Assembly (NCBI RefSeq): GCF_003368325.1
Contig: NZ_CP031466.1
Location: forward strand, 1,612,001 to 1,676,000
Direction of reading: 5' to 3'
Source: Paraburkholderia caffeinilytica
Lineage (GTDB): Bacteria; Pseudomonadota; Gammaproteobacteria; Burkholderiales; Burkholderiaceae
DNA length: 64,000 bases
Part shown: one piece after another, positions 1 to 64,000 of the stretch
How positions within the stretch are numbered: position 1 is the first letter of the stretch
Layout of the letters: every line of letters starts with the position of its first letter
Notes under the pieces: generated by a model
What the model was told of the DNA's origin: nothing
Database searches by the model: none
Seen by the model: only the letters and a program-made list of their open reading frames with translations
Position numbers and translations under genes: made by a program

Positions 1-873
1 CGACTTGATCCCGGCCGCGAGGTGCACGAACGGTTCAGGCGGCAGCGCCATCGGCGGCATGCAGTTCGCCAGCGTGTTGTGGGTGTCCGCGCCGGAACCG
101 ATCACGCCGAGGTAATCGATCAGGCCGGTTTCGCTCATCGCCTGGGCGATCTCTTTCAGTTGTTCGTGGTCGAGGCCGTCCTCATGGAACTCGTCGCCGC
201 ACATCCGCAGACCGACGCAGAAATCCGCGCCCACCGCTTCGCGCACCGCCTTCAACACTTCCGTGCCGAAACGCAGACGGTTTTCGAGCGAGCCGCCCCA
301 TTCGTCGGTGCGGAAATTCGTGCGCGGACTCCAGAACTGATCGATCAGATGCTGGTGAGCCGCGGAAATCTCGATGCCGTCCATGCCGGCATCCTTCACA
401 CGCTTCGCGGCCGCCGCAAAGTCCGTGATGATGCGGCGAATCTCTTCCACCTCGATGATCTTCGCATTGCCGCGGTGCACCGGTTCGCGCACACCAGACG
501 GCGACATCAGATGCGGCCAGTGCTCGCCATGAAACGCCGAGCGGCGGCCCATGTGCGTGGCCTGAATCATGATCTTCGCGCCGTGCTGATGCATCGCTTC
601 GGCCAGTCGCGCAAGCGGATCGATGATCTTGTCGGTCGAAAGATTCACCGACTTCCACCAGCCTTGCGGGCTGTCGATCGACACCGGGCTCGAGCCGCCG
701 CACACGGCGAGGCCGACGCCGCCCTTGGCCTTCTCTTCGTAGTAACGGATATAACGGTCGCCGGGCAGACCACCCGGTTCCGCATACACCTCCGCGTGCG
801 CGGTGCTGACGATACGGTTGCGCAACGTCAGCTTGTTCAGCGTGAGAGGCTTGAAAAGGTTCGGGTAACGCAT
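1..873 (-). CDS. dgcA: Dimethylglycine demethylase subunit DgcA (partial, 3' end outside window)
   Basis: Flavin-dependent oxidoreductase of the old-yellow-enzyme/trimethylamine dehydrogenase type that, with DgcB, removes a methyl group from dimethylglycine to give sarcosine. Only the first 291 codons are present. The gene reads leftward and leaves the window, so the C-terminal Fe-S and dinucleotide domains expected in this family of roughly 680 residues cannot be seen. The protein starts MRYPNLFKPL and continues with RNRIVSTAH. The barrel motif GMDGIEISAAHQHLIDQFWSP-like stretch (about residues 160-180) corresponds to the flavin-barrel segment G-x-E-I-x-x-A-H-x-x-L-x-x-Q-F of relatives. It lies 50 bases after the V4R gene in the same direction, last visible member of the glyA operon. 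Identification rests on family resemblance plus the betaine context, which separates it from generic 2,4-dienoyl-CoA reductases. Confidence 0.85.
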   Translation of the reverse strand, partial: MRYPNLFKPLTLNKLTLRNRIVSTAHAEVYAEPGGLPGDRYIRYYEEKAKGGVGLAVCGGSSPVSIDSPQGWWKSVNLSTDKIIDPLARLAEAMHQHGAKIMIQATHMGRRSAFHGEHWPHLMSPSGVREPVHRGNAKIIEVEEIRRIITDFAAAAKRVKDAGMDGIEISAAHQHLIDQFWSPRTNFRTDEWGGSLENRLRFGTEVLKAVREAVGADFCVGLRMCGDEFHEDGLDHEQLKEIAQAMSETGLIDYLGVIGSGADTHNTLANCMPPMALPPEPFVHLAAGIKS

Positions 874-923
874 CGCGATCGACCTCGGAATAGATTGCTG
901 TGTGCGGCTTGGGTACGTTGTCG

Positions 924-1460
924 TTACGACGCGAGCGGCGACACTTCGAACACGCAGTGCTCGTGGCCTTCGGCCGCGCAGCGCGCTTCCTGCGAATGGG
1001 ACGGCGGGCCCTTGCGCTGTCCGTCCGGCGCGGTGTCGTTGACCCAGTCCATCGCGCCCGCGAACCAGCCGGCGAACATGTAGCACAGCTTGCCTTCCTT
1101 GCCCGGCTGCGCGAGCACGAACGACGAGTGGTGCAATTCAATGCGGGCACGCGAGCTGGACGGATCGGCTTCCGTGATCGTGAAGAGGCCCCAGCCGCGT
1201 TGCGACAGGCGATTCAGGTAATGCTCGAATACCGCCATGCCGGTAATGCCGTGCTGTTTCGATTCCTTGTCGCACCAGAAATACGCGGACTTGTAGCCGG
1301 CCTTGTAGAGAATCTCGGCGTAGGTGTCGCGGCCGAGCGCTTCCTCGACGGCGGTGTGATTGTTCGTGAAGAAGTGACGCGGCACGTAGAGCATGGGCAG
1401 CGCGTCGGTCGTCCAGACGCCGGTATTCGGATCGACGTCGATAGGCAGTTGGGGTTGCAT
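924..1460 (-). CDS. V4R/DUF5943-domain protein of the dimethylglycine operon
   Basis: A 178-residue soluble protein whose C-terminal half resembles the 4-vinyl-reductase (V4R) small-molecule-binding domain. The family's terminal signature is visible: a region of the form C-A-A-E-G-H-E-H-C-V-F-E-V at about residues 160-173, with two cysteines spaced as in V4R proteins. The middle segment GYKSAYFWCDKES contains a further cysteine. Homologues of this gene sit between the dipeptidase-like gene and dgcA in Pseudomonas betaine clusters, and that gene order is kept here. No enzymatic role is established, so I do not assign one; a ligand-binding or maturation role in dimethylglycine breakdown is inference. 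A purine-rich GGAG lies about 7 bases before the ATG. The gene is 51 bases downstream of the M19-like gene and probably co-transcribed with it. Confidence 0.8.
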   Translation of the reverse strand: MQPQLPIDVDPNTGVWTTDALPMLYVPRHFFTNNHTAVEEALGRDTYAEILYKAGYKSAYFWCDKESKQHGITGMAVFEHYLNRLSQRGWGLFTITEADPSSSRARIELHHSSFVLAQPGKEGKLCYMFAGWFAGAMDWVNDTAPDGQRKGPPSHSQEARCAAEGHEHCVFEVSPLAS

Positions 1461-1511
1461 GTGGAGGCTCCGTTTTTTATGGATTCAGGTTCGGTTTCAG
1501 TGAGTAGGGAA

Positions 1512-2483
1512 TCAGACCTTCCACACTTCGCCGAACACGCGTACCCAGTTCTCACCCATGATCTTCTTGATGCGCGTCTCGCTCCAGCCGGCGCGCTCCA
1601 TCGCGGCCGTCAGGTTCGGAAACTCGCCGATGGTGCGGATGCCTTCCGGATTCACCACCTTGCCGAAGTTCGTCAGCTGACGATAACGGCCTTTGTCGTG
1701 CGTGATCCAGTCGAAGAACTCGGTGCTGTAGCCTTGCGTGAAGTCCGTGCCGATGCCGACCTGGTCCTCACCGATCAGGTTCACCACATATTCGATCGCT
1801 TCGATATAGTCTTCGACAGTCGCGTCCGCGCCGCGCTTCAGGAACGGAGCGAACATCGTCACGCCGACGAAACCGCCTGCATCGGCGATCTCTTTCAGTT
1901 GCTCATCGCTCTTGTTGCGCGGATGCTCTTTCAGCCCCGACGGGCAGCAATGCGAATAGCACACCGGCTTGTTCGACGCCGCGATCGCTTCGGATGAAGT
2001 CTTGCCGCCCACGTGCGAGAGATCGACCATGATGCCGACGCGGTTCATCTCCTGAATCACTTCGCGGCCATAGCCCGACAGACCGCCGTCGCGTTCATAG
2101 CAGCCCGTGCCGACCAGGTTTTGCGTGTTGTAGCAAAGCTGGACCACGTTCACGCCGAGGTCCTTGAAGGCCTCGATATAGCCGAGGTTGTCTTCGAACG
2201 CATGCGCGTTCTGGAAACCGAAAATGATGCCGGTCTTGTTCTCTTTCTTCGCGCGGAAGATGTCGTCGGTGGTGCGCACGAGCGTCAGGATCTCGCCGTA
2301 TTCGCGGATCTGCTGCTTCATCTCCGCGATGTTGTCGACGGTCTTCTGGAAGCTTTCCCAGACCGACACCGTGCAGTTCACCGCGGTCACGCCGCCCTTG
2401 CGCATGTCTTCGAACACCGAGCGCTCGAACTTCGAAATGTTCAGACCGTCGATGATGATGCTGTTGTCGTGCAATGTGCTCAT
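1512..2483 (-). CDS. M19 (renal dipeptidase-like) family protein with altered metal site
   Basis: A 323-residue protein of the peptidase M19/membrane dipeptidase fold, placed second in the glyA-dgcA operon, as in Pseudomonas. The C-terminal part keeps the family landmarks DLSHVG (about residue 155), CYSHCCPSG (about 180) and GIGTDFTQG (about 245), which supply the second-metal histidines and the catalytic-region aspartate in renal dipeptidase. However, the N-terminal H-x-D metal motif is replaced: the equivalent stretch reads IIDGLNISKF. The bridging glutamate of the G-x-E-G-G-H motif also appears as glutamine in GFQNAHAF. No signal peptide is evident, so it is probably cytoplasmic. Classical dipeptidase activity is therefore doubtful, and a repurposed hydrolase or binding protein for a betaine-pathway compound is possible. 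The stop is 18 bases after... the glyA start side of the operon is upstream, and the stop lies 51 bases before the V4R gene. Confidence 0.8.
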   Translation of the reverse strand: MSTLHDNSIIIDGLNISKFERSVFEDMRKGGVTAVNCTVSVWESFQKTVDNIAEMKQQIREYGEILTLVRTTDDIFRAKKENKTGIIFGFQNAHAFEDNLGYIEAFKDLGVNVVQLCYNTQNLVGTGCYERDGGLSGYGREVIQEMNRVGIMVDLSHVGGKTSSEAIAASNKPVCYSHCCPSGLKEHPRNKSDEQLKEIADAGGFVGVTMFAPFLKRGADATVEDYIEAIEYVVNLIGEDQVGIGTDFTQGYSTEFFDWITHDKGRYRQLTNFGKVVNPEGIRTIGEFPNLTAAMERAGWSETRIKKIMGENWVRVFGEVWKV

Positions 2484-2501
2484 CGTTTGCTCCAGGCGTG
2501 C

Positions 2502-3776
2502 TTAGTAGATGGGAAAGCGTTCGCACAGCGCGAAAATCTCGCGGCGCACGCGTTGTTCGGTTGCGGCATGGCCTTCCGGGTGGTCGCGCAGCGCGTCGAG
2601 CACCTCGACGATCAGCCGCCCGACTTCGCGGAACTCGCCCACGCCGAAACCACGCGTGGTGCCCGCCGGCGTGCCGAGACGAACGCCGGACGTGACCGTC
2701 GGCTTCTCGGTGTCGAAAGGAATGCCGTTCTTGTTGCAGGTGATGCCCGCGCGTTCCAGCGCCTGCTCGACCTGATTGCCTTTGAGGCCCTTCGGACGAA
2801 GATCGACCAGCAGCAGATGGTTGTCCGTGCCGCCCGTGACCAGATCGACGCCGCCGGCTTTCAGTACTTCGCCGAGTGCCTGCGCGTTGGCCAGCACGTT
2901 GTCGATGTAGGTCCTGAAGCCCGGTTGCAGCGCTTCGCCGAACGCCACCGCCTTGCCGGCGATCACATGCATCAGCGGGCCGCCCTGCAAGCCCGGAAAC
3001 ACGGCGGAGTTGATCTTTTTGGCGATGTCTTCGTCATTCGTCAGCACAAAGCCGCCGCGCGGACCGCGCAGCGTCTTGTGCGTGGTCGAGGTGACGACGT
3101 GTGCATGCTCGACCGGATTCTGATGGCGGCCCGCCGCGATAATCCCGGCGATGTGCGCCATATCCACCATCAGCTTCGCGCCCACGCCGTCGGCGATCGC
3201 GCGCAGCCGTGCGAAATCCAGTGCGCGCGGGTAAGCCGAGAAGCCGGCGATCAGCAGCGCCGGTTTGTGCTGCTGCGCGAGTTCCTCGATCTGCTCGTAA
3301 TCGATCAGCATCGTGTCGCGATTCACGCCGTATTGAACCGCGTTGAACCACTTGCCCGACATCGCCGGCCTGGCGCCGTGAGTCAGGTGGCCGCCCGCAT
3401 CGAGCGACATGCCGAGCACCGTGTCGCCCGGCTTCGCCAGGGCAAGCATCACCGCGCCGTTGGCCTGCGCGCCGGAATGCGGCTGCACGTTGGCGAATTT
3501 CGCATTGAAGAGCTGCTTGATGCGATCGAGCGCGAGCGTTTCGATCACGTCGGCGTATTCACAACCGCCGTAATAGCGCTTGCCCGGATACCCTTCCGCG
3601 TACTTGTTGGTCAGCACCGAGCCCTGCGCTTCGAGCACCGCGCGCGATACGATGTTTTCCGACGCGATCAGTTCGACTTGCGACTGCTGGCGCTCCAGCT
3701 CTTTCAAAATGGCGCCGCGCACCGCCGCGTCACGCGTGGCCAGCGATTCTTCGAAGAAAGGATTCGGGTTCGACAT
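2502..3776 (-). CDS. glyA: Serine hydroxymethyltransferase (glycine betaine cluster copy)
   Basis: PLP enzyme converting glycine plus 5,10-methylenetetrahydrofolate to serine. It is 424 residues, normal for bacterial SHMT. The PLP lysine is in [14 protein letters not shown] at residue 234, and the substrate/PLP-contacting segments [10 protein letters not shown] (35-44), [13 protein letters not shown] (59-71) and the D-x-A-H-I-A-G motif (205-211) are intact. As first gene of an operon that ends in dgcA, it probably serves to move the glycine and one-carbon units released from dimethylglycine and sarcosine into serine, which the SdaA encoded at 20653-22047 can deaminate to pyruvate. A housekeeping glyA is expected elsewhere in the genome but cannot be checked here. 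The stop codon is 18 bases before the M19-like gene, consistent with one transcript. The start ATG is the one matching the family N-terminus (F-F-E-E-S-L). Confidence 0.93.
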
Positions 3777-4243
3777 GGAAGGTCCGTGGGGTGGTTGGCG
3801 AAGGACCGGAAGCGGCGATCAAGCGGGCTACGAAGCGGGCTGCTGATCGGGCTGTGAAGCCCTGCTGCCACCGGTCTGCATTGCGTCTATTCTTGACTCT
3901 TGCCCCGCGCGCCAATTTATGAATTCAGACGCGTTCTTTGCCTTTTCCGCCATGAGCGACCTTTTTCGACAAGTCGCGTGAGAAGTCGCGACGCGTGGTT
4001 TCGAACGATCGTTAGCCGTTCACACTCATGCTGCACTGCAGCTGATCGCTGTGCGCAGTTCGGGTGCGCGTGCGGGCGCTGGCGGCGCTGTTCTGGTGCT
4101 GTTTGTCCGGCGATCCGGCCTTATCGATGGACGACCGAGGGTTTAGCCTGATGGCACGTTAGTTGCGCTAGTCCTCAAAATTGAGAAAGTCGCCGCGCCC
4201 GATGGCGACGCGACATTACAGATTCGAAGGAATCATTTCCCCC
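3777..4243. promoter_or_regulatory. Divergent intergenic region between glyA operon and GlxA-type regulator
   Basis: A 467-base gap with no convincing gene, separating the leftward glyA operon from the rightward regulator. It should hold both promoters. The only ordered element I can point to is a direct repeat AAGTCGCG at 3971-3978 and 3983-3990, one helical turn plus about two bases apart. No glycine-riboswitch-like paired structure was recognised. Confidence 0.5.
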
Positions 4244-5239
4244 ATGTCCACCGATCGCACGGCGTCGCTGTCGCACTTCGCATTCATGCCGGTGCCGAAC
4301 TTCACGATGATCGCGTTCACCAACGCGATCGAAGTGCTCCGCATGGCGAACTACCTGACGGGACAAACGCTTTACCGCTGGTCGATCGTGAGCCCCGACG
4401 GCGGTCCGGTGACAGCGAGCAACGGCCTCTCGGTCGATACCGGTCCGGTCGAATGTGTCGGTCAGCCGGATATCGTGTTCGTGGTCGGCGGCATCGACGT
4501 GCAGCGCGCCACGACCCCTGCCCATCTTTCCGCCTTGCGCCGCTTCGCCCGCATGGGTTGCGTGCTCGGCAGCCTGTGCACCGGCACCTATGCGCTGGCG
4601 CGCGCCGGCTTGCTGGCCGGTTATGCGTGTGCGATTCACTGGGAGAACATGTCGGCGCTCAAGGAAGAGTTTCCCGACACGCGCTTTCTGAAAGAACTGT
4701 TCGTGATCGATCGCGATCGCGTCACGTGCACGGGCGGCGTCGCGCCGCTCGATATGATGCTCAACCTGATTACGCCGCGAGTCGGCACGGCGCGGGTCAC
4801 GCAGATCGCCGAACAGTTCATCGTCGAACATGTGCGCGATAACAGCGCGCAACAGAAAATGCCGCTGGTCGCGCGGCTCGGCTCGGCCAACAAGTCGCTC
4901 TTCGAAGTGATCTCGCTGATGGAGAACAATATCGAAGAGCCGCTCTCGCGCGAAGAACTCGCGCGGCTCGCCGGCATGTCGCAACGGCAATTGCAGCGCC
5001 TGTTCCGCGAACATCTGGGGATGACACCCACGCATTACTATCTGACGCTGCGCTTGCGGCGCGCCCGCGAGTTGCTGCTGCAGACCGATATGTCGATCAT
5101 GCATATTACGATGGCTTGCGGCTTCCAGTCGGCCTGCCACTTCTCGAAGAGCTATCGCGACGCGTTCGGCACCGCGCCGACGCGCGAACGGCGCAAGCAG
5201 GCGCCTTCGCTGGCCGCGGTGCCTGTGCTGGCCGCTTGA
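4244..5239 (+). CDS. GlxA family AraC-type transcriptional regulator (GbdR-like)
   Basis: A 331-residue regulator with an N-terminal DJ-1/PfpI-like (class I glutamine amidotransferase-like) domain, from FAFMPVPNFTMIAF to about residue 190, and a C-terminal AraC double helix-turn-helix. The DNA-binding part shows the usual markers LARLAGMSQRQLQRLFREHLG and ACGFQSACHFSKSYRDAFG. In Pseudomonas, GbdR and relatives of this type sense betaine or dimethylglycine and activate the demethylation genes; the divergent position to glyA-dgcA supports the same job here, by inference. I chose the ATG at 4244 over upstream TTG (4181) and ATG (4202), because it follows GAAGGA and places the conserved F-A-F-M-P-V-P-N-F close to the N-terminus as in its paralogue at 24676-25677. 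The fold keeps C-T-G-T at the position of the nucleophile elbow. Confidence 0.85.
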   Translation: MSTDRTASLSHFAFMPVPNFTMIAFTNAIEVLRMANYLTGQTLYRWSIVSPDGGPVTASNGLSVDTGPVECVGQPDIVFVVGGIDVQRATTPAHLSALRRFARMGCVLGSLCTGTYALARAGLLAGYACAIHWENMSALKEEFPDTRFLKELFVIDRDRVTCTGGVAPLDMMLNLITPRVGTARVTQIAEQFIVEHVRDNSAQQKMPLVARLGSANKSLFEVISLMENNIEEPLSREELARLAGMSQRQLQRLFREHLGMTPTHYYLTLRLRRARELLLQTDMSIMHITMACGFQSACHFSKSYRDAFGTAPTRERRKQAPSLAAVPVLAA

Positions 5240-5270
5240 TCCGGCTTGATCCGGTTTGATCCGGCTTGAT
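5231..5270. repeat. Four-copy 10-bp tandem repeat over the regulator stop codon
   Basis: The unit CCGGCTTGAT occurs at 5241-5250, 5251-5260 (one change) and 5261-5270, preceded by GCCGCTTGAT at 5231-5240, which contains the TGA stop at 5237-5239. The period equals about one helical turn. Confidence 0.85.
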
Positions 5271-5370
5271 CTGATTACCCTGCCGTCTGGAGACATAACG
5301 CGTTGAACGGGACACCGCTCAACGCGTACGTTGCGGCCACGTTGTTCAGCCTCGCGTAACGATCTTCAGC

Positions 5371-5407
5371 AAGGACCGCAAATGCGGCCCTTGTCGCGGT
5401 CTTTGTT
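5371..5407 (+). terminator. Candidate terminator between convergent regulator and fdhA
   Basis: GACCGC (5374-5379) can pair with GCGGTC (5396-5401), followed by TTTGTT; alternatively CCGCA/TGCGG (5376-5387) forms a tight inner hairpin flanked by AAGG/CCTT. The T-tract is short, so this is only moderately supported. It sits between two genes that converge. Confidence 0.45.
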
Positions 5408-5412
5408 ACGCC

Positions 5413-6612
5413 TCAAGCCGCCTTCAACAACCCGTGCGGGTCGATCACAAACTTCCTCGGCGCACCGCCATCGAACTGCCGGTAGCCTTCCGGCGCTTCG
5501 TCGAGCGAGACCACCGTCACGTTGACGATGTCGGCAATCGGCAACCGGTCCCACAGGATCGCCTGCATCAGATTGTGGTTGTACTTCATCACCGGCGTCT
5601 GCCCGGTATGGAACGAATGCGACTTCGCCCAGCCGAGCCCGAAGCGGATGCTCAGGCTGCCTTTTCGGGCGGCGGCATCGGTGGCGCCCGGATCGTCCGT
5701 CACGTACAGGCCCGGAATGCCGATCGCGCCGGCGGCCCGGGTGATTTCCATCAGCGAATTGAGGACCGTGGCCGGCGCTTCCTCATGCGAGCCGCTGCTG
5801 CCGTGGCCGTGCGCCTCGAAACCGACGCAGTCCACCGCGCAATCCACCTCGGGCTTGCCGAGAATCTGTTCGATCTGCTCGCCGAGCGTCGCGTCCTTCG
5901 AGAGATCGATGGTCTGGAAGCCCATCTTGCGCGCATGCGCGAGACGCGCCTCGTTCATGTCGCCGACGATCGTGCAGGCCGCGCCCAGCAGGCGCGCGGA
6001 AGCAGCCGCTGCCATTCCCACCGGCCCCGCGCCTGCGATATAGACAGTCGCGCCCGGCTTCACGCCCGCCATTACCGCGCCGTGATAGCCGGTCGGCAGA
6101 ATGTCGGACAGGCAGGTCAGGTCGCGGATTTTCGCCATCGCCTGAGCGTAGTCGGGGAACTTCAGCAAATTGAAATCCGCGTACGGCACCAGCACGTACT
6201 CGGCCTGGCCGCCGATCCAGCCGCCCATGTCGACGTAGCCATAAGCCCCGCCGGCCCGCGACGGGTTCACGTTCAGGCACACGCCCGTGTGCTGCGCCTT
6301 GCAGGTCGGACAACGTCCGCAAGCAACGTTGAACGGCACCGACACGAGGTCGCCGATCTTCAACGTTTCAACGTCGCGGCCCACTTCGATCACTTCGCCG
6401 GTGATCTCGTGACCGAGTACCAGTCCGATCTCCGCGGTTGTCCGGCCGCGCACCATGTGCTGGTCGGAGCCGCAAATATTCGTGCTGACCACCTTCAGAA
6501 TCACGCCGTGGCCGATTGACCGGCCACGCGGATCGACCATCTTCGGAAAGTCGATCGACTGCACTTCCACCTTGCCCTGCCCTAGATACACGACGCCGCG
6601 ATTGCTGCTCAT
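5413..6612 (-). CDS. fdhA: Glutathione-independent formaldehyde dehydrogenase
   Basis: Zinc-containing medium-chain dehydrogenase of 399 residues that oxidises formaldehyde to formate with NAD. Catalytic zinc ligands are visible at C47 (NICGSDQH), H68 in the GHE motif and D170. The structural zinc lobe is C98-G-R-C101-P-T-C104 with C112. The Rossmann motif GAGPVGMAAAA lies at about 194-204. Long insert and C-terminus match the Pseudomonas putida FdhA type rather than glutathione-dependent enzymes. Demethylation of dimethylglycine and sarcosine releases formaldehyde, so this gene fits as the detoxification step of the cluster. It is transcribed on its own from a 215-base upstream gap and converges on the regulator at 4244-5239. 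Confidence 0.92.
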   Translation of the reverse strand: MSSNRGVVYLGQGKVEVQSIDFPKMVDPRGRSIGHGVILKVVSTNICGSDQHMVRGRTTAEIGLVLGHEITGEVIEVGRDVETLKIGDLVSVPFNVACGRCPTCKAQHTGVCLNVNPSRAGGAYGYVDMGGWIGGQAEYVLVPYADFNLLKFPDYAQAMAKIRDLTCLSDILPTGYHGAVMAGVKPGATVYIAGAGPVGMAAAASARLLGAACTIVGDMNEARLAHARKMGFQTIDLSKDATLGEQIEQILGKPEVDCAVDCVGFEAHGHGSSGSHEEAPATVLNSLMEITRAAGAIGIPGLYVTDDPGATDAAARKGSLSIRFGLGWAKSHSFHTGQTPVMKYNHNLMQAILWDRLPIADIVNVTVVSLDEAPEGYRQFDGGAPRKFVIDPHGLLKAA

Positions 6613-6827
6613 TTGTCTGTCTCCATGTCTCGTGAGCGGCGCGCCTGACTCGACGTGACGCGCCGTTCAACGAGCGTAGCGCCCTCGGAAACAAAGGACA
6701 TGCACGGAACACGACACCGGTTTGGCCGGAACCGACATGCGAGATGCAACCCGCATGGGCGGTGGCCCGGATTCGTCAAATTCGCGCTCAGCGTGTCCGG
6801 TCGTCGTCGCTGTTGCTGTTGCCGTGC

Positions 6828-7196
6828 CTACGTGCTCCCATGCGCTTCGTAGTATTCGACGACGAGTCCATCCGGATGGCGTGCAGTCAGGTTGCGACCG
6901 CCCGGCGCCTCGCGTGGTTCATGCAGCATGACCGCGCCGTTCGCCCGCAGCCACGACGCAAATTCGTCGAGAGAATCGACCATGAACACCGCCTGTGCGT
7001 CGCGCACAGGCGCCAATGCCTCAGCGCTTCCCGCGAGCAGAATGCACTCGCCGACGATCGCGACCTCGATACCAGCCTGGTCGAGCCTGATTCTTCGCTC
7101 GCACGACGTGCGCTGAACGGTTTCGTAGAAAACGATGGTGCGCTCCAGTTCGCCTGGCGCGACGTACAGACGAAAAGCCTTCCTGATGACCTGCAT
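6828..7196 (-). CDS. VOC (glyoxalase/bleomycin resistance) family protein
   Basis: A 122-residue protein with the beta-alpha-beta-beta-beta layout of the vicinal oxygen chelate fold: an N-terminal R-x-F-R-L-Y-V-A, then E-R-T-I-V-F-Y-E, and the C-terminal H-P-D-G-L-V-V-E-Y-Y-E typical of a metal-binding VOC edge strand. Substrate unknown. The ATG at 7196 is preferred to an upstream in-frame start that would overlap the preceding gene. The start lies 5 bases after the stop of the MDR gene, so the two are surely co-transcribed. A role in detoxifying a reactive carbonyl is a guess from the pairing with an oxidoreductase. Confidence 0.75.
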   Translation of the reverse strand: MQVIRKAFRLYVAPGELERTIVFYETVQRTSCERRIRLDQAGIEVAIVGECILLAGSAEALAPVRDAQAVFMVDSLDEFASWLRANGAVMLHEPREAPGGRNLTARHPDGLVVEYYEAHGST

Positions 7197-7201
7197 GACC
7201 T

Positions 7202-8278
7202 CTATGCCCTGTGATCGATGACGACACATTCAAAGTTGCCAGCCGTAGCCGCGGCGTCCATGGCTGCCGGTAGTGCCGCCAGCGGATAGACGAGCGCATG
7301 CAGCGCGTCGATGCCGAGCTGTCCGCCGCGAACGAGATCGAGCAGACGCCGGTACGCGTCTCGTGGATACATGAACTGGCCAAGAATTTCCCAGCCGTTC
7401 AGCATGACTTCGGTATAGGGAAGCGGCAGCGGGACGCTCATGCTGCCCATCAGGACGAGCCTGCCGCCCTGAGCGAGGCCGCTCAGCGCGGCAAGTGTCA
7501 GGTTCGGGTCACGGGCGTTGCCGACCATGTCGAAGACAATATGCGCACCGCCATTTGCCGCCGCACGTATCGCCTGCGTATCGGCGGCTACGTTGCCGGT
7601 CGCCGCCACCGTGATCACGCGGCCGCCGCCGAGCTTCGCGACAGACTCGAGCGCCTGCGCATTCCTGCCCACCGCGACGGCGCGGCTCGCCCCCATCGCC
7701 AGCGCGACGAGCACGGCGGCGCTGCCATACGCGCCCGTGGCGCCCGATACGATGAGGGTCTCTCCCGCCGCGAGACGCCCGCGCAGCAAACCGCCGAACG
7801 GCACGATACAGCGCATCGTCAACGCGAGCTGCACGGCACTGAATTGCGGCAGATCGTCGACCGGTGTCACCGCGCTCGCGGGAAAGGACGCATATTCGGC
7901 GAGCGTGCCGTCGGGCCAATCGGCCTGCACGCGATGGCCGACCGACCCGTTTGCCGTCACGCCAATCAGAATCTGCGCCGGCTCCCGCACGTTTTCCTGC
8001 GCGACGAAATGCGACGACAGGACGACGCGTTGCCCCGGCTGCAGATGCCACACGTCGCGGCCCACCGCATGCACGACGCCCACGCCGTTGCCGCCGGGTA
8101 TGAATGGCTGCGGCGGCGCGTGATAGATCGGCAGCTTGCCGTCGACATAGTCCTTCATGTACGACATCAACGACGACGCTTCGATGCGAACCACAACGCC
8201 GCCGGCGCGCGGCTCCGGAACAGGCCTATCGGTCAGGCTCAAGGTCCCGCCGAGCCGCTCAAGTTGCCAGGCTTTCAT
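7202..8278 (-). CDS. Zinc-independent MDR (quinone oxidoreductase-like) alcohol dehydrogenase family protein
   Basis: A 358-residue medium-chain dehydrogenase/reductase with an N-terminal GroES-like domain (GGNGVGVVHAVGRDV at about 62-76) and a Rossmann domain with V-S-G-A-T-G-A-Y-G-S-A (about 168-178), the A-x-G-A-x-G-x-x-G form of the quinone-oxidoreductase subgroup. The structural zinc cysteine cluster of true alcohol dehydrogenases is absent, and no catalytic C-H-E triad is seen. The likely reaction is NAD(P)H-dependent reduction of an activated carbonyl or alkene; the substrate is unknown. It is divergent to the AraC gene at 8396 and forms a two-gene unit with the VOC gene. Confidence 0.78.
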   Translation of the reverse strand: MKAWQLERLGGTLSLTDRPVPEPRAGGVVVRIEASSLMSYMKDYVDGKLPIYHAPPQPFIPGGNGVGVVHAVGRDVWHLQPGQRVVLSSHFVAQENVREPAQILIGVTANGSVGHRVQADWPDGTLAEYASFPASAVTPVDDLPQFSAVQLALTMRCIVPFGGLLRGRLAAGETLIVSGATGAYGSAAVLVALAMGASRAVAVGRNAQALESVAKLGGGRVITVAATGNVAADTQAIRAAANGGAHIVFDMVGNARDPNLTLAALSGLAQGGRLVLMGSMSVPLPLPYTEVMLNGWEILGQFMYPRDAYRRLLDLVRGGQLGIDALHALVYPLAALPAAMDAAATAGNFECVVIDHRA

Positions 8279-8304
8279 GAATAGGTTCTCCGAGATTCAA
8301 ACGG

Positions 8305-8317
8305 TGTATTCCATACA
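8305..8317. promoter_or_regulatory. Candidate operator between MDR gene and AraC regulator
   Basis: A perfect inverted repeat TGTAT-TCC-ATACA in the 117-base divergent gap. A TATAAT-like hexamer is at 8356-8361 on the plus strand without a good -35 partner. Regulation by the adjacent AraC protein is inference. Confidence 0.35.
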
Positions 8318-8395
8318 GGATTGACGCTATGATCCCGCCAACAAACCATCGTTTCTATAATTGAAGCACCTTGATTTCTATTAGATCGTACATTT

Positions 8396-9322
8396 ATGGA
8401 CGCACTTTCCGATGTGCTTTCCATGCTGCGGGTGAGCAGCGTGTTGTCGTCCCGCTTCGAAGGACGCGGCGCGTGGGCCTTCCGTTTTCCCGCGTATCAG
8501 GGGATCAAGTTCGGCGGCGTGCTGTCGGGGCGATTTCACCTGTGGATCGTCGGCAGCAAAACGCCTTTGACGCTCGAACAGGGCGATTTCTACATGCTCA
8601 CGGACGGCCAGCCGTTCTGTTCGGCGAGCGACCCCGAGCGCGAGCCGCTCGACGGACCGGCAATTTATCGCAGCATTCGTGGCGCGGACGGCGTGGTGCG
8701 CTATCAGGGCGACGGCGATCACGAACGGCTGAGTCTCGCAAGCGGCCGCTTCACGTTCGAGAACGACGTCACGGAGATTCTGCTCAGGCATCTGCCGCCG
8801 CTGATCCATCTTCGTGCGGCGGAGCTGGGCTCGCACGCGCTGTCGCGCATCCTCGACCTGCTCGAATGGGAAACGAACGGCGTGCATGCCGGTGCGGATG
8901 TCGCAAGCAGCAGTCTCGCCGCGCTGGTTCTCGTTCACGCGCTACGCGCGTACCTGGCGTCAACGCCGCAACCCGAGGGCTGGCTCGGCGCGTTGGCCGA
9001 TCCGAAGATTGGCAGCGCCTTGGCGATGATGCATGCGCAGCCCGGCGAACGCTGGACCGTCGAGAGTCTCGCGTTAGCGGTGGGCATGTCGCGCACCGCG
9101 TTTGCGACGCGCTTTCGCCGCCAGGTGGGCAGCGCGCCGCTCGACTACCTCGCCCGGTGGCGCATGACGATTGCCCGATCGGCGCTCAAGCACTCGGACG
9201 AACCGTTGACGGAGATTGCGTCGCGAATCGGCTATCTGTCGGACACGGCGTTCAGCATCGCGTTCAAGCGCTCGACTGGACAGAGCCCCGGACGATTCCG
9301 TGCGCTTAGCCGTGAGGCGTGA
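8396..9322 (+). CDS. AraC family regulator with cupin-type sensor domain
   Basis: A 308-residue regulator: N-terminal AraC-binding cupin domain of the Cupin_6 kind (GVLSGRFHLWIVG, then LEQGDFYMLTDGQPF) and a C-terminal AraC DNA-binding domain (VESLALAVGMSRTAFATRFRRQVG and IASRIGYLSDTAFSIAFKRSTG). Proteins of this layout often control a neighbouring oxidoreductase that deals with a reactive compound. Divergent placement from the MDR-VOC pair suggests these are its targets. It lacks the DJ-1-like sensor of the three GlxA-type regulators in this window, so it belongs to a different control circuit that appears to have been inserted between fdhA and bet. Confidence 0.85.
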   Translation: MDALSDVLSMLRVSSVLSSRFEGRGAWAFRFPAYQGIKFGGVLSGRFHLWIVGSKTPLTLEQGDFYMLTDGQPFCSASDPEREPLDGPAIYRSIRGADGVVRYQGDGDHERLSLASGRFTFENDVTEILLRHLPPLIHLRAAELGSHALSRILDLLEWETNGVHAGADVASSSLAALVLVHALRAYLASTPQPEGWLGALADPKIGSALAMMHAQPGERWTVESLALAVGMSRTAFATRFRRQVGSAPLDYLARWRMTIARSALKHSDEPLTEIASRIGYLSDTAFSIAFKRSTGQSPGRFRALSREA

Positions 9323-9433
9323 GGCGGAAGACTAAGACCATTCGTTCAACAACGGCGTAATTCTTGCTGAAATACGGCGGTCCAGATCGCACGGATGCGC
9401 TTGTGATTTCACCGGCGTATCCAGTTTTTATTG

Positions 9434-9463
9434 ATTGACCGTTCAATATAAAAAAACTAATAT
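9434..9463 (+). promoter_or_regulatory. betIBA promoter with overlapping BetI operator
   Basis: A good sigma-70 promoter: TTGACC at 9435-9440, 17-base spacer, TAATAT at 9458-9463. The inverted repeat ATTGA-CCGT-TCAAT (9434-9447) lies over the -35 box. BetI sites in enteric and pseudomonad bet promoters have the same ATTGA...TCAAT shape, so choline-released repression by BetI is the natural reading. Confidence 0.75.
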
Positions 9464-9513
9464 GGCCCATCGAACACTTGGGTGGCCTGCCTGCGCCCGC
9501 CACCTCCAGCACC

Positions 9514-10101
9514 ATGCCCAAACTCGGAATGCGCGAAATCCGCCGCGCCCAGCTGATCGACGCAACCCTGCTGACCATCGACCAGACCGGCCTGGCCGGT
9601 GCGACGCTCGCCTCGGTCGCGCAGCGCGCGAGCATTTCCACCGGCATCGTCAGTCACTATTTCGGCGACAAGGACGGATTGCTCGAAGCCACCATGCGCC
9701 ACGTGCTGCGAGACCTCTGGCAGGCCACGTCGAAACGGCGCCGTGCGGCAAAGGCGGATCCTCGCTCGAAACTGCGCGCAGTCGTGGCTGCGAATTTCGA
9801 CGCCGAGCAGACCAGCGGCCCGGTCATGAAAACGTGGCTCGCATTCTGGTCGGAAAGCATGCACAAGCCGCAATTGCGGCGGCTTCAATACGTGAACACA
9901 CGGCGTTTGAACTCGAACCTGTGCGCGGATTTTTCGAAAGCGTTGCCGCGTGCGGCGGCGCGTCGTGCCGCGAGCGGTCTGGCGGCGTTGATCGACGGAC
10001 TGTGGCTGCGCGGCGCGTTGTCCGGCGAGCCCTTCGATACGAAGGCTGCCCTGCGCGTGGCAAACGAATACATCGATCTGGTGCTGGAAGCGCGCAACTA
10101 G
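9514..10101 (+). CDS. betI: Choline-responsive TetR repressor BetI
   Basis: TetR-family repressor that in relatives releases DNA when choline is present. Starting from the ATG at 9514 the protein is 195 residues, the same as E. coli BetI, and begins [19 protein letters not shown], the BetI N-terminus. Upstream in-frame starts would add an untypical 12-residue tail. The helix-turn-helix lies at about 28-50 ([19 protein letters not shown]). The C-terminal part includes the T-W-L-A-F-W segment and an [15 protein letters not shown] stretch as in the family. It is first gene of betI-betB-betA and probably represses its own promoter through the operator 70 bases upstream. Confidence 0.93.
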
Positions 10102-10141
10102 AACGCAACCAGACCGGCACATCTTCAGAAAGGAGCAAGTC

Positions 10142-11611
10142 ATGGCGGTATTCGCAACGCAACGTCTCTATATAGGCGGCGCCTACGTCGACGCAACCAG
10201 TGGCGAGACTTTCGACACGCTCGACCCCGCCACCGGCGAAACGCTTGCCACGGTGCAACAAGCCTCGGCGGCCGACGTCGATCGCGCGGTGCAATCCGCA
10301 CGCGACGGCCAACGCGAGTGGGCCGCGCTCACGGCGATGCAGCGTTCGCGCATCCTGCGCTGCGCGGTCGAGATCCTGCGCGCGCGCAATGACGAACTCG
10401 CCGCACTCGAAACGCGCGACACCGGCAAGGCGATCGCGGAGACCCGGGCGGTCGATATCGTCACGGGTGCGGACGTGATCGAGTACTACGCGGGCCTTGC
10501 TACCGCGATTGAAGGACAACAGATTCCGTTGCGGCCGTCGTCCTTTGTTTACACGCGGCGTGAACCGCTTGGCGTGTGTGCCGGAATCGGCGCATGGAAC
10601 TATCCGATCCAGATTGCGTGCTGGAAATCGGCGCCCGCGTTGGCAGCCGGCAACGCGATGATCTTCAAGCCGAGCGAAATCACGCCACTGTCCGCGTTGA
10701 AGCTCGCCGAGATTTACACGGAAGCCGGTGTACCGGCCGGCGTGTTCAACGTCGTGCAAGGCGATGGACGCGTGGGCGCGATGCTCGCCGCGCATCCGGA
10801 CATCGAGAAGATTTCGTTCACCGGCGGCGTCGAAACGGGCAAGAAGGTGATGTCGCTGGCGGGCGCCTCGTCGCTGAAAGAGGTGACGATGGAACTGGGC
10901 GGCAAGTCCCCCCTGCTCGTCTTCGACGATGCCAACCTCGAACGCGCCGCCGACATCGCGATGAGCGCCAACTTCTTCAGCTCCGGCCAGGTCTGTACGA
11001 ACGGCACACGTGTCTTCGTGCAGCGTAGCGTGCTGGAACGGTTCGAGACGCTTGTACTGGAACGCGTCAAGCGGATTCGCGTCGGTGCGCCCACTGACGC
11101 CGACACCAATTTCGGCCCGCTGGTCAGCGCCGCGCAACTGCAGAAAGTGCTCGGCTACATTGAAAGGGGCGTGCAGGAAGGCGCGCGGCTCATTGCCGGC
11201 GGCAAGCGGCTGACGCAAGGCCACTTCGGCAGCGGTCAATATGTCGAGCCGACGGTTTTCACCGGCTGCCACGACGAGATGCGTATCGTGCGCGAGGAAA
11301 TCTTCGGCCCGGTAATGAGCATCCTTGTTTTCGACGACGAAGACGAAGCGATCTCGCGTGCAAATAACACCGCATATGGACTCGCCGCCGGCGTTGTCAC
11401 CGAGAACCTGGCGCGCGCCCATCGCGTGATTCATCGGCTCGAAGCGGGTATCTGCTGGATCAATACGTGGGGCGAATCGCCCGCGGAAATGCCGGTGGGC
11501 GGCTACAAGCAATCGGGGGTCGGCCGTGAGAACGGCATCACCACCCTCGAACACTACACGCGCATCAAGTCCGTGCAGGTCGAGCTCGGCCCGTATCAAC
11601 CGGTGTTCTAA
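10142..11611 (+). CDS. betB: Betaine aldehyde dehydrogenase
   Basis: NAD(P)-dependent aldehyde dehydrogenase converting betaine aldehyde to glycine betaine, 489 residues. Visible catalytic residues: N153 in GAWNYP, E251 in MELGGKSP, and the nucleophile C285 in [11 protein letters not shown]. The cofactor loop [11 protein letters not shown] is at about 226-236. The last residues [23 protein letters not shown] are characteristic of the BADH branch and distinguish it from generic aldehyde dehydrogenases. AAAGGAG lies 6-7 bases before the ATG. It sits 40 bases after betI and 12 bases before betA, so one transcript is expected. Confidence 0.95.
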
Positions 11612-11623
11612 GGAGAGGTGGCG

Positions 11624-13309
11624 ATGGCTTCGAACGAATACGACTACATCGTCGTCGGCGCGGGTTCGGCAGGCAACGTGCTCGCCTCGCGCCTGACCGA
11701 AGACGCGGACGTGACCGTGCTGCTCCTCGAAGCAGGCGGTCCCGACTACCGTTTCGATTTCCGCACGCAGATGCCCGCGGCCCTCGCCTATCCGCTGCAG
11801 GGGCGGCGCTACAACTGGGCATACGAAACCGACCCCGAGCCGCATATGAACAACCGCCGCATGGAGTGCGGACGCGGCAAGGGGCTCGGCGGTTCGTCGC
11901 TGATCAACGGCATGTGCTACATCCGCGGCAATGCGCTCGATTACGACGGCTGGGCCGCGCGCTCCGGGCTGGAAAACTGGACTTATCTGGATTGCCTGCC
12001 GTACTTCCGCAAAGCCGAAACGCGTGATGTGGGCGCGAACGCGTATCACGGCGGCGACGGCCCCGTTCACGTAACGACGAGCAAACCCGGCAACAATCCC
12101 TTGTTCGCGGCGATGGTCGAGGCCGGTGTGCAAGCAGGTTTTCCCCGTACCGACGACCTGAACGGCTATCAGCAGGAAGGCTTCGGTCCGATGGACCGCA
12201 CGGTCACGGCGAACGGCAGACGCGCCAGCACCGCACGCGGCTATCTGGATCGCGCGAAGACGCGTCCGAATCTGACCATCGTGACGCATGCCATGACCGA
12301 TCGCGTGCTGTTCTCCGCCAGGCGTGCGATCGGTGTCGCGTATCTGCATCATGGCAGCGCCATGACGGCGCATGCCCGCCGCGAAGTGCTGGTGTGCAGC
12401 GGCGCGATTGCCTCGCCGCAATTGCTGCAGCGCTCGGGCGTGGGCCGTTCGACGTGGCTGCGCGAACTCGACGTGCCGCTCGTGCACGATCTGCCGGGTG
12501 TGGGCGAAAACCTGCAGGACCATCTGGAGATGTATATCCAGTACGAATGCAAGGAGCCGGTTTCGCTGTATCCGGCGCTGCAATGGTGGAATCAGCCTGC
12601 CATTGGGCTTGAATGGATGCTGAACGGCACCGGTATCGGCGCGAGCAATCAGTTCGAAGCGGGCGGCTTCATCCGTACGCGCGACGACGATCTGTGGCCG
12701 AACATCCAGTATCACTTCCTGCCCGTCGCGATCAACTACAACGGTTCCAACGCGATCAGGATGCATGGCTTCCAGGCACATGTCGGCTCGATGCGTTCGC
12801 CAAGCCGCGGCCGTGTGAAGCTCACGTCACGCGATCCTGCCGCGCATCCGAGCATCCTGTTCAATTACATGGCCGATCCGCTCGACTGGCGTGAATTCCG
12901 CGACGGCATCCGCATCACACGCGAGATCATGCGGCAGCCGGCGCTCGAACGCTATCGCGGCAGGGAGCTGAACCCGGGCGCGGAATTGACGACGGATGAA
13001 CAGCTCGATGCGTTCGTGCGAATGCGCGCGGAGACGGCATTTCATCCGTCGTGCTCGTGCAAGATGGGCTATGACGATATGGCGGTGGTGGATAACGAAG
13101 GCCGCGTGCATGGACTCGATGCGCTGCGCGTCGTCGATGCGTCGATCATGCCGCAGATCACAACCGGCAATCTGAACGCGCCGACGATCATGCTCGCGGA
13201 GAAGATCGCCGATCGGATTCGCGGACGGGATGCGCTGGCGCGGGTGGAGACGCCTTACTTCGTGGCGAATGGCGCGGCGTCGAGGAAACGCGAAGCGGCA
13301 GCGGTCTAA
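11624..13309 (+). CDS. betA: Choline dehydrogenase
   Basis: FAD-dependent GMC oxidoreductase oxidising choline to betaine aldehyde (and further to betaine) with electrons to the membrane quinone pool. From the ATG at 11624 it is 561 residues. The FAD motif [17 protein letters not shown] opens the protein, [18 protein letters not shown] is the GMC signature 1, and [13 protein letters not shown] signature 2. The catalytic histidine is in [10 protein letters not shown] (about residue 470), with the second active-site asparagine in [12 protein letters not shown] six bases earlier is in frame, but AAGGAG at 11610-11615 is correctly spaced only for the ATG. Last gene of the bet operon, followed by a strong terminator. 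Confidence 0.95.
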
Positions 13310-13337
13310 TACACGCCGGGTCGAACCCCATGCCAAC

Positions 13338-13367
13338 AAAAAAGCCGCGATAAATTCGCGGCTTTTC
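13338..13367. terminator. Bidirectional intrinsic terminator after betA
   Basis: Stem AAAGCCGCGA (13341-13350) / TCGCGGCTTT (13356-13365) with loop TAAAT, T-tract to the right and A-tract to the left. It can stop betA rightward and the convergent MFS gene leftward. Confidence 0.88.
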
Positions 13368-13461
13368 TACACCCTGATCAACTGATAAGTACTCAACGCA
13401 CGCGGGACTTGACGGTCCAGAAGCGTCTTACTCCGCGCGATCCAACGGGTCCCCGAGGCAT

Positions 13462-14880
13462 TCACTCACGCGCCGGACTCAACACCCCGCGCGCGTCCGA
13501 TTCAACTGCCTCGGACACCAGGGTCTCCAGCGCCAGCCCACGCGTCTCGATTCCCATGATCCACACCGCCGCGGCCGCGATCACGAAACACATCGCGCCG
13601 AGCGAAAACACGCCGCCTTGCCCGAACATCGGCAGCACGACACCGACCACATAAGGTCCGATCAAGGAGCCCACCCGGCCAATCGCCGATGCAAAACCTG
13701 ATCCCGTAGCCCGTGCTCCCGTGCCATAAAGCTCGGGTGTATACGTGTAAAGCGCCGCCCACATCGCAAACATGAAGAACTGCATGGCGAGTCCGGCGCA
13801 GATCAACAGCGTCGGCGTTTGCGCGTGCAGCGCGGTTTGTCCGTAGACATAGGCCATCACCGCGCTGCCGGCCAGCGACGCGACACAGGTCGGTTTGCGT
13901 CCCCAACGTTCGATGAGCCACGCTGCGCAGATGAATCCAGGAATCCCGCCGAGCGAGATCAGCACGGTATACAGCACCGATTTCGTCACCGCAAAGCCCG
14001 CTTGCTGCATCAATGCACCGAGCCACGACGTCAGCCCATAAAATCCGAGCAAGGCGAAGAACCACAGCGTCCACACCATGATCGTGCGACGCCGGTACGC
14101 GACGCTCCAGATCTCGCGGAACGCACCCGCGCCTTTCGCGGCCGGCGGTTCCTGCAGCATCACTGGCGTGGGCAACTGGCTCAGGCCGGCCGCTTTCATC
14201 ACCTTCACCTCGACTTCCGCGAGAATCTTGTCCGCTTCGGCAAGGTGTCCGCGATGTTCCAGCCAGCGCGGCGATTCCGGCACCACGCGGCGCACGATCA
14301 GCACGAACAAGGCGGGAATCGCCAGCAGCGCAAACTCAGTGCGCCACCCGAACGCCGGCAAGACGAAATACGACACTACGCCCGCCGTAATAAACCCGAG
14401 CGGCCAGAAGCCATCCATCAGCGCGATCAAGCGTCCGCGTGACGCAGCAGGTACGAATTCGGACAAAAGCGCCTGCGCAATGGGAAATTCCATGCCCATG
14501 CCGATGCCCAGCAGCACGCGATAGAAAATCAGCGCCTCGACACTCTGCGCGGTCGAGCAGAGATACGATGCGAGTCCCCACAACACCATGCTCCACTGAA
14601 ACACGGGGCGCCGTCCGAAGCGATCAGCCAGCAATCCGGCAACGGCTGCGCCGATCACCATGCCGAAGAAGCTCGCGCTTGCAACCAGCCCCGCCGTCGC
14701 GGTCGACAGATGGAATTCGCTCTTGATCGAGCCGAGCACGAAGGTCATCGTGCCGAGATCGATCGAATCGAAAAAGAACGCGAGCGCGATGATGATGAAA
14801 ATGGTCCGGTGATAGGCGGAGAACGGCAGTCGCTCGAGTCTGGCGGCTGCGCTCGCGCGAGTCTGAAAAGCAGTAGACAT
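13462..14880 (-). CDS. MFS transporter, metabolite:proton symporter type
   Basis: A 472-residue major facilitator with 12 predicted membrane segments in two halves separated by a cytoplasmic loop around residues 205-265. The family loop motif is GLLADRFGRRPVFQW (about 82-96), repeated weakly in the second half as IERWGRKPT. PESPRWLEHRGH after helix 6 resembles the sugar-porter and aromatic-acid symporter families. The substrate cannot be told from sequence; the location beside betA and the sarcosine oxidase operon makes a methylated amine or related organic ion worth considering, but that is only context. Single-gene transcription unit, start codon 163 bases away from the next gene. Confidence 0.8.
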   Translation of the reverse strand: MSTAFQTRASAAARLERLPFSAYHRTIFIIIALAFFFDSIDLGTMTFVLGSIKSEFHLSTATAGLVASASFFGMVIGAAVAGLLADRFGRRPVFQWSMVLWGLASYLCSTAQSVEALIFYRVLLGIGMGMEFPIAQALLSEFVPAASRGRLIALMDGFWPLGFITAGVVSYFVLPAFGWRTEFALLAIPALFVLIVRRVVPESPRWLEHRGHLAEADKILAEVEVKVMKAAGLSQLPTPVMLQEPPAAKGAGAFREIWSVAYRRRTIMVWTLWFFALLGFYGLTSWLGALMQQAGFAVTKSVLYTVLISLGGIPGFICAAWLIERWGRKPTCVASLAGSAVMAYVYGQTALHAQTPTLLICAGLAMQFFMFAMWAALYTYTPELYGTGARATGSGFASAIGRVGSLIGPYVVGVVLPMFGQGGVFSLGAMCFVIAAAAVWIMGIETRGLALETLVSEAVESDARGVLSPARE

Positions 14881-15043
14881 GTCATTCCCTCTTTGATGTG
14901 GCGTGTGCGGCGAGTGCCGCGCGGACGCTCCGGTCAGTGCAATTCAGTAGACGCCGACATAAATCGGCCACATAGAAGAAATACGTCATGGGGATGGAAC
15001 GGAGTCGTCGTTCCGGCCGCTCGGGTGCCTTATTTCTGGTGAC

Positions 15044-15307
15044 TTACGGTCGCAACCGGGCACGCGCAGCACCGGCAATGCGCGCAAGCGCATCCGCGCT
15101 CAAACGCGCGGCGATTTTCTCGACGTATTCGTGATGCCGCGACTGCAGCGGTGCGCCCAGCTGCTGCGCGAGGAGATAGCGGATCAGCGCGATGCGCCGG
15201 TGCCGCAACTCGATGCTCTGATCGAGCAGCGCGAGCGCGGCGTGGGCGTCGCCGTGATGGCATGCGCGCTCGGTGAGGCGCGCGGTGGCTAGACGTGTCG
15301 ACGTCAT
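15044..15307 (-). CDS. Small conserved-looking protein after soxG, function unknown
   Basis: An 87-residue frame reading T-S-T-R-L-A-T-A-R-L-T-E-R-A-C-H-H-G-D-A-H-type N-terminus, alanine/arginine/leucine-rich, helical, no membrane span, no recognised domain. It follows soxG in the same direction. The ATG at 15307 is chosen over a TTG at 15349, because the latter lies inside an 11-bp hairpin. There is no strong ribosome binding site. Codon usage is compatible with a real gene, but in DNA this rich in GC open frames of this length are common, so I keep confidence low. Pseudomonas has purU at this place in its sarcosine operon; this protein is not PurU. Confidence 0.4.
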   Translation of the reverse strand: MTSTRLATARLTERACHHGDAHAALALLDQSIELRHRRIALIRYLLAQQLGAPLQSRHHEYVEKIAARLSADALARIAGAARARLRP

Positions 15308-15330
15308 GTCAGTCGGCGGCCGGGAGAGCC

Positions 15331-15361
15331 GCGAGCGGTGTTTCGGCAAGACACCGCTCGC
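15331..15361 (-). other. Strong hairpin directly after soxG
   Basis: Perfect 11-bp inverted repeat GCGAGCGGTGT (15331-15341) / ACACCGCTCGC (15351-15361) with a 9-base loop, 7 bases past the soxG stop. No T-tract follows on the minus strand, so it is more likely a transcript-stabilising or partial termination structure than a classical terminator. Confidence 0.7.
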
Positions 15362-15367
15362 TGCCGC

Positions 15368-16024
15368 TCACGACATCAGCGGCTCGGCCGCATCGAGCAT
15401 CATCTTGACGAAGTAGTCCGCAAAACTGCGGCGCACGACGATGTCGAAACTGTCCGCGCCGGTGGGCAACAGCGTCATCGACGCCTTGAAGTAGTGACTC
15501 TGCGCGCACTGCCCTTCGCCGAACAGTTTCGGATGCAGATCGAGCGGGCAACCGCGCGCCAGCACTTCACGCGTACGCGTGCCGCTGATGTCGAGCACCG
15601 TATAGCCGCTGCCGATATCCACCGCCGACGCGAACACGCCCGCAAATGCCGCGCCGAGCTTCGCCTGCAACGGCGCGGTCCGGGTTGCGTCGTGCGCCGT
15701 TGCCGAGCGCACCAGCCACTCGTCGGGACCGAGCCACAGCATGTCGTAGCCATTGCCGCGCGCAATCGTGTTCGCCTTCTCGGGCGGCCGGCAACCGATC
15801 ACGCTTTCCACCGCGCTCACGAACGCTGCATCGCGCGTGTCGCCACGCACATTCACGAGTTCGAGAAACGGCCGCTCGCTCAATCTGAAGGCTGCCGACG
15901 CCGTCGCCTGATGCTTCTTCAGCAGCGCATCCGCTCCCACCAGCGGCGACTCCTGCCACACGCCCGTTTGCTCGCCGACAGCGCGATTCACCGCCGACAC
16001 CGCCCCTCTAGTTTCATTCCACAT
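15368..16024 (-). CDS. soxG: Sarcosine oxidase gamma subunit
   Basis: Smallest folate-binding-fold subunit of heterotetrameric sarcosine oxidase, 218 residues from the ATG at 16024. The family segments G-Y-D-M-L-W-L-G-P-D-E-W-L-V and the S-G-T-R-T-R-E-V-L-A-R-G-C-P-L-D-L-H-P motif are clear, followed by C-A-Q-S-H-Y-F and the F-D-I-V-V-R-R-S-F-A-D-Y-F end. In the complex it packs against the alpha-subunit C-terminal domain and carries no cofactor. Its start overlaps the end of soxA by 11 bases, which implies translational coupling and 1:1 output. Confidence 0.92.
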   Translation of the reverse strand: MWNETRGAVSAVNRAVGEQTGVWQESPLVGADALLKKHQATASAAFRLSERPFLELVNVRGDTRDAAFVSAVESVIGCRPPEKANTIARGNGYDMLWLGPDEWLVRSATAHDATRTAPLQAKLGAAFAGVFASAVDIGSGYTVLDISGTRTREVLARGCPLDLHPKLFGEGQCAQSHYFKASMTLLPTGADSFDIVVRRSFADYFVKMMLDAAEPLMS

Positions 16025-19016
16025 GTTGACGTGCTCCTTCGCTGTCGTAGAACACCGAGCTGGTGACCTTTGCAGCAATCTGCTTGCCGCTCGCGAGCGG
16101 AATCGTGACCGTTTCGCCGATCTTGTCGAGACCGCCCTTCACCACCGCCATCGCAATCGAGCGCTTCAGGATCGGGCTGTAATAGCTCGACGTGACGTGG
16201 CCGAGCATCGGTGCGGTATCGCCCTGGAACGGACCGGCGACGATTTGCGAGCCTTCGGGGATCACGAACGACGGATCGTCCGCGAGCAGCCCGACCAGTT
16301 GCTTGCGCCCCGCCTTCGCGGTGTCCGACCGCGTCAACGAACGCTTGCCGAGAAAGTCTTTCGACTTCGCGACCAGCCCGCCCATGCCGAGATCGTACGG
16401 CGTCATCGAACCGTCTGTATCCTGACCGACGATGATGTAGCCCTTCTCGGCACGCAGCACGTGCATGGTTTCCGTGCCATACGGCGTGATGTCGAATTCC
16501 GCGCCCGCGGCCATCAGCGCTTCCCATACCGCACGGCCGACGTTCGCCGGGACGTTCACTTCATACGCGAGTTCGCCGGAGAAGCTGATCCGCATCACGC
16601 GCGATGCCGCCCCCGCCACAGTGCCTTCGCGATAGCTCATGAACGGGAAGGCTGCATTTGCGAAGTCGATGTCGTGGCAGACTTTCTGCAGAACCTTGCG
16701 GCTGTTCGGCCCGACCACGGCAAACGTCGCCCAATGATCCGTGACGGACGCGAGGCGCACGCGCATGTCCGGCCACTCGGTCTGCAGCCAGCGTTCGAGC
16801 CACGTGAGCACGCGTGCCGCGCCGCCTGTGGTGGTGGTCATCATGTAGTGCTGGTCGGCGAGACGCACGGTCACGCCGTCGTCGAAGATCATGCCGTTTT
16901 CGTCGAGCATCAGGCCGTAGCGGCACTTGCCGACTTCCAGTTTGCTCCACGGATTCGTGTAGACCCAGTTCAGCAGCTTCGCCGCATCGGGACCCTGAAT
17001 GTCGATCTTGCCGAGCGTCGAGGCATCGAGAATACCGACGCTCGTGCGTACCGCCAGCGATTCACGCGCCACTGCCGCATGCATGTCCTCGCCGGGCTTC
17101 GCGAAGTACCACGGACGCTTCCAGTTGCCGACGTCCTCGAACGCAGCGCCGTTTTCCACGTGCCATTCGTGCACCGCGGTCTTGCGCACCGGATCGAGAA
17201 ACTCGCCGAGTTCGCGGCCCGCAAACGTGCCGAACGTAACCGGCGTGTAGTTCGGACGGAAGGTCGTGGTACCGGTCTCGGGAATCGTCTTACCGAGCGC
17301 TTGCGCCAGAATCGCCATGCCGTTGATGTTGCCGAGCTTGCCCTGATCGGTGCCGAAGCCCATCGCGGTATAGCGCTTCACGTGCTCGACCGATTCGAAA
17401 CCTTCGCGCGCCGCGAGGAAAATATCGGCCGCCGACACGTCGTTCTGGAAGTCGACGAACTGCTTCGGCCCGCGCGTCGCGAGTTCGCGTCCGCCGACGA
17501 GCCACAGCGGTTGCATCTTCGCTTCGGTAATCTCGGCCACCTGCACCGGATTCGGCCGCGCAACGATATGGCCCGCTGCACGCGCCGCCTCGACGCCGGC
17601 GTCGATCGCAAAGCGAATCCCCTGGCCCAGCGTGAAATCGCCGGCGCACGCGCCAACGCTCGTCTCCGCCTGCATCGCCTTGCCCGGCACGAAGCAGGCC
17701 TTGTCGTCATGCCAATGCGCCTTGCCGCCCGACTGCGCGAACAGGTGCAGCACCGGACTCCAGCCGCCGGACATCGCGAGCAGATCGCAAGGCAGCGCGC
17801 CCTGCTTCGCACCGACCTGTCCGTTCGAATACGACGCTACATCGACCGAGGCGACCCGCAGCTTGCCCTGTGCCGCGGTCACGACCACGCCGTTCATCAC
17901 CTTGACGCCGTAGCGCCGTGCCAGCGCGGGCAGCGTGCCCTTCGATTCGCCGGCGCGCGGATCGACGACCGTCACCTGGGCGCCGGCCGCTTTCAGATCG
18001 AGCGCGCATTGATAACCGTCGTCGTTGTTCGTGAACACCACGGCATTGCGGCCCGGCAGCACCGCATAGCGATGCAGATAGGTCGACACAGCCGAAGCCA
18101 GCATCACGCCGGGCAGATCGTTGTTGCCGAACACGATCGGCCGCTCATGCGCGCCGGTGGCGAGAATCACGCGTTTCGCGCGGATCTTCCACATCAGTTC
18201 GCGCGTGCCCTTTCGCTGCGACACCGGCAGATGCTCGGTGAGCCGCTGCGTGACGGTGACGAGGTTATGGTCCTGGTAACCGAATGCGGTGCTGCGGCAC
18301 AGGATCTTCACGTCCGGCATCTGCCGCAGTTCGTCCTCGATCTTGTGAACCCATTGCAGCGCCGGCTTGCCGTCGATCTCCGCGCGGCACGACAGCAGCG
18401 AGCCGCCGAGTTCCGGCTGATCGTCGATCAGCGTCACGCGTGCGCCGGACAATGCCGCCGCATGTGCCGCCGCCAGACCCGTCGGGCCGCCGCCGACCAC
18501 CAGCACGTCGCAATGCGCAAAGCACTTGTCGTAGCGGTCCGCATCGGTTTGCTCGGGCGCCTTGCCGAGACCGGCCGCGTCGCGGATCACTTCTTCATAC
18601 TTCGGCCAGAACTTGCGCGGCCACATGAAGGTCTTGTAGTAGAAGCCCGCCGGAATGAAGCGCGCGAACTTCTGATTGATCGCCATGCGGTCTTTTTCGA
18701 TGCTCGGCTTCGCGTTGACGCTGGTCGCGACGAGCCCCTGATACAACTCCACTTCGGTCGCGCGTGCGTTGGGCACCGTGTATGCGCCGGTTTCGAGCTG
18801 CACGACCGCATTCGGCTCTTCCACACCCGCCGTCACGATGCCGCGCGGCCGATGGTACTTCCAGCTGCGCGCCACGAAGTGCTCACCGTTCGCGAGCAGC
18901 GCGGACGCCAGCGTGTCGCCCTGATAGCCCTGATACTTGCGCCCGTTGAACGTGAAGTTCAGTACGATCGCGCGGTTGATGCGCCCGCCGCTGGGGAGTC
19001 GGTCTTTCTGGCTCAT
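16014..19016 (-). CDS. soxA: Sarcosine oxidase alpha subunit
   Basis: Large subunit (1000 residues) of heterotetrameric sarcosine oxidase, which turns sarcosine into glycine, transferring the methyl as 5,10-methylenetetrahydrofolate or releasing formaldehyde. Layout: residues about 15-100 a ferredoxin-like Fer2_4 domain that lacks the Fe-S cysteines, as is normal for this subunit; about 165-480 a nucleotide-binding domain with DVLVVGGGPTGLAAAHAA that holds NAD; about 590-980 an aminomethyltransferase (GcvT-like) domain with the folate site and C-terminal barrel. ATGHERPIVF-type motif appears as ATGAHERPIVFGNNDLPGV. The start ATG overlaps the soxD stop by 4 bases (ATGA). Confidence 0.95.
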   Translation of the reverse strand: MSQKDRLPSGGRINRAIVLNFTFNGRKYQGYQGDTLASALLANGEHFVARSWKYHRPRGIVTAGVEEPNAVVQLETGAYTVPNARATEVELYQGLVATSVNAKPSIEKDRMAINQKFARFIPAGFYYKTFMWPRKFWPKYEEVIRDAAGLGKAPEQTDADRYDKCFAHCDVLVVGGGPTGLAAAHAAALSGARVTLIDDQPELGGSLLSCRAEIDGKPALQWVHKIEDELRQMPDVKILCRSTAFGYQDHNLVTVTQRLTEHLPVSQRKGTRELMWKIRAKRVILATGAHERPIVFGNNDLPGVMLASAVSTYLHRYAVLPGRNAVVFTNNDDGYQCALDLKAAGAQVTVVDPRAGESKGTLPALARRYGVKVMNGVVVTAAQGKLRVASVDVASYSNGQVGAKQGALPCDLLAMSGGWSPVLHLFAQSGGKAHWHDDKACFVPGKAMQAETSVGACAGDFTLGQGIRFAIDAGVEAARAAGHIVARPNPVQVAEITEAKMQPLWLVGGRELATRGPKQFVDFQNDVSAADIFLAAREGFESVEHVKRYTAMGFGTDQGKLGNINGMAILAQALGKTIPETGTTTFRPNYTPVTFGTFAGRELGEFLDPVRKTAVHEWHVENGAAFEDVGNWKRPWYFAKPGEDMHAAVARESLAVRTSVGILDASTLGKIDIQGPDAAKLLNWVYTNPWSKLEVGKCRYGLMLDENGMIFDDGVTVRLADQHYMMTTTTGGAARVLTWLERWLQTEWPDMRVRLASVTDHWATFAVVGPNSRKVLQKVCHDIDFANAAFPFMSYREGTVAGAASRVMRISFSGELAYEVNVPANVGRAVWEALMAAGAEFDITPYGTETMHVLRAEKGYIIVGQDTDGSMTPYDLGMGGLVAKSKDFLGKRSLTRSDTAKAGRKQLVGLLADDPSFVIPEGSQIVAGPFQGDTAPMLGHVTSSYYSPILKRSIAMAVVKGGLDKIGETVTIPLASGKQIAAKVTSSVFYDSEGARQHVE

Positions 19017-19339
19017 GGTGCCTTGCCCTCGTGTGCCTTGTCTTGCGCGTTAGCCTCATTGCTGTTCATCGTCAGCAGCGGACGTTCGAACGTCTCGTAG
19101 CCTTGAATCTCGTAGCTCACCGTGTCGCGCTGCGCCTTGAACCAGCGGCGGCAGCCTTGCGTATGCATCCATTGCTCGCGATGCACGCCGCGCGGATTCT
19201 TGCGCATGAACAGGTAGTCGCCCCATTCCTTGTCGGTGAGTTTTTCGGTGTCGAGCGGACGCGCGATGTCCGCTTCGCCGCCGCAGGAAAATTCGGTTTC
19301 GGCGCGTGGCCCGCACCAGGGGCATTCGATCAGCAGCAT
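19013..19339 (-). CDS. soxD: Sarcosine oxidase delta subunit
   Basis: Zinc-binding small subunit of 108 residues from the ATG at 19339 (M-L-L-I-E-C-P-W-C-G). Zinc ligands of the family are visible as C6 and C9 in ECPWCG, and the later H-T-Q-G-C-R-R-W-F motif (about 59-67) supplies histidine and cysteine. The conserved D-Y-L-F-M-R-K-N-P-R-G segment is intact. It sits between soxB and soxA, 22 bases after the soxB stop side, with a 4-base overlap into soxA. An in-frame upstream start would add 11 residues and run into soxB coding sequence, so is not preferred. Confidence 0.93.
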   Translation of the reverse strand: MLLIECPWCGPRAETEFSCGGEADIARPLDTEKLTDKEWGDYLFMRKNPRGVHREQWMHTQGCRRWFKAQRDTVSYEIQGYETFERPLLTMNSNEANAQDKAHEGKAP

Positions 19340-19361
19340 CTGGGATTCCTCGGCATCAGCA

Positions 19362-20606
19362 TTAGTGGGCAACGGCGGCGGCGCCGTGTTCGTCGATCAG
19401 GTGACCGGTATAGAAACGGTCCAGCGAGAACGGCGCGTTCAGCGGATGCGGCTCGTCCCTCGCGATCGTGTGCGCATAGGCCCAGCCCGACCCGGGCGTC
19501 GCCTTGAAACCACCCGTGCCCCAGCCGCAATTGAAATAAAGCCCCTTCACGTCGGTCTTGCTGATGATCGGGCACGCATCCGGCGACACGTCCACGATGC
19601 CGCCCCACTGGCGGTTCATCCGCACGCGCGAGAACACCGGGAACATTTCGACGATCGCCTCGAGCGTGCCTTCAATAATATGAAAACTGCCACGCTGGCC
19701 AAAGCCCGTGTATTGATCGACGCCCGCGCCGATCACGAGATCGCCCTTGTCGGACTGGCTGATGTACGCGTGCACCGCGTTCGACATCACCACCGTGTTG
19801 ACCACCGGCTTGATCGGCTCGGACACCAATGCCTGCAGCGGATGGCTTTCCAACGGCAGACGGATGCCGGCCATATCGGCGAGCGTGGACGTGTTGCCCG
19901 CCGCCACCACGGCGACCTTCTTCGCCTTGATGAAACCCTTGGTGGTATCCACGCCGACCACCTGGCTGCCGTCGCGGCGAATCCCCGTGACCTGGCAGTT
20001 CTGCACGATGTCGACGCCGGCCTGATCCGCGCCGCGCGCAAAACCCCAGGCCACCGCGTCGTGCCGCGCCACACCGCCACGGCGTTGAATCGACGCCCCG
20101 AGCACCGGGTAGCGGCTGTTCAGATTGATGGTCGGCTCGATTTCCTTGATCTGCTCCGGCGTGAGGAATTCGGCATCCACGCCGTTCAGCCGGTTTGCGT
20201 TCACGCGACGCTCGGTGTCGCGCACGTCCTGCAACGTGTGCGCAAGATTCATCACGCCGCGCTGGCTGAACATCACGTTGTAGTTGAGGTCCTGCGACAG
20301 ACCTTCCCACAGCTTCATCGCCTTTTCGTAGAGCGCGGCCGACTCGTCCCACAGATAGTTCGAGCGCACGATGGTCGTATTGCGCGCGGTATTGCCGCCG
20401 CCGATCCAGCCCTTCTCCAGCACGGCGATATTGCGCACGCCATGCTCCTTCGCGAGGTAATAGGCAGTGGCGAGACCATGCCCGCCGCCGCCGACGATCA
20501 CGACGTCGTACTCACGTTTAGGCTCGGGGCTCTTCCACTGACGCTCCCAGTTCTCGTGATACGACATCCCGTTGCGCAACAGGCTGAATATCGAATAGCG
20601 GCTCAT
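19362..20606 (-). CDS. soxB: Sarcosine oxidase beta subunit
   Basis: Catalytic flavoprotein subunit, 414 residues. The FAD motif [18 protein letters not shown] is at about 35-52, followed by the [19 protein letters not shown] segment. The histidine expected to carry covalent FMN is H182 in [11 protein letters not shown]. The C-terminal [15 protein letters not shown] is the usual flavin-closing motif of the DAO fold. First sox gene after sdaA, 46 bases downstream of it. It delivers electrons to oxygen; with SoxA it passes the methyl group to tetrahydrofolate. Confidence 0.95.
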
Positions 20607-20652
20607 TGTCGGTCCTTTGGGTCCTGTTGGTACGCTTTGCTTCCTGACTCGT

Positions 20653-22047
20653 TCAGCATTCGATGACGTTCACGGCGAGTCCACCGCGCGACGTCTCCTT
20701 GTATTTGGTCTTCATGTCCGCGCCGGTTTCGCGCATCGTCTTGATCACGTTGTCGAGCGACACGTAGTGCTGGCCGTCGCCCTTCATCGCCATGCGCGCC
20801 GCGTTCAGCGCCTTGATCGCGCCCATCGCGTTACGCTCGATGCACGGAATCTGCACGAGCCCGCCGACCGGGTCGCAGGTCATGCCGAGGTTGTGCTCCA
20901 TGCCGATTTCGGCCGCGTTTTCGACTTGCGTCGGCGTGCCGCCCATCACGGCGGCAAGCGCGGCCGCGGCCATCGAGCACGCGACGCCCACCTCGCCCTG
21001 GCAGCCCACTTCGGCGCCCGAGATCGAGGCGGTTTCCTTGTAGATGATGCCGATCGCGGCGGCCGTCAGCAGGAAGGTGACGATGCCCTCGTCGTTCGAC
21101 GCATGCATGAACTTCACGTAGTAGTGCAGCACCGCGGGAATCACACCCGCCGCGCCGTTGGTCGGCGCCGTGACGACGCGCCCGCCGGCGGCGTTTTCCT
21201 CGTTCACGGCCATCGCGTAGAGATTGACCCAGTCGAGCATCGACAGCGGGTCGCGCAGCGACTCTTCCGAGCGCGAACGCAATTGCGCGCACAGGTCGGC
21301 CGCGCGGCGCTTCACGTGCATCGGGCCGGGCAATTCGCCACGCACCTTGCAGCCGCGTTCGACGCAGGCGGACATGACGCGCCAGATCGCCAGCAGGCCT
21401 GCGCGCACCTCCTGTTCGCTTCTCGACGCGCATTCGTTGCGCAGCGTGACTTCTGCAATCGACAAACCGGTTTCGCGGCACACGCGCATCAGATCGTCGC
21501 CGGTGCGGAACGGATACGGCACGTCGGCGCCGGCGCGCAGGCCGTTGACGCGGTCGCCTTCGCGATTGATCACAAAACCGCCGCCGATCGAGTAATACTC
21601 TTTCTCCACCAGCAGTTGGCCGTTTTCGTCGAAGGCCTGAAAACGCATGCCGTTCGGATGCACGACGCTCGAGCCCGGGGCGCCCGGCATCAGCTTGCGA
21701 AAGAAGCCGAGGTGGTCGCGCTCGTCGAATTTGACCGGATGCTTGCCGAGCAGCAGCAGTTGCTTCGTTTCGCGAATCGATTGCAGGCGCGGTTCGATCA
21801 CGTCCGGGTCGATCAGATCGGGCAGATTGCCTTCGAGACCGAGCAGCACCGCCTTGTCCGTGCCGTGCCCCTTGCCGGTCGCGCCGAGCGAGCCAAACAG
21901 CTCGACCTTGACGCGGCGCACGAAGCCCAGCAGATTCGCATCTTCGATATGCGAGGCGAAGCGGCACGCAGCGATCATCGGCCCGACGGTGTGCGAGCTG
22001 GAAGGACCGATACCGATCTTGAACAGATCGAAGACGCTGACGTTCAT
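20653..22047 (-). CDS. sdaA: L-serine ammonia-lyase (iron-sulfur type)
   Basis: Single-chain L-serine dehydratase of 464 residues converting serine to pyruvate and ammonia with a [4Fe-4S] cluster. N-terminal beta domain begins [18 protein letters not shown]. Cluster cysteines are expected in [17 protein letters not shown] and [11 protein letters not shown]. The chain ends in ...N-V-I-E-C: relatives have this terminal cysteine folded back onto the iron as a plug in the resting enzyme. As first gene of the sox operon it closes the route sarcosine to glycine to serine to pyruvate. Promoter expected in the 328-base gap upstream. Confidence 0.92.
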
Positions 22048-22375
22048 GACGTGCCTTATACGTTGCGATGCCTGGTTGCCGGGTTTGGCGGGTGTGGCTT
22101 GAGCTAGCCCCTATTGCACCGCACGTCAAATTGAACCGATAGAATAAAAACGGCATGACAGTGGGATAGTGGCGTCAAGCGGGCCGCGCCCCAAGCGCGG
22201 CGGCGGATTTGCGATGAGTTCTGACGCATTTGCGACAGGCGCGAATGTTGCGGCTGGCGATGCTGACGCCACGGCTGAATAGCCCCCAACGAATCGCCCG
22301 ATCATTGGCCTGACAAGGCGGCCGCCATCCCCAGTGCTATGCTTGAATCAACCCTTTCCCTTGCTGGCTGCATGC
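22048..22375. promoter_or_regulatory. Divergent intergenic region sdaA-sox operon / GlxA regulator
   Basis: A 328-base gap holding both promoters and no convincing gene. GTGGCGTCA (22169-22177) and TGACGCCAC (22264-22272) form a perfect 9-bp inverted repeat about 86 bases apart, suggestive of two half-sites facing each other rather than a hairpin. Confidence 0.5.
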
Positions 22376-23458
22376 ATGAATTCCGCTGAACCGCTTCCCC
22401 TTCAATCTATCGACGGCACCTCGAAGCAGCGCATCCGCTTCGGCATCATCCTGCTGCCGAACTTCACGCTGACGGCGTTCTCGGGTTTCGTCGACCTGCT
22501 GCGCCTGTCCGCGGATGAAGGCGACTTCAGCAAGCCCGTGCGCTGCTCGTGGAGCGTGATAGGGGAAACCCTCGCTCCGGTGCGCGCGAGTTGTGGCATC
22601 CAGATCACGCCGTGGGAAACGTTCGACAACGCCGAACCCTTCGACTACGTCGTGGTGGTGGGCGGCCTGCTGCATTCCGGGCCGGCCGCGAGCGATGCGA
22701 CGCTCGCCTTCATCCGCCGAGCCGCCGCCACCGATGCAACGCTGGTCGGCATGTGCACCGGCGTGTTCTCGCTGATGCGCGCGGGCGTGCTGGAAGGTCA
22801 CCGCATCTGCGTGAGCTGGTTTCACTACTGGGATTTCATCGAGCGCTTTCCGGCCGTCAATGAGGAAGCGCTGGTGGCGGACCGGCTGTTCGTGATCGAC
22901 CGTCGGCGCATTACCTGTTCGGGTGGACGGGCATCGATCGACGTGGCGGCCGCGATTCTGTTGCGCCACTTCGAAACGGCCACCGTGCAAAAGGCGCTGC
23001 GCATCCTGCTGGTGGACGATATGCAGAAGGGCAACGCGCCTCAGCCGCATCCGCCGGGGTTGGCGCCCGCCGCGCATCCGAAGGTGAAGCGCGCGATTCT
23101 GCTGATGGAGCAGCATGTGGGGCGATCGTTGTCGCTCGATGAACTGGCGCGCAAGCTCGATCTGTCGCCCCGTCAGCTTGAACGGCTCTTTAAGGCGCAA
23201 ACCGGCAAGGCGCCGCAGGCGTATGCGAAGCAGGTGCGTTTGCGCACCGCGGCCTGGTTGTTGACGAGTTCGGATAAAACCGTGGCGGATATCGCGTCGA
23301 GTTGCGGCTTTTCCGATGCCTCGCATCTGGGCCGCGAATTCCGCAAGCAGTTCGGCCTGCCGCCGATGATGTACCGCGAACAACGCGGGACGGCGGCTGA
23401 AGTCGATGACGGCTCAGGCTATGACGAAACTTTCCCGGGGCGGGCTCAGGCGATCTGA
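22376..23458 (+). CDS. GlxA family AraC-type transcriptional regulator, divergent from sdaA-sox
   Basis: A 360-residue protein with a DJ-1/PfpI-like sensor (residues about 20-200; F-G-I-I-L-L-P-N-F-T-L-T-A-F and the elbow G-M-C-T-G-V-F-S-L) and an AraC DNA-binding domain (about 235-335; LARKLDLSPRQLERLFKAQTG, SSCGFSDASHLGREFRKQFG). It is more distant from the other two GlxA regulators in the window: the sensor reads S-W-F-H-Y-W-D-F where they have H-W-E-(N/D)-M-S. Position suggests control of the sarcosine oxidase/serine dehydratase operon, in the way SouR and related proteins do in Pseudomonas, but the ligand is not deducible. The ATG at 22376 is preferred to a GTG at 22334; neither has a strong ribosome site. 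Confidence 0.82.
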   Translation: MNSAEPLPLQSIDGTSKQRIRFGIILLPNFTLTAFSGFVDLLRLSADEGDFSKPVRCSWSVIGETLAPVRASCGIQITPWETFDNAEPFDYVVVVGGLLHSGPAASDATLAFIRRAAATDATLVGMCTGVFSLMRAGVLEGHRICVSWFHYWDFIERFPAVNEEALVADRLFVIDRRRITCSGGRASIDVAAAILLRHFETATVQKALRILLVDDMQKGNAPQPHPPGLAPAAHPKVKRAILLMEQHVGRSLSLDELARKLDLSPRQLERLFKAQTGKAPQAYAKQVRLRTAAWLLTSSDKTVADIASSCGFSDASHLGREFRKQFGLPPMMYREQRGTAAEVDDGSGYDETFPGRAQAI

Positions 23459-23545
23459 GCGCGGCGTTTGCTGGTTTGTTGTCCGGGTTTTGCGGCCCGG
23501 GTTCGATGGATGAAGCGACGGGTCAGCGTTCGATGGTTGAAACCA

Positions 23546-23610
23546 AGGGTTGGCTTTTGCAGCCCCGCCTTCGTGCCGCCGAAGCGGCGCGAAGGCGAAA
23601 CCCCAACCCT
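23546..23610. terminator. Nested multi-arm palindrome between convergent genes
   Basis: AGGGTTGG (23546-23553) pairs with CCAACCCT (23603-23610); inside it GCCTTCG (23567-23573) pairs with CGAAGGC (23590-23596), and a small GCCGC/GCGGC hairpin is at the centre. It lies just beyond the choX stop and could terminate both converging transcripts. There is no long T-tract. Confidence 0.5.
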
Positions 23611-23616
23611 CAAACG

Positions 23617-24552
23617 TTACTTCCCTGCGACATAAGCCTTCACTGCCGGCAACCCATCCTTGCCATCGAAGGTCTTCACGCCCGCGAGCCACTTGTCGAG
23701 CACAGCCGGATTCGCCTTCAGCCAATCCTTCGCCGCCTTGTTCGGATCGGTCTTGTTCATGATCGGCAGCATCACGTGGTTCTCGATATCGGTCGTGAAT
23801 TGCAGATTCGACACGAGCTTCGCGACGTTCGGGCAGCGCGCCGAGTAGTCGCTCGGCGTGACGGTCAACACTTTGGCTTCGCCGTAGTTGGGGCCGAACA
23901 CGTCGTCGCCGCCGGACAGATAATCGATCTTCATCTGCACGTTCATCGGATGCGGTTCCCAGCCGAGGAACACGATCGCCTTCTTGTCGCGAACCGCGCG
24001 ATTCACTTCGACCAGCATGCCCGCCTCGCTCGACTCCACCAGCTTGAACTTGCCAAGGCCGTACTGGTTGCTGTCGATCATCTTCTTGATCAGCGCATTG
24101 CCGTCGTTACCCGGTTCGATGCCGTAGATCTTGCCGTCGAGCTTGTCGTAGTTCTTCGCGATGTCGGCAAAGGTTTTGATGCCCGCCTGATACGCGTAGT
24201 CCGGCACGGCCAGCGTGTATTTCGCCCCGGTCAGGTTCGGCGTGGGCAGCACGGTGAGCTGGCCGGCCTTTTTGAACGGATCGATCATCGGGTCCATGGT
24301 CGGCGACCAGTAGCCGAGGAACACATCGATCTGCTTGCTCTTCACACCCGCGAAGGTGATCGGCACCGAAGCGATGGTCTTGGTCGGCTTGTAGCCGAGC
24401 CCTTCGAGCACGGTCGAAGCGAGACCGGTCGTCGCCGCGATATCGGTCCAACCGACGTCGGCGAACCGGACGGCCCGGCAGGTGGCAGGTTCCGCAGCAA
24501 GGACAGACGACACCGACAGCGCGCACAACGACGCAGCCCACAAACGTTTCAT
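23617..24552 (-). CDS. choX: Choline/betaine ABC transporter substrate-binding protein
   Basis: Periplasmic binding protein of 311 residues, with a signal peptide of about 19-20 residues (M-K-R-L-W-A-A-S-L... cut near V-L-A-A-E). The mature part resembles ChoX/CbcX-type choline binders: aromatic-box candidates are W35 in DVGWTDI, Y/W in G-Y-W-S-P-T-M-D-P, a tyrosine in Y-T-L-A-V-P, and W in V-F-L-G-W-E-P-H-P-M. Residue D37 beside the first tryptophan is typical of the quaternary-ammonium site. It feeds the ChoW permease and ChoV ATPase encoded upstream on the same strand, although a regulator gene lies in between. Choline is the likelier ligand than betaine from the motif set, but both remain possible. 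Confidence 0.88.
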   Translation of the reverse strand: MKRLWAASLCALSVSSVLAAEPATCRAVRFADVGWTDIAATTGLASTVLEGLGYKPTKTIASVPITFAGVKSKQIDVFLGYWSPTMDPMIDPFKKAGQLTVLPTPNLTGAKYTLAVPDYAYQAGIKTFADIAKNYDKLDGKIYGIEPGNDGNALIKKMIDSNQYGLGKFKLVESSEAGMLVEVNRAVRDKKAIVFLGWEPHPMNVQMKIDYLSGGDDVFGPNYGEAKVLTVTPSDYSARCPNVAKLVSNLQFTTDIENHVMLPIMNKTDPNKAAKDWLKANPAVLDKWLAGVKTFDGKDGLPAVKAYVAGK

Positions 24553-24675
24553 GGCATTCCCCCAGGGTAATTGATGCTTCAGTGGTTTTGTAAGGCGGAT
24601 TTTCCAGGCGCGATGTCTTGCGCCGACTTCATTGACGTCAGCTCACTTGCGTAAGCGTCACTGCTGCAGCCTCTT

Positions 24676-25677
24676 TCACGCAGACAGCCGTCGCTCGACG
24701 CTCGGCGCATGACCGAACTGCGCGCGGTAAGCCTTGCTGAAATGACACGGCGAATGAAAGCCGCACACCGTAGTGACTCGCGCGATCGACGCATCCGTAT
24801 TGCGCAGCAGTTCTCGCGCCCGACGCAAACGCAGGGTCAGGTAATAGTGCGTCGGCGACACGCTCAGGAACATCTTGAACATCCGCTGCAAATGACGTTG
24901 CGACAGATGCACGAGCCGCGCGAGTTCATCGAGCGATAGCGGCTCCTCGATATTCGCTTCCATCAGGCGCACGACTTCGATCAATTCCGCTCGCGAGAAG
25001 CCGACCCGCGCGTCGACGGGAATATGCTGATAATCGGTCGAGCCGCGAATCCGCTCGACGATGAACTGCTCGGACACTTGCGCCGCCACTGCATGGCCGA
25101 GGCGCATGCCGACCAGGTTGAGCATCAGATCGAGCGGCGCGGTGCCGCCGGTGCAGGTCATCCGGTCGCGGTCGATCACGAACAGTTCGTCGGCGAAACG
25201 CACATGCGGGTAACTCTTGTGCAACGGCGACATGTCTTCCCAATGCACGGTACAGCGATAACCGTCGAGCAGGTTCGCCGCCAGCAGCGCGTACGGTCCC
25301 GTGCAAATGCCGCCAAGCGGAATGCCTTTCGACGCAACGTCCTGCAGCAATGCGATGACCGTATCGCCGACATAGTCACGCACATGCCAGCCGGCGCAGA
25401 CGATCAGCACGTCCGGCATGCCGGCCTCGGCGAGCGTCGTGGTCGGCTTCACCGTGATGCCGTTGCTCGCTCGCGCCGGCTCGCCGTCCGGTGTGATCAC
25501 CGACCACGTGTAGTGCTGCGCGCGGCCCACGTAGTTGGCCATGCGCAACACCTCGACCGCGCTCGTGAACGCGATCATCGAAAAGTTCGGCAGCGTCAGA
25601 AAGCCGAAATGCGCGAGCCCGGACAGCGGCGAATCGGATGGGGCCTCGACAACGGGAGAGATCGCATCGCGCTTCAT
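24676..25677 (-). CDS. GlxA family AraC-type regulator inside the choline transporter locus (GbdR-like)
   Basis: A 333-residue protein closely resembling the regulator at 4244-5239. Shared blocks are L-P-N-F-S-M-I-A-F-T-S-A-V-E-V-L-R-M-A-N-Y, the C-T-G-x-Y-A-L elbow, V-H-W-E-D-M-S, R-M-T-C-T-G-G-T-A-P-L-D-L-M-L-N-L, and T-H-Y-Y-L-T-L-R-L-R-R-A-R-E-L-L. N-terminal DJ-1-like sensor, C-terminal AraC domain. The start lies 7 bases after choW, so it is transcribed with choVW, and 123 bases separate it from choX. In Pseudomonas gbdR is also next to cbcXWV, so this copy may be the positional equivalent, with the 4244 gene as its duplicate; which of them binds betaine is unknown. Confidence 0.85.
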   Translation of the reverse strand: MKRDAISPVVEAPSDSPLSGLAHFGFLTLPNFSMIAFTSAVEVLRMANYVGRAQHYTWSVITPDGEPARASNGITVKPTTTLAEAGMPDVLIVCAGWHVRDYVGDTVIALLQDVASKGIPLGGICTGPYALLAANLLDGYRCTVHWEDMSPLHKSYPHVRFADELFVIDRDRMTCTGGTAPLDLMLNLVGMRLGHAVAAQVSEQFIVERIRGSTDYQHIPVDARVGFSRAELIEVVRLMEANIEEPLSLDELARLVHLSQRHLQRMFKMFLSVSPTHYYLTLRLRRARELLRNTDASIARVTTVCGFHSPCHFSKAYRAQFGHAPSVERRLSA

Positions 25678-25684
25678 AGACGGC

Positions 25685-26587
25685 TCAGCCGTGCTGCGCC
25701 GCCGGCGCCCGGCGCACCTTCATGACGCTGCGCAAGCCCGACAACAGCGGCGCTCGCGCCGTGCCCGGCGAGCGGCCGAAGCTTTCCGTGATGCGGTCGA
25801 GAATGATCGCCAGCATCACCACCGAGAGGCCGCTTTCGAAGCCGAGGCCGATATCGAGCCGCTGAATACTCGCCAGCACGTCGTTGCCGAGACCGCCCGC
25901 GCCGACCATCGAGGCGATGATGACCATCGACAAAGCCATCATGATGGTCTGGTTCACACCAGTCATGATCGACGGCAGTGCGTTCGGAAACTGCACCTTG
26001 TAGAGCAATTGCAAGGGCGTGCAACCGAACGCCTGCCCTGCTTCGACGATTTCGCGATTCACATGCTTGATGCCGAGCGACGTGAGGCGCACAGCAGGCG
26101 GCATCGCGAAGATCACCGTGGACAGAATCCCAGGCACGCGGCCGAGGCCGAACAGCATCGCCGCCGGAATCAGGTAGACGAATGCGGGCATGGTCTGCAT
26201 CAGATCGAGCACGGGGCGCACCATCATTTCGACGGTGCGGCTCTTCGCGGTCCAGATGCCGAGCGGTACGCCAAGCAGCAGGCTGATCAAGGTCGACGAG
26301 AGCGTAAGGCCGAGCGTGATCACCATCTGATCCCAGAAGCCGGTGCCGTAGATCAGCAACATCGCCAGCAACGTGAACAGCGCGAAACGCCAGCCCACCC
26401 GCCACAAGCCGATACCCACGAAAAACGCCATCAGCGCCCACATCGGCACCGCTTGCAGGCCGTGCTCGATCAGCGCGGCAAAGCTTTCGATAACCTTGCC
26501 GATGGAATCGAAGGTTTTTGCGTCGTGGTCGAGCAGGTAGTGAACGCCGTGATCGACCCAGGCGCCAAGTGGAATGACTTCAGACAT
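25685..26587 (-). CDS. choW: Choline/betaine ABC transporter permease
   Basis: Inner-membrane permease of 300 residues with about six to seven transmembrane helices, of the glycine betaine/proline (ProW/OpuAB) type. The cytoplasmic coupling loop is the E-A-G-x-x-x-G segment E-A-G-Q-A-F-G-C-T-P-L-Q-L-L-Y-K-V-Q-F-P (about 195-214). N-terminal part before the first helix (W-V-D-H-G-V-H-Y-L-L-D-H) is as in ProW relatives. Its start overlaps choV by 8 bases and its stop is 7 bases before the regulator gene. It forms the channel through which ChoX-bound substrate passes. Confidence 0.9.
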   Translation of the reverse strand: MSEVIPLGAWVDHGVHYLLDHDAKTFDSIGKVIESFAALIEHGLQAVPMWALMAFFVGIGLWRVGWRFALFTLLAMLLIYGTGFWDQMVITLGLTLSSTLISLLLGVPLGIWTAKSRTVEMMVRPVLDLMQTMPAFVYLIPAAMLFGLGRVPGILSTVIFAMPPAVRLTSLGIKHVNREIVEAGQAFGCTPLQLLYKVQFPNALPSIMTGVNQTIMMALSMVIIASMVGAGGLGNDVLASIQRLDIGLGFESGLSVVMLAIILDRITESFGRSPGTARAPLLSGLRSVMKVRRAPAAQHG

Positions 26588-27758
26588 GAGAACCTCGATG
26601 GCGCGTGAGAACGTTCAACACGTTCGTCTTGGTGACCGAACCACAGTAGGAGCCGTCCGCCTCGACGACCGGCAGCGGCGCACGGCTTGCCACCACGCGC
26701 TCGACGACATCGTCGAGCGGCGTGGTACGGCGGATGCATTCGATGTGATTGAGCTGCGGCGACGCGCTGCCCATTGCATCGCGGCACACGAAGCCGCGAA
26801 TCTTGCGCTCGCCGTCGAGCACGAACGCGTATTCGGCGCTGCCGTTGAGCGTCGCGGCCACGCTCGACGCGTCGATCTGCGGCGAGTGCTGCATGAGCGG
26901 TACGGCGTCCGTCTGCATCAGGTCGCCGGCCGTCAGATAGCGGCTGGTGTCGATGCCTTCGAAGAACGCGCGCACATAGTCGTCGGCGGGATTGGTGATG
27001 ATTTGCTGCGGCGTGCCGATCTGCACCACCTTGCCGCCTTCCATGATCGCGATCCGGGTGCCGATGCGCATCGCCTCTTCCAGATCGTGCGAGACGAACA
27101 GGATGGTGCGCTGCTGCTCGCGTTGCAGATCGAGCAGCACGTTCTGCATTTCCTTGCGCTTGAGCGGATCGAGCGCGGAGAACGCCTCGTCCATGATCAT
27201 CAGCGACGGATTGACCGCCAGCGCCCGCGCCAGACCCACGCGCTGCTGCATGCCGCCGGACAACTGGGCCGGCAGCTTTTGCGCGAACGGTGCGAGGCCG
27301 ACCTGTTCGAGCACGGTCATCGCACGCGTTTCACGCTCCTTCTTGCCGACGCCCGCCACTTCCAGCCCGAACGCCGCGTTGGACAGCACCGTGCGTTGCG
27401 GCATCAAGGCGAAGGACTGGAACACCATGCTCATGTCCTTGCGGCGCAGCGCTGTCAGTTCCGAGCGCGGCACGCTGGCCACGTCGCGGCCGTCGATCAG
27501 CACCTTGCCGGCGGTGGGCTCGACGAGACGATTGATCAGCCGGATCAGCGTCGACTTGCCGGAGCCCGACAGGCCCATCAGCACGAAGATCTCGCCTTCC
27601 TTGACTTCGAACGATACGTTGTGGACGCCGACTATCTGACCGGTGCGCGCGAAGACTTCTTCTTTCGTCGCGCCGCCTGCCAGCATGCCGATCGCCTGTT
27701 TCGGGTTGGTGCCGAACACCTTGCACAGCCCTTCGACCACGACCTTGGGGGAATTCAT
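26580..27758 (-). CDS. choV: Choline/betaine ABC transporter ATPase with CBS domains
   Basis: ATP-binding subunit of 392 residues from the ATG at 27758, preceded by AGGAG at correct distance. Walker A is GLSGSGKST (62-70), the signature L-S-G-G-M-Q-Q-R-V-G-L-A-R-A-L at about 170, Walker B L-M-I-M-D-E-A-F-S-A-L-D, and the switch histidine in F-V-S-H-D-L-E-E-A. Residues about 280-390 are a tandem CBS pair, the ionic-strength-sensing tail of the ProV/OpuAA family. A further in-frame start 35 codons upstream would place a 15-bp hairpin within the coding sequence, so is not preferred. First gene of the transporter operon. Confidence 0.9.
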   Translation of the reverse strand: MNSPKVVVEGLCKVFGTNPKQAIGMLAGGATKEEVFARTGQIVGVHNVSFEVKEGEIFVLMGLSGSGKSTLIRLINRLVEPTAGKVLIDGRDVASVPRSELTALRRKDMSMVFQSFALMPQRTVLSNAAFGLEVAGVGKKERETRAMTVLEQVGLAPFAQKLPAQLSGGMQQRVGLARALAVNPSLMIMDEAFSALDPLKRKEMQNVLLDLQREQQRTILFVSHDLEEAMRIGTRIAIMEGGKVVQIGTPQQIITNPADDYVRAFFEGIDTSRYLTAGDLMQTDAVPLMQHSPQIDASSVAATLNGSAEYAFVLDGERKIRGFVCRDAMGSASPQLNHIECIRRTTPLDDVVERVVASRAPLPVVEADGSYCGSVTKTNVLNVLTRHRGSHV

Positions 27759-27776
27759 TAGATGCTCTCCTCTGTC

Positions 27777-27810
27777 GACCGGAGTTAGCGCTTTAGCGCT
27801 TACTCCGGTC
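27777..27810 (-). promoter_or_regulatory. Long dyad in the choV leader
   Basis: GACCGGAGT-T-AGCGC (27777-27791) faces GCGCT-T-ACTCCGGTC (27796-27810) with a 4-base TTTA loop: 14 pairs around a single T-T mismatch, 18 bases upstream of the choV ATG side. No T-tract follows in the choV direction, so it could be an operator or a leader RNA hairpin. Confidence 0.65.
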
Positions 27811-28042
27811 CCATGCAAGATAGTTGCTGCAGTGGCGGACGTCCGTCCGCGCTGTGCATACATAGTTGCCAGAAAAAAGTACGCCTAGCCGACTATTTGC
27901 GACAACCACATGTGGAAATGCGACACCGACGCCGCGCGGGCGCCGGCTGCCGGCGGGGGAAGCCTTGCTGGACAAGGGTTTCGAGGTGTTGGGGCGGTCA
28001 ACCGGGCGTGTCGCGCCAAAGCAAGTGAGGGTGGCCCGGCGG
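27811..28042. other. Non-coding stretch upstream of choV
   Basis: About 230 bases with no supported gene. It must contain the choV promoter. Open frames across it are low-complexity Ala/Arg/Pro translations without ribosome sites, so I read nothing into them. Confidence 0.5.
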
Positions 28043-28067
28043 AAAAAAACGGCCGTGCGGAGGCCGT
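28043..28067 (-). terminator. Intrinsic terminator on the minus strand
   Basis: Reading leftward: ACGGCC, 7-base loop, GGCCGT, then seven T residues (28062-28067 / 28049-28054, T-tract 28043-28049). It implies a leftward transcript arriving here; the only candidate is the small membrane peptide at 28164-28292. Confidence 0.7.
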
Positions 28068-28163
28068 GGCAGGCGCGCTTTGCCGCAACGCAGCAAGCAC
28101 ACCGGCGCTCAGCGGGCGCCGTTGCGCGCCCGCGAGGTGGGCGCCATGATCAACGATCGAGGC

Positions 28164-28292
28164 TCAATGACGGGCGCGAACCACCTGGAGCAGACGGTCC
28201 GCCCGCGAAAAATACCAGATCGCAAGGCCGCCCAGCACCGGGCACATGCACCATAGACGCGCAAGCGCCCATACCTCAGCAGAAAAGCCCAT
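28164..28292 (-). CDS. Putative 42-residue single-span membrane peptide
   Basis: Small frame starting M-G-F-S-A-E-V-W at 28292. Residues about 8-29 (W-A-L-A-R-L-W-C-M-C-P-V-L-G-G-L-A-I-W-Y-F) would span the membrane, followed by a basic tail S-R-A-D-R-L-L-Q-V-V-R-A-R-H, giving the positive-inside topology of many small membrane proteins. A purine-rich GGGGA sits about 5 bases before the ATG. About 100 bases downstream there is a clean T-tract terminator on the same strand, which supports a genuine transcript. No family is recognised and no function proposed. Two cysteines (C-M-C) lie inside the span. Confidence is limited by its length. Confidence 0.4.
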   Translation of the reverse strand: MGFSAEVWALARLWCMCPVLGGLAIWYFSRADRLLQVVRARH

Positions 28293-28590
28293 TGCGTTCC
28301 CCGCTCCATCGTGGATGCCATTCGGCAAAATTCGAAACGGCGCGACCTTGGCTATTGATTGCCGGTTCGAGCCGACAGCAGTGCCGCGGGTTGCACGCAG
28401 TGGAGGAAAGAAAACCGGAGGTCTAGCCGGTTCATCGTGCACGGAAATCATTATGGCAACCTTAAGGCTGCGCGCTGTTACTCCGTGTTACCAATCTCGC
28501 ATCCTTCTTGCACCTGCAAACCGCCGCCCTGCCTACACTGCGCACCATCTTCACTGTCATCGTCCGCAACCATCAGGCGAAAAGCAAAAC
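28293..28590. other. Non-coding stretch between small genes
   Basis: About 300 bases between the divergent 42-residue peptide and the exported protein starting at 28591. It should carry both promoters. No ordered element beyond AT-richer sequence near 28440-28510 was noticed. Confidence 0.45.
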
Positions 28591-28911
28591 ATGCGCAAGA
28601 ACCTATTATCAGTGATTCTCGGCGGCGCGATATTGGTGGCTTCCACAGTCGCGTCCGCCCACGTCGACGTGGGCATCGGCATTGGCGTCCCCGGGCCGGT
28701 TTTCGTGCCCGCCCAGCCGGTCTACGTGGAGCCTCCGCCGGTCGTCTATGCGCCCCCGCCGGTGGTGGGATACGGTTATGGCTACGGCGACGACTGGCGC
28801 GCCCGTGAGTGGCATGAACGACAGGAATGGCGTGAGCGGCGGTGGCGCCATCACGAGCATGAAGAGCACGAGCGCGAATGGCGCGAACGCCATGGCTGGG
28901 ATGGAGATTGA
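28591..28911 (+). CDS. Small exported protein with proline/tyrosine-rich and charged histidine-rich segments
   Basis: A 106-residue protein starting M-R-K-N-L-L-S-V-I-L-G-G-A, with a signal peptide cut near V-A-S-A-H (about residue 23). The mature part has a V/G-rich strand, then three P-x-Y-V/V-V-Y-A-P-P-P segments and a G-Y-G-Y-G-Y-G run, and ends in a densely charged stretch of R/E/H/W (about residues 70-106). It resembles the widespread Burkholderiales periplasmic proteins with a P-V-Y-V-E-P-P-P repeat; their function is not known. The His/Glu-rich tail could bind metal or water-facing polymers, which is inference. Transcribed alone. Confidence 0.8.
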   Translation: MRKNLLSVILGGAILVASTVASAHVDVGIGIGVPGPVFVPAQPVYVEPPPVVYAPPPVVGYGYGYGDDWRAREWHERQEWRERRWRHHEHEEHEREWRERHGWDGD

Positions 28912-29003
28912 GGCTGCGAAATACGAAAGAACGTTGTGTGGGCTCCCCTAAGGAGAAAATAAGGAAAACTTCTTATTCTGTGGGTGCGCATCGGCGGGAG
29001 AGT

Positions 29004-30299
29004 TCATTGCGGCGCGGGCGCCGTCCGATATCCTCGCCGGCCCACAGCCAACGCGAGCATGGCTGATACTGCAAGACTCCCCGCCACCACGTAAAGTCCG
29101 GCAGCGTATCCGCCCGTCACGCTCTTCAGCCAGCCAATTGCAAACGGACCGACGAAACCGCCGAGATTGCCGATCGAGTTGATCATGGCGATACCGGCCG
29201 CCGCACCGGCACCCGAGAGAAAGGTGCTCGGCATCGCCCACAGGGGCGCCTTGGCCGCGCTAATCCCCACGTTCACGAGAATCAGCGCGAACACCACCGC
29301 AACGACGGTGTCCGCAAAGCCCGCCCATGCGAGCCCGATGCCGGCTGCAACGCACGGAATGACCACATGCCACGTGCGCTCGCCAGTGCGATCGGAATGG
29401 CGCGCCCATAGCACCATGCCGATTACGGCCAGCACGCTGGGGATCGCATTCAACGCGCCCGTGCCAAACGCACTGAAGCCGAATTGACGAATGATCAGCG
29501 GCGCCCACAACCCGAGCGTATAGAGTCCCGCAGAGGTGCCGAAGTAAATCATCGACATGATCCACACGCGCGGGTCGCGCAGCGCGGCAAGCGCGCCTGC
29601 CGCGTGGCCTGCCTGCGATTCACGTCCCGCGCGTTCTTCGCGCAAGGTTGCGACGAGCCATGCTTTCTCCTCCGCGGCAAGCCACGTTGCTTTTTCCGGC
29701 GAATCGGTGAGCGCTTTCAAAACCACGAACCCGAGCACGACCGCAGGAATGGCTTCGATGAGGAAAAGCCACTGCCAGTCTTTCAGGCCGAACAGGGCCG
29801 GCATCTGCATGATGGCGCCGGAAATGGGCGAGCCGATCGCCGTCGACAAAGGTGCCGCCGCCATGAACGCCGCCGCCGCGACGGCGCGCTGCCGAGCGGG
29901 AAACCACTGGCTGAGATAAAGAATGATGCCGGGGAAGAAACCGGCTTCGGCCAAGCCGAGCAAAAAGCGCAGCGTATAGAACGAGTTGGGGCCGACGACA
30001 AACGCGGAAGCCGCCGACACCAGACCCCACGTCACCATCACGCGTGCAATCCAGATGCGCGCACCGACCTTGTTCAGAATGAGGTTCGAGGGCACTTCGA
30101 ACAGAAAGTACCCAAGAAAGAAGATGCCGCCGCCGAGCCCGAACATGGTCGGCGAGAGGCCGAGGTCCTTGTTCATCGTGAGCGCGGCGAAGCCGACGTT
30201 CACGCGATCGAGAAAGCTCACGAAGTAAAGCAGCATCACGAAGGGCAAAATGCGCCACGTCAGCTTGCGAACCACACGGGCCTGCAATTCATTGGCCAT
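29004..30299 (-). CDS. MFS transporter, anion:cation symporter family (tartrate/hydroxy-acid type)
   Basis: A 431-residue major facilitator with 12 helices. The N-terminus R-x-L-T-W-R-I-L-P-F-V-M-L-L-Y-F-V-S-F-L-D-R-V-N-V-G-F-A is the signature of the ACS family that carries organic anions such as tartrate, phthalate and 4-hydroxyphenylacetate. F-L-L-G-L-A-E-A-G-F-F-P-G-I marks helix 4. It is immediately downstream of the tartrate dehydrogenase-like gene on the same strand, 93 bases after its stop, so it probably imports that enzyme's substrate (tartrate or D-malate). The exact substrate is unresolved. The stop lies close to the end of the charged exported protein, which converges on it. Confidence 0.85.
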   Translation of the reverse strand: MANELQARVVRKLTWRILPFVMLLYFVSFLDRVNVGFAALTMNKDLGLSPTMFGLGGGIFFLGYFLFEVPSNLILNKVGARIWIARVMVTWGLVSAASAFVVGPNSFYTLRFLLGLAEAGFFPGIILYLSQWFPARQRAVAAAAFMAAAPLSTAIGSPISGAIMQMPALFGLKDWQWLFLIEAIPAVVLGFVVLKALTDSPEKATWLAAEEKAWLVATLREERAGRESQAGHAAGALAALRDPRVWIMSMIYFGTSAGLYTLGLWAPLIIRQFGFSAFGTGALNAIPSVLAVIGMVLWARHSDRTGERTWHVVIPCVAAGIGLAWAGFADTVVAVVFALILVNVGISAAKAPLWAMPSTFLSGAGAAAGIAMINSIGNLGGFVGPFAIGWLKSVTGGYAAGLYVVAGSLAVSAMLALAVGRRGYRTAPAPQ

Positions 30300-30392
30300 G
30301 CCAGTCTCCAGTCTTTAAGGCGCCCGTGACGTGTTCGTCCGGGCGTGTTGTTTTTTGTGTAAGGCGTGTCTTGCGTATGACGTGTTGCGTGC

Positions 30393-31499
30393 TCAGGCCG
30401 CTTTGAACTCCGCCGCCGGCTCCGCGGCGAGGATCGCGCAAACGGCATCGGTCACCTGCACGGTTGTGGCCGTGCCGCCGAGGTCGCCCGTGTGCAGCGC
30501 CGGGTCAGCCGTGATGCGCTCGATCGCGTTCATCAATTGCTGGGCAGCAGTCATCTCGCCAAGATGGTCGAGCATCATCACAACCGACCAGAACGTGCCA
30601 ACCGGATTGGCGAGTCCCTTGCCCATGATGTCGAAAGCGGAGCCGTGAATCGGCTCGAACATCGAGGGATAGCGCCGCTCGGGGTCGAGATTCGCGGTCG
30701 GTGCGATGCCGAGGCTGCCGGCCAGTGCCGCGGCCAGATCGCTGAGAATGTCCGCGTGAAGGTTCGTCGCGACGATCGTGTCGAGCGTGGCGGGACGGTT
30801 CACCATGCGCGCGGTGGCCGCGTCGACGAGTTCCTTGTCCCATTTGACGTCGGGAAATTCCTTCGATACGTGCAGGGCAATCTCGTCCCACATGACCATG
30901 GCGTGCCGCTGCGCGTTGCTCTTGGTGATTACCGTCAGCAGTTTGCGCGGCCGTGATTGAGCGAGGCGGAACGCAAATCGAAGAATGCGTTCGACGCCCG
31001 CGCGGGTCATCATGGACACGTCGGTGGCGACTTCGATCGGATGGCCCTGATGCGCGCGTCCGCCTACGCCGGAGTACTCACCCTCCGAGTTCTCGCGAAC
31101 GATGACCCAGTCGAGATCCTTCGGGCCACAGCGCTTCAACGGCGCGTCGATGCCGGGAAGAATGCGGGTGGGACGCACGTTCGCATACTGATCGAAGCCC
31201 TGACAGATTTTCAGGCGCAAACCCCAAAGCGTGACGTGATCGGGAATATGGGGATCGCCCGCCGAGCCGAACAGAATCGCATCCTTGTTGCGGATGGCGT
31301 CCAGCCCATCGGCCGGCATCATCACGCCATGCTGGCGGTAGAAATCGCCGCCCCAGTCGAAATTCTCGAACTCGAACCGGAAGGCGTCGCTACGCGCGGC
31401 GATAGCCTCGAGAACCCGCTGGCCCGCAGGCACGACTTCCTTGCCGATGCCGTCGCCGGGAATGGTTGCGATGCGATAGGTTTTCACTGGCGTCTCCAT
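30393..31499 (-). CDS. ttuC: Tartrate/D-malate dehydrogenase (decarboxylating), TtuC/DmlA-type
   Basis: NAD- and Mn-dependent beta-decarboxylating dehydrogenase of 368 residues, related to isopropylmalate dehydrogenase. The N-terminus Y-R-I-A-T-I-P-G-D-G-I-G-K-E-V is typical. The substrate-binding arginines are in Y-A-N-V-R-P-T-R and V-R-E-N-S-E-G-E-Y. The metal aspartates are in N-L-H-A-D-I-L-S-D-L-A-A, and the NAD site in F-E-P-I-H-G-S-A-F-D-I. The segment L-W-G-L-R-L-K-I-C-Q-G in place of leucine-type substrate contacts favours tartrate or D-malate over isopropylmalate. I took the ATG at 31499 (M-E-T-P-V-K-T-Y). It is divergent from a LysR gene, the same arrangement as dmlA/dmlR. Confidence 0.88.
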   Translation of the reverse strand: METPVKTYRIATIPGDGIGKEVVPAGQRVLEAIAARSDAFRFEFENFDWGGDFYRQHGVMMPADGLDAIRNKDAILFGSAGDPHIPDHVTLWGLRLKICQGFDQYANVRPTRILPGIDAPLKRCGPKDLDWVIVRENSEGEYSGVGGRAHQGHPIEVATDVSMMTRAGVERILRFAFRLAQSRPRKLLTVITKSNAQRHAMVMWDEIALHVSKEFPDVKWDKELVDAATARMVNRPATLDTIVATNLHADILSDLAAALAGSLGIAPTANLDPERRYPSMFEPIHGSAFDIMGKGLANPVGTFWSVVMMLDHLGEMTAAQQLMNAIERITADPALHTGDLGGTATTVQVTDAVCAILAAEPAAEFKAA

Positions 31500-31569
31500 G
31501 GTGTTGAACGTATGGCTGCATCCTAGAACGGCGACCCCACGCGAAAACGCTGCTAGACTCAAAGCATCC

Positions 31570-31584
31570 TTAACCTGAAGTTAA
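31570..31584. promoter_or_regulatory. LysR-type operator between ttuC-like gene and LysR gene
   Basis: TTAAC-CTGAA-GTTAA is a perfect 5-bp inverted repeat with 5-base spacer and fits the T-N11-A rule for LysR-type sites (T31571 to A31583). It lies 41 bases before the LysR ATG. Confidence 0.6.
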
Positions 31585-31624
31585 CAATGGCCGACTCATC
31601 AGTCTGCTCATTGGCCCATCCAGC

Positions 31625-32536
31625 ATGACCTCATCGATACAACCGGACGACCTCGCCTTCTTCTCCACGCTCGCCGCAAGCGGCAGCCTGACCGCGGCCG
31701 CGCGCGAACTCGGCTTGAGCACTGCGGCCGTGAGCAAGCATCTGGCGCAGATGGAATCGCGCGCGGGCGTGTCGCTCGTGAATCGCACGACACGGCGCAT
31801 GAGCCTCACGCCGGAGGGCGAGCTCTATCTGACTCGCGCCAGACGCATCCTGAGCGAGATGGACGACCTGGCCCAGTTGCTCGGCGGTTCGCAAGCGGCC
31901 CCGAAAGGCCTGTTGCGCGTAAACGCGACGCTTGGTTTCGGCCGCAGTCACGTGGCGCCGCTGATTTCCCGATTCGTGCGGCGCTTTCCCGAGGTGGACG
32001 TGCAATTGCAACTCTCCGTCGACCCGCCGCCGATCAGCGACGACGCCTTCGACGTCTGTGTGCGCTTCGGCGAACCGCCGGATGCGCGCGTGATTGCACG
32101 CCGGGTCGCGTCCAATCGACGGCTGCTTTGCGCATCGCCCGCGTATTTCGCCAAGCGGCGCGCGCCGCGCAGTCCAGCGGAGTTGTCGCAGCACAACTGC
32201 ATCGGCATTCGTCAGGGCGGCGATGGCTACGGGTTATGGCGCTTGACCAGCGGACGCGGTTCGACAGAAAAGACCGAGACGGTGCGCGTGCGCGGCAACC
32301 TCGCCACCAATGACGGCGAGATCGCGGTGAAGTGGGCGCTGGACGGACACGGCATTCTGATGCGGGCGGAATGGGATATCGCGGAGTACCTCGCCGATGG
32401 CCGCCTGATCCATGTCTTGCCGGAATACCGCACGCCGGGCGCCGATATCTATGCGGTGTACCCGCAACAGCTACAGATGACGGCGCGGGTCAAGGCATTC
32501 GTCGACATGCTGATCGAGACGCTCGGCGCACGCTGA
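31625..32536 (+). CDS. LysR-type regulator of the tartrate/D-malate module
   Basis: A 303-residue LysR protein. The winged helix-turn-helix is at about 15-65 (G-S-L-T-A-A-A-R-E-L-G-L-S-T-A-A-V-S-K-H-L), and the effector-binding domain at about 90-300. Residues L-L-R-V-N-A-T-L-G-F-G-R-S-H-V-A-P-L and the later L-A-T-N-D-G-E-I-A-V-K-W-A-L-D-G-H-G-I-L place it in the group that contains TtuA and DmlR. It is divergent to the dehydrogenase gene with a T-N11-A site between them; activation of ttuC and the MFS gene by tartrate or malate is the expected behaviour. Confidence 0.85.
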   Translation: MTSSIQPDDLAFFSTLAASGSLTAAARELGLSTAAVSKHLAQMESRAGVSLVNRTTRRMSLTPEGELYLTRARRILSEMDDLAQLLGGSQAAPKGLLRVNATLGFGRSHVAPLISRFVRRFPEVDVQLQLSVDPPPISDDAFDVCVRFGEPPDARVIARRVASNRRLLCASPAYFAKRRAPRSPAELSQHNCIGIRQGGDGYGLWRLTSGRGSTEKTETVRVRGNLATNDGEIAVKWALDGHGILMRAEWDIAEYLADGRLIHVLPEYRTPGADIYAVYPQQLQMTARVKAFVDMLIETLGAR

Positions 32537-32550
32537 GTCAGCCGCTTGTC

Positions 32551-32569
32551 AGTTCTGCAATGCAGAACT
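32551..32569. promoter_or_regulatory. Palindrome AGTTCTGCA-A-TGCAGAACT
   Basis: Perfect 9-bp arms around one central base, 14 bases after the LysR stop and 122 bases upstream of the porin promoter palindrome. It shares the core CTGCAATGCAG with sites at 34288-34298 and 44478-44488. Confidence 0.75.
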
Positions 32570-32690
32570 CGTTCAGAAGTTGGCCCTCTCGCGATTCAAA
32601 CTGGATAATCCCAACAATCCCCTTGTATTACATGGCCTTACGCCACACTTCAAGCACCCATCCAGTGCCAGGTGTTTTCCCTATTTCGAC

Positions 32691-32753
32691 CTGCATTGCA
32701 GTCCAAACGAGCGATTCCCCCCGTTGACACAGAACGAACGGTCGTGCCAAATT
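32691..32753 (+). promoter_or_regulatory. Porin promoter with upstream palindrome
   Basis: CTGCATTGCAG (32691-32701), 22 bases, TTGACA (32724-32729), then GTGCCAAATT at 32744-32753. The same three blocks with the same spacing lie before the livH gene. The -10 region is poor, which suits activator dependence. A long leader of about 250 bases would follow. Confidence 0.65.
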
Positions 32754-33012
32754 GCGTCTGCATCCTGTGCGCAAGCACGCGATCGATGAGCTCATAACAG
32801 CGCCCAGACGCCCTAGCATCCAGGAGACACGCCAGCCGGCAACCGGACTCGAAGCGCATACCAGCAGACCCAATATTTCGCATCCCTTATCAGATCGCGA
32901 GGGCCCGTTATCGCCCTTTGAAATCGCATCGCGCAACAGATCGCCAGAATCTTGCAACACAAGCATTACTTCGCCCGTTCAATTGATTCCAATAAACAAG
33001 GAGACACGAAGC

Positions 33013-34104
33013 ATGCCGGCAAGTCATCGCAAACGCGTTGGAGCTATTCTCGGATTAGCAGGTGCATGCGCCCTGGGCACGGCCCAGTGCGCCCATGCGC
33101 AAAGCAGTGTCACGTTGTACGGTATCGTCGACGGCTCGATCCTCTACACCAGCAAAACACTTAACACGACCACCGGGCAGAACGCCGGCCATCAATACTC
33201 GTTCACCGACAGCGGCCTCTCCGGCTCGCGCTTCGGCATGCGCGGCGCGGAAGATCTCGGCGGCAGCATGCGCGCGATCTTCGAACTCGAAAGCGGCATC
33301 AGCATTGCGAACGGCGCGTTCGGCAATTCGAACGGCAACGCATTCGGGCGGCAAGCGTGGGTCGGTGTGGACAGCCGCTACGGTACGGTCAAGGCCGGCT
33401 TGCAGTTTTCGCCCTTCTTCCTCGCGGTGTACGACTTCGATCCGCGCGAGATGTCGTACTTCGGCAGCGGTCTCATCACCTACCTCAACAACGTCTATGT
33501 GACCGGCCTGTTCAACCCGAACGGCATTTCGTACACGTCGCCGGAAATCGCCGGCTTGCAAGCCAGCGCAATGATGGCACTGGGCGGCACAGCCGGGGAT
33601 TTTCAGGCGGGCCGGCAATACTCAGCGAGCCTGCGTTACCACCTCGGCTCGCTGACTGTCGATGCCGCGCTTTATAGCGGCAACGCCGGTGGCAGCGCTG
33701 CATCGATCGCGATTCCCAGCGTGGTCGAATTCGACGGCCGTGCGCTCGGCGCGAGCTACGTGTTCAACAACGTGACCGTGAAGCTTTCCTACGTGCAGTA
33801 CAAGGTGGCAGGCTCGTTCAACGACCGCGTCTATTCGGGCGGCGCCAGTTATCGCATCACGCCGGCGCTGAACGTCGACGCCGGCGTGTGGGTGACGCGC
33901 GACGCGAACAACTCGTCGAACAATTCGATACTCGCGTCGACCGGGGTCGAGTATTCCCTGTCGAAGGCCACCGTGGTGTATGGGCAGGCCGGCTTCGTGA
34001 CCAACCACGGCGCGATGCACACTGGATTGTCCGTCAACAACGCGCTGAACGAAGTAACCGGCACGACGGCCGGCGTGAACATCGGCATGCGGCACATGTT
34101 CTAG
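33013..34104 (+). CDS. Trimeric outer-membrane porin (Gram-negative porin, Burkholderia type)
   Basis: A 363-residue beta-barrel porin with signal peptide cut near C-A-H-A-Q-S (about residue 30). The mature N-terminus S-S-V-T-L-Y-G-I-V-D-G-S-I and S-R-F-G-M-R-G-A-E-D-L-G-G-S-M-R-A-I-F are the standard opening strands of Burkholderia porins. The constriction-loop region follows Y-G-T-V-K-A-G-L-Q. The chain ends in M-R-H-M-F, with the terminal phenylalanine recognised by the BAM assembly machine. It lies directly upstream of a branched-chain-type ABC importer whose promoter has the same architecture, so it may be the dedicated outer-membrane entry for that importer's substrate. AAGGAG is 8 bases before the ATG. 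Confidence 0.92.
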   Translation: MPASHRKRVGAILGLAGACALGTAQCAHAQSSVTLYGIVDGSILYTSKTLNTTTGQNAGHQYSFTDSGLSGSRFGMRGAEDLGGSMRAIFELESGISIANGAFGNSNGNAFGRQAWVGVDSRYGTVKAGLQFSPFFLAVYDFDPREMSYFGSGLITYLNNVYVTGLFNPNGISYTSPEIAGLQASAMMALGGTAGDFQAGRQYSASLRYHLGSLTVDAALYSGNAGGSAASIAIPSVVEFDGRALGASYVFNNVTVKLSYVQYKVAGSFNDRVYSGGASYRITPALNVDAGVWVTRDANNSSNNSILASTGVEYSLSKATVVYGQAGFVTNHGAMHTGLSVNNALNEVTGTTAGVNIGMRHMF

Positions 34105-34194
34105 CCTGAACGGCAAGCGAGATGACGGCGTGCCGCCCGCAAGCGGCGCGCCGGCTCATGCAAACATACAAACGTGCGAACGAGTGAGCGATTA

Positions 34195-34252
34195 ACGGAT
34201 CGGCGCAGCATGCGCCGATCCGTCGACTCAGCATGCGCCGATCCGTCGACTC
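34195..34252. repeat. 23-bp tandem duplication carrying a hairpin arm, after the porin gene
   Basis: AGCATGCGCCGATCCGTCGA-CTC occurs at 34207-34229 and again at 34230-34252, then AGCATGCCC begins a third partial copy. ACGGATCGGCGC (34195-34206) can pair with GCGCCGATCCGT in either copy (34212-34223 or 34235-34246). Without a T-tract it is at best a rho-assisted terminator of the porin transcript. Confidence 0.8.
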
Positions 34253-34287
34253 AGCATGCCCATCGTCTAAGTGACTTCCCTAATAAT

Positions 34288-34350
34288 CTGCAATGCAGAA
34301 CAAGCAAACGGAAAAACCTGTTGACGGAAAGTGAACGCCCGTGCCAAATT
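34288..34350 (+). promoter_or_regulatory. liv-type operon promoter with upstream palindrome
   Basis: CTGCAATGCAG (34288-34298), 22 bases, TTGACG (34321-34326), and GTGCCAAATT at 34341-34350: block order, spacing and sequence match the porin promoter. About 187 bases of leader precede the livH start. Confidence 0.65.
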
Positions 34351-34536
34351 TGTCTCGCGTCACCGCGCATCGCCTTTCGTCGTTCGCGCCGATGGGTGCG
34401 TGTTTCAAACCGTCGACAACGGTCGCCGGATTCGAGAGAGCGGCTGTTGTCCCGTCCGTAGTCAGGCGTGCGGCGATGCGTCCCCTGAGGCAAGGGTAAC
34501 GATCGCGCCGCGCGCCCCGTTGGAGGGTGTAAGAGC

Positions 34537-35406
34537 GTGGATATGTTTCTGCAGCAGCTTCTCAACGGGTTGACGCTGGGCGGCATCTACAGCCTCGTCG
34601 CACTTGGACTCACGCTGGTCTACGGCATTCTCGCCGTGCCGAATTTCGCCCACGGCGCGTTCTACATGGTCGGCGCGTTCGTCTCGTTCTACCTCATGAG
34701 CCGGCTCGGCTGGAACTACTGGCTCGCGATGATCGGCTCAGGTCTCGCGGTCGCGGTACTGGCGATCCTCGCCGAACGGCTGGTGTTCCATCCGTTGCGC
34801 AAGTCTTCCGAATTGCATCCAATGATCGCCGCGATCGGCCTCCTGCTGTTTCTCGAAGCCGGTGCGCAGGCGATCTGGGGCGCGGACTTTCATCGCATGG
34901 CGACACCCTACGCCGGGATCGTCGATCTGGGCGGCGTGACCGCGCCGGTGCAGCGCCTGCTGATCATCGGCGCCGCGTTCGCGTTGGTGGTGCTGCTGCA
35001 ACTCTTCCTCAAATACACGGTGATCGGCTCGAGCATCATCGCGATGGCGCAGGATCGCGAAGGCGCCTCGCTGATGGGCATCGACGCCAACAAGGTGACG
35101 ATGCTGACCTTCGGCATCTCGGGCCTTCTCGCCGCCGTGGCCGCCACGCTGTACGCACCGATCAACCTCGTCTATCCGGCCATGGGCCAACTGGTGATCC
35201 TGAAGGCCTTCGTGATCATCATTCTCGGCGGCATGGGCAGCGTGCCGGGTGCGATTGCCGGCGGCTTGATCATCGGCATGGCGGAGAGCTTCGGCGCCTT
35301 CTACATTTCGACCGACTACAAAGACATCATCGCCTTCGTGCTGCTGGTGGTGATCCTGTCGGTTCGTCCTCAAGGACTGTTCACCAGGGAACTGCGCGCA
35401 TCGTGA
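34537..35406 (+). CDS. Branched-chain amino acid-type ABC transporter permease (LivH family)
   Basis: A 289-residue permease with about eight membrane helices. Family markers are L-N-G-L-T-L-G-G-I-Y-S-L-V-A-L-G-L-T-L-V-Y-G-I-L near the N-terminus and M-A-Q-D-R-E-G-A-S-L-M-G-I-D (about 176-189), the cytoplasmic coupling loop. The GTG at 34537 is favoured by GGAGGG nine bases upstream; the ATG two codons later is too far away. Substrate is not defined by sequence: this family also carries urea, amides and aromatic or short-chain acids. Acyl-CoA synthetases and an acyl-CoA dehydrogenase nearby point to a carboxylic acid. Confidence 0.9.
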   Translation: MDMFLQQLLNGLTLGGIYSLVALGLTLVYGILAVPNFAHGAFYMVGAFVSFYLMSRLGWNYWLAMIGSGLAVAVLAILAERLVFHPLRKSSELHPMIAAIGLLLFLEAGAQAIWGADFHRMATPYAGIVDLGGVTAPVQRLLIIGAAFALVVLLQLFLKYTVIGSSIIAMAQDREGASLMGIDANKVTMLTFGISGLLAAVAATLYAPINLVYPAMGQLVILKAFVIIILGGMGSVPGAIAGGLIIGMAESFGAFYISTDYKDIIAFVLLVVILSVRPQGLFTRELRAS

Positions 35407-36422
35407 AATCAGTCATGAAAATATTCGAGGGCAAGCCGGGGTGGACGCTGCTGTTCGCGATCGGTCTCGTGTTTCCGTTTCTGGCCACCAACGACTACAT
35501 GCTCACCGTGATGTCCACCGCGTACGTCTTCGCGCTGGCCACCGTCGGGTTGAATCTGATCACCGGCTATACGGGGCAGTTCAATCTCGCGCACGGCAGC
35601 TTCATGGCGGTGGGCGCGTACACGGTGGGCATTCTCACGGTCGATCATCAGGTGCCGTTCTGGCTCGCGTTCATTGCGTCGGGCGTCGTCGTCGCGATAC
35701 TGGGCGCGCTGGTCGGCCTCGTGTCGCTGCGTTTGCGCGGTCATTACTTTTCTATTTTCACGCTGTGTGTGGGCTACATCATGTTTCTCGTGATCGAGAA
35801 ATGGGACGGCCTCACGCATGGCGTCTCGGACATCGTCGGCATTCCGGCGCCTTCGGGGTTCGGCATCGTCTCGTTTGAAAATCCGCGGCCGCTCTATTAC
35901 CTGGTGTTCGCGTTCCTGGTGCTCGGCGTATGGCTGATGCATCGCATTGTCAACTCGCTGCTCGGCCGCACCTTCATGGCGATCCGCAATAGCGACGGCC
36001 TCGCGCAGTCGCTCGGTATCAACCTGATGCGCAACAAGGTGCTGGCCTTCGTGCTTTCGGTCGTCTATGCAGGGCTCGCGGGCGGCCTCTACGCGGGCTC
36101 CGTGCGCTTTCTCGGACCGGATCTGGCCGGCGTCGAGCACACCTTCGACATGACCATGTACATGCTGGTGGGCGGCATCGGCACCCTCGCCGGCCCGCTG
36201 CTCGGCGCGCTTGCCATACCGTGGCTCACGCAGTATCTGCAGTTTTTGCAGGCGTACCGCTTCGTCGTGTTCGGGCCGATCCTGATTCTGCTGGTGATCT
36301 TTTTGCCGAACGGTATCGTCGGCTTGTACAGGGCAAGAAACGGCCGTCACGTGAAACCGGCAATGCCGAAAGGCGGCGTCACGCGTCAGTCGCAACCCGC
36401 GCGCGGAGACCGTCATGCTTGA
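35403..36422 (+). CDS. Branched-chain amino acid-type ABC transporter permease (LivM family)
   Basis: Second permease, 339 residues, about ten helices. Markers: N-L-I-T-G-Y-T-G-Q-F-N-L-A-H-G-S-F-M-A-V-G-A-Y (about 50-72) and the coupling loop F-M-A-I-R-N-S-D-G-L-A-Q-S-L-G-I-N (about 190-206). A GTG start overlaps the livH stop by four bases (GTGA). The C-terminus extends about 30 residues past the last helix with basic and glutamine-rich sequence, ending inside the livG start. It pairs with the preceding gene product to form the transport channel. Confidence 0.9.
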   Translation: MKSVMKIFEGKPGWTLLFAIGLVFPFLATNDYMLTVMSTAYVFALATVGLNLITGYTGQFNLAHGSFMAVGAYTVGILTVDHQVPFWLAFIASGVVVAILGALVGLVSLRLRGHYFSIFTLCVGYIMFLVIEKWDGLTHGVSDIVGIPAPSGFGIVSFENPRPLYYLVFAFLVLGVWLMHRIVNSLLGRTFMAIRNSDGLAQSLGINLMRNKVLAFVLSVVYAGLAGGLYAGSVRFLGPDLAGVEHTFDMTMYMLVGGIGTLAGPLLGALAIPWLTQYLQFLQAYRFVVFGPILILLVIFLPNGIVGLYRARNGRHVKPAMPKGGVTRQSQPARGDRHA

Positions 36423-37179
36423 AATCGACTCGCTCAGCAAGCGCTTCGGCGGTCTCGTCGCGGTGGACGACGTCAGCACGCATATCGAAGCCGGCAAGAT
36501 CAATGCGATCATCGGGCCGAACGGCGCAGGCAAAACCACCTTCTTCAATCTGATCAGCGGCACCCATCTGCCGAGCTCGGGGCGTATTCGCTTCAAAGGC
36601 GAGGACGTGACAAAACTGGCTGCCGATCAGATGGCACGCCTCGGCATCGCGCGCACATTTCAATCCACCGCGCTGTTCGACCGCGCCAGCGTGCTCGACA
36701 ATCTGATCGTCGGCCACCGCCTCCGCACGCGCTCAGGCTTGTGGGATGTATTGACCCATTCAGCGCGGCTCAAACAGGAAGAGCGCATCTGCCGCGAAAA
36801 GGCGCGCGAGGCGCTGGACTTCGTCGGGCTGTCGGCGATTGCCGAACGGATGGCCGGCGACATCTCGCAGGAGGAGCGCAAACGTGCGGCCGTGGCGCTC
36901 GCGCTCGCCACCGAGCCGAGCCTGATGCTGCTCGACGAGCCGGCGGGCGGCGTCAATCCCGAAGAGACCGAAGGCCTCGCCGAACTGATCCGCAAACTGG
37001 TGAAGCACGGCGTGACGGTGTGCCTGGTGGAACACAAGATGAACATGATCATGAAGCTCGCCGATCGCATCATGGTGCTGAACTACGGCAAGAAAATCGC
37101 CGAAGGCACGCCCGCCGAGATTCGCGCGAACCCGGCCGTGATCGATGCCTACCTTGGGAGCGAGCATGCTGAGATTTGA
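36415..37179 (+). CDS. Branched-chain-type ABC transporter ATPase (LivG family)
   Basis: ATPase of 254 residues. Walker A is G-P-N-G-A-G-K-T-T (about 40-48), Walker [14 protein letters not shown], and the switch histidine follows V-C-L-V-E-H-K-M. The signature segment is unusual: where LivG proteins commonly have a recognisable L-S-x-G-Q-type motif before the arginine pair, this reads [16 protein letters not shown]. Family members vary here, so loss of function is not implied. The ATG overlaps the livM stop by eight bases, and its own stop overlaps livF by 14. Confidence 0.9.
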
Positions 37180-37873
37180 CAACGTCGCGCTGGATTACGG
37201 CAGTTTCCGCGCGCTCGACGGCATTACGCTGCATGCCGACGACGGCGAACTGGTGGTGCTGCTCGGCGCCAACGGCGCGGGCAAGAGTTCGATCTTTCTC
37301 GCAACGAGCGGCCTGCGCCGCGCCGCGAGCGGCAGCCTGCGGCTGGGAACGCGCGAGCTGCTCGGCATGACGCCCGCGCAGATCGTGCGCAACGGCGTGA
37401 TTCAGTGCCCCGAGGGCCGCAAGCTGTTCCCCGGCATGTCGGTGCTGAAGAATCTCACGCTCGGCGCCTACGTGCATCGCGGCGACAAGGCCGGCAATCA
37501 GCGCAATCTCGACCACGTATTCGCGCTCTTCCCGCTTCTCGCCGAACGCAAGGATCACCCGGCCGGCTCGCTGTCCGGCGGCCAGCAGCAGATGGTGGCG
37601 ATCGGCCGCGCGATGATGGCTAGGCCCAAGGTGCTGCTGCTCGACGAGCCGTCGCTCGGTCTTGCACCGCTGGTGGTCAAGCAGGTGTTCGAGGTGATCC
37701 AGCAGATCAATCGCGCGGGAACGACGGTGCTGCTCGCCGAGCAGAACGCGTTCGCGGCGTTGAAGATCGCGCACCGTGCCTACGTGATCGAGAACGGCCG
37801 CATCGTGCTCGAAGGCGATCACGCGAGTCTGATGAACAACGAAGCGATCCGGCGCGCCTACGTCGGCGGCTGA
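37166..37873 (+). CDS. Branched-chain-type ABC transporter ATPase (LivF family)
   Basis: Second ATPase, 235 residues from the ATG at 37166 ([12 protein letters not shown]). Walker [10 protein letters not shown], the signature [15 protein letters not shown], and Walker [14 protein letters not shown] are all standard; [12 protein letters not shown] is the LivF-typical stretch. G-G-G-A-G lies about six bases before the start, within livG. It heterodimerises with the LivG-type subunit. Its intact signature contrasts with that of its partner. Confidence 0.92.
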
Positions 37874-37968
37874 GCGAATTTGATGCACGGCCCGGCGCGT
37901 GACCATGAACGTGACCATAGAGTGGCCATGAGCGCGGGCCGATTCGAACCATCCCAAAGGAGACACGT

Positions 37969-39153
37969 ATGACGATCAAACACTTGTGCGGACGCGCTGG
38001 AGCAGTTGCGGCGCTCGCCACGACCGCGCTGCTGGGTTCCGGCTCGGCCATGGCGCAGCAGGTGGTGCATATCGGCTACTCCGGTCCGTTGAGCGGCGGC
38101 GCGGCGAAGTACGGCCAGGAAGTGCTCGAAGGCATGCAGATGGCCGCGGCCGACGTCAATCAGGCCGGCATCGAAGTAGCCGGCAAGAAGATCAAGTTCG
38201 AAATCGTGCCACTCGACGACAAGTACAACCCCGCCGAAACCGCGATCAACGCGCGGCGTCTCGCGCAGGAACAGCAGGCCGCCGTGGTGCTCGTGCCGCA
38301 TTCGGGCGGCGGCTTCGCCGTGCAGACCAGCAACGAGCAACAGAAACTGCTGCTGCTTTCGTACACCAGCGTGCCGCAGATCAGCGAGCGCGGCAACAAG
38401 CTCACGGTGCGCATTCCGCCCGCGTTCACGTCGTATCTGAACTCGTTCATCAAATATGAAATGGCGACCTACGGCAAGAAGGTGGCACTCGCCGCCACCG
38501 ATACCGACTACGGCAAGGTCTGGGTCGCCGCGTTCAAGCCCGCGTGGGAAGCGGCCGGCGGCACGATCGTCGCGGACAATTCGATGTCGTATAACCGCGC
38601 CACCGATTTCTACAGCGGCGTAAGCCGCGTGCTGGCGGCCAAGCCCGATGTGATGTTTATCGGCGGCCCGTCCGAACCGACCGGCCTGATCGCGCAGCAG
38701 GCACGCGAACTGGGCTTCAAGGGCGGCTTCATTGTGATGGACCAGGCCAAGCTCGACGAGGTCGCCAAGGTGACTGGCGGCTATGCACCGTTGAACGGCG
38801 CAATCGGGGTATTGCCGTTGGCCAACGACGATACGCCGAACGCCAGAATGTTTGTGGAGCGCTTCCGCAAGAGCCACGGCGGCCGTGACCCGAGCCAGGA
38901 AGTATCGTTGAACTACACCGCGGTCTACGCAACGGCGCTCGCGATGAAGCTGGCCGGCAGCGTCAGCGACGCGACCGCGATCCGTAATCAGTTCGACAAA
39001 GCCGTGAAGGCGCTGCCGCCCGAGGCCAATCCGCAAAGCGTGACGGGTGTCGACGACCATGGCGGCTTCGTGATCGGCAATCCGGTTGCGGCGGTGGTTC
39101 AGGGGGGACAGTTGAAGTCGGCGGGGTTGAGTTCGCTTACCGCGGCGAAGTAA
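37969..39153 (+). CDS. Branched-chain-type ABC transporter substrate-binding protein
   Basis: Periplasmic binding protein of 394 residues (Peripla_BP_6 fold). Signal peptide of about 29 residues cut at S-A-M-A-Q-Q. The mature start V-V-H-I-G-Y-S-G-P-L-S-G-G-A-A-K-Y-G-Q-E is typical, and V-P-H-S-G-G-G-F-A-V-Q (about 108-118) is in the ligand cleft where leucine-binding proteins have S-S. The replacement by H-S-G-G-G hints at a ligand other than leucine. Y-T-S and A-T-D-T-D-Y-G follow as usual. A 95-base gap separates it from livF, with A-A-A-G-G-A-G-type ribosome site; same operon likely. Confidence 0.9.
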   Translation: MTIKHLCGRAGAVAALATTALLGSGSAMAQQVVHIGYSGPLSGGAAKYGQEVLEGMQMAAADVNQAGIEVAGKKIKFEIVPLDDKYNPAETAINARRLAQEQQAAVVLVPHSGGGFAVQTSNEQQKLLLLSYTSVPQISERGNKLTVRIPPAFTSYLNSFIKYEMATYGKKVALAATDTDYGKVWVAAFKPAWEAAGGTIVADNSMSYNRATDFYSGVSRVLAAKPDVMFIGGPSEPTGLIAQQARELGFKGGFIVMDQAKLDEVAKVTGGYAPLNGAIGVLPLANDDTPNARMFVERFRKSHGGRDPSQEVSLNYTAVYATALAMKLAGSVSDATAIRNQFDKAVKALPPEANPQSVTGVDDHGGFVIGNPVAAVVQGGQLKSAGLSSLTAAK

Positions 39154-39170
39154 CGAGGCGAAATAGGCGT

Positions 39171-39199
39171 AAAAAAGCGCCGTGGTTTCCACGGCGCTT
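39171..39199 (-). terminator. Intrinsic terminator between convergent binding protein and SDR genes
   Basis: AAGCGCCGTGG (39175-39185), TTT loop, CCACGGCGCTT (39189-39199). The A-run at 39171-39176 becomes a T-run leftward, so it fits best as terminator of the leftward ligase/SDR operon and may also stop the importer transcript. Confidence 0.85.
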
Positions 39200-39317
39200 C
39201 GCGTATTCCAGTCCGGCTGACCATGTCGGCTCACCATTACCGCTTCAACACATCAGCTAATGGACTCGCGCACTTGCGGCCGTTCGGCAATCGAATCGGC
39301 CGGACCGTGCGGTTCGC

Positions 39318-40223
39318 TTAGCCCTTCAACGCCTCGATAATCTGCACACGCACGTCAGGCCGCTCGGCAAACGGATCGGTCGGGTTGCGCGGCGTAACGA
39401 TATCCTCGGCGCGCATCTTCACGGCGGCAAGAGCGTGCGGATGCGAAAAGATATAGAACTGCTCTTCGCGGATCGCATCGAACACCATGCCCGCGACCGT
39501 TTCCGCACTCACCTTCCCCGAATTCACGGCCTTTTCGCTCATCACGCGCGATACGCGTTGCGACAAGGTGGGCGGCGTGTCGTTGGCCAATTCGGACGGC
39601 CGGTTGCGATGCGCCTTCGCGATGCCCGTCGGCACAAAATACGGACACAGCACCGAGCACGCGACCTGCTGCGTGACCAGCGAAAGATCCTGATACAGCG
39701 ACTCGGTCAGCGACACCACCGCATGTTTCGACACGTTGTACGGCCCCATCATCGGTGGATTGAGCATGCCGGCCATCGACGCCGTGTTGACGATATGCCC
39801 GCGATAATCCGGATCGCGTTGGGCGGCGTCGAGCATCAGCGGCGTGAACGCCCGCACGCCGTGAATCACGCCCCACAGGTTGACACCGAGCAGCCATTGC
39901 CAGTCGCGCTCGGTGTTCTCCCACACGAGGCCGCCGCTGCCGCCCACGCCCGCATTGTTGAACACCAGATGCACGCTGCCGTAGGTGTCGAGCGTGGCGC
40001 GCGCCAGCGCGTCGATTTCCTCGCCCTTCGCGACATCGACGCGGCGCGCGATGGCCTGTGCGCCGGCCGCGCTCACCTCGGCAAAGGTTTCGTCGAGTGC
40101 GTCCTGTTGCACGTCGGCGAGTACGAGGCGCATGCCCAGCTTCGTGCCGAGCCGTGCGAACTCACGGCCGAATCCGGAGCCGGCGCCGGTGATCACCGCA
40201 ACCTTGCCTTCAAAATTGTTCAT
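39318..40223 (-). CDS. Short-chain dehydrogenase/reductase (classical SDR)
   Basis: A 301-residue classical SDR: cofactor motif T-G-A-G-S-G-F-G (about 12-19), N-N-A-G-V-G (about 89-94), S at M-A-G, and the catalytic Y-N-V-S-K (about 160-164). D-V following V-L-A suggests NAD preference. The C-terminal 50 residues, with F-Y-I-F-S-H-P and an R-N-P-T-D-P-F tail, form an extra lobe over the active site as in many longer SDRs. I use the second methionine, preceded by GGGA at six bases; the first, four codons earlier, has no such site. Last gene of the leftward operon with the two acyl-CoA synthetases. Its substrate is probably a hydroxyacyl-CoA or alcohol. Confidence 0.82.
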   Translation of the reverse strand: MNNFEGKVAVITGAGSGFGREFARLGTKLGMRLVLADVQQDALDETFAEVSAAGAQAIARRVDVAKGEEIDALARATLDTYGSVHLVFNNAGVGGSGGLVWENTERDWQWLLGVNLWGVIHGVRAFTPLMLDAAQRDPDYRGHIVNTASMAGMLNPPMMGPYNVSKHAVVSLTESLYQDLSLVTQQVACSVLCPYFVPTGIAKAHRNRPSELANDTPPTLSQRVSRVMSEKAVNSGKVSAETVAGMVFDAIREEQFYIFSHPHALAAVKMRAEDIVTPRNPTDPFAERPDVRVQIIEALKG

Positions 40224-40286
40224 GTCGTGTCCCATTGCCAGTTGGTGTATTCAGTCAGGTGTCGCCAGGCGTCTCGATACGCTCTG

Positions 40287-41843
40287 CTAACGCGCGGCGC
40301 GAGAGTACTGCTCGCGCAATTCCCGTTTCAGCACCTTGCCGATCGGACTGCGCGGCAACGCGTCGATAAAAGTCAGCGCGGAGAGCCGCTGCATCTTGCC
40401 GAGCCGCGCGTTGACCCAGGCCAGCAGCGTGTCGGTGTCGATCGATGCAAGCGGACGGCGCACCACGAACGCGACCGGTGTCTCGCCCCACTGCGCCGAC
40501 TGCGCGCCTACCACGGCCACATCCGCAACGTCAGGATGCAAGCACAGTTCGGACTCGAGATCGCTCGGATAAATGTTGAAGCCGCCCGAAATGATCATGT
40601 CCTTCTTGCGATCGAGCAGTGTCAAGAAACCGTCTGCATCGAAACGGCCCATGTCGCCCGTGCGGATAAAGCGCTTGCCGCTCGGGTCGTACCACTCCGC
40701 CTCGGCAGTCTTGTCGGGTTGACGGTAGTAGCCGGTCATCATCGCGGGAGAATGGCCGACGATTTCGCCCACCCCGCCCGCCGCTACTTCGTTGCCGAGC
40801 TCGTCGATCAGACGGATGTCGTGACCTTCCATCGGTTTGCCGACCGTGTGCAGCTTGGCGGGAAATTCGTCGGCCTCCAGCTGGCAGGAGCCACCGCCTT
40901 CGGTCATGCCGTAGTACTCGGTGAGCTTGCCCGGCCAGCGGCGCACCACGTCCGCCTTCACGCTTGCCGCGAACGGTGCGCTGGTGCAGAACTTGGCCTG
41001 AAAGCCGGAGAGGTCGTAACGGTCGAAATCCGGATGCGCCATCAAGCGCTGATACTGGACCGGCACCAGCATGGTGTGCGTGACGCGATACTGTTGCGCC
41101 AGTTCGAGATAGCGCGTGGCGTCGAATTTCGGCATCAACACGACTGTGCCGCCGAATGTCAGCGTCGGCATGAAACTCACGAGCGTCGTGTTCGAATACA
41201 ACGGGGTGGAGATCAGTGTCGTGGCGTCCGGGCCATAGCCGCGCTGGATGCTGCGCACCGCATAGGCCCAGCGCATGCCGTGCGACTGCACGATGCCTTT
41301 CGGCGTACCCGTGGTGCCTGACGAATAGATGATGTTGAAGGGCCAGGCCGGATCGATCGTCACGGCATCAGGCATTGCGCCCTTGGGCGCGAGCCACGCT
41401 TCGAGCGCGGCGCTGCCCGCATGCGCATCGAGCGCGATGGGGATGGCGCTGATCTCAGTGGCCACCGGTTCGAGCAGGCGCCTGACGTCGGCGTCGAGAA
41501 ACAACAGCCGCGCGCCCGAGTTGCCGATCATGCCGACGAGACTCGCCGCGCTCGACGACGGTGCGAGCGGCGCGACCGCCGCCCCTGCCCGCAGGCCGCC
41601 GAGAAACGCCACCGCGTATTCCGCCGAGGCGGCCGCGCATAACGCAATCGCATCGCGAGGCTTGATGCCGTCGCGCTGCAATGCGGCGGCAAAGCGATCG
41701 ACTCGCGCATCCAGCGCGGCATAGGTGACGACCTCGCCGTCGCAGATCAGCGCCGCGTGCTCACCACGTTCCTGGGCGAAGCGGCGGAGCATGTCGGTGA
41801 TACAGACGAACGGTGCGTCCAGTAACGCTTCGAGCCATGTCAT
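40287..41843 (-). CDS. Acyl-CoA synthetase (AMP-dependent ligase) 1
   Basis: Adenylate-forming ligase of 518 residues that activates a carboxylic acid to its CoA thioester. Phosphate loop I-I-Y-S-S-G-T-T-G-T-P-K-G (about 168-180), A5 motif Y-Y-G-M-T-E-G-G (about 305-312), A7 R-T-G-D-M-G-R-F-D, and A8/A10 hinge with L-D-R-K-K-D-M-I-I-S-G-G-F-N-I-Y-P and the catalytic lysine in R-S-P-I-G-K-V-L-K-R. Class is long/medium-chain or aromatic acyl-CoA ligase; the substrate pocket is alanine/serine-rich. Its ATG overlaps the stop of the neighbouring ligase by four bases (ATGA), so both are made from one transcript. Confidence 0.88.
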   Translation of the reverse strand: MTWLEALLDAPFVCITDMLRRFAQERGEHAALICDGEVVTYAALDARVDRFAAALQRDGIKPRDAIALCAAASAEYAVAFLGGLRAGAAVAPLAPSSSAASLVGMIGNSGARLLFLDADVRRLLEPVATEISAIPIALDAHAGSAALEAWLAPKGAMPDAVTIDPAWPFNIIYSSGTTGTPKGIVQSHGMRWAYAVRSIQRGYGPDATTLISTPLYSNTTLVSFMPTLTFGGTVVLMPKFDATRYLELAQQYRVTHTMLVPVQYQRLMAHPDFDRYDLSGFQAKFCTSAPFAASVKADVVRRWPGKLTEYYGMTEGGGSCQLEADEFPAKLHTVGKPMEGHDIRLIDELGNEVAAGGVGEIVGHSPAMMTGYYRQPDKTAEAEWYDPSGKRFIRTGDMGRFDADGFLTLLDRKKDMIISGGFNIYPSDLESELCLHPDVADVAVVGAQSAQWGETPVAFVVRRPLASIDTDTLLAWVNARLGKMQRLSALTFIDALPRSPIGKVLKRELREQYSRAAR

Positions 41844-43567
41844 GACGAGGCGCCTCCTGTGCTGCCGGTGCTGCCGTTGCTCTCACTGGCCGCGGCCGTG
41901 CGTGCCGCATCCTCTTCCTGCAACTTGCGCCACAGAATCTTGCCGCTGCCCGACTTGGGCAGCGACGCCACGAACTCGACGATGCGCGGCGCCTTGTAAG
42001 ACGCCATCTGTTCGCGCGACCAGTCGATGATCTCCTGCTCGGTGACCGTGCCGGCATGCGTCGCGGCGGGCACCACCAGCGCCTTGACGGTCTCGCCGCG
42101 CTTCGCGTCCTTCACGCCGATCACGCACACCTCGTGGATTGCGGGATGCCGGTACATGAGCGCCTCGACTTCCGCCGGCCACACCTTGTAACCCGACGCG
42201 TTGATCATGCGCTTGAGGCGATCGGTCATGAAAAAATACCCGTCCTCGTCGATATGGCCGAGGTCGCCGGTACGCAGAAAACGTTTGCCGTCGAGTTCGA
42301 TAAACGCTTCTTCAGTCGCCTTGGGATTGCGCCAGTAACCTTGCATCACCTGCGGCGCGTTGACGATGATCTCGCCTGTTTCGCCTTGCGCAAGTTCCTG
42401 CAGCGTGACGGGATCGATCACGCGCGAGTCCACGTCGAACACGGGAATGCCCAGGCATTGCGGCTTGGGCCGATGCGGTGGATTGATGTGCGTGCCGGCA
42501 ATCGTCTCCGACATGCCGTAGCCTTCGACGTAATCGAGTCCCGTCAGCGACTTGAGCTTTCTGGCAATCGCGTCCGGCATCGCCGCGCCGCCGCCGCGCG
42601 CGCCCGTCAGGCTCGACAGATCGTACTCGCCGAGCTTCGGGTTCGACAGAAAATCGACCATCATCGCCGTGATCGACTGCCACGCGGTCACGCGATATCT
42701 CTGCATGCATAACGCCGCCGCTTCCCGATCCCAGCGCGGCAACAGGACAATCGTGGCGCCGGAGAAGACCGCGCTGTTCATGCCGCCTTGCATGCCGGTC
42801 ACGTGAAAGAGCGGCAACACCGATAGATACACCCCGTCCGGCGGCGCCGAAAACCAGACACAGCCGCCAAGCAACGTGCTCATCACGCTGCGGTGCGTAT
42901 GCATGCAGCCCTTCGGCTTGCCGGTCGTGCCGGACGTGTACGGCATCACGCACAGATCGTCCGGACCCGTGGTGAGCGGACCCGGCGCGATGCGCCGTTC
43001 GAGCACCTCGCGCCACGGCGTGACGCCGGAGATATTGAAGGTCTTGCGCGGCGCCGCCACGAATTCCGGCACGGGAATCGGCGACGGCCGCTTCAGATAA
43101 TCGCTATACGTAGCGACGATTACGTGCTCGATACCCCGGCCAGGGCCGGCGCCGATCAAGGGCTCGACATTCGCGAACAGGCATTGCGGCGCGATGATCG
43201 TGGTCGCCCCGCTGTCCTCGACGTAATGCGCCAGTTCATCGCTCATGTTCATCGGATTGACCGGAACCACGACGGCGTTGGCACGCAGGATCGCGTAGTA
43301 AGCGATGATCCATTGCGGGCTGTTCTGCATGTAGAGCAGTACGCGGTCGCCCGCCTTGACGTGACATTCCTGCTGAAGAAATCCGGCGATGCGCTCGGTT
43401 TCGTCCTTGAACTCACCGAACGTAACCGGCGTGTCGTAGAAAACGATGAACGGCTTGTTGGGAAAGCGCGCCGCCGACACTTCGGCGTTATAGAAAATGT
43501 TGGTCTCGGGCAGCGTCAGATGCAGCGGCACTTGCGGTGGCCAATTCGGGTGATGGCGTTCGTTCAT
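41840..43567 (-). CDS. Acyl-CoA synthetase (AMP-dependent ligase) 2
   Basis: Second adenylate-forming ligase, 575 residues from the ATG at 43567, with AGGAGA five bases upstream. Motifs: M-P-Y-T-S-G-T-T-G-K-P-K-G (about 207-219), Y-G-M-S-E-T-I (A5), R-T-G-D-L-G-H-I-D, D-R-L-K-R-M-I-N-A-S-G-Y-K-V-W-P, and the terminal K in G-S-G-K-I-L-W-R-K. The W-P-A-E-V-E-A-L-M-Y segment resembles the medium/long-chain fatty acyl-CoA ligase group. The C-terminal 20 residues are low-complexity Ser/Gly/Thr. Having two different ligases in tandem suggests two acids, or an acid and its chain-shortened product. Confidence 0.88.
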   Translation of the reverse strand: MNERHHPNWPPQVPLHLTLPETNIFYNAEVSAARFPNKPFIVFYDTPVTFGEFKDETERIAGFLQQECHVKAGDRVLLYMQNSPQWIIAYYAILRANAVVVPVNPMNMSDELAHYVEDSGATTIIAPQCLFANVEPLIGAGPGRGIEHVIVATYSDYLKRPSPIPVPEFVAAPRKTFNISGVTPWREVLERRIAPGPLTTGPDDLCVMPYTSGTTGKPKGCMHTHRSVMSTLLGGCVWFSAPPDGVYLSVLPLFHVTGMQGGMNSAVFSGATIVLLPRWDREAAALCMQRYRVTAWQSITAMMVDFLSNPKLGEYDLSSLTGARGGGAAMPDAIARKLKSLTGLDYVEGYGMSETIAGTHINPPHRPKPQCLGIPVFDVDSRVIDPVTLQELAQGETGEIIVNAPQVMQGYWRNPKATEEAFIELDGKRFLRTGDLGHIDEDGYFFMTDRLKRMINASGYKVWPAEVEALMYRHPAIHEVCVIGVKDAKRGETVKALVVPAATHAGTVTEQEIIDWSREQMASYKAPRIVEFVASLPKSGSGKILWRKLQEEDAARTAAASESNGSTGSTGGASS

Positions 43568-43681
43568 CGGCGTCTCCTGCCTTGCTGTCTGTGCGCGTTT
43601 CACACGGATGGTGCGCGCTTCGTTGACGTCCGCCGAGTGACGGACAGGGTTGGCACTGCGTCGCGCCTCGGGACCCGCCAA

Positions 43682-44455
43682 TCAGATAATGATCGAGCCG
43701 CCGTCCACCGCGAAATACTGGCCCGTGATGTGACGCGACGCTTCGCTCGCGAGGAACACGACCGGGCCTTTGAGATCCTCGTCGCCGCCGAGACGCTGCA
43801 AAGGTGTGCGCGAGACGACGGTGTCTTCGAGCTTGTCGAGCAGGCCGGCCGACATCTTCGACGGAAAAAAGCCCGGGCAGATCGCGTTGACGTTGATGTT
43901 GTACTTGCCCCATTCCCCCGCGAGCGCGCGCGTGAAGTTGATCGCAGCGGCCTTGGACGTGTTGTACGCAATCGCGTTCATGCCAGCCGGCGAACCCTTC
44001 AGGCCTGCCACCGACGCGATGTTGATGATCTTGCCCGCACGGCGCGGGATCATGCTGCGCTTGCCGACTTCGCGCGCGACGAAAAACGGTGCGTTGACGT
44101 TCAGGTTCATCACCTTGTGCCACGCTTCGTCGGGGTAGTCCTCGGCGGGTGCGCCCCATGTCGCGCCCGCGTTGTTCACGAGAATGTCGATGCAGCCATG
44201 CAGGCCGAGCACTTCATCCACGAGACCGGGGATGCCCTCGAAACGCTGCAGATCGTTGACGACCGTCTGCACCTCGATACCCCTGCTTTGCAGATGCGTT
44301 TTCGCCTCGGCGAGTTCGTCGGCCTTGCGCGCGGTGATCGCCACGCGGCAGCCCATTTCTCCCAATGCCTCGGCCATTTGCAGGCCCAGCCCGCGAGACC
44401 CTCCCGTGATCAGTGCAACCTTGCCGTCCAGTTGAAACAGGTCTTTCACAGACAT
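43682..44455 (-). CDS. Short-chain dehydrogenase/reductase, first gene of ligase operon
   Basis: A 257-residue classical SDR starting M-S-V-K-D-L-F-Q-L-D-G-K-V-A-L-I-T-G-G. Cofactor loop T-G-G-S-R-G-L-G (about 16-23), an A-R-K after the second strand that predicts NADP, N-N-A-G (about 91-94), and catalytic Y-N-T-S-K (about 166-170). I-C-P-G-F-F-P-S-K and the Q-Y-F-A-V-D-G-G end put it among 3-oxoacyl and gluconate-5-dehydrogenase-like reductases. G-G-A-G-G-A-G lies just before the start. It has a recognisable promoter with an operator palindrome, and 114 bases separate it from ligase 2. Confidence 0.85.
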   Translation of the reverse strand: MSVKDLFQLDGKVALITGGSRGLGLQMAEALGEMGCRVAITARKADELAEAKTHLQSRGIEVQTVVNDLQRFEGIPGLVDEVLGLHGCIDILVNNAGATWGAPAEDYPDEAWHKVMNLNVNAPFFVAREVGKRSMIPRRAGKIINIASVAGLKGSPAGMNAIAYNTSKAAAINFTRALAGEWGKYNINVNAICPGFFPSKMSAGLLDKLEDTVVSRTPLQRLGGDEDLKGPVVFLASEASRHITGQYFAVDGGSIII

Positions 44456-44477
44456 TACGACGCTCCTCCAAGTTGTT

Positions 44478-44541
44478 CTGCAATGCAGACTTCTATTCCA
44501 GATTTTTCGACCATCATACGTGCCGAAATTCGGCGTGTAAA
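44478..44541 (-). promoter_or_regulatory. Promoter and operators of the SDR-ligase operon
   Basis: Leftward sigma-70 promoter: TTTACA (complement of 44536-44541), 17-base spacer, TATGAT (complement of 44513-44518). The spacer contains GCCGAA-A-TTCGGC (44522-44534), a perfect inverted repeat. CTGCAATGCAG (44478-44488) lies about 24 bases downstream of the -10 box, where a bound protein would block initiation. AGTTGTTCTGCA is found both at 44471-44482 and at 44678-44689, the latter 31 bases before the acyl-CoA dehydrogenase start. Confidence 0.65.
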
Positions 44542-44720
44542 TAAAAGCACGCTCATTCACTTTTGATTTAAACTGACATGCATCGCCGATGGGCGGGTCA
44601 TCGGGACTAACCCGAATACCGCACTTTTCAATCGGGCCGCGTCTATGCGATTTCGCGGGTTTTCGCGCGTTTCGCGTAGTTGTTCTGCATAGCGGCTCAC
44701 CTTTGGACGGGTCTTCTCCC

Positions 44721-46526
<1,806 letters not shown>

Positions 46527-46548
46527 GCGCTGCCGCTCAATGCGGCTT

Positions 46549-46584
46549 TCAACGCGGCGTTCGACGCGGCGTTCGACGTGGCTA
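46549..46584. repeat. 12-bp tandem repeat between acyl-CoA dehydrogenase and IclR genes
   Basis: TCAACGCGGCGT, TCGACGCGGCGT and TCGACGTGGCTA follow one another at 46549, 46561 and 46573. It sits in the 88-base gap between convergent genes. TGCCGCTCAATGCG and CACCGCTCAATGCG also recur around it. Confidence 0.7.
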
Positions 46585-46614
46585 TCGGCGCCGCTTGATA
46601 CCACCCGGCACCGC

Positions 46615-47508
46615 TCAATGCGACAGTGCGGTTTCCAGTTGCGTCACCACGTCGATCAGGCGTGGCCGCACTTCTTCGAGCAGGAATTGCTTCGAGAGCC
46701 TGAACGAAGGTCCGCCGACATTGATCGCCATGACGGGCAGCTCGCCACCCGGCTGGAAAGCACGCGCGATGCCGTTCACCTCTTTCTGCCAGTCCCCGAA
46801 TGACGTCGCCACGCCGAGCGTGCGGTAATCCTCGAGCGCATTCTCAATGCCGCGGCGGGTTCTCGGCCAGCTCACGTGATCGAGTTCGCGCACCTGTTCC
46901 ATGAAGCTGAGACGGTCGTGTTCTGGGATCGCCGCGAGCCAGGCGCGGCCAATCGCCGACGTGGCGACCGGGATACGCGAACCGACGTCCAGCGTCAGCG
47001 TGAGCGCAACCGAGGCCCGGCAATTTTCCACATAGATCATCGAGAGCCGGTCGCGCGTACCCAACGAAACGGTTGCGCCGACAACATCGGCCAACTCCTG
47101 CATCACCGGCCGGGCGATCTTGCGGACATCGAGCCGCGCGAGCATCGCGCTGCCCAGCGCAAGCGAGGCCGTGCCAAGGCGGTACTTGCCGCTCTCTTTC
47201 AAATGAATCAGATAGCCGAGCAGCGTCAGCGTATGCGTCAGACGCGATACCGTCGACTTCGGCAGCCTGCAGCGCAATGCGAGTTCCTGATTGCTCAGCG
47301 ATTTGTCGCCCGAGCGAAAACACGCCAGCACCTCGAGCCCGCGCGCGAGTGCCGTGACGAAATGCCGGTCGTCCTTATGCGCCTCGTGCGCCGTCCGGCT
47401 CGCGAGGACCGGATTCGCGCCGGCCGACGCAGCGAGTGTTGGCGCACCGTCTGCCGCGCTCGGGGCCTCGACCGGATGACCGATCGGGCTGTGATTGGCT
47501 TTGCTCAA
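46615..47508 (-). CDS. IclR family transcriptional regulator
   Basis: A 297-residue IclR protein with an unusually long, Ala/Ser-rich N-terminal tail of about 45 residues. The winged helix-turn-helix runs from F-V-T-A-L-A-R-G-L-E-V-L-A-C-F to about residue 110 (L-S-N-Q-E-L-A-L-R-C-R-L-P-K-S-T-V-S-R-L). The GAF-like ligand domain (about 125-290) has the family's A-T-S-A-I-G-R-A-W-L-A and F-Q-P-G-G-E-L-P-V-M-A-I-N-V-G-G-P. It converges on the acyl-CoA dehydrogenase and is the only regulator in the importer/ligase block, so it is the natural candidate to bind the CTGCAWTGCAG palindromes; that is inference. Confidence 0.85.
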   Translation of the reverse strand: MSKANHSPIGHPVEAPSAADGAPTLAASAGANPVLASRTAHEAHKDDRHFVTALARGLEVLACFRSGDKSLSNQELALRCRLPKSTVSRLTHTLTLLGYLIHLKESGKYRLGTASLALGSAMLARLDVRKIARPVMQELADVVGATVSLGTRDRLSMIYVENCRASVALTLTLDVGSRIPVATSAIGRAWLAAIPEHDRLSFMEQVRELDHVSWPRTRRGIENALEDYRTLGVATSFGDWQKEVNGIARAFQPGGELPVMAINVGGPSFRLSKQFLLEEVRPRLIDVVTQLETALSH

Positions 47509-47830
47509 AATGAAACGCGCTCCCGCGAAACGTCACCATCTGAAGGACAAACCATCGCCCCGATCGGGGGCGATCCGGGCTGCGGAATTATAGTCCGGAG
47601 TATCGGCGCCCACGAAATCGCGCAAGGATGGCGCGCGCTTGCGACATGGCGCACGGTCAGTTTTTTCAACGCTCGCGCGTTTGCTGGAGTATTGTTTAAG
47701 CGCGCTGGGAGCTTCACGACGTCAGTCTTCTACAAGACTGGAGGCTCCATGCGAGCGGCAAAGCGCTTGCTGGCGCGTGGCTTTTTGCATGCAACGATGC
47801 GAAATCAACTTTTCGAGGAATGGAGAAAAC
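47509..47830. other. Divergent gap between IclR and BON-domain genes
   Basis: A 322-base region with no supported gene. CGGA-ATTATAG-TCCG (47583-47597) is a short inverted repeat that could be part of the IclR gene's own control. TTGTTTAAG-like AT-rich sequence near 47690 may be the BON gene promoter. Confidence 0.45.
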
Positions 47831-48205
47831 GTGAAAACACTCAATCTATTGAAGGCGCTCGGCATCGCATTGTGTGTGGCGACTGCGTCCAGCGCCTATG
47901 CCCAGTCGAGCGACGCCATGGCGGCCTCGGGCACCATGGCGGCGCCGGCTCAAAATACGAAGGCGATGAAGAGCACGGACCGCAAGTTGGGTCTGGCCGT
48001 GCGCAAGGCTCTGGCGAAAGCGCAGGGTTTTGACGTGTCGAACGTGTTTGTCCGGGCGCGTGGCGGTGCGGTGACGTTGACCGGCACGGTGCCCGATGGA
48101 GCGCAGATCCCGCAAGCGGAGCAAGTCGCCAAGGGCGTGGCAGGCGTGACCTCGGTGAACAACAAGCTGACGCTCGGCACGCAAGGTGGCGGCGGCGGAG
48201 GTTGA
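47831..48205 (+). CDS. Exported BON-domain protein
   Basis: A 124-residue periplasmic protein starting with GTG (GGAG six bases before). Signal peptide about 24 residues cut at S-S-A-Y-A-Q. Residues about 50-115 form one BON domain: K-L-G-L-A-V-R-K-A-L-A-K-A-Q-G, then V-T-L-T-G-T-V-P-D-G-A-Q-I-P-Q-A-E-Q-V-A-K-G-V-A-G-V-T-S-V-N-N-K-L. OsmY-like proteins with such domains bind phospholipid surfaces and are induced by osmotic or envelope stress. It ends in a run of six glycines. Transcribed alone. Confidence 0.85.
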   Translation: MKTLNLLKALGIALCVATASSAYAQSSDAMAASGTMAAPAQNTKAMKSTDRKLGLAVRKALAKAQGFDVSNVFVRARGGAVTLTGTVPDGAQIPQAEQVAKGVAGVTSVNNKLTLGTQGGGGGG

Positions 48206-48300
48206 TTGCGCCTCGTGATCGATCAATGACGAGCGGTTGTGATGGGCCGCGCCGCACGAGCTAATTTGCGGTGCGGCCTGTCGTCCTGATGACGTGCGGG

Positions 48301-49458
48301 TTATGCCCGCACGAGTCCCGTCATCGGACGTATGCTCGCGGTCTGGCCGAATAGCGTGGCGGCCGTGCGCTGCGGATCGAGTCCGAGGCTTTCGCTTGCG
48401 GCGCCGGCGATCAATGCGTCCAGCGACATCGTCGGCTTGAGGTCGCGCGCTTCGTAGAGGTCGCCCGGTTTCAGGCCAGGCCAGTCGGCGAGCACGCGTC
48501 CGCCCGCCACCGCGCCACCCAGCACCATCGCCACCGAGCCGGTGCCATGATCGGTGCCCCCCGTGCCGTTGGCAGCGGCGGTTCTGCCGAATTCGGTCGC
48601 CACCACCACGGTGGTCTTATTCCACAACGGGCCCATGCCGTCGCGCAATGCCGCCAGCATCGTGTCGAGCGCTTTCAGCTGATTGGCGAGGCGCGCGTTT
48701 TGCGCGGTGTGGGTGTCCCAGCCAGCGGTTTCGATCATCGCAATACGCGGGCCGTCGTCGCGCGACAGAAAGCCGGCGGCGAGCTTGCCGAGGCTCGCCG
48801 GGTCCTGACGCGCTCCGGCGTCGCCCGCGAGTCCGCGCGCCGTCATGGCCGACTCCCATAACGGCCGCAATTGCGCGTCCTGGTCGTACAGTTGCGAGAC
48901 CCGCATGAGCAGGTCGTCAGGCGCCTGCGGCAAGCCCGAAGGCGCGTACGAGGTCACCGGCGCGTTGCCGCGCAGCGCCATCGGCACGGTCGGTGCGAAG
49001 GCGATCGCGTTCTCGCGCGTAGTGGGCATGGATGCGACGAGCCGGTTGAGCCAGCCGTCCTTCATCTGATACGGCGAGGCGCCGCCAGTCTCCAGTACGT
49101 TCTGCCCGTCGAAGTGCGAGCGGTCACGATACGGCGACGCCACCGCGTGGACGAACAGCGCTTGACGATCCGCGTACATCGCAGCAGTCTGCACGAGCGC
49201 GGGATGCAGCGCGAAGGTGCCGTCGAGCCGGGTCGCCGTGGCTGCATCGATCGCAAGCGCACCGCGCAATGTCGCATAGGCGGGTTCGGCGTACGGCACG
49301 ACGATGTTCAGGCCGTCGGCCGCACCGCGCTGGATCACGAACACGAAACGGCGGTCCGTGGCGACGCTGGCGAACGCGATCCGCGGCGACACGAGAATCG
49401 CGCCCGCGCCGGTCGCGGCCATGCTCAGAAACTTGCGGCGTGAAAACATGGCGTTCAT
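48301..49458 (-). CDS. DUF1501 exported protein (sulfatase-like fold)
   Basis: A 385-residue protein with a twin-arginine signal: S-R-R-K-F-L-S-M-A-A (about 6-15) and a hydrophobic core ending near A-F-A-S. The mature part belongs to DUF1501, distantly related to the alkaline phosphatase/sulfatase superfamily: F-V-F-V-I-Q-R-G-A-A-D-G-L-N at the start, S-H-F-D-G-Q-N (about 117-123), G-W-D-T-H and T-E-F-G-R-T, which supply possible metal ligands. The activity of this family is not established. Start ATG overlaps the stop of the DUF1800 gene by four bases. The constant pairing with DUF1800 suggests that the two act together. Confidence 0.85.
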   Translation of the reverse strand: MNAMFSRRKFLSMAATGAGAILVSPRIAFASVATDRRFVFVIQRGAADGLNIVVPYAEPAYATLRGALAIDAATATRLDGTFALHPALVQTAAMYADRQALFVHAVASPYRDRSHFDGQNVLETGGASPYQMKDGWLNRLVASMPTTRENAIAFAPTVPMALRGNAPVTSYAPSGLPQAPDDLLMRVSQLYDQDAQLRPLWESAMTARGLAGDAGARQDPASLGKLAAGFLSRDDGPRIAMIETAGWDTHTAQNARLANQLKALDTMLAALRDGMGPLWNKTTVVVATEFGRTAAANGTGGTDHGTGSVAMVLGGAVAGGRVLADWPGLKPGDLYEARDLKPTMSLDALIAGAASESLGLDPQRTAATLFGQTASIRPMTGLVRA

Positions 49459-51035
49459 CTCCGTTGAAAATCCGGCGAGACCAACAGCAGCGCGATCGCC
49501 GTCGATGCGCTTTCGGCACGCGACACGGCCGCGGCAGTCGGCGCACTGAGCGAGCCGGCCAGCAAGGTCTGGCCGAGCGAGCGCGCATCGAGCCGGTCGC
49601 CGACACGCGCGGCGAAGCGCTGTGCCACTTCGACCCGGCGCACGAGCGCATCGGGCGCCGCCCAGCTCGCGGCAATATCGTCGTAGCCCGCGGGCGAGCC
49701 CGGCCGCCAGACAGGCTGGCCGAGTTGCGTCAGGATGGGAGCGGCCTGCAGGTTGCCGAGATCCTGCCAGCCGAGCCCGCGCATCGAAGAAATGGTCCAT
49801 TCCCACGGCGTCTTGAACTTCACGGCTGTCGGCGACCACGCCTGCGGCATGTCGAGCAGCGTCCGGTACACAGTCGGCAGATCGCCGCCGCTGCGCGCGA
49901 ATGCGCTTGCCAGCCGTTCGCTCACCTCAGGCGGCGGATTGTCCGCGACGAAGTGACGGGCGAGCTTGCCGCCGATGTGCCGCGCGGTCGCGGGCGCACT
50001 CGCGAGGTCGTGCAGGATCGCCAGCGCCTGCCCTTCTCCCGGCTGATCATAGCGGCGGCCCATGATGGTTCGCGAGCCCGGCTCGTGCAGCGCGACGCGA
50101 AACACGAAGGTGCCTGGGGCGGCGTTCGGCAGCTGAGCCGGCCCGCGCAGGTTGCCCGCATTGCCAGGATTGCCAGGATTGCCAGGATTGCCAGGATTGC
50201 CGGCGAGGCTCCAGCCGGTCAGTGCGCGGGCGAATTCGGTGACGTCGTCCTGGCTATAGCCGCTGCGTACGCCGAGCGTGTGCAGCTCCATGATTTCGCG
50301 CGCGAGGTTCTCGTTCAGACCGCGTTTGACGTTCGGATTGCGCGCTGCGGCGCGCATGGCCGCCATGCTGTCCGGCCCGACCGAGCGCGTCTGGTCGAGA
50401 AACAACTGCATGGCCGGATGACGTTCGACTGCGACCAGCATGTCTTCGAAACGACCGAGCACGTGCGGGCGGATTGCTTCCGCTTCGAATGAACCGGCCA
50501 GTGCCGCGACGGCGGGCTTTTCCGTGGATACCGCGAAGTGGTTCGCCCAGAAATGAACCAGCCGCTCGATGAAAGGCGTCTGCGTGGTCAGTGCGCTTGC
50601 GACCCGCGCGTTCACGGAGGAACGGTAGATGTCGAGAATTTCGCCGCGCAATGCTTTTCGTTCGGCTTGCTTAGCAGTTTGGGCGGCGGTTTCTGTTGCG
50701 CCTTGCACGGCGGTTTGCGTGCCGGCTTGTCCATTGGTTTGCGGGTTGACCTCCGCATTCGCCTGATTGGCGGCTGCGCCTTCGCTGACGTTCCGCTGGT
50801 TCTGCTGGTTCTGCTGGTTCAGTTGATTCAGCTGCATGCGCTGCTGCGCCAGTTCGCCGGACAGGGCCACCGAATCGGGTTGGCTCGCCCACGCGGCAGG
50901 CCGCGGCTGATACTGTTCGAACTGCGCGAGCAGCCACTCCTTCGGGTCGGCGGGCGGCGTGTCGCCGGCACGCGCGCCAAGACCGAAACGGTTCAGCGCA
51001 ATCGCCGCCGCATTCTGGTTCGGTGATGTGGCCAT
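49455..51035 (-). CDS. DUF1800 family protein with in-frame 9-bp repeat tracts
   Basis: A 526-residue DUF1800 protein (A-L-N-R-F-G-L-G-A-R-A-G start, R-L-V-H-F-W-A-N-H-F-A-V-S and N-E-N-L-A-R-E-I-M-E-L-H-T-L-G-V are family landmarks). No cleavable signal peptide is obvious, though its partner is exported. Two low-complexity inserts interrupt the domain: a Gln/Asn-rich run about residues 65-90, and a (G-N-P)n run about residues 282-297, encoded by a 9-bp tandem repeat. Function of the family is unknown. It lies 74 bases downstream of the ECF sigma operon and is probably the first gene of its own unit with DUF1501. Confidence 0.85.
   Translation of the reverse strand: MATSPNQNAAAIALNRFGLGARAGDTPPADPKEWLLAQFEQYQPRPAAWASQPDSVALSGELAQQRMQLNQLNQQNQQNQRNVSEGAAANQANAEVNPQTNGQAGTQTAVQGATETAAQTAKQAERKALRGEILDIYRSSVNARVASALTTQTPFIERLVHFWANHFAVSTEKPAVAALAGSFEAEAIRPHVLGRFEDMLVAVERHPAMQLFLDQTRSVGPDSMAAMRAAARNPNVKRGLNENLAREIMELHTLGVRSGYSQDDVTEFARALTGWSLAGNPGNPGNPGNPGNAGNLRGPAQLPNAAPGTFVFRVALHEPGSRTIMGRRYDQPGEGQALAILHDLASAPATARHIGGKLARHFVADNPPPEVSERLASAFARSGGDLPTVYRTLLDMPQAWSPTAVKFKTPWEWTISSMRGLGWQDLGNLQAAPILTQLGQPVWRPGSPAGYDDIAASWAAPDALVRRVEVAQRFAARVGDRLDARSLGQTLLAGSLSAPTAAAVSRAESASTAIALLLVSPDFQRR
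50160..50204. repeat. 9-bp tandem repeat inside the DUF1800 gene
   Basis: ATTGCCAGG occurs four times in a row and then with two changes, encoding Gly-Asn-Pro units on the minus strand. Changes in copy number would keep the frame. A second tract with a CTGGTTCTG unit at about 50795-50830 encodes Gln/Asn. Confidence 0.85.
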
Positions 51036-51109
51036 ACCATCCTCTTCGGCGTTGGATATTTCTTTAAACGACCGCCACGATCAAATCCGTCGCCAGCGCC
51101 GAGAAGTTT

Positions 51110-51643
51110 TTATTCGCCCGACGCCGCACTCGAAGCGTCACTCGCGGCCGGCTTCGGCGGCTTGTTCGCATTGGCCACCGACTGCGGTTCGCGCCACTGT
51201 CCGCGCAGCTTCAGGCTGTCGGCGAATTCGACGCGCTCCTCGGGCGACAGCGTCGCCGCAAAATCCGCCACGCCGCCTTCCACTTGCGCGCGCAAACTGC
51301 TGTCCGCCGCTCGCGTGCGGGCGAGCGCCTCGTCCAGTGCCGCGCGATCGAATTGCGGCGCGGCCAGCAGACGCAATACGTCGTGACGCCCCTCACGGCC
51401 ATCGCGGGCAAATTGCTTGCCTTCGCGGCGCGCATTCTTCAAGGCATCGATGAAGGCCTTCTGACGCTCGGCCGGCAGCGTGTCGGCGGCGAAGCGCAGC
51501 GCCGTGCGTTGCTGCGCCAGCACCGTGGTGGTCGCGCCATGCGCCGCAAACCATTGATAAGCCCCTCCGACAATCGCGCCCAGCAGAAACACGTTGAGCA
51601 CCAGCGAAGCCACCAGCACGATTTTCCACGACCGGCCGTTCAT
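51110..51643 (-). CDS. Membrane-anchored periplasmic sensor-like protein (heavy-metal resistance/CnrX-like)
   Basis: A 177-residue protein with one N-terminal membrane helix (residues about 6-28, W-K-I-V-L-V-A-S-L-V-L-N-V-F-L-L-G-A-I-V-G-G) and a helical periplasmic domain of the Metal_resist type: L-P-A-E-R-Q-K-A-F-I-D-A-L, then L-S-P-E-E-R-V-E-F-A-D-S-L. Such proteins (CnrX, ZraP relatives) tune a sigma/anti-sigma pair. No Met/His/Cys metal-binding cluster as in CnrX is evident, so the signal may not be a metal. Coupled by a 4-base ATGA overlap to the anti-sigma gene. Confidence 0.75.
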   Translation of the reverse strand: MNGRSWKIVLVASLVLNVFLLGAIVGGAYQWFAAHGATTTVLAQQRTALRFAADTLPAERQKAFIDALKNARREGKQFARDGREGRHDVLRLLAAPQFDRAALDEALARTRAADSSLRAQVEGGVADFAATLSPEERVEFADSLKLRGQWREPQSVANANKPPKPAASDASSAASGE

Positions 51644-52068
51644 TCGCCGCTCCAATCGGCGGATGAACCACCGAAGCTCGAAGTTAAATAAGAAAACTCG
51701 TGCACTTGTGGAACCGTCCCCGTCAAAACAAAGAACGAAACCGCAAAAGCGCCGGCCACCCCACCCAGCGCCCCCAGCACGCCGACGCCGGCCACCGCCG
51801 CGCCCGACCACCACCATTTCCGGCGCGGTGCGCCCGGCTGCCGCACCGGAGCGCTGCCGACGATGCGCTGCTGCAACGCCACGCCCGGCGGATCGACCTT
51901 GTCGGCGGCCAGCCATGCATCGATGCCGGCCGCGTCGGCCAGCGCCGCATCCGCCTCGGCACGATGCGCCGCGGCCCAGGCCTCGGCCGCAGCGCGCTCC
52001 TGTTGCGGCCAGCGGCGCGGATCGGCGCCGTAGGCGTCGACGATCTGAAGGAATCTTTCGGGCGTCAT
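51640..52068 (-). CDS. Anti-sigma factor-like single-span membrane protein
   Basis: A 142-residue protein with a helical cytoplasmic N-terminal domain (residues 1-80, E-R-F-L-Q-I-V-D-A-Y-G-A-D-P-R-R-W-P), one membrane helix (86-116, starting W-W-W-S-G-A-A-V-A-G) and a short outer tail. Size, topology and position between an ECF sigma gene and a periplasmic protein identify it as the membrane inhibitor of the sigma factor. There is no zinc-binding H-x-x-x-C-x-x-C motif, so it is not a ZAS-type anti-sigma. Starts within the sigma gene (4-base overlap). Confidence 0.75.
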   Translation of the reverse strand: MTPERFLQIVDAYGADPRRWPQQERAAAEAWAAAHRAEADAALADAAGIDAWLAADKVDPPGVALQQRIVGSAPVRQPGAPRRKWWWSGAAVAGVGVLGALGGVAGAFAVSFFVLTGTVPQVHEFSYLTSSFGGSSADWSGE

Positions 52069-52640
52069 GACTTGTCCTTGCTAAGGCCGCTGCCGGCCAG
52101 TTGGGCGCGCAGATTGCGGCGCGCACGTGCCAGCAGACTTTCCAACGCATCGACCGTGATGCCCATCAGGGCGGCAGCGTCGATGTTCGACATCTCCTGG
52201 TAGTAGTTGAGCACCAGTGCCTCGCGTTGTCGTGCGGGCAATGCGGCGAGCGCTTCGCGAACGCGCTCGTCCTGGGCGCGCGCCTCGAGCGCGGCGTCGG
52301 GCAATGCGGCGGGGTCGATCTCGTCGGGCAGGTCGTCGTGCGGGACTTCGCGGCGGCCGCGCAAGCGGTCATAGCAAAGATTGAGCGCGACGCGATGGAC
52401 CCACGTGTCGACCTTTGCCTCGCCTTCCCGCCAGCGCGAAGCCTGTTTCCAGATCCGCACGAAGACCTCCTGCGCCACGTCTTCCGCTTCCATGCGGTCG
52501 CCCAGCATGCGCGTGGCGAGCGCGAGCAGACGCGGCAGTTTGCGCGCGACGAGCGAGCGGACGGCAGCCGGGTCTTTCCGGGCCACCCCCTCGAGCAATT
52601 CCGCATCGGGATCGCGTTCGCTCAAGGCATGCGGCTCCAC
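52065..52640 (-). CDS. ECF sigma factor
   Basis: A 191-residue sigma-70 family factor of the extracytoplasmic-function group. Region 2 is at about 25-95 (A-V-R-S-L-V-A-R-K-L-P-R-L-L-A-L-A, E-D-V-A-Q-E-V-F-V-R-I-W, D-T-W-V-H-R-V-A-L-N-L-C-Y-D), and region 4 at about 130-182 (L-P-A-R-Q-R-E-A-L-V-L-N-Y-Y-Q-E-M-S-N-I-D-A-A-A-L-M-G-I). It starts with GTG at 52640. First gene of a tightly overlapped sigma/anti-sigma/sensor operon; by analogy it directs its own promoter and a small stress regulon, which may include the adjacent exported Trp-rich protein or the DUF1800/DUF1501 pair. Confidence 0.88.
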   Translation of the reverse strand: MEPHALSERDPDAELLEGVARKDPAAVRSLVARKLPRLLALATRMLGDRMEAEDVAQEVFVRIWKQASRWREGEAKVDTWVHRVALNLCYDRLRGRREVPHDDLPDEIDPAALPDAALEARAQDERVREALAALPARQREALVLNYYQEMSNIDAAALMGITVDALESLLARARRNLRAQLAGSGLSKDKS

Positions 52641-52755
52641 AACGCGCGCCAGGTGCGGAGCGCGGATCGACTGGTTGTGCGCGCACCGGTTCGGCCGGCG
52701 CGCATTGGACGGTTTGCATGCATTGCAATCAATATACGACCGCCGCGCTCAACGT

Positions 52756-53076
52756 TCAGGCCCAATGCCCTTCGACCCAACGCCAGTTAGGTCCGCGCTG
52801 CACCCAATGCCCCGGCACCCAGCGATAGCCGACACGAACCGGCCGCCAGTGGCCCGGCACCCACACATAACGGCCGTGGTCCCAACGCCAGCGGCCTTGA
52901 TCCCACACGTAGCCGGCACGCGGCGCCGGCATGACTTCGACGCGCGGCGGCGGTGGCGCCATCGGCGCGACGATCACTGCCTGCGCGAAAGCGGGCGCGG
53001 CCGTGAGCGCGGCAACGCACGTGATCGCCGCAGCGAGTACGGAAGTCAGAAGACGGGCCGGTCTGGTCGATGTCAT
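52756..53076 (-). CDS. Exported YXWVPGHW-repeat protein
   Basis: A 106-residue protein from the ATG at 53076, with a signal peptide of about 31 residues cut at A-P-A-F-A-Q. The mature part is P-P-P-P-rich and then a series of Trp-repeat units: Y-V-W-D-Q-G-R-W, Y-V-W-V-P-G-H-W, Y-R-W-V-P-G-H-W and W-R-W-V-E-G-H-W. This W-x-P-G-x-W repeat family is common in Proteobacteria envelopes and of unknown function. It is 115 bases upstream of the ECF sigma gene and in the same direction; the sigma factor might be co-transcribed in part. Confidence 0.85.
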   Translation of the reverse strand: MTSTRPARLLTSVLAAAITCVAALTAAPAFAQAVIVAPMAPPPPRVEVMPAPRAGYVWDQGRWRWDHGRYVWVPGHWRPVRVGYRWVPGHWVQRGPNWRWVEGHWA

Positions 53077-53445
53077 GCTGGTTTCTCCCATATAGAGCCG
53101 AAGCCATAAGCGGCTCCGTTTCTTCTTGAACGCAGCAGCTGCAAAAATCTGTCGCTTGATTTGCATTGAAAGGAACGCGCTGAAGTACGCGAGCCGTGGA
53201 GGCCAGAACAGCCTTTGCATCAGGGCCCAGCGCAAGTAGAACGACAGAAATCGTTATTGAAATGAATGGCAGCCGATAGGTGGCGTAATGTTCGCGCCCT
53301 CAAATCTTAATCAGCAGATGTTTCAATGCGCGCAGTTTCAAGCGGTAAGACAACTCAGCTGTATTTCTAACAATATTCCCAGCGAATCTCCACACGTGCA
53401 GTACTGGAAACGCTGAACGGCGAAGTCGAAACTGGAGCCAGTCAC
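53077..53445. other. Divergent gap between Trp-repeat protein and phosphoesterase genes
   Basis: A 369-base region without a supported gene. It is AT-richer than its surroundings from about 53225 to 53400, as expected for two promoters. GGAG at 53434-53437 serves the phosphoesterase start. Confidence 0.5.
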
Positions 53446-55227
53446 ATGTTCCGTAGAACCCTCTTACCCATCCCGTTTGCCGCGATGCTTGCGCTCGCAG
53501 CATGCGGCAACAACAGCGTGAACTCGACGACCGCGTCGACGCCGGTAGCCACGGTGTCGGCGCAGGATGCCGTCGCGACGGCCACGCCGATCAAACACGT
53601 GGTAGTGATCTTCGGCGAGAACGTTTCGTTCGACCACTACTTCGCGACCTACCCGCAAGCCAACAACCCGGTCGGCGAGCCGCAATTCACCGCAGCCACG
53701 GGCACGCCGTCGGTCAACAACCTCAGCACCAACAATCTGATCACCTCGAACCCGAACGCGTTGTCGACCTCGCCGAACACGGCAGGCACCACGGTCGGCT
53801 CGGTGACGATCGCGGGTCTCGGCCTGCCGGCCGCCGACCTGCTGCCGTTCCGTCTCGATCGTTCGCAAGCCAATACGTCGAGCCAGAACCACGCGTATGC
53901 CGCGGAGCAGCTCGCCTACAACAACGGAGCGATGGACTCGTTCCCGCTGTTCACGGCGTCGGGTTCGACGATCGCCGGCAGCACCGGCGCGTTCGCCACG
54001 AAGGGCCAGGTGCTCGGCTACTTCGACGGCAACACGGTCACGGCAATGTGGAACTACGCGCAGAACTTCGCGATGAACCAGAACGCGTACACGGACACGT
54101 ACGGTCCGTCGACGCCTGGCGCGCTCGAAGTCGTCTCCGGCCAGAACAATGGCGTCGTGGTGACGGGCGGAACCTCGGCCAACGCGATTGCGGATTCGGC
54201 CGGCGGCTTCACGATGGTCGGCGACCTGGACCCGACCGGCGACGTCTGCACGATCGCGGCAAAGAGCGCCATCACGGGCCAGATGTCGTCGAACAACAAG
54301 AACATCGGCGACCTGCTCAACGCGAAGGGCCTCACGTGGGGCGGCTTCATGGGCGGCTTCAATCTGACGACCACCAATGCCAACGGCACGACCGGTTGCG
54401 CACGTTCGACGTTCTCGCAAGTGCTGAACGCGACCAAGACCGACTACGTGCAGCATCACGCGTGGTTCCAGTACTACCCGACCACGGCCAACCTCGCGCA
54501 CACGCGTCCGACGTCGACGGCGGTGATCGGCGCGACCGATCCGCTCGACAGCACGGCAACGCCGGTTCACCACCAGTACGACACCGACGACTTCTTCGCC
54601 GCGGTGAAGGCGGGCAACTACCCGTCGGTGAGCTTCCTGAAGGCGCCGGCGGTCGAAGACGGCCATCCAGGCAACTCGGACCCGATCGACGAGCAGGCAT
54701 TCGTCACGAAGGTGATCAACTTCCTGCAGCAACAGCCTGACTGGAAGAACACCGCCGTGATCATCGCCTACGACGATTCGGACGGTTGGTACGATCACCG
54801 CTACATGGCGCCGAAAAGCTCCTCGTTCGATTCGACCACGGCGCAATCCGCGGGCGGCGCGACGATAGCCGGCACCGACAACCTGAGCGGCGCGGGTCAG
54901 TGCACGGCAACAGGCGCGGTTCAACCGCAGGGCGTGAATGGCGGTGCGGTGAACGGCCGTTGCGGCCCGGGTACGCGCACGCCGTTCATCGTGGTGTCGC
55001 CGTGGGCGAAGGTCAACTTCGTCGACGACACGCCGATCACCCAGGCGTCCGTGGTCAGGTTCATCGAAGACAACTGGCTTGGCGGTCAACGCCTTGGCAA
55101 TGGCTCGTTCGATGCGTCGGCTGGCAGCATCATGAACATGTTCAACTTCTCGGGCTCGGGCAACAACCCGACGGTGTATCTGGACGAGAACCTGGGCACG
55201 AAACTGTCGGCGCCGCCGGCTAGCTGA
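53446..55227 (+). CDS. AcpA-like acid phosphatase/phospholipase C family lipoprotein
   Basis: A 593-residue phosphoesterase of the AcpA/phospholipase C superfamily. It has a lipobox L-A-L-A-A-C with the acylated cysteine at C20, so it is anchored in the outer or inner membrane facing the periplasm. The active-site strand is H-V-V-V-I-F-G-E-N-V-S-F-D-H-Y-F (51-66); E58, N59, S61 and the D-H pair match the superfamily. Later ligand segments are V-E-D-G-H-P-G-N-S-D and A-Y-D-D-S-D-G-W-Y-D-H. Whether it cleaves phosphate monoesters or phospholipids cannot be told. It is followed by a di-haem peroxidase gene after 202 bases. Confidence 0.88.
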   Translation: MFRRTLLPIPFAAMLALAACGNNSVNSTTASTPVATVSAQDAVATATPIKHVVVIFGENVSFDHYFATYPQANNPVGEPQFTAATGTPSVNNLSTNNLITSNPNALSTSPNTAGTTVGSVTIAGLGLPAADLLPFRLDRSQANTSSQNHAYAAEQLAYNNGAMDSFPLFTASGSTIAGSTGAFATKGQVLGYFDGNTVTAMWNYAQNFAMNQNAYTDTYGPSTPGALEVVSGQNNGVVVTGGTSANAIADSAGGFTMVGDLDPTGDVCTIAAKSAITGQMSSNNKNIGDLLNAKGLTWGGFMGGFNLTTTNANGTTGCARSTFSQVLNATKTDYVQHHAWFQYYPTTANLAHTRPTSTAVIGATDPLDSTATPVHHQYDTDDFFAAVKAGNYPSVSFLKAPAVEDGHPGNSDPIDEQAFVTKVINFLQQQPDWKNTAVIIAYDDSDGWYDHRYMAPKSSSFDSTTAQSAGGATIAGTDNLSGAGQCTATGAVQPQGVNGGAVNGRCGPGTRTPFIVVSPWAKVNFVDDTPITQASVVRFIEDNWLGGQRLGNGSFDASAGSIMNMFNFSGSGNNPTVYLDENLGTKLSAPPAS

Positions 55228-55271
55228 TCGCGGCGCGCGTGCGGACTGCTCTTCCGGTGTGCCTCCCGTTA

Positions 55272-55302
55272 CGTCATGCACGGGCGCTGCTCGTGCATGA
55301 CG
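55272..55302. other. Hairpin between phosphoesterase and peroxidase genes
   Basis: CGTCATGCACG (55272-55282) / CGTGCATGACG (55292-55302), perfect 11-bp stem with a 9-base loop and no T-tract. It could separate the two genes' mRNA levels without ending the transcript. Confidence 0.65.
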
Positions 55303-55429
55303 ACACGAAGCGCCGCGCGATGAAGAGCGGGAAACGCATCAAGCTGGTGTTGGGCGTCGAGCCAGTGCAAACGTGCTGGCTCGATTTGCTTTTTGATCGC
55401 ATCTGATCGAATTACTTGTCACTACCGCC

Positions 55430-56881
55430 ATGAATCATCCTTCAGACGCCCTGCTGCCCCCGCATCTGCCTGCCGGCGGTGAGCCGGGTCCCGTCACTAC
55501 CCGCCGCTCGTGGCTCAGGCTGCTTGCGTGGAGCGCCGTGGGCATCGTGCTCGCGCTCGTCGTGGTTTGCGCGTACGCGCTCGTCTACCCGGAACGGATG
55601 CCGCCCGCAGTCGGCTCGCTCGTCGAGGAAATCACCGGCGCGAATCCTCATCCGGTTCATTTGATGCGTCCGCAGGACGCGCCCCTGAGCGCGGTTGCGC
55701 AGCTCGGCAAACAGATTTTCTTCGACCAGACGTTGTCGGCCTCGGGTACGCAGTCGTGTGCGTCGTGCCACTCGCCACAGCATTCGTATGCGCCCGATAA
55801 CGCGTTCCCGGTTCAACTCGGCGGTCCTCAAATGAATCAGGCCGGCTATCGGCCGCCGCCGTCGCTGACGTATCTGTACCGCCAGGCGCCATTCAGCATT
55901 GGGCCGGATCAGGGCGATACCGACGCGCCCGTCGACATGACACAGCTGGCGTCACAGGCTGCCGGCGTGCAGCGCGCGCAGAAAACGGCGCTTGCCGCGC
56001 CCGCCGCGCCGGCGATGGTGCCGCAAGGCGGCCTGTTCTGGGACGGCCGCGCCGATACGCTGCAAATCCAGGCAATCGGTCCGCTGATGAATCCGGTGGA
56101 GATGGCCAACGCGACGCCGGAGGATGTTGCGCGCAAGCTGATGCAAACCAGATATCTCGACCAGTTCAAACAGATCTTCGGGCCGGGCATCGTCAACAAT
56201 CCGAGCCTGCTGATTTCGGAAGCCATGTTCGCCGTTGGGCGGTATCAGACCGAGGATCAGTCGTTCCATGCTTTCACCAGCAAGTACGACTACTGGCTCG
56301 AAGGCAAAGCGCGGCTGACCCATGCCGAATTGCACGGCTTGCAGTTGTTCAACGATAAGGACAAGGCCAATTGCGCCGGTTGCCACTTGAGTCAGCCTGG
56401 CAAGGATGGCTTGCCGCCGGTATTTACCGACACCCAGTACGAGGCGCTTGGCGTGCCGCGGAATCCGGCCATTCCGGCCAACAAGGATCCGAAGTTCTTC
56501 GATATGGGCGTGTGCGGGCCGTTCCGCGACGATATGGCGAAGGAGACCCAGTACTGCGGGATGTTCCTGACGCCGACCCTGCGCAATGTCGCCGAGCGCA
56601 AGGTGTTCTTCCACAACGGCGTGTATCACGACCTCAAGCAGGTCATGGACTTCTACAACCTGCGCAATACGGCGCCCGAGAAGATCTATCCGCGCGATGC
56701 GTCGGGCAAGGTCCAGAAGTACAACGATCTGCCGGTGCAATATCACGCCAATATCGACGTCGCCGATGCGCCGTTCGATCGCAAGTTCGGGGATCAGCCG
56801 GCCATGACGGATGAGGATATTCAGGACATCATTGCGTTCATGAAAACGCTGAGCGACGGTTATAAGCCTGCAGGGTCCTGA
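55430..56881 (+). CDS. Membrane-anchored di-haem cytochrome c peroxidase family protein
   Basis: A 483-residue protein of the bacterial cytochrome c peroxidase/MauG superfamily. An N-terminal hydrophobic helix (about 30-52, W-L-R-L-L-A-W-S-A-V-G-I-V-L-A) acts as uncleaved anchor. Haem c sites are C110-A-S-C-H114 and C315-A-G-C-H319. Between them is an insert (about 160-205) rich in Ala/Gln not present in short CCP enzymes. Expected role: reduction of peroxide in the periplasm, or modification of a partner, using electrons from cytochrome c. Co-occurrence with an AcpA-like phosphoesterase suggests a shared but unknown function. Confidence 0.88.
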   Translation: MNHPSDALLPPHLPAGGEPGPVTTRRSWLRLLAWSAVGIVLALVVVCAYALVYPERMPPAVGSLVEEITGANPHPVHLMRPQDAPLSAVAQLGKQIFFDQTLSASGTQSCASCHSPQHSYAPDNAFPVQLGGPQMNQAGYRPPPSLTYLYRQAPFSIGPDQGDTDAPVDMTQLASQAAGVQRAQKTALAAPAAPAMVPQGGLFWDGRADTLQIQAIGPLMNPVEMANATPEDVARKLMQTRYLDQFKQIFGPGIVNNPSLLISEAMFAVGRYQTEDQSFHAFTSKYDYWLEGKARLTHAELHGLQLFNDKDKANCAGCHLSQPGKDGLPPVFTDTQYEALGVPRNPAIPANKDPKFFDMGVCGPFRDDMAKETQYCGMFLTPTLRNVAERKVFFHNGVYHDLKQVMDFYNLRNTAPEKIYPRDASGKVQKYNDLPVQYHANIDVADAPFDRKFGDQPAMTDEDIQDIIAFMKTLSDGYKPAGS

Positions 56882-56977
56882 TTCCCGCCGGGACGGATTG
56901 CACGGCCTTTGCGCCGTGCCGCGCGAGCCGGTGATGTATCCTTGCCGGTTCCGCGACTTTTATCCGTACCCTGCCCG

Positions 56978-57670
56978 ATGGCCCATTTCCCTTTCGACGC
57001 CGTACTCTTCGACTGCGACGGCGTGCTCGTCGACTCCGAACCCATCACCAACCGCGTGCTGACCGAGATGCTCGGCGAGCTCGGCTGGCATTTGACTGTC
57101 GAAGAGACGATGCGCATTTTTGTCGGCAAGGCCGTCAGGGATGAAGCCGCACTCATCGAAGCGCGCACCGGCTTCGCGATCACGACCGATTGGCTCATGC
57201 AGTTTCGCGCGCGCCGCAACGAGGCACTCGATCGCGAGCTGGTTGCCATCGACGGCGCGGCGTCGGCCGTGCGTGCGCTTTACGCGGCGCTCGATGCGCG
57301 CATTGCCGTTGCGTCGGGCGCCGATCGCATCAAGGTGGAATTGCAACTGGCGAAGGCCGGTATTCTCGACTGCTTTGAAGGCCGCATTTTCAGCGGCCAC
57401 GAAACACCGCGCAACAAGCCCTATCCCGATGTCTACCTTGCCGCGGCCGCGGGGGTCGGCATGGAGCCGCAACGATGTGCCGTCGTGGACGATACCGTCA
57501 CGGGCGTGACTGCAGGCGTGGCCGCCGGCGCTACCGTGTTCGGCTATTGCCCGAAAGAGCTGAGCCACAGCAGCGCGACGGCCTTGCATGGCGCGGGCGC
57601 GGTTCACGTGTTTCGGGACATGGCCGAATTGCCCGCGCTGCTCGCCGGATGGCGCGGCGCGCGGGGCTGA
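56978..57670 (+). CDS. HAD-superfamily phosphatase (beta-phosphoglucomutase/phosphoglycolate phosphatase-like)
   Basis: A 230-residue haloacid dehalogenase-like hydrolase. Motif I is F-D-C-D-G-V-L-V-D-S-E-P (nucleophile D at about residue 11), motif II at A-V-A-S-G-A (serine at about 114), K in G-H-E-T-P-R-N-K-P-Y-P-D-V-Y (motif III), and D-D at C-A-V-V-D-D-T-V-T-G-V (motif IV). The helical cap at about 16-90 places it in subfamily IA. Substrate unknown. I use the ATG at 56978 (M-A-H-F-P-F-D); in-frame upstream codons add a non-homologous Arg-rich tail. It is 96 bases after the peroxidase gene and may be independent. Confidence 0.85.
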   Translation: MAHFPFDAVLFDCDGVLVDSEPITNRVLTEMLGELGWHLTVEETMRIFVGKAVRDEAALIEARTGFAITTDWLMQFRARRNEALDRELVAIDGAASAVRALYAALDARIAVASGADRIKVELQLAKAGILDCFEGRIFSGHETPRNKPYPDVYLAAAAGVGMEPQRCAVVDDTVTGVTAGVAAGATVFGYCPKELSHSSATALHGAGAVHVFRDMAELPALLAGWRGARG

Positions 57671-57704
57671 GGGCGCCGAGGGCACGCGCGGTTACTCGAC
57701 GACG

Positions 57705-58097
57705 TTACTCGAACGCAGGATCGATCGGTACGCGATATCCCACCGCCAACCGGTTGGTCTCGTTCGCCATACCGACCACCGCCAGCAGTTCGCCGAACAT
57801 CTCGTCGGTCATCCCGGCGCGGCGGGCCGCAGCCGTATGGCTCGCGACGCAGTAACCGCAGTTGTTCGTCACGCTCACCGCGACGTAAAGCAATTCCTTG
57901 ATCAGCGGATCGAGCGCACCCGGCGCCATCACATCCTTCAAACTGTCCCACGTGCGTGCGAGTGTCGGCGGATGCTGGGCGATGTATTTCCAGAAGTTAT
58001 TGACGTCGTCGACCTGGCGGGTCTGCTTGATGTCGTCATAGACGGCTTTGACTTCGGGAGAAGCTGCGGAATATTCAACGGCTTTAAGCTGGCTCAT
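57705..58097 (-). CDS. AhpD-like carboxymuconolactone decarboxylase family protein
   Basis: A 130-residue helical protein of the CMD/AhpD fold, with the redox-active pair in V-T-N-N-C-G-Y-C-V-A-S-H (C-x-x-C at about 77-80, and the histidine four residues on). Members with this motif act as small peroxidase partners or disulfide-reducing antioxidants. The start M-S-Q-L-K-A-V-E-Y-S-A-A-S-P-E is the family N-terminus. It converges on the HAD gene with a 34-base gap. The specific partner is unknown. Confidence 0.85.
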   Translation of the reverse strand: MSQLKAVEYSAASPEVKAVYDDIKQTRQVDDVNNFWKYIAQHPPTLARTWDSLKDVMAPGALDPLIKELLYVAVSVTNNCGYCVASHTAAARRAGMTDEMFGELLAVVGMANETNRLAVGYRVPIDPAFE

Positions 58098-58419
58098 GCG
58101 TGCTCCCAGGCTTGCTAACGGAAATCGGCGATTCGCGCGCGAGTGGCGCGGGGTTGCCGGCGGGATTGCCGGCGGGTTGCCTATTGTGCCCAGAATTCCC
58201 GTGCGTCGAGCGAATGCAGCGCGGCGGGCTTCACTGTTGGCAGCGGCCCGACATCCTGGCGTCGGCAAGTCGGTCTATTTCTACCACTTCGCGCCCATCA
58301 GACCGGCGGATGTGGACGGCATGCCGCTTTGCGGCGGATGGCATGGTGCGTGCAGTTGGAACGAATGAGCGCGGCGATGTCCGGGCTCGCTGTCAATCGA
58401 ACCTTGCCGGAGATCCATC
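58098..58419. other. Divergent gap before the double-glycine peptide gene
   Basis: A 322-base region with no other supported gene. It includes short G-rich near-repeats (GGGTTGCCGGCGG, GGATTGCCGGCGG at about 58149-58180) and the GGAG at 58409-58412 in front of the peptide start. Confidence 0.5.
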
Positions 58420-58668
58420 ATGAACGCGCTAGTCCTTAAAGATCTGCCCCGCGTCGACGAACTCGACCGTTTGGCTTCGCAATCCGTACTCGGCGGCACC
58501 GCCTGCCTCACCCGAGAAGCACCGCCTGCTTGCCCCGGCGGGATGATGCCGCCCATTGTCCTTCGGCGCGGCTGGGAGTGTCCGCCGGTTCATTGGGGTT
58601 GCGGGCCGGTTCATTTCCCGTACGGCAAGCCGCCTTGTCATTCTGAACCGGTGGTGGTGCCGCTTTAG
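58420..58668 (+). CDS. Double-glycine leader peptide with cysteine-containing core (candidate RiPP or bacteriocin-like precursor)
   Basis: An 82-residue protein with GGAG seven bases before the ATG and a strong terminator 19 bases after the stop, so it is very likely expressed. Residues 1-26 look like a double-glycine export leader: D-L-P-R-V-D-E-L-D-R-L-A-S-Q-S-V-L-G-G, with the E-L pair and hydrophobic positions at the expected distance from G25-G26. Similar leaders of the form E-L-D-x-x-A-x-x-x-V-x-G-G occur on small Burkholderiales proteins of unknown function. The core (27-82) is Pro/Gly-rich with cysteines at 29, 38, 54, 61 and 73, two P-V-H units and three aromatic residues next to them. 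No modifying enzyme or peptidase-transporter gene is visible in the flanks. Confidence 0.7.
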   Translation: MNALVLKDLPRVDELDRLASQSVLGGTACLTREAPPACPGGMMPPIVLRRGWECPPVHWGCGPVHFPYGKPPCHSEPVVVPL

Positions 58669-58686
58669 ACTACGTGGAAAACCGCA

Positions 58687-58726
58687 TGAAAATAGACGGG
58701 CCAGTATGACGGCCCGTCTATTTTCA
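58687..58726. terminator. Intrinsic terminator after the peptide gene
   Basis: TGAAAATAGACGGGCC (58687-58702) pairs perfectly with GGCCCGTCTATTTTCA (58711-58726) around an 8-base loop: a 16-bp stem with A- and T-rich ends, effective in both directions. Confidence 0.9.
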
Positions 58727-58778
58727 ACATGCCAGCCGTCGGCTCTTGGGTGGTCACACAGACGATAGCCCCCGGAAT

Positions 58779-58815
58779 GAAAAAACCCCACAAGACTTTC
58801 ATCTTGCGGGGTTTC
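58779..58815 (-). terminator. Intrinsic terminator of the cyo operon
   Basis: Leftward: stem from AAACCCC-A-CAAGA (58783-58795) and TCTTG-C-GGGGTTT (58802-58814), with T6 (complement of 58780-58785) after it. It lies 25 bases past the cyoD stop. Confidence 0.88.
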
Positions 58816-58839
58816 TTCTCAACCTGCTCCGTTCGCAGC

Positions 58840-59196
58840 CTAGCGCGACATCATGTGCATACTGACGTTATGCATGACCCACAACGTGCCGCCGATCACG
58901 ATCACCGCGGTCAGCGCCGTGAAGGCAAAGGCCGTCACGTTCCACCGCTGCGCGGACGACGCATTCATGTGCAGGAAGAAAACCAGGTGCACGACGATCT
59001 GCACGAACGCGAGGCCCGCGATAGCGAGCAAGGCGTTCTCGCCGGTCAGCGTGCCGTTCAGCACGAGGCCAAAGGCTGCGGCAGTCAACACGACGGAGAG
59101 AATGAAACCCACCGTATAGCTGCCGAAGCTGCCGTGACTTTCCCCACCGTGTCCTTCTTCCGGGTGTGCCAGGTGTGAGTGATGGCTATGGTCCAT
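58840..59196 (-). CDS. cyoD: Cytochrome o ubiquinol oxidase subunit IV
   Basis: A 118-residue membrane protein with a histidine-rich N-terminus (M-D-H-S-H-H-S-H-L-A-H) and three helices, of the CyoD family: G-S-F-G-S-Y-T-V-G-F-I-L-S-V-V-L-T (about 22-38) and V-H-L-V-F-F-L-H-M (about 69-77) are conserved. It aids assembly of haem and copper into subunit I. Last gene of cyoABCD, directly adjoining cyoC (no gap), followed by a terminator. Confidence 0.93.
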   Translation of the reverse strand: MDHSHHSHLAHPEEGHGGESHGSFGSYTVGFILSVVLTAAAFGLVLNGTLTGENALLAIAGLAFVQIVVHLVFFLHMNASSAQRWNVTAFAFTALTAVIVIGGTLWVMHNVSMHMMSR

Positions 59197-59802
59197 TTAG
59201 ATCACGCTCGCAAGATAGACAAAGGTGAAGACGCCGATCCACACGACATCCAGAAAGTGCCAGAAAAGGCTCAGGCACGTCAGGCGAATCATGTCGCGTT
59301 CGGTCAGATCGCGATGGCGCATCACCTGCACGGCGAGCACCACCATCCAGATCAGGCCGCACGTCACGTGCAAACCGTGCGTGCCGACCAGCGTAAAGAA
59401 CGACGACAGGAACGCGCTGCGGCTCGGGCCTGCCCCCTCTGCGATCAGGTGCGAAAACTCGCGCATTTCCAGCACGAGGAACGCGAGACCCAGCAGGAAG
59501 GTCACGCCGAGCCAGAAGAGCAGCACGCCCTTTCTGTTCTTATGTGCGCCCAGCATCGCGAAGCCGTACGTGATGCTGCTCAGCAGCAGCATCGACGTTT
59601 CAAGCGCGACGCCCGGGATCTCGAACAGATCCTTACCGCTCGGTCCACCCGCGAACTGGTGGCCCATCACCGCGAACACGGCGAACAGTGCGGCAAAGAT
59701 GATGCAGTCGGTCATCAGGTACAGCCAGAAACCGAATACCGATTGCGACGGCACATGGTCCGGCGCGAGGTGCGGTTGAACCGCAATAGTCTTCTGTAAC
59801 AT
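59197..59802 (-). CDS. cyoC: Cytochrome o ubiquinol oxidase subunit III
   Basis: A 201-residue haem-copper oxidase subunit III with five helices. Landmarks: [19 protein letters not shown] (about 23-41), [29 protein letters not shown] (about 139-152), and [13 protein letters not shown] (about 180-192). The start ATG shares one base with the cyoB stop (TGATG). It carries no metal and stabilises proton delivery in subunit I. Confidence 0.93.
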
Positions 59803-61790
59803 CAGTCCACCTCTACCGCGATGTGGGCACCCGCGCCGGCGCGCCGTTCTTCGATCAGCGCGACCGTGTCGGCCGGGATGTAGTAGCCGTCGTTGTCCTG
59901 GAAGCTGTAGACGATCACCGTGCCGATCGCGCCGACCAGGCCGACAATCGCAAGCCACCAGATGTGCCACACACCGGCGAAGCCGAGCACCAGCGAGAAC
60001 AGACCGACCACCAGACCCGCCGAGGTATTCGACGGCATATGAATGTCGCGATACACCGGCTCTGTTTGCTGCGCCTTACGCGACTTCATATCGGTGAACG
60101 CGTCCAGCTTGCGCACCGTCGGGATGAGCGCGAAGTTGTACACCGGCGGCGGCGAGCTCGTCGCCCATTCCAGCGTATGACCATTCCACGGGTCGCCCGA
60201 GACGTCGCGATTTTGCGGCAGATTACGGTCGCGGATGCTGACGTACAGTTGCACCAGCTGGCAGCCAATACCGATAGCGATCAGGCCCGCGCCGAACGCA
60301 GCGAGAATCAGCCACGGATGCCATGCCGGATTGTCGTAGTGGTTCAGACGGCGCGTCATGCCCATGAAACCGAGCACGTACAGCGGCATGAACGCGACAT
60401 AGAAGCCGACCAGCCAGAACCAGAACGCAGCCTTGCCGAGTTTTTCGTTCAGCTTGAAACCGAACGCCTTCGGGAACCAGTAGTTGAAACCGGCCAGATA
60501 GCCGAACAGCACGCCACCGATAATCACGTTGTGGAAGTGAGCGATCAGGAACAGGCTGTTGTGCAGCACGAAGTCCGCGCCCGGGATCGCCATCATCACG
60601 CCGGTCATCCCGCCGATGGTGAACGTGATCATGAAGCCGATCGTCCACAGCACGGGCGTGGTGAATTCCAGCCGGCCCTTGTAGATCGTGAACAGCCAGT
60701 TGAACACCTTCACGCCGGTCGGAATCGCGATCACCATCGTCGCGATGCCGAAGAAGGCATTGACGTCGGCGCCCGAACCCATCGTGAAGAAGTGGTGCAG
60801 CCACACGAGGAACGACAGCACCATGATCGCGCAGGTTGCCCACACCATCGTCTTGTAGCCGAACAACGGCTTTTTGGCGAAGGTGGCCACGACTTCCGAG
60901 AAGATCCCGAACGCCGGCAGGATCAGGATGTACACCTCGGGGTGACCCCAGGCCCAGATCAGGTTCAGGTACAACATGGCGTTGCCGCCGCCGTCGTTCG
61001 TGAAGAAGTGCATGCCGAGGTAGCGGTCCAGACCGAGCAACGCGAGCGTCACGGTCAGGATCGGGAACGAGGCCATGATCAGCACGTTGGTGCAGAGCGC
61101 GGTCCACGTGAACACCGGCATCTTCATGAACGTCATGCCCGGGGCGCGCATCTTCACGATGGTCGCGAAGAAGTTCACGCCGGTGAGCAAGGTGCCGATA
61201 CCGGACAGCTGCAAGCTCCACAGGTAATAGTCGACCCCGACACCCGGACTGAACTGCAATTCCGACAGCGGCGGATACGCCAGCCAGCCCGTTTGCGCGA
61301 ACTCGCCGATCACCAGCGAAATGTTGATCAGAATCGCGCTGACCGCGGTCATCCAGAAGCTCAACGAGTTGATGAAGGGGAACGCGACGTCGCGCGCGCC
61401 GATCTGCAACGGCACGATCAGGTTCATCAGGCCGATCATGAACGCCATCGCCATGAAGAAAATCATGATGACGCCGTGCGCCGTAAACACCTGGTCGTAG
61501 TGATGCGGCGGCAGATAGCCGGGGCTCAGATAGCCGAGCGCCTGCTGCAGGCGCATCATGATCGCGTCCGAGAAGCCGCGCAGCAGCATGATCATCGCGA
61601 CGATGATGTACATGATGCCGAGCTTCTTGTGGTCGACGGAGGTCAGCCACTCCGTCCACAGGTAGCGCCATTTGCCGAGGTACGTGACCGTGCCGAGCAC
61701 GGCCAGCCCGACGAGCGCCATGAAGATGCCGGCGCCCACGATGATTGGCTCGTGATACGGAATCGCATCGAGCGTAAGTTTTCCGAACAT
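59802..61790 (-). CDS. cyoB: Cytochrome o ubiquinol oxidase subunit I
   Basis: Catalytic subunit of the bo3-type quinol oxidase, 662 residues, about 15 membrane helices. Haem and copper ligands: H in [11 protein letters not shown] (low-spin haem side), [12 protein letters not shown] (Cu-B histidine cross-linked to tyrosine), H-H-F-F-T (Cu-B pair) and H-F-H-N-V-I-I-G-G (haem ligands). The quinol-site residues R and D are in [11 protein letters not shown] (about 70-80), with H and Q following, which identifies a quinol rather than cytochrome c oxidase. It pumps protons while reducing oxygen and is well suited to take the electrons from BetA via quinol. Confidence 0.95.
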
Positions 61791-61793
61791 GCG

Positions 61794-62699
61794 TTACCCC
61801 TTACCCTTAGGCGCACAGTTGGCGTCGTTCATGTTGTCGATGACGTTACCGTTGTTGTATCGGGCAATGATGTTGTGAAAGAGCTTCGGATCGACCGACG
61901 AGAAGTAGCGCACCGGCTCCTTCTCGGTCGGCGCCGACATCGCGTGATAGCGGTCCATGTCGAGACGGTCGGACGAGCCGCGTACCTTGGCGACCCACGC
62001 GTTGAACTCGTCGGGCGACGTGGCGAGTGCACGGAACTTCATGTCCGAGAAGCCCTTGCCGCTGAAGTTCGCCGCGGTGCCCGCGTAGTTGCCGGCTTCG
62101 TCGGCGATCAGATGCAAGCGCGTTTGCATGCCGGCCATCGCGTAGATCTGGCCGCCGAGTTGCGGAATGAAGAAGGAGTTCATCACCGTGTCCGACGTGA
62201 TGACGAAGTTCACCGGCGTGCCGACTGGGAACGCCAGCTGGTTCACCGATGCAATGCCGAGGTCGGGGTAGATGAAGAGCCACTTCCAGTCGAGCGCGAC
62301 CACTTCGACGTTGATCGGCTTGACCTGCGACTCGAGCGGCTTGTACGGATCGAGCTCGTGCGTGGTCTTCCACGTCAGCACGGCGAGGAACAGAATGATC
62401 AGCGTCGGAATCGTCCAGATGGCGATTTCGATACCGGTCGAGTGCACCCAGCCCGGGCGGTATTCGGCATTCCGGTTCGACGCGCGATAGCGCCACGCGA
62501 ACAGCAGCGTGAGCGCGATGACCGGAACGACCACGATCAGCATGGCCCAGGTCGACGTGGCGATCAGCTCGCGTTCCGCCAGCCCCACACTCCCCTTCGG
62601 ATTCAAAATATCGAGGTTGCTGCAACCCGAGAGCAACAACATGAGGCCGGTGGACAGGAAACTTATCGACCCTCGCAGAGCCTTTCCTTTCATATCCAT
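61794..62699 (-). CDS. cyoA: Cytochrome o ubiquinol oxidase subunit II
   Basis: A 301-residue lipoprotein with lipobox L-L-L-S-G-C (C at about residue 26) and two membrane helices, then a periplasmic cupredoxin-like domain. The Cu-A ligands of cytochrome c oxidases are absent, as usual for quinol oxidases: the segment V-A-L-D-W-K-W-L-F-I-Y-P (about 133-144) and N-S-F-F-I-P-Q-L-G-G-Q-I-Y-A-M-A-G-M are typical CyoA. First gene of the operon. The upstream 368 bases are its promoter region. The C-terminus is longer and Asn/Asp-rich. Confidence 0.93.
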   Translation of the reverse strand: MDMKGKALRGSISFLSTGLMLLLSGCSNLDILNPKGSVGLAERELIATSTWAMLIVVVPVIALTLLFAWRYRASNRNAEYRPGWVHSTGIEIAIWTIPTLIILFLAVLTWKTTHELDPYKPLESQVKPINVEVVALDWKWLFIYPDLGIASVNQLAFPVGTPVNFVITSDTVMNSFFIPQLGGQIYAMAGMQTRLHLIADEAGNYAGTAANFSGKGFSDMKFRALATSPDEFNAWVAKVRGSSDRLDMDRYHAMSAPTEKEPVRYFSSVDPKLFHNIIARYNNGNVIDNMNDANCAPKGKG

Positions 62700-63067
62700 T
62701 GCCTTTTATTTACGACTTCAACGAACGTCATCAGACCGCTCTCCATTAATAAGCGCTCGCATAATAGGGGAACGGCATTTTGCAATAAACAACCGATTCA
62801 GCAACGCATTATTGCGTCGCAACACCGTGCGACACGTTGCCGCATAGCCGTGCGCACAGGTGTTTTCGCCTGGTGTCAGGGCGCAGCCGGTGCCCGGTTT
62901 GACGATCACAAAACCCCTTGAAACAAGCACTAAAACGCGGCGCAACCGGATGGTCGCGTCGCGTTGAATGGCGTGCAAAAGGTCTTGGGGCCGAAGCCGG
63001 ACAACGCTTCGGCGAGTGCAGCATCCGTGGAAAGATGCTGCAACTGCGCAACGCCTCGTCGCGTCGA
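62700..63067. promoter_or_regulatory. cyo promoter region
   Basis: A 368-base gap without a supported gene. Leftward, TATTAT (complement of 62761-62766) with a weak upstream TTTATT at 17 bases is a possible promoter. GCAATAA (62782-62788) and TTATTGC (62809-62815) form a 7-bp inverted repeat. No nuoN-like frame is present here. Confidence 0.45.
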
Positions 63068-64000
63068 TCAGCCCGGCGAGCGAGCCGCAGTGGCAACCGG
63101 AGCAGGCGCGGCGGCCTGCAGATGTTCGCCGCCGTCAGCCGGCGCGGCGCCCGACGGATGCAGGCTCCGTTCCGATTGAGCCAGCAGCGTGCCGACCGAC
63201 GGGTCGATCGCATCGGTGAAAGGCTTCGGATTGATGCCGATGGCCAGCACCAGCAAGGCCATCGCGCCGAGCAACACAAACTCGCGCCTGCCGAGGTCTT
63301 GCAGTTTCGCGACGCGTGCATTGGCAATTGCGCCGAAAATCACGCGCTTGTACATCCACAGCGTGTAGGCCGCGCTCAGAACCAACGTGGTCGCGGCGAT
63401 TGCGCCGATCCAGAAATTGAAGCGGATCGCGCCCATCAACACCATGAACTCGCCGACAAAACCCGAGGTGCCGGGCAGGCCGATATTGGCCATCGAGAAC
63501 AGCATCACGAACGCGGCGAAGCGCGGCATGGTGTTGGCGACGCCGCCGTATTCGGCGATCGATGCGGTCTTCGTGCGGTCGTAGAGCATGCCCGTGCACA
63601 GCAGCATCGCGCCGGACACCACGCCGTACGACAGCATCTGCACGATTGCGCCGGCCTGGCCGATGCGGTTGAAAACGAACAGGCCGAGCGTCACGAGGCC
63701 CATGTGCGCGATCGTCGAATACGCGAGCAGGCGGCGCATGTCGGTCTGCACGAGCGCCAGCAGGCTCGAATAGATCACCGCGATCAGCGACAGCGTGATC
63801 ATCATCGGCGCGAAGAAATGGCTGGCCTGCGGTGCGATCGGCAGCGCGAAACGCAGCAGACCGTAGCCGCCCAGCTTGAGCATGCCGATCACCACGGCGG
63901 CGCCGGTCGGACCGTCGAGGTGGACGTCGGGCAGCCACGTATGCAGCGGCCACATCGGCACCTTCACACCGAACGCAGCAAGGAAGCCGAGGAAGATCAG
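63068..64000 (-). CDS. nuoM: NADH-quinone oxidoreductase subunit M (partial, 5' end outside window)
   Basis: C-terminal 310 residues of a NuoM/MrpD-type antiporter-like subunit; the gene enters from the right edge. Family landmarks: K-V-P-M-W-P-L-H-T-W-L-P-D-V-H-L (helix with the conserved lysine and the W-L-P-D loop), T-D-M-R-R-L-L-A-Y-S-T-I-A-H-M-G (about residues 85-100 of the visible part), and S-M-A-N-I-G-L-P-G-T-S-G-F-V-G-E-F. W-L-P-D-V-H-x-x-G-P-T favours NuoM over NuoL and NuoN. The tail after the last helix is Ala/Pro-rich and extended by about 35 residues. nuoN does not follow; the next gene is cyoA, so the locus is either a second complex-I-like cluster or a non-standard gene order. 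Confidence 0.88.
   Translation of the reverse strand: MIFLGFLAAFGVKVPMWPLHTWLPDVHLDGPTGAAVVIGMLKLGGYGLLRFALPIAPQASHFFAPMMITLSLIAVIYSSLLALVQTDMRRLLAYSTIAHMGLVTLGLFVFNRIGQAGAIVQMLSYGVVSGAMLLCTGMLYDRTKTASIAEYGGVANTMPRFAAFVMLFSMANIGLPGTSGFVGEFMVLMGAIRFNFWIGAIAATTLVLSAAYTLWMYKRVIFGAIANARVAKLQDLGRREFVLLGAMALLVLAIGINPKPFTDAIDPSVGTLLAQSERSLHPSGAAPADGGEHLQAAAPAPVATAARSPG

Follow-up and report, generated by a model that had tools for sequence, protein, structure and literature searches.

A double-glycine leader peptide gene of Paraburkholderia caffeinilytica as a candidate dispersed substrate of a C39 export system

Class II microcins are small proteins that carry a double-glycine (GG) leader and are exported by C39 transporters, and their immunity gene adjoins the precursor gene. 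The peptide described here resembles them in its GG leader, small size and the presence of a C39 exporter; it differs in its sigma-54-type promoter and in that no immunity gene was recognised beside its gene.

In cyanobacteria, long-type C39 transporters with a nucleotide-binding domain are encoded beside HlyD and SurA proteins, and the precursors have GG leaders (Wang et al. 2011, PMC3140520, available part of the text). As far as that part describes them, the cyanobacterial GG "bacteriocin" clusters (groups I and II) share GG-leader precursors with the present system. The present system differs by its two cNMP domains, its FHA protein and the sigma-54 activator encoded after the transporter; its promoters are of the sigma-54 type and have an upstream repeat in common, its substrates are scattered over the genome, and no precursor matched an NCBIfam model above cut-off. 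HetC of Nostoc, which binds ppGpp in vitro, is likewise a C39 ABC exporter that bears a cNMP domain at its N-terminus, and no substrate gene was found near it; its substrate is given as unidentified in the available sections (PMC10986499), whereas in the present system leader and promoter allow a substrate family to be proposed. Double-glycine leaders are recognised via hydrophobic residues at −4, −7, −12 and −15, and the leader handled by RtgAB of pneumococcus is read partly via a far N-terminal motif at −22 to −18 (PMC7018657, available sections). A conserved KDL stretch at −20 to −18 is a likeness of the present family to RtgAB, which differs in phylum, regulator (Rgg) and leader according to the same sections.

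Precursor peptide, orthologues and paralogues

The window is the whole stretch of 64,000 nt that was analysed (C1:1612001-1676000; genome of 8.3 Mb in three contigs). The gene under study has the following parts:

58409..58412, + strand: ribosome-binding site GGAG, 7 nt 5' of the ATG (invariant in 47 aligned 5'-UTRs)
58420..58668, + strand: gene for an 82-aa precursor peptide (ORF; homology, conservation and dN/dS)
58420..58497, + strand: export leader, residues 1-26, ending in GG (aligned orthologues; leader HMM)
58498..58665, + strand: mature core of 56 residues with 13 Pro and 5 Cys (predicted cut after GG)

The precursor consists of MNALVLKDLPRVDELDRLASQSVLGG followed by the 56-residue core with its 13 prolines. 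The leader is closed by VDELDRLASQSVLGG at residue 26 of the 82-aa ORF, and the core carries the motif CPPVHWGCGPVHFP and the C-terminal end VVPL. All elements listed in an earlier note on this DNA (GGAG, leader, 16-bp stem, and five cysteines, at residues 29, 38, 54, 61 and 73) were found in the sequence. The E-L pair placed by it in the leader is present as well, with its position relative to the cut corrected to −13/−12. The Pfam and NCBIfam scan of the window protein returned no family, the NCBIfam/Pfam precursor models of named RiPP families (NHLP, Nif11 and others) gave no match, and a PDB profile search with the peptide had no matches at E ≤ 1. The AlphaFold model (42 sequences) was of low confidence (mean pLDDT 51.7), with one helix at residues 12-22, within the leader, and a core without structure.

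A protein search returned 10 relatives that were 67-87% identical, with Paraburkholderia sp. BL23I1N1 and P. elongata among the named homologues. At E ≤ 1e-3 the peptide was matched in 57/144 genus genomes, counting its own; 13 of the matches are paralogues at other sites. Among the matches listed from 398 family genomes, full-length ones with a Cys core were confined to this genus; one full-length match in another genus (G441, L126) was Cys-free and ended in HIVPL, like many orthologues. The gene stands at the same chromosomal site in 44/144 genus genomes (window included), and four of these copies look decayed: L068 has no ATG start, L073 a shifted leader, L084 no promoter, and L098 half a gene. 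The counts on 41 orthologues exclude L068 and L073, L098 was not extracted (match only to the second half of the core), and L084 was kept. Paralogue loci (L088-L101) were outside the orthologue counts and inside the 54- and 56-locus counts.

Invariant in the 41 aligned orthologues were the GG, D8, L9, P56, P63, P67 and P81. L15 (−12) was present in 40/41, and V, I or M stood at −4 in all. The export-type GG leader read from the single sequence is supported. Among the 54 leaders of the family, GG was found in 54, L or I at −12 in 53, V, I or M at −4 in 53, and A or S at −7 in 53; residue −15 is usually V, C or I. At −3, Arg occupies 48/54 leaders and Leu that of the window copy.

C38 and C61 were nearly invariant (39/41 each) and H58 was kept in 38/41; the other cysteines were less conserved (C54 34/41, C29 29/41, C73 22/41). 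The five-cysteine core is thus present in the window peptide and is not a family feature, since orthologous cores hold one to six cysteines. Conservation resides in the leader, in prolines and glycines, and in a PPxHxGCGPVxxP motif rather than in the five cysteines. A fixed disulfide framework was rejected: no joint loss of cysteine pairs indicated it in the 41 orthologues (uncorrected p=0.037 for 29 with 73 and p≥0.165 for each of the nine other pairs), and the number of core cysteines was odd in 23 and even in 18. The loose pattern PxHxGCGPxxxP was found in 41/43 orthologues, elsewhere in the core in two of them (L075, L081), and, with the cysteine absent, in 7/13 paralogues. Because the motif is kept in some nearly Cys-free paralogues and the cysteines vary, the latter look optional, set on a Pro/Gly motif. 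Short repeats, GCHGGYEPP and PPHYNP among them, set some cores apart, as read from the translations.

The 13 paralogues share the leader and have Pro-rich, nearly Cys-free cores, nine of which end in DPRLQ. One pair compared directly was 40% identical over 75 columns, largely in the leader.

Pooled dN/dS, taken from 35 of the 41 orthologues in three clades of 13, 9 and 13 sequences, was 0.235, 0.386 and 0.382 (leader 0.225, 0.304 and 0.289; core 0.238, 0.385 and 0.422). These values indicate purifying selection and, with the homologues, mark the 82-aa ORF as a real gene under selection. The outcome named beforehand as speaking against the peptide, no conserved homologues or no protein-level selection, did not appear (matches in 57/144 genomes, dN/dS 0.235-0.386).

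Candidate exporter cluster and leader family

Three ORFs of the genome matched the C39 model PF03412. Two are short, with 229 and 331 codons of open frame. The third encodes a full C39 ABC transporter, a candidate for the exporter that had been expected elsewhere in the genome, and lies in a cluster 1.29 Mb from the window gene:

C1:360372-368181: four leader peptides near the exporter
C1:369012-369923, + strand: outer-membrane efflux protein
C1:370155-372806, + strand: FHA protein
C1:372784-374157, + strand: HlyD
C1:374195-374947, + strand: SurA-like rotamase
C1:375029-378085, + strand: C39 ABC transporter (domains: cNMP twice, C39, membrane, ATPase)
C1:378082-379440, + strand: sigma-54 activator, its start overlapping the transporter stop

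A Ser/Thr kinase and a caspase/FGE-sulfatase protein are encoded nearby. The latter (Peptidase_C14; L011:14209-16323, − strand) adjoins the kinase gene; in the 11 other cluster genomes, the fetched stretches held a caspase-like match in eight and a kinase match in six. Two near-identical MNTL leader peptides (L011:11157-11438, − strand, i.e. C1:361156-361437; L011:17898-18182, + strand, i.e. C1:367897-368181) flank the kinase and caspase genes. Their promoter stretches are identical, and further upstream the sequences diverge, with an inverted repeat kept in both. Two adjacent DUF4399-like proteins were also noted in the region (L011:16570-17118, scanned; 17166-17609, by eye). The only models touched by cluster peptides were TIGR04497 and TIGR04149, with 17.2 and 12.9 bits against cut-offs of 32 and 25. 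Asn-rich cores (like NVAFASDIHSTVKPQQTASNTINF) occur in exporter-cluster peptides of several genera (L163-L174, L011), and an amyloid-like nature comes to mind for them.

Leader profiles were searched against the window and the fetched exporter regions (Z = 200000). A profile of 14 leaders, which included the window gene and the cluster peptides, recovered these plus one further leader gene, at C1:414803 (E 5.4e-5); the hit after it had E 0.13. With an HMM built from window-gene copies of other genomes, the four cluster peptides ranked second to fifth of 2064 ORFs (E 0.0045-0.082) and the C1:414803 gene sixth (E 3.9). The leader DNA pattern matched a fourth time at C2:3988364, inside a long RimO-like ORF, and this match was rejected as chance. 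At −7 the exporter-cluster peptides have Met, unlike the Ala or Ser of the window family, and leader recognition could therefore differ between the two.

The transporter was found at E=0 in 110/144 genus genomes (76-100% identity; in G129 as two pieces). It was present in 57/57 genomes with the peptide, in keeping with a C39 transporter expected in the same genomes, vs 53/87 others (Fisher p=1.9e-9, uncorrected for ancestry). Three of the 34 transporter-less genus genomes were <90% complete. Among 398 family genomes, 124 had a leader match, 155 the transporter and 121 both (p=6.6e-66, uncorrected for ancestry); the 3/124 with a leader and no transporter (G304, G334, G402) were in 350-440 contigs. 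No transporter was found within the fetched flanks of 56 peptide loci (about 4-6 kb per side, less at contig ends). In 11 exporter regions from eight genera, own included (L163-L172 and L174; L173 continues the genome of L172), the order FHA, HlyD, SurA, transporter, activator was kept.

Promoter, upstream repeat and surroundings of the gene

The following elements were located around the gene:

58248..58273, + strand: inverted repeat CCGAC-N16-GTCGG, putative sigma-54 activator binding site
58339..58354, + strand: sigma-54-type promoter TGGCATGGTGCGTGCA (pattern match, conservation)
58367..58388, + strand: 5'-UTR hairpin GAGC...GCTC (covariation in relatives)
58687..58726, + strand: 16-bp inverted repeat with perfect arms and an 8-nt loop, probable terminator

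Sigma-54-dependent promoters have GG and GC elements spaced 12 bp in a consensus context. In TGGCATGGTGCGTGCA these elements (58340-58341 and 58352-58353) are 12 bp apart in the consensus context, and the transcript would be expected to start near 58365. TGGCAYRN5TGCA had one exact match in the window (0.25 expected); 20/100 shuffles held one too, and the match alone is therefore not significant. With one mismatch there were six matches vs 5.83 expected, and the genome held 22 exact matches vs 23 in the reversed control. The case for a promoter rests on conservation and position. Four of the 22 genome matches stand 62-90 nt before leader genes. TGGCA-N7-TGCA was found within 400 nt upstream in 49/56 loci (window and 55 others), and the 48 sites on both strands of all 56 fetched regions equal the count of fetched peptide loci with one. 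A looser form was present within 160 nt upstream in 54/56 loci. In two other genera, 16/16 leader loci (L125-L140) had a sigma-54-like site whose distance to the ATG downstream was 69-89 nt; it was strict in 15, the loose form being expected 0.11 times per 500 nt; these loci are not independent because 15/16 are from one genus.

Across loci the upstream repeat takes the form CCRAC-N15/16-GTYGG, about 90-130 nt upstream of the promoter. The window repeat scores 10/10; at 54 promoter-bearing peptide loci, 31 scored 10, 22 scored 9 and one scored 8, and among 3000 random 160-mers, 30 scored 10 and 130 scored 9. The motif was defined by eye on these same sequences, and therefore a fairer test was made in other genera, where 13/16 loci (L125-L140) scored 9 or 10 vs 220 of 3000 random 180-mers. 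Within the genome, only 3/22 sigma-54-like sites had a perfect repeat: that of the window gene and those of the two MNTL copies beside the exporter; the other 19 scored 6-8. Perfect repeat and promoter together form the strongest apparent link between the window gene and the exporter-side peptides; the earlier note mentions neither the two elements nor the link.

Leader genes in the exporter regions were picked by a pattern drawn up for this analysis. Where the first gene of a peptide unit bears a promoter, the highest-scoring repeat mostly lies 146-158 nt ahead of that promoter, with scores of 8-10. Leader genes standing second or later in a row were mostly without their own promoter, as expected for operons; promoter-less genes were also found in L171 (19835, near the locus edge), L163 (6932), L170 (17879) and L174 (14252). 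For leader genes beginning with MASI or a similar sequence, the promoter was accompanied by a low-scoring repeat, 8 in L167, L171 and L172 and 7 in L107 (the sixth leader gene, C1:414803); in L163 and L174 such genes had no promoter by the pattern used. The cargo of the exporter therefore appears to be not all under the same control.

The 5'-UTR hairpin was paired in 86.2% of cells (47 of 53 5'-UTRs aligned). Four of its eight pairs changed on both sides, a number reached in 1/500 shuffles and made up of only six such cells; the covariation score was matched by 24/500 shuffles and exceeded by two slid versions, and the inner pairs were often broken. This gives moderate support for a covarying hairpin kept between promoter and ribosome-binding site.

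The neighbours of the window gene are a HAD hydrolase, a CMD/AhpD-like protein and the cyo operon. A shared neighbourhood was recognised at 43/56 fetched loci, by the HAD gene, the most constant neighbour, in 42 and by di-haem peroxidase and phosphoesterase genes in L070. The cyo genes lie beside the gene in its own and many other genomes and were absent from the fetched stretch at many peptide loci. Operons with cyo and with HAD were both rejected: cyo is on the opposite strand, and the HAD gene stops 749 bp upstream, separated by a gene on the minus strand, which agrees with the one-gene unit described earlier. Beside the gene no immunity gene and no RiPP enzyme was recognised (ORF list by eye, four neighbours scanned), nor was an immunity gene in the fetched neighbourhoods of relatives, a reading that could miss a small, unrecognised one.

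The downstream 16-bp repeat begins 18 nt past the stop, and its 3' arm ends in TATTTTCA. As a terminator it has the perfect stem noted before and lacks a T run behind it; a shorter form occurs in several close relatives, and it is not kept at most loci. Between the window gene and cyoD, a further hairpin (58783-58814), CCCC...GGGG bordered by runs of A and T, was judged by eye to be a likely terminator of the cyo operon.

Alternative readings and proposed role

The window gene is very probably a dispersed ("orphan") substrate whose export by this C39 system is sigma-54-regulated. Gene, leader family, promoter, repeat, transporter genes and their co-occurrence are the observations from which target binding, cleavage, export and function are proposed. 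The repeat at 58248-58273 would be bound by a sigma-54 activator, most likely the product of the gene that follows the transporter gene directly, and this activator would fire the promoter at 58339-58354. The 26-residue leader of the 82-aa precursor would then be recognised by the C39 peptidase domain of the transporter at C1:375029-378085, which would cut after Gly25-Gly26. The peptide would pass through the HlyD adaptor and a TolC-like channel, and the mature 56-aa Pro/Gly/Cys/His-rich product, probably unmodified and unstructured, would act outside the cell.

An extracellular signal peptide for group behaviour would be in keeping with the regulated promoter; 56 residues is long for a pheromone, the core differs by short repeats between species, and no receptor candidate was recognised beside the gene. 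GG pheromones do use such exporters (PMC7018657), and the related cNMP-bearing HetC is proposed to export a signal (PMC10986499, both in the available sections). We regard this role as unlikely.

A bacteriocin of the class II microcin kind, the cut core killing competing bacteria, is a rather improbable reading. The GG leader, a C39 transporter in the genome and a small Cys-containing core would suit it, as would the faster evolution of the core than of the leader in two of the three clades. However, the genes recognised beside it (HAD hydrolase, CMD/AhpD-like, cyo) include none for immunity, the core is under purifying selection, the gene keeps the same site in 44/144 genomes, which suits a stable role, and the core is Pro-rich with a low-confidence model.

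Equally doubtful is the reading as a RiPP precursor, with core cysteines modified by enzymes from other parts of the genome, e.g. the FGE-sulfatase protein encoded close to the exporter. A leader followed by a Cys-rich core is a common arrangement, the FGE-sulfatase domain was matched at E 1.7e-55, and its family includes enzymes that oxidise cysteine to formylglycine. The SurA-like protein matched TIGR04500 ("peptide maturation") below cut-off (95.8 bits; cut-off 180), and one cluster peptide touches the RiPP target model TIGR04497, likewise below cut-off. Against modification stand the mixed parity of core cysteines, the nearly Cys-free relatives that share the leader (7/13 with a similar core motif), and exporter-cluster peptides almost without cysteine; no other modification enzyme was recognised in the own exporter region (nine proteins scanned; ORF lists by eye). 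The earlier wording "possibly modified, microcin- or RiPP-like" gains little support, with neither RiPP enzyme nor immunity gene recognised beside the gene and an unconserved number of cysteines.

A cytosolic small protein with a leader-like N-terminus, e.g. a copper or haem helper of the cyo oxidase, would explain that neighbour and the Cys/His content of the core, but is highly improbable given a GG leader in 41/41 that is common to peptides beside the C39 exporter, the same promoter architecture, and HAD rather than cyo as the most constant neighbour.

For the exported orphan substrate, our best guess is a matrix, surface or metal-binding role of the mature peptide outside the cell. It is favoured over killing because no immunity gene was recognised, the core has no confidently modelled structure, some cores have short repeats, and inheritance is stable.

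No description of the peptide family or of a regulon was found in the literature searched (mostly open access). An evenly balanced proposal is that this is an undescribed secretion regulon of Burkholderiaceae, in which a nucleotide-sensing C39 exporter with its own sigma-54 activator would serve scattered GG-leader proteins with unrelated cores (Cys/Pro-, Pro- or Asn-rich), recognisable genome-wide by their leader and promoter signature; the window peptide would be an orphan member widely kept in this genus and part of an extracellular material. Orphan GG peptides of Gram-negative bacteria are hard to match to an exporter, and here leader, promoter and upstream repeat jointly tie dispersed genes to one machine. 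For a family of bacteria associated with soil and plants this would offer a secretome open to testing, and also a case in which a single operon appears to control both how small proteins are expressed and how they are exported.
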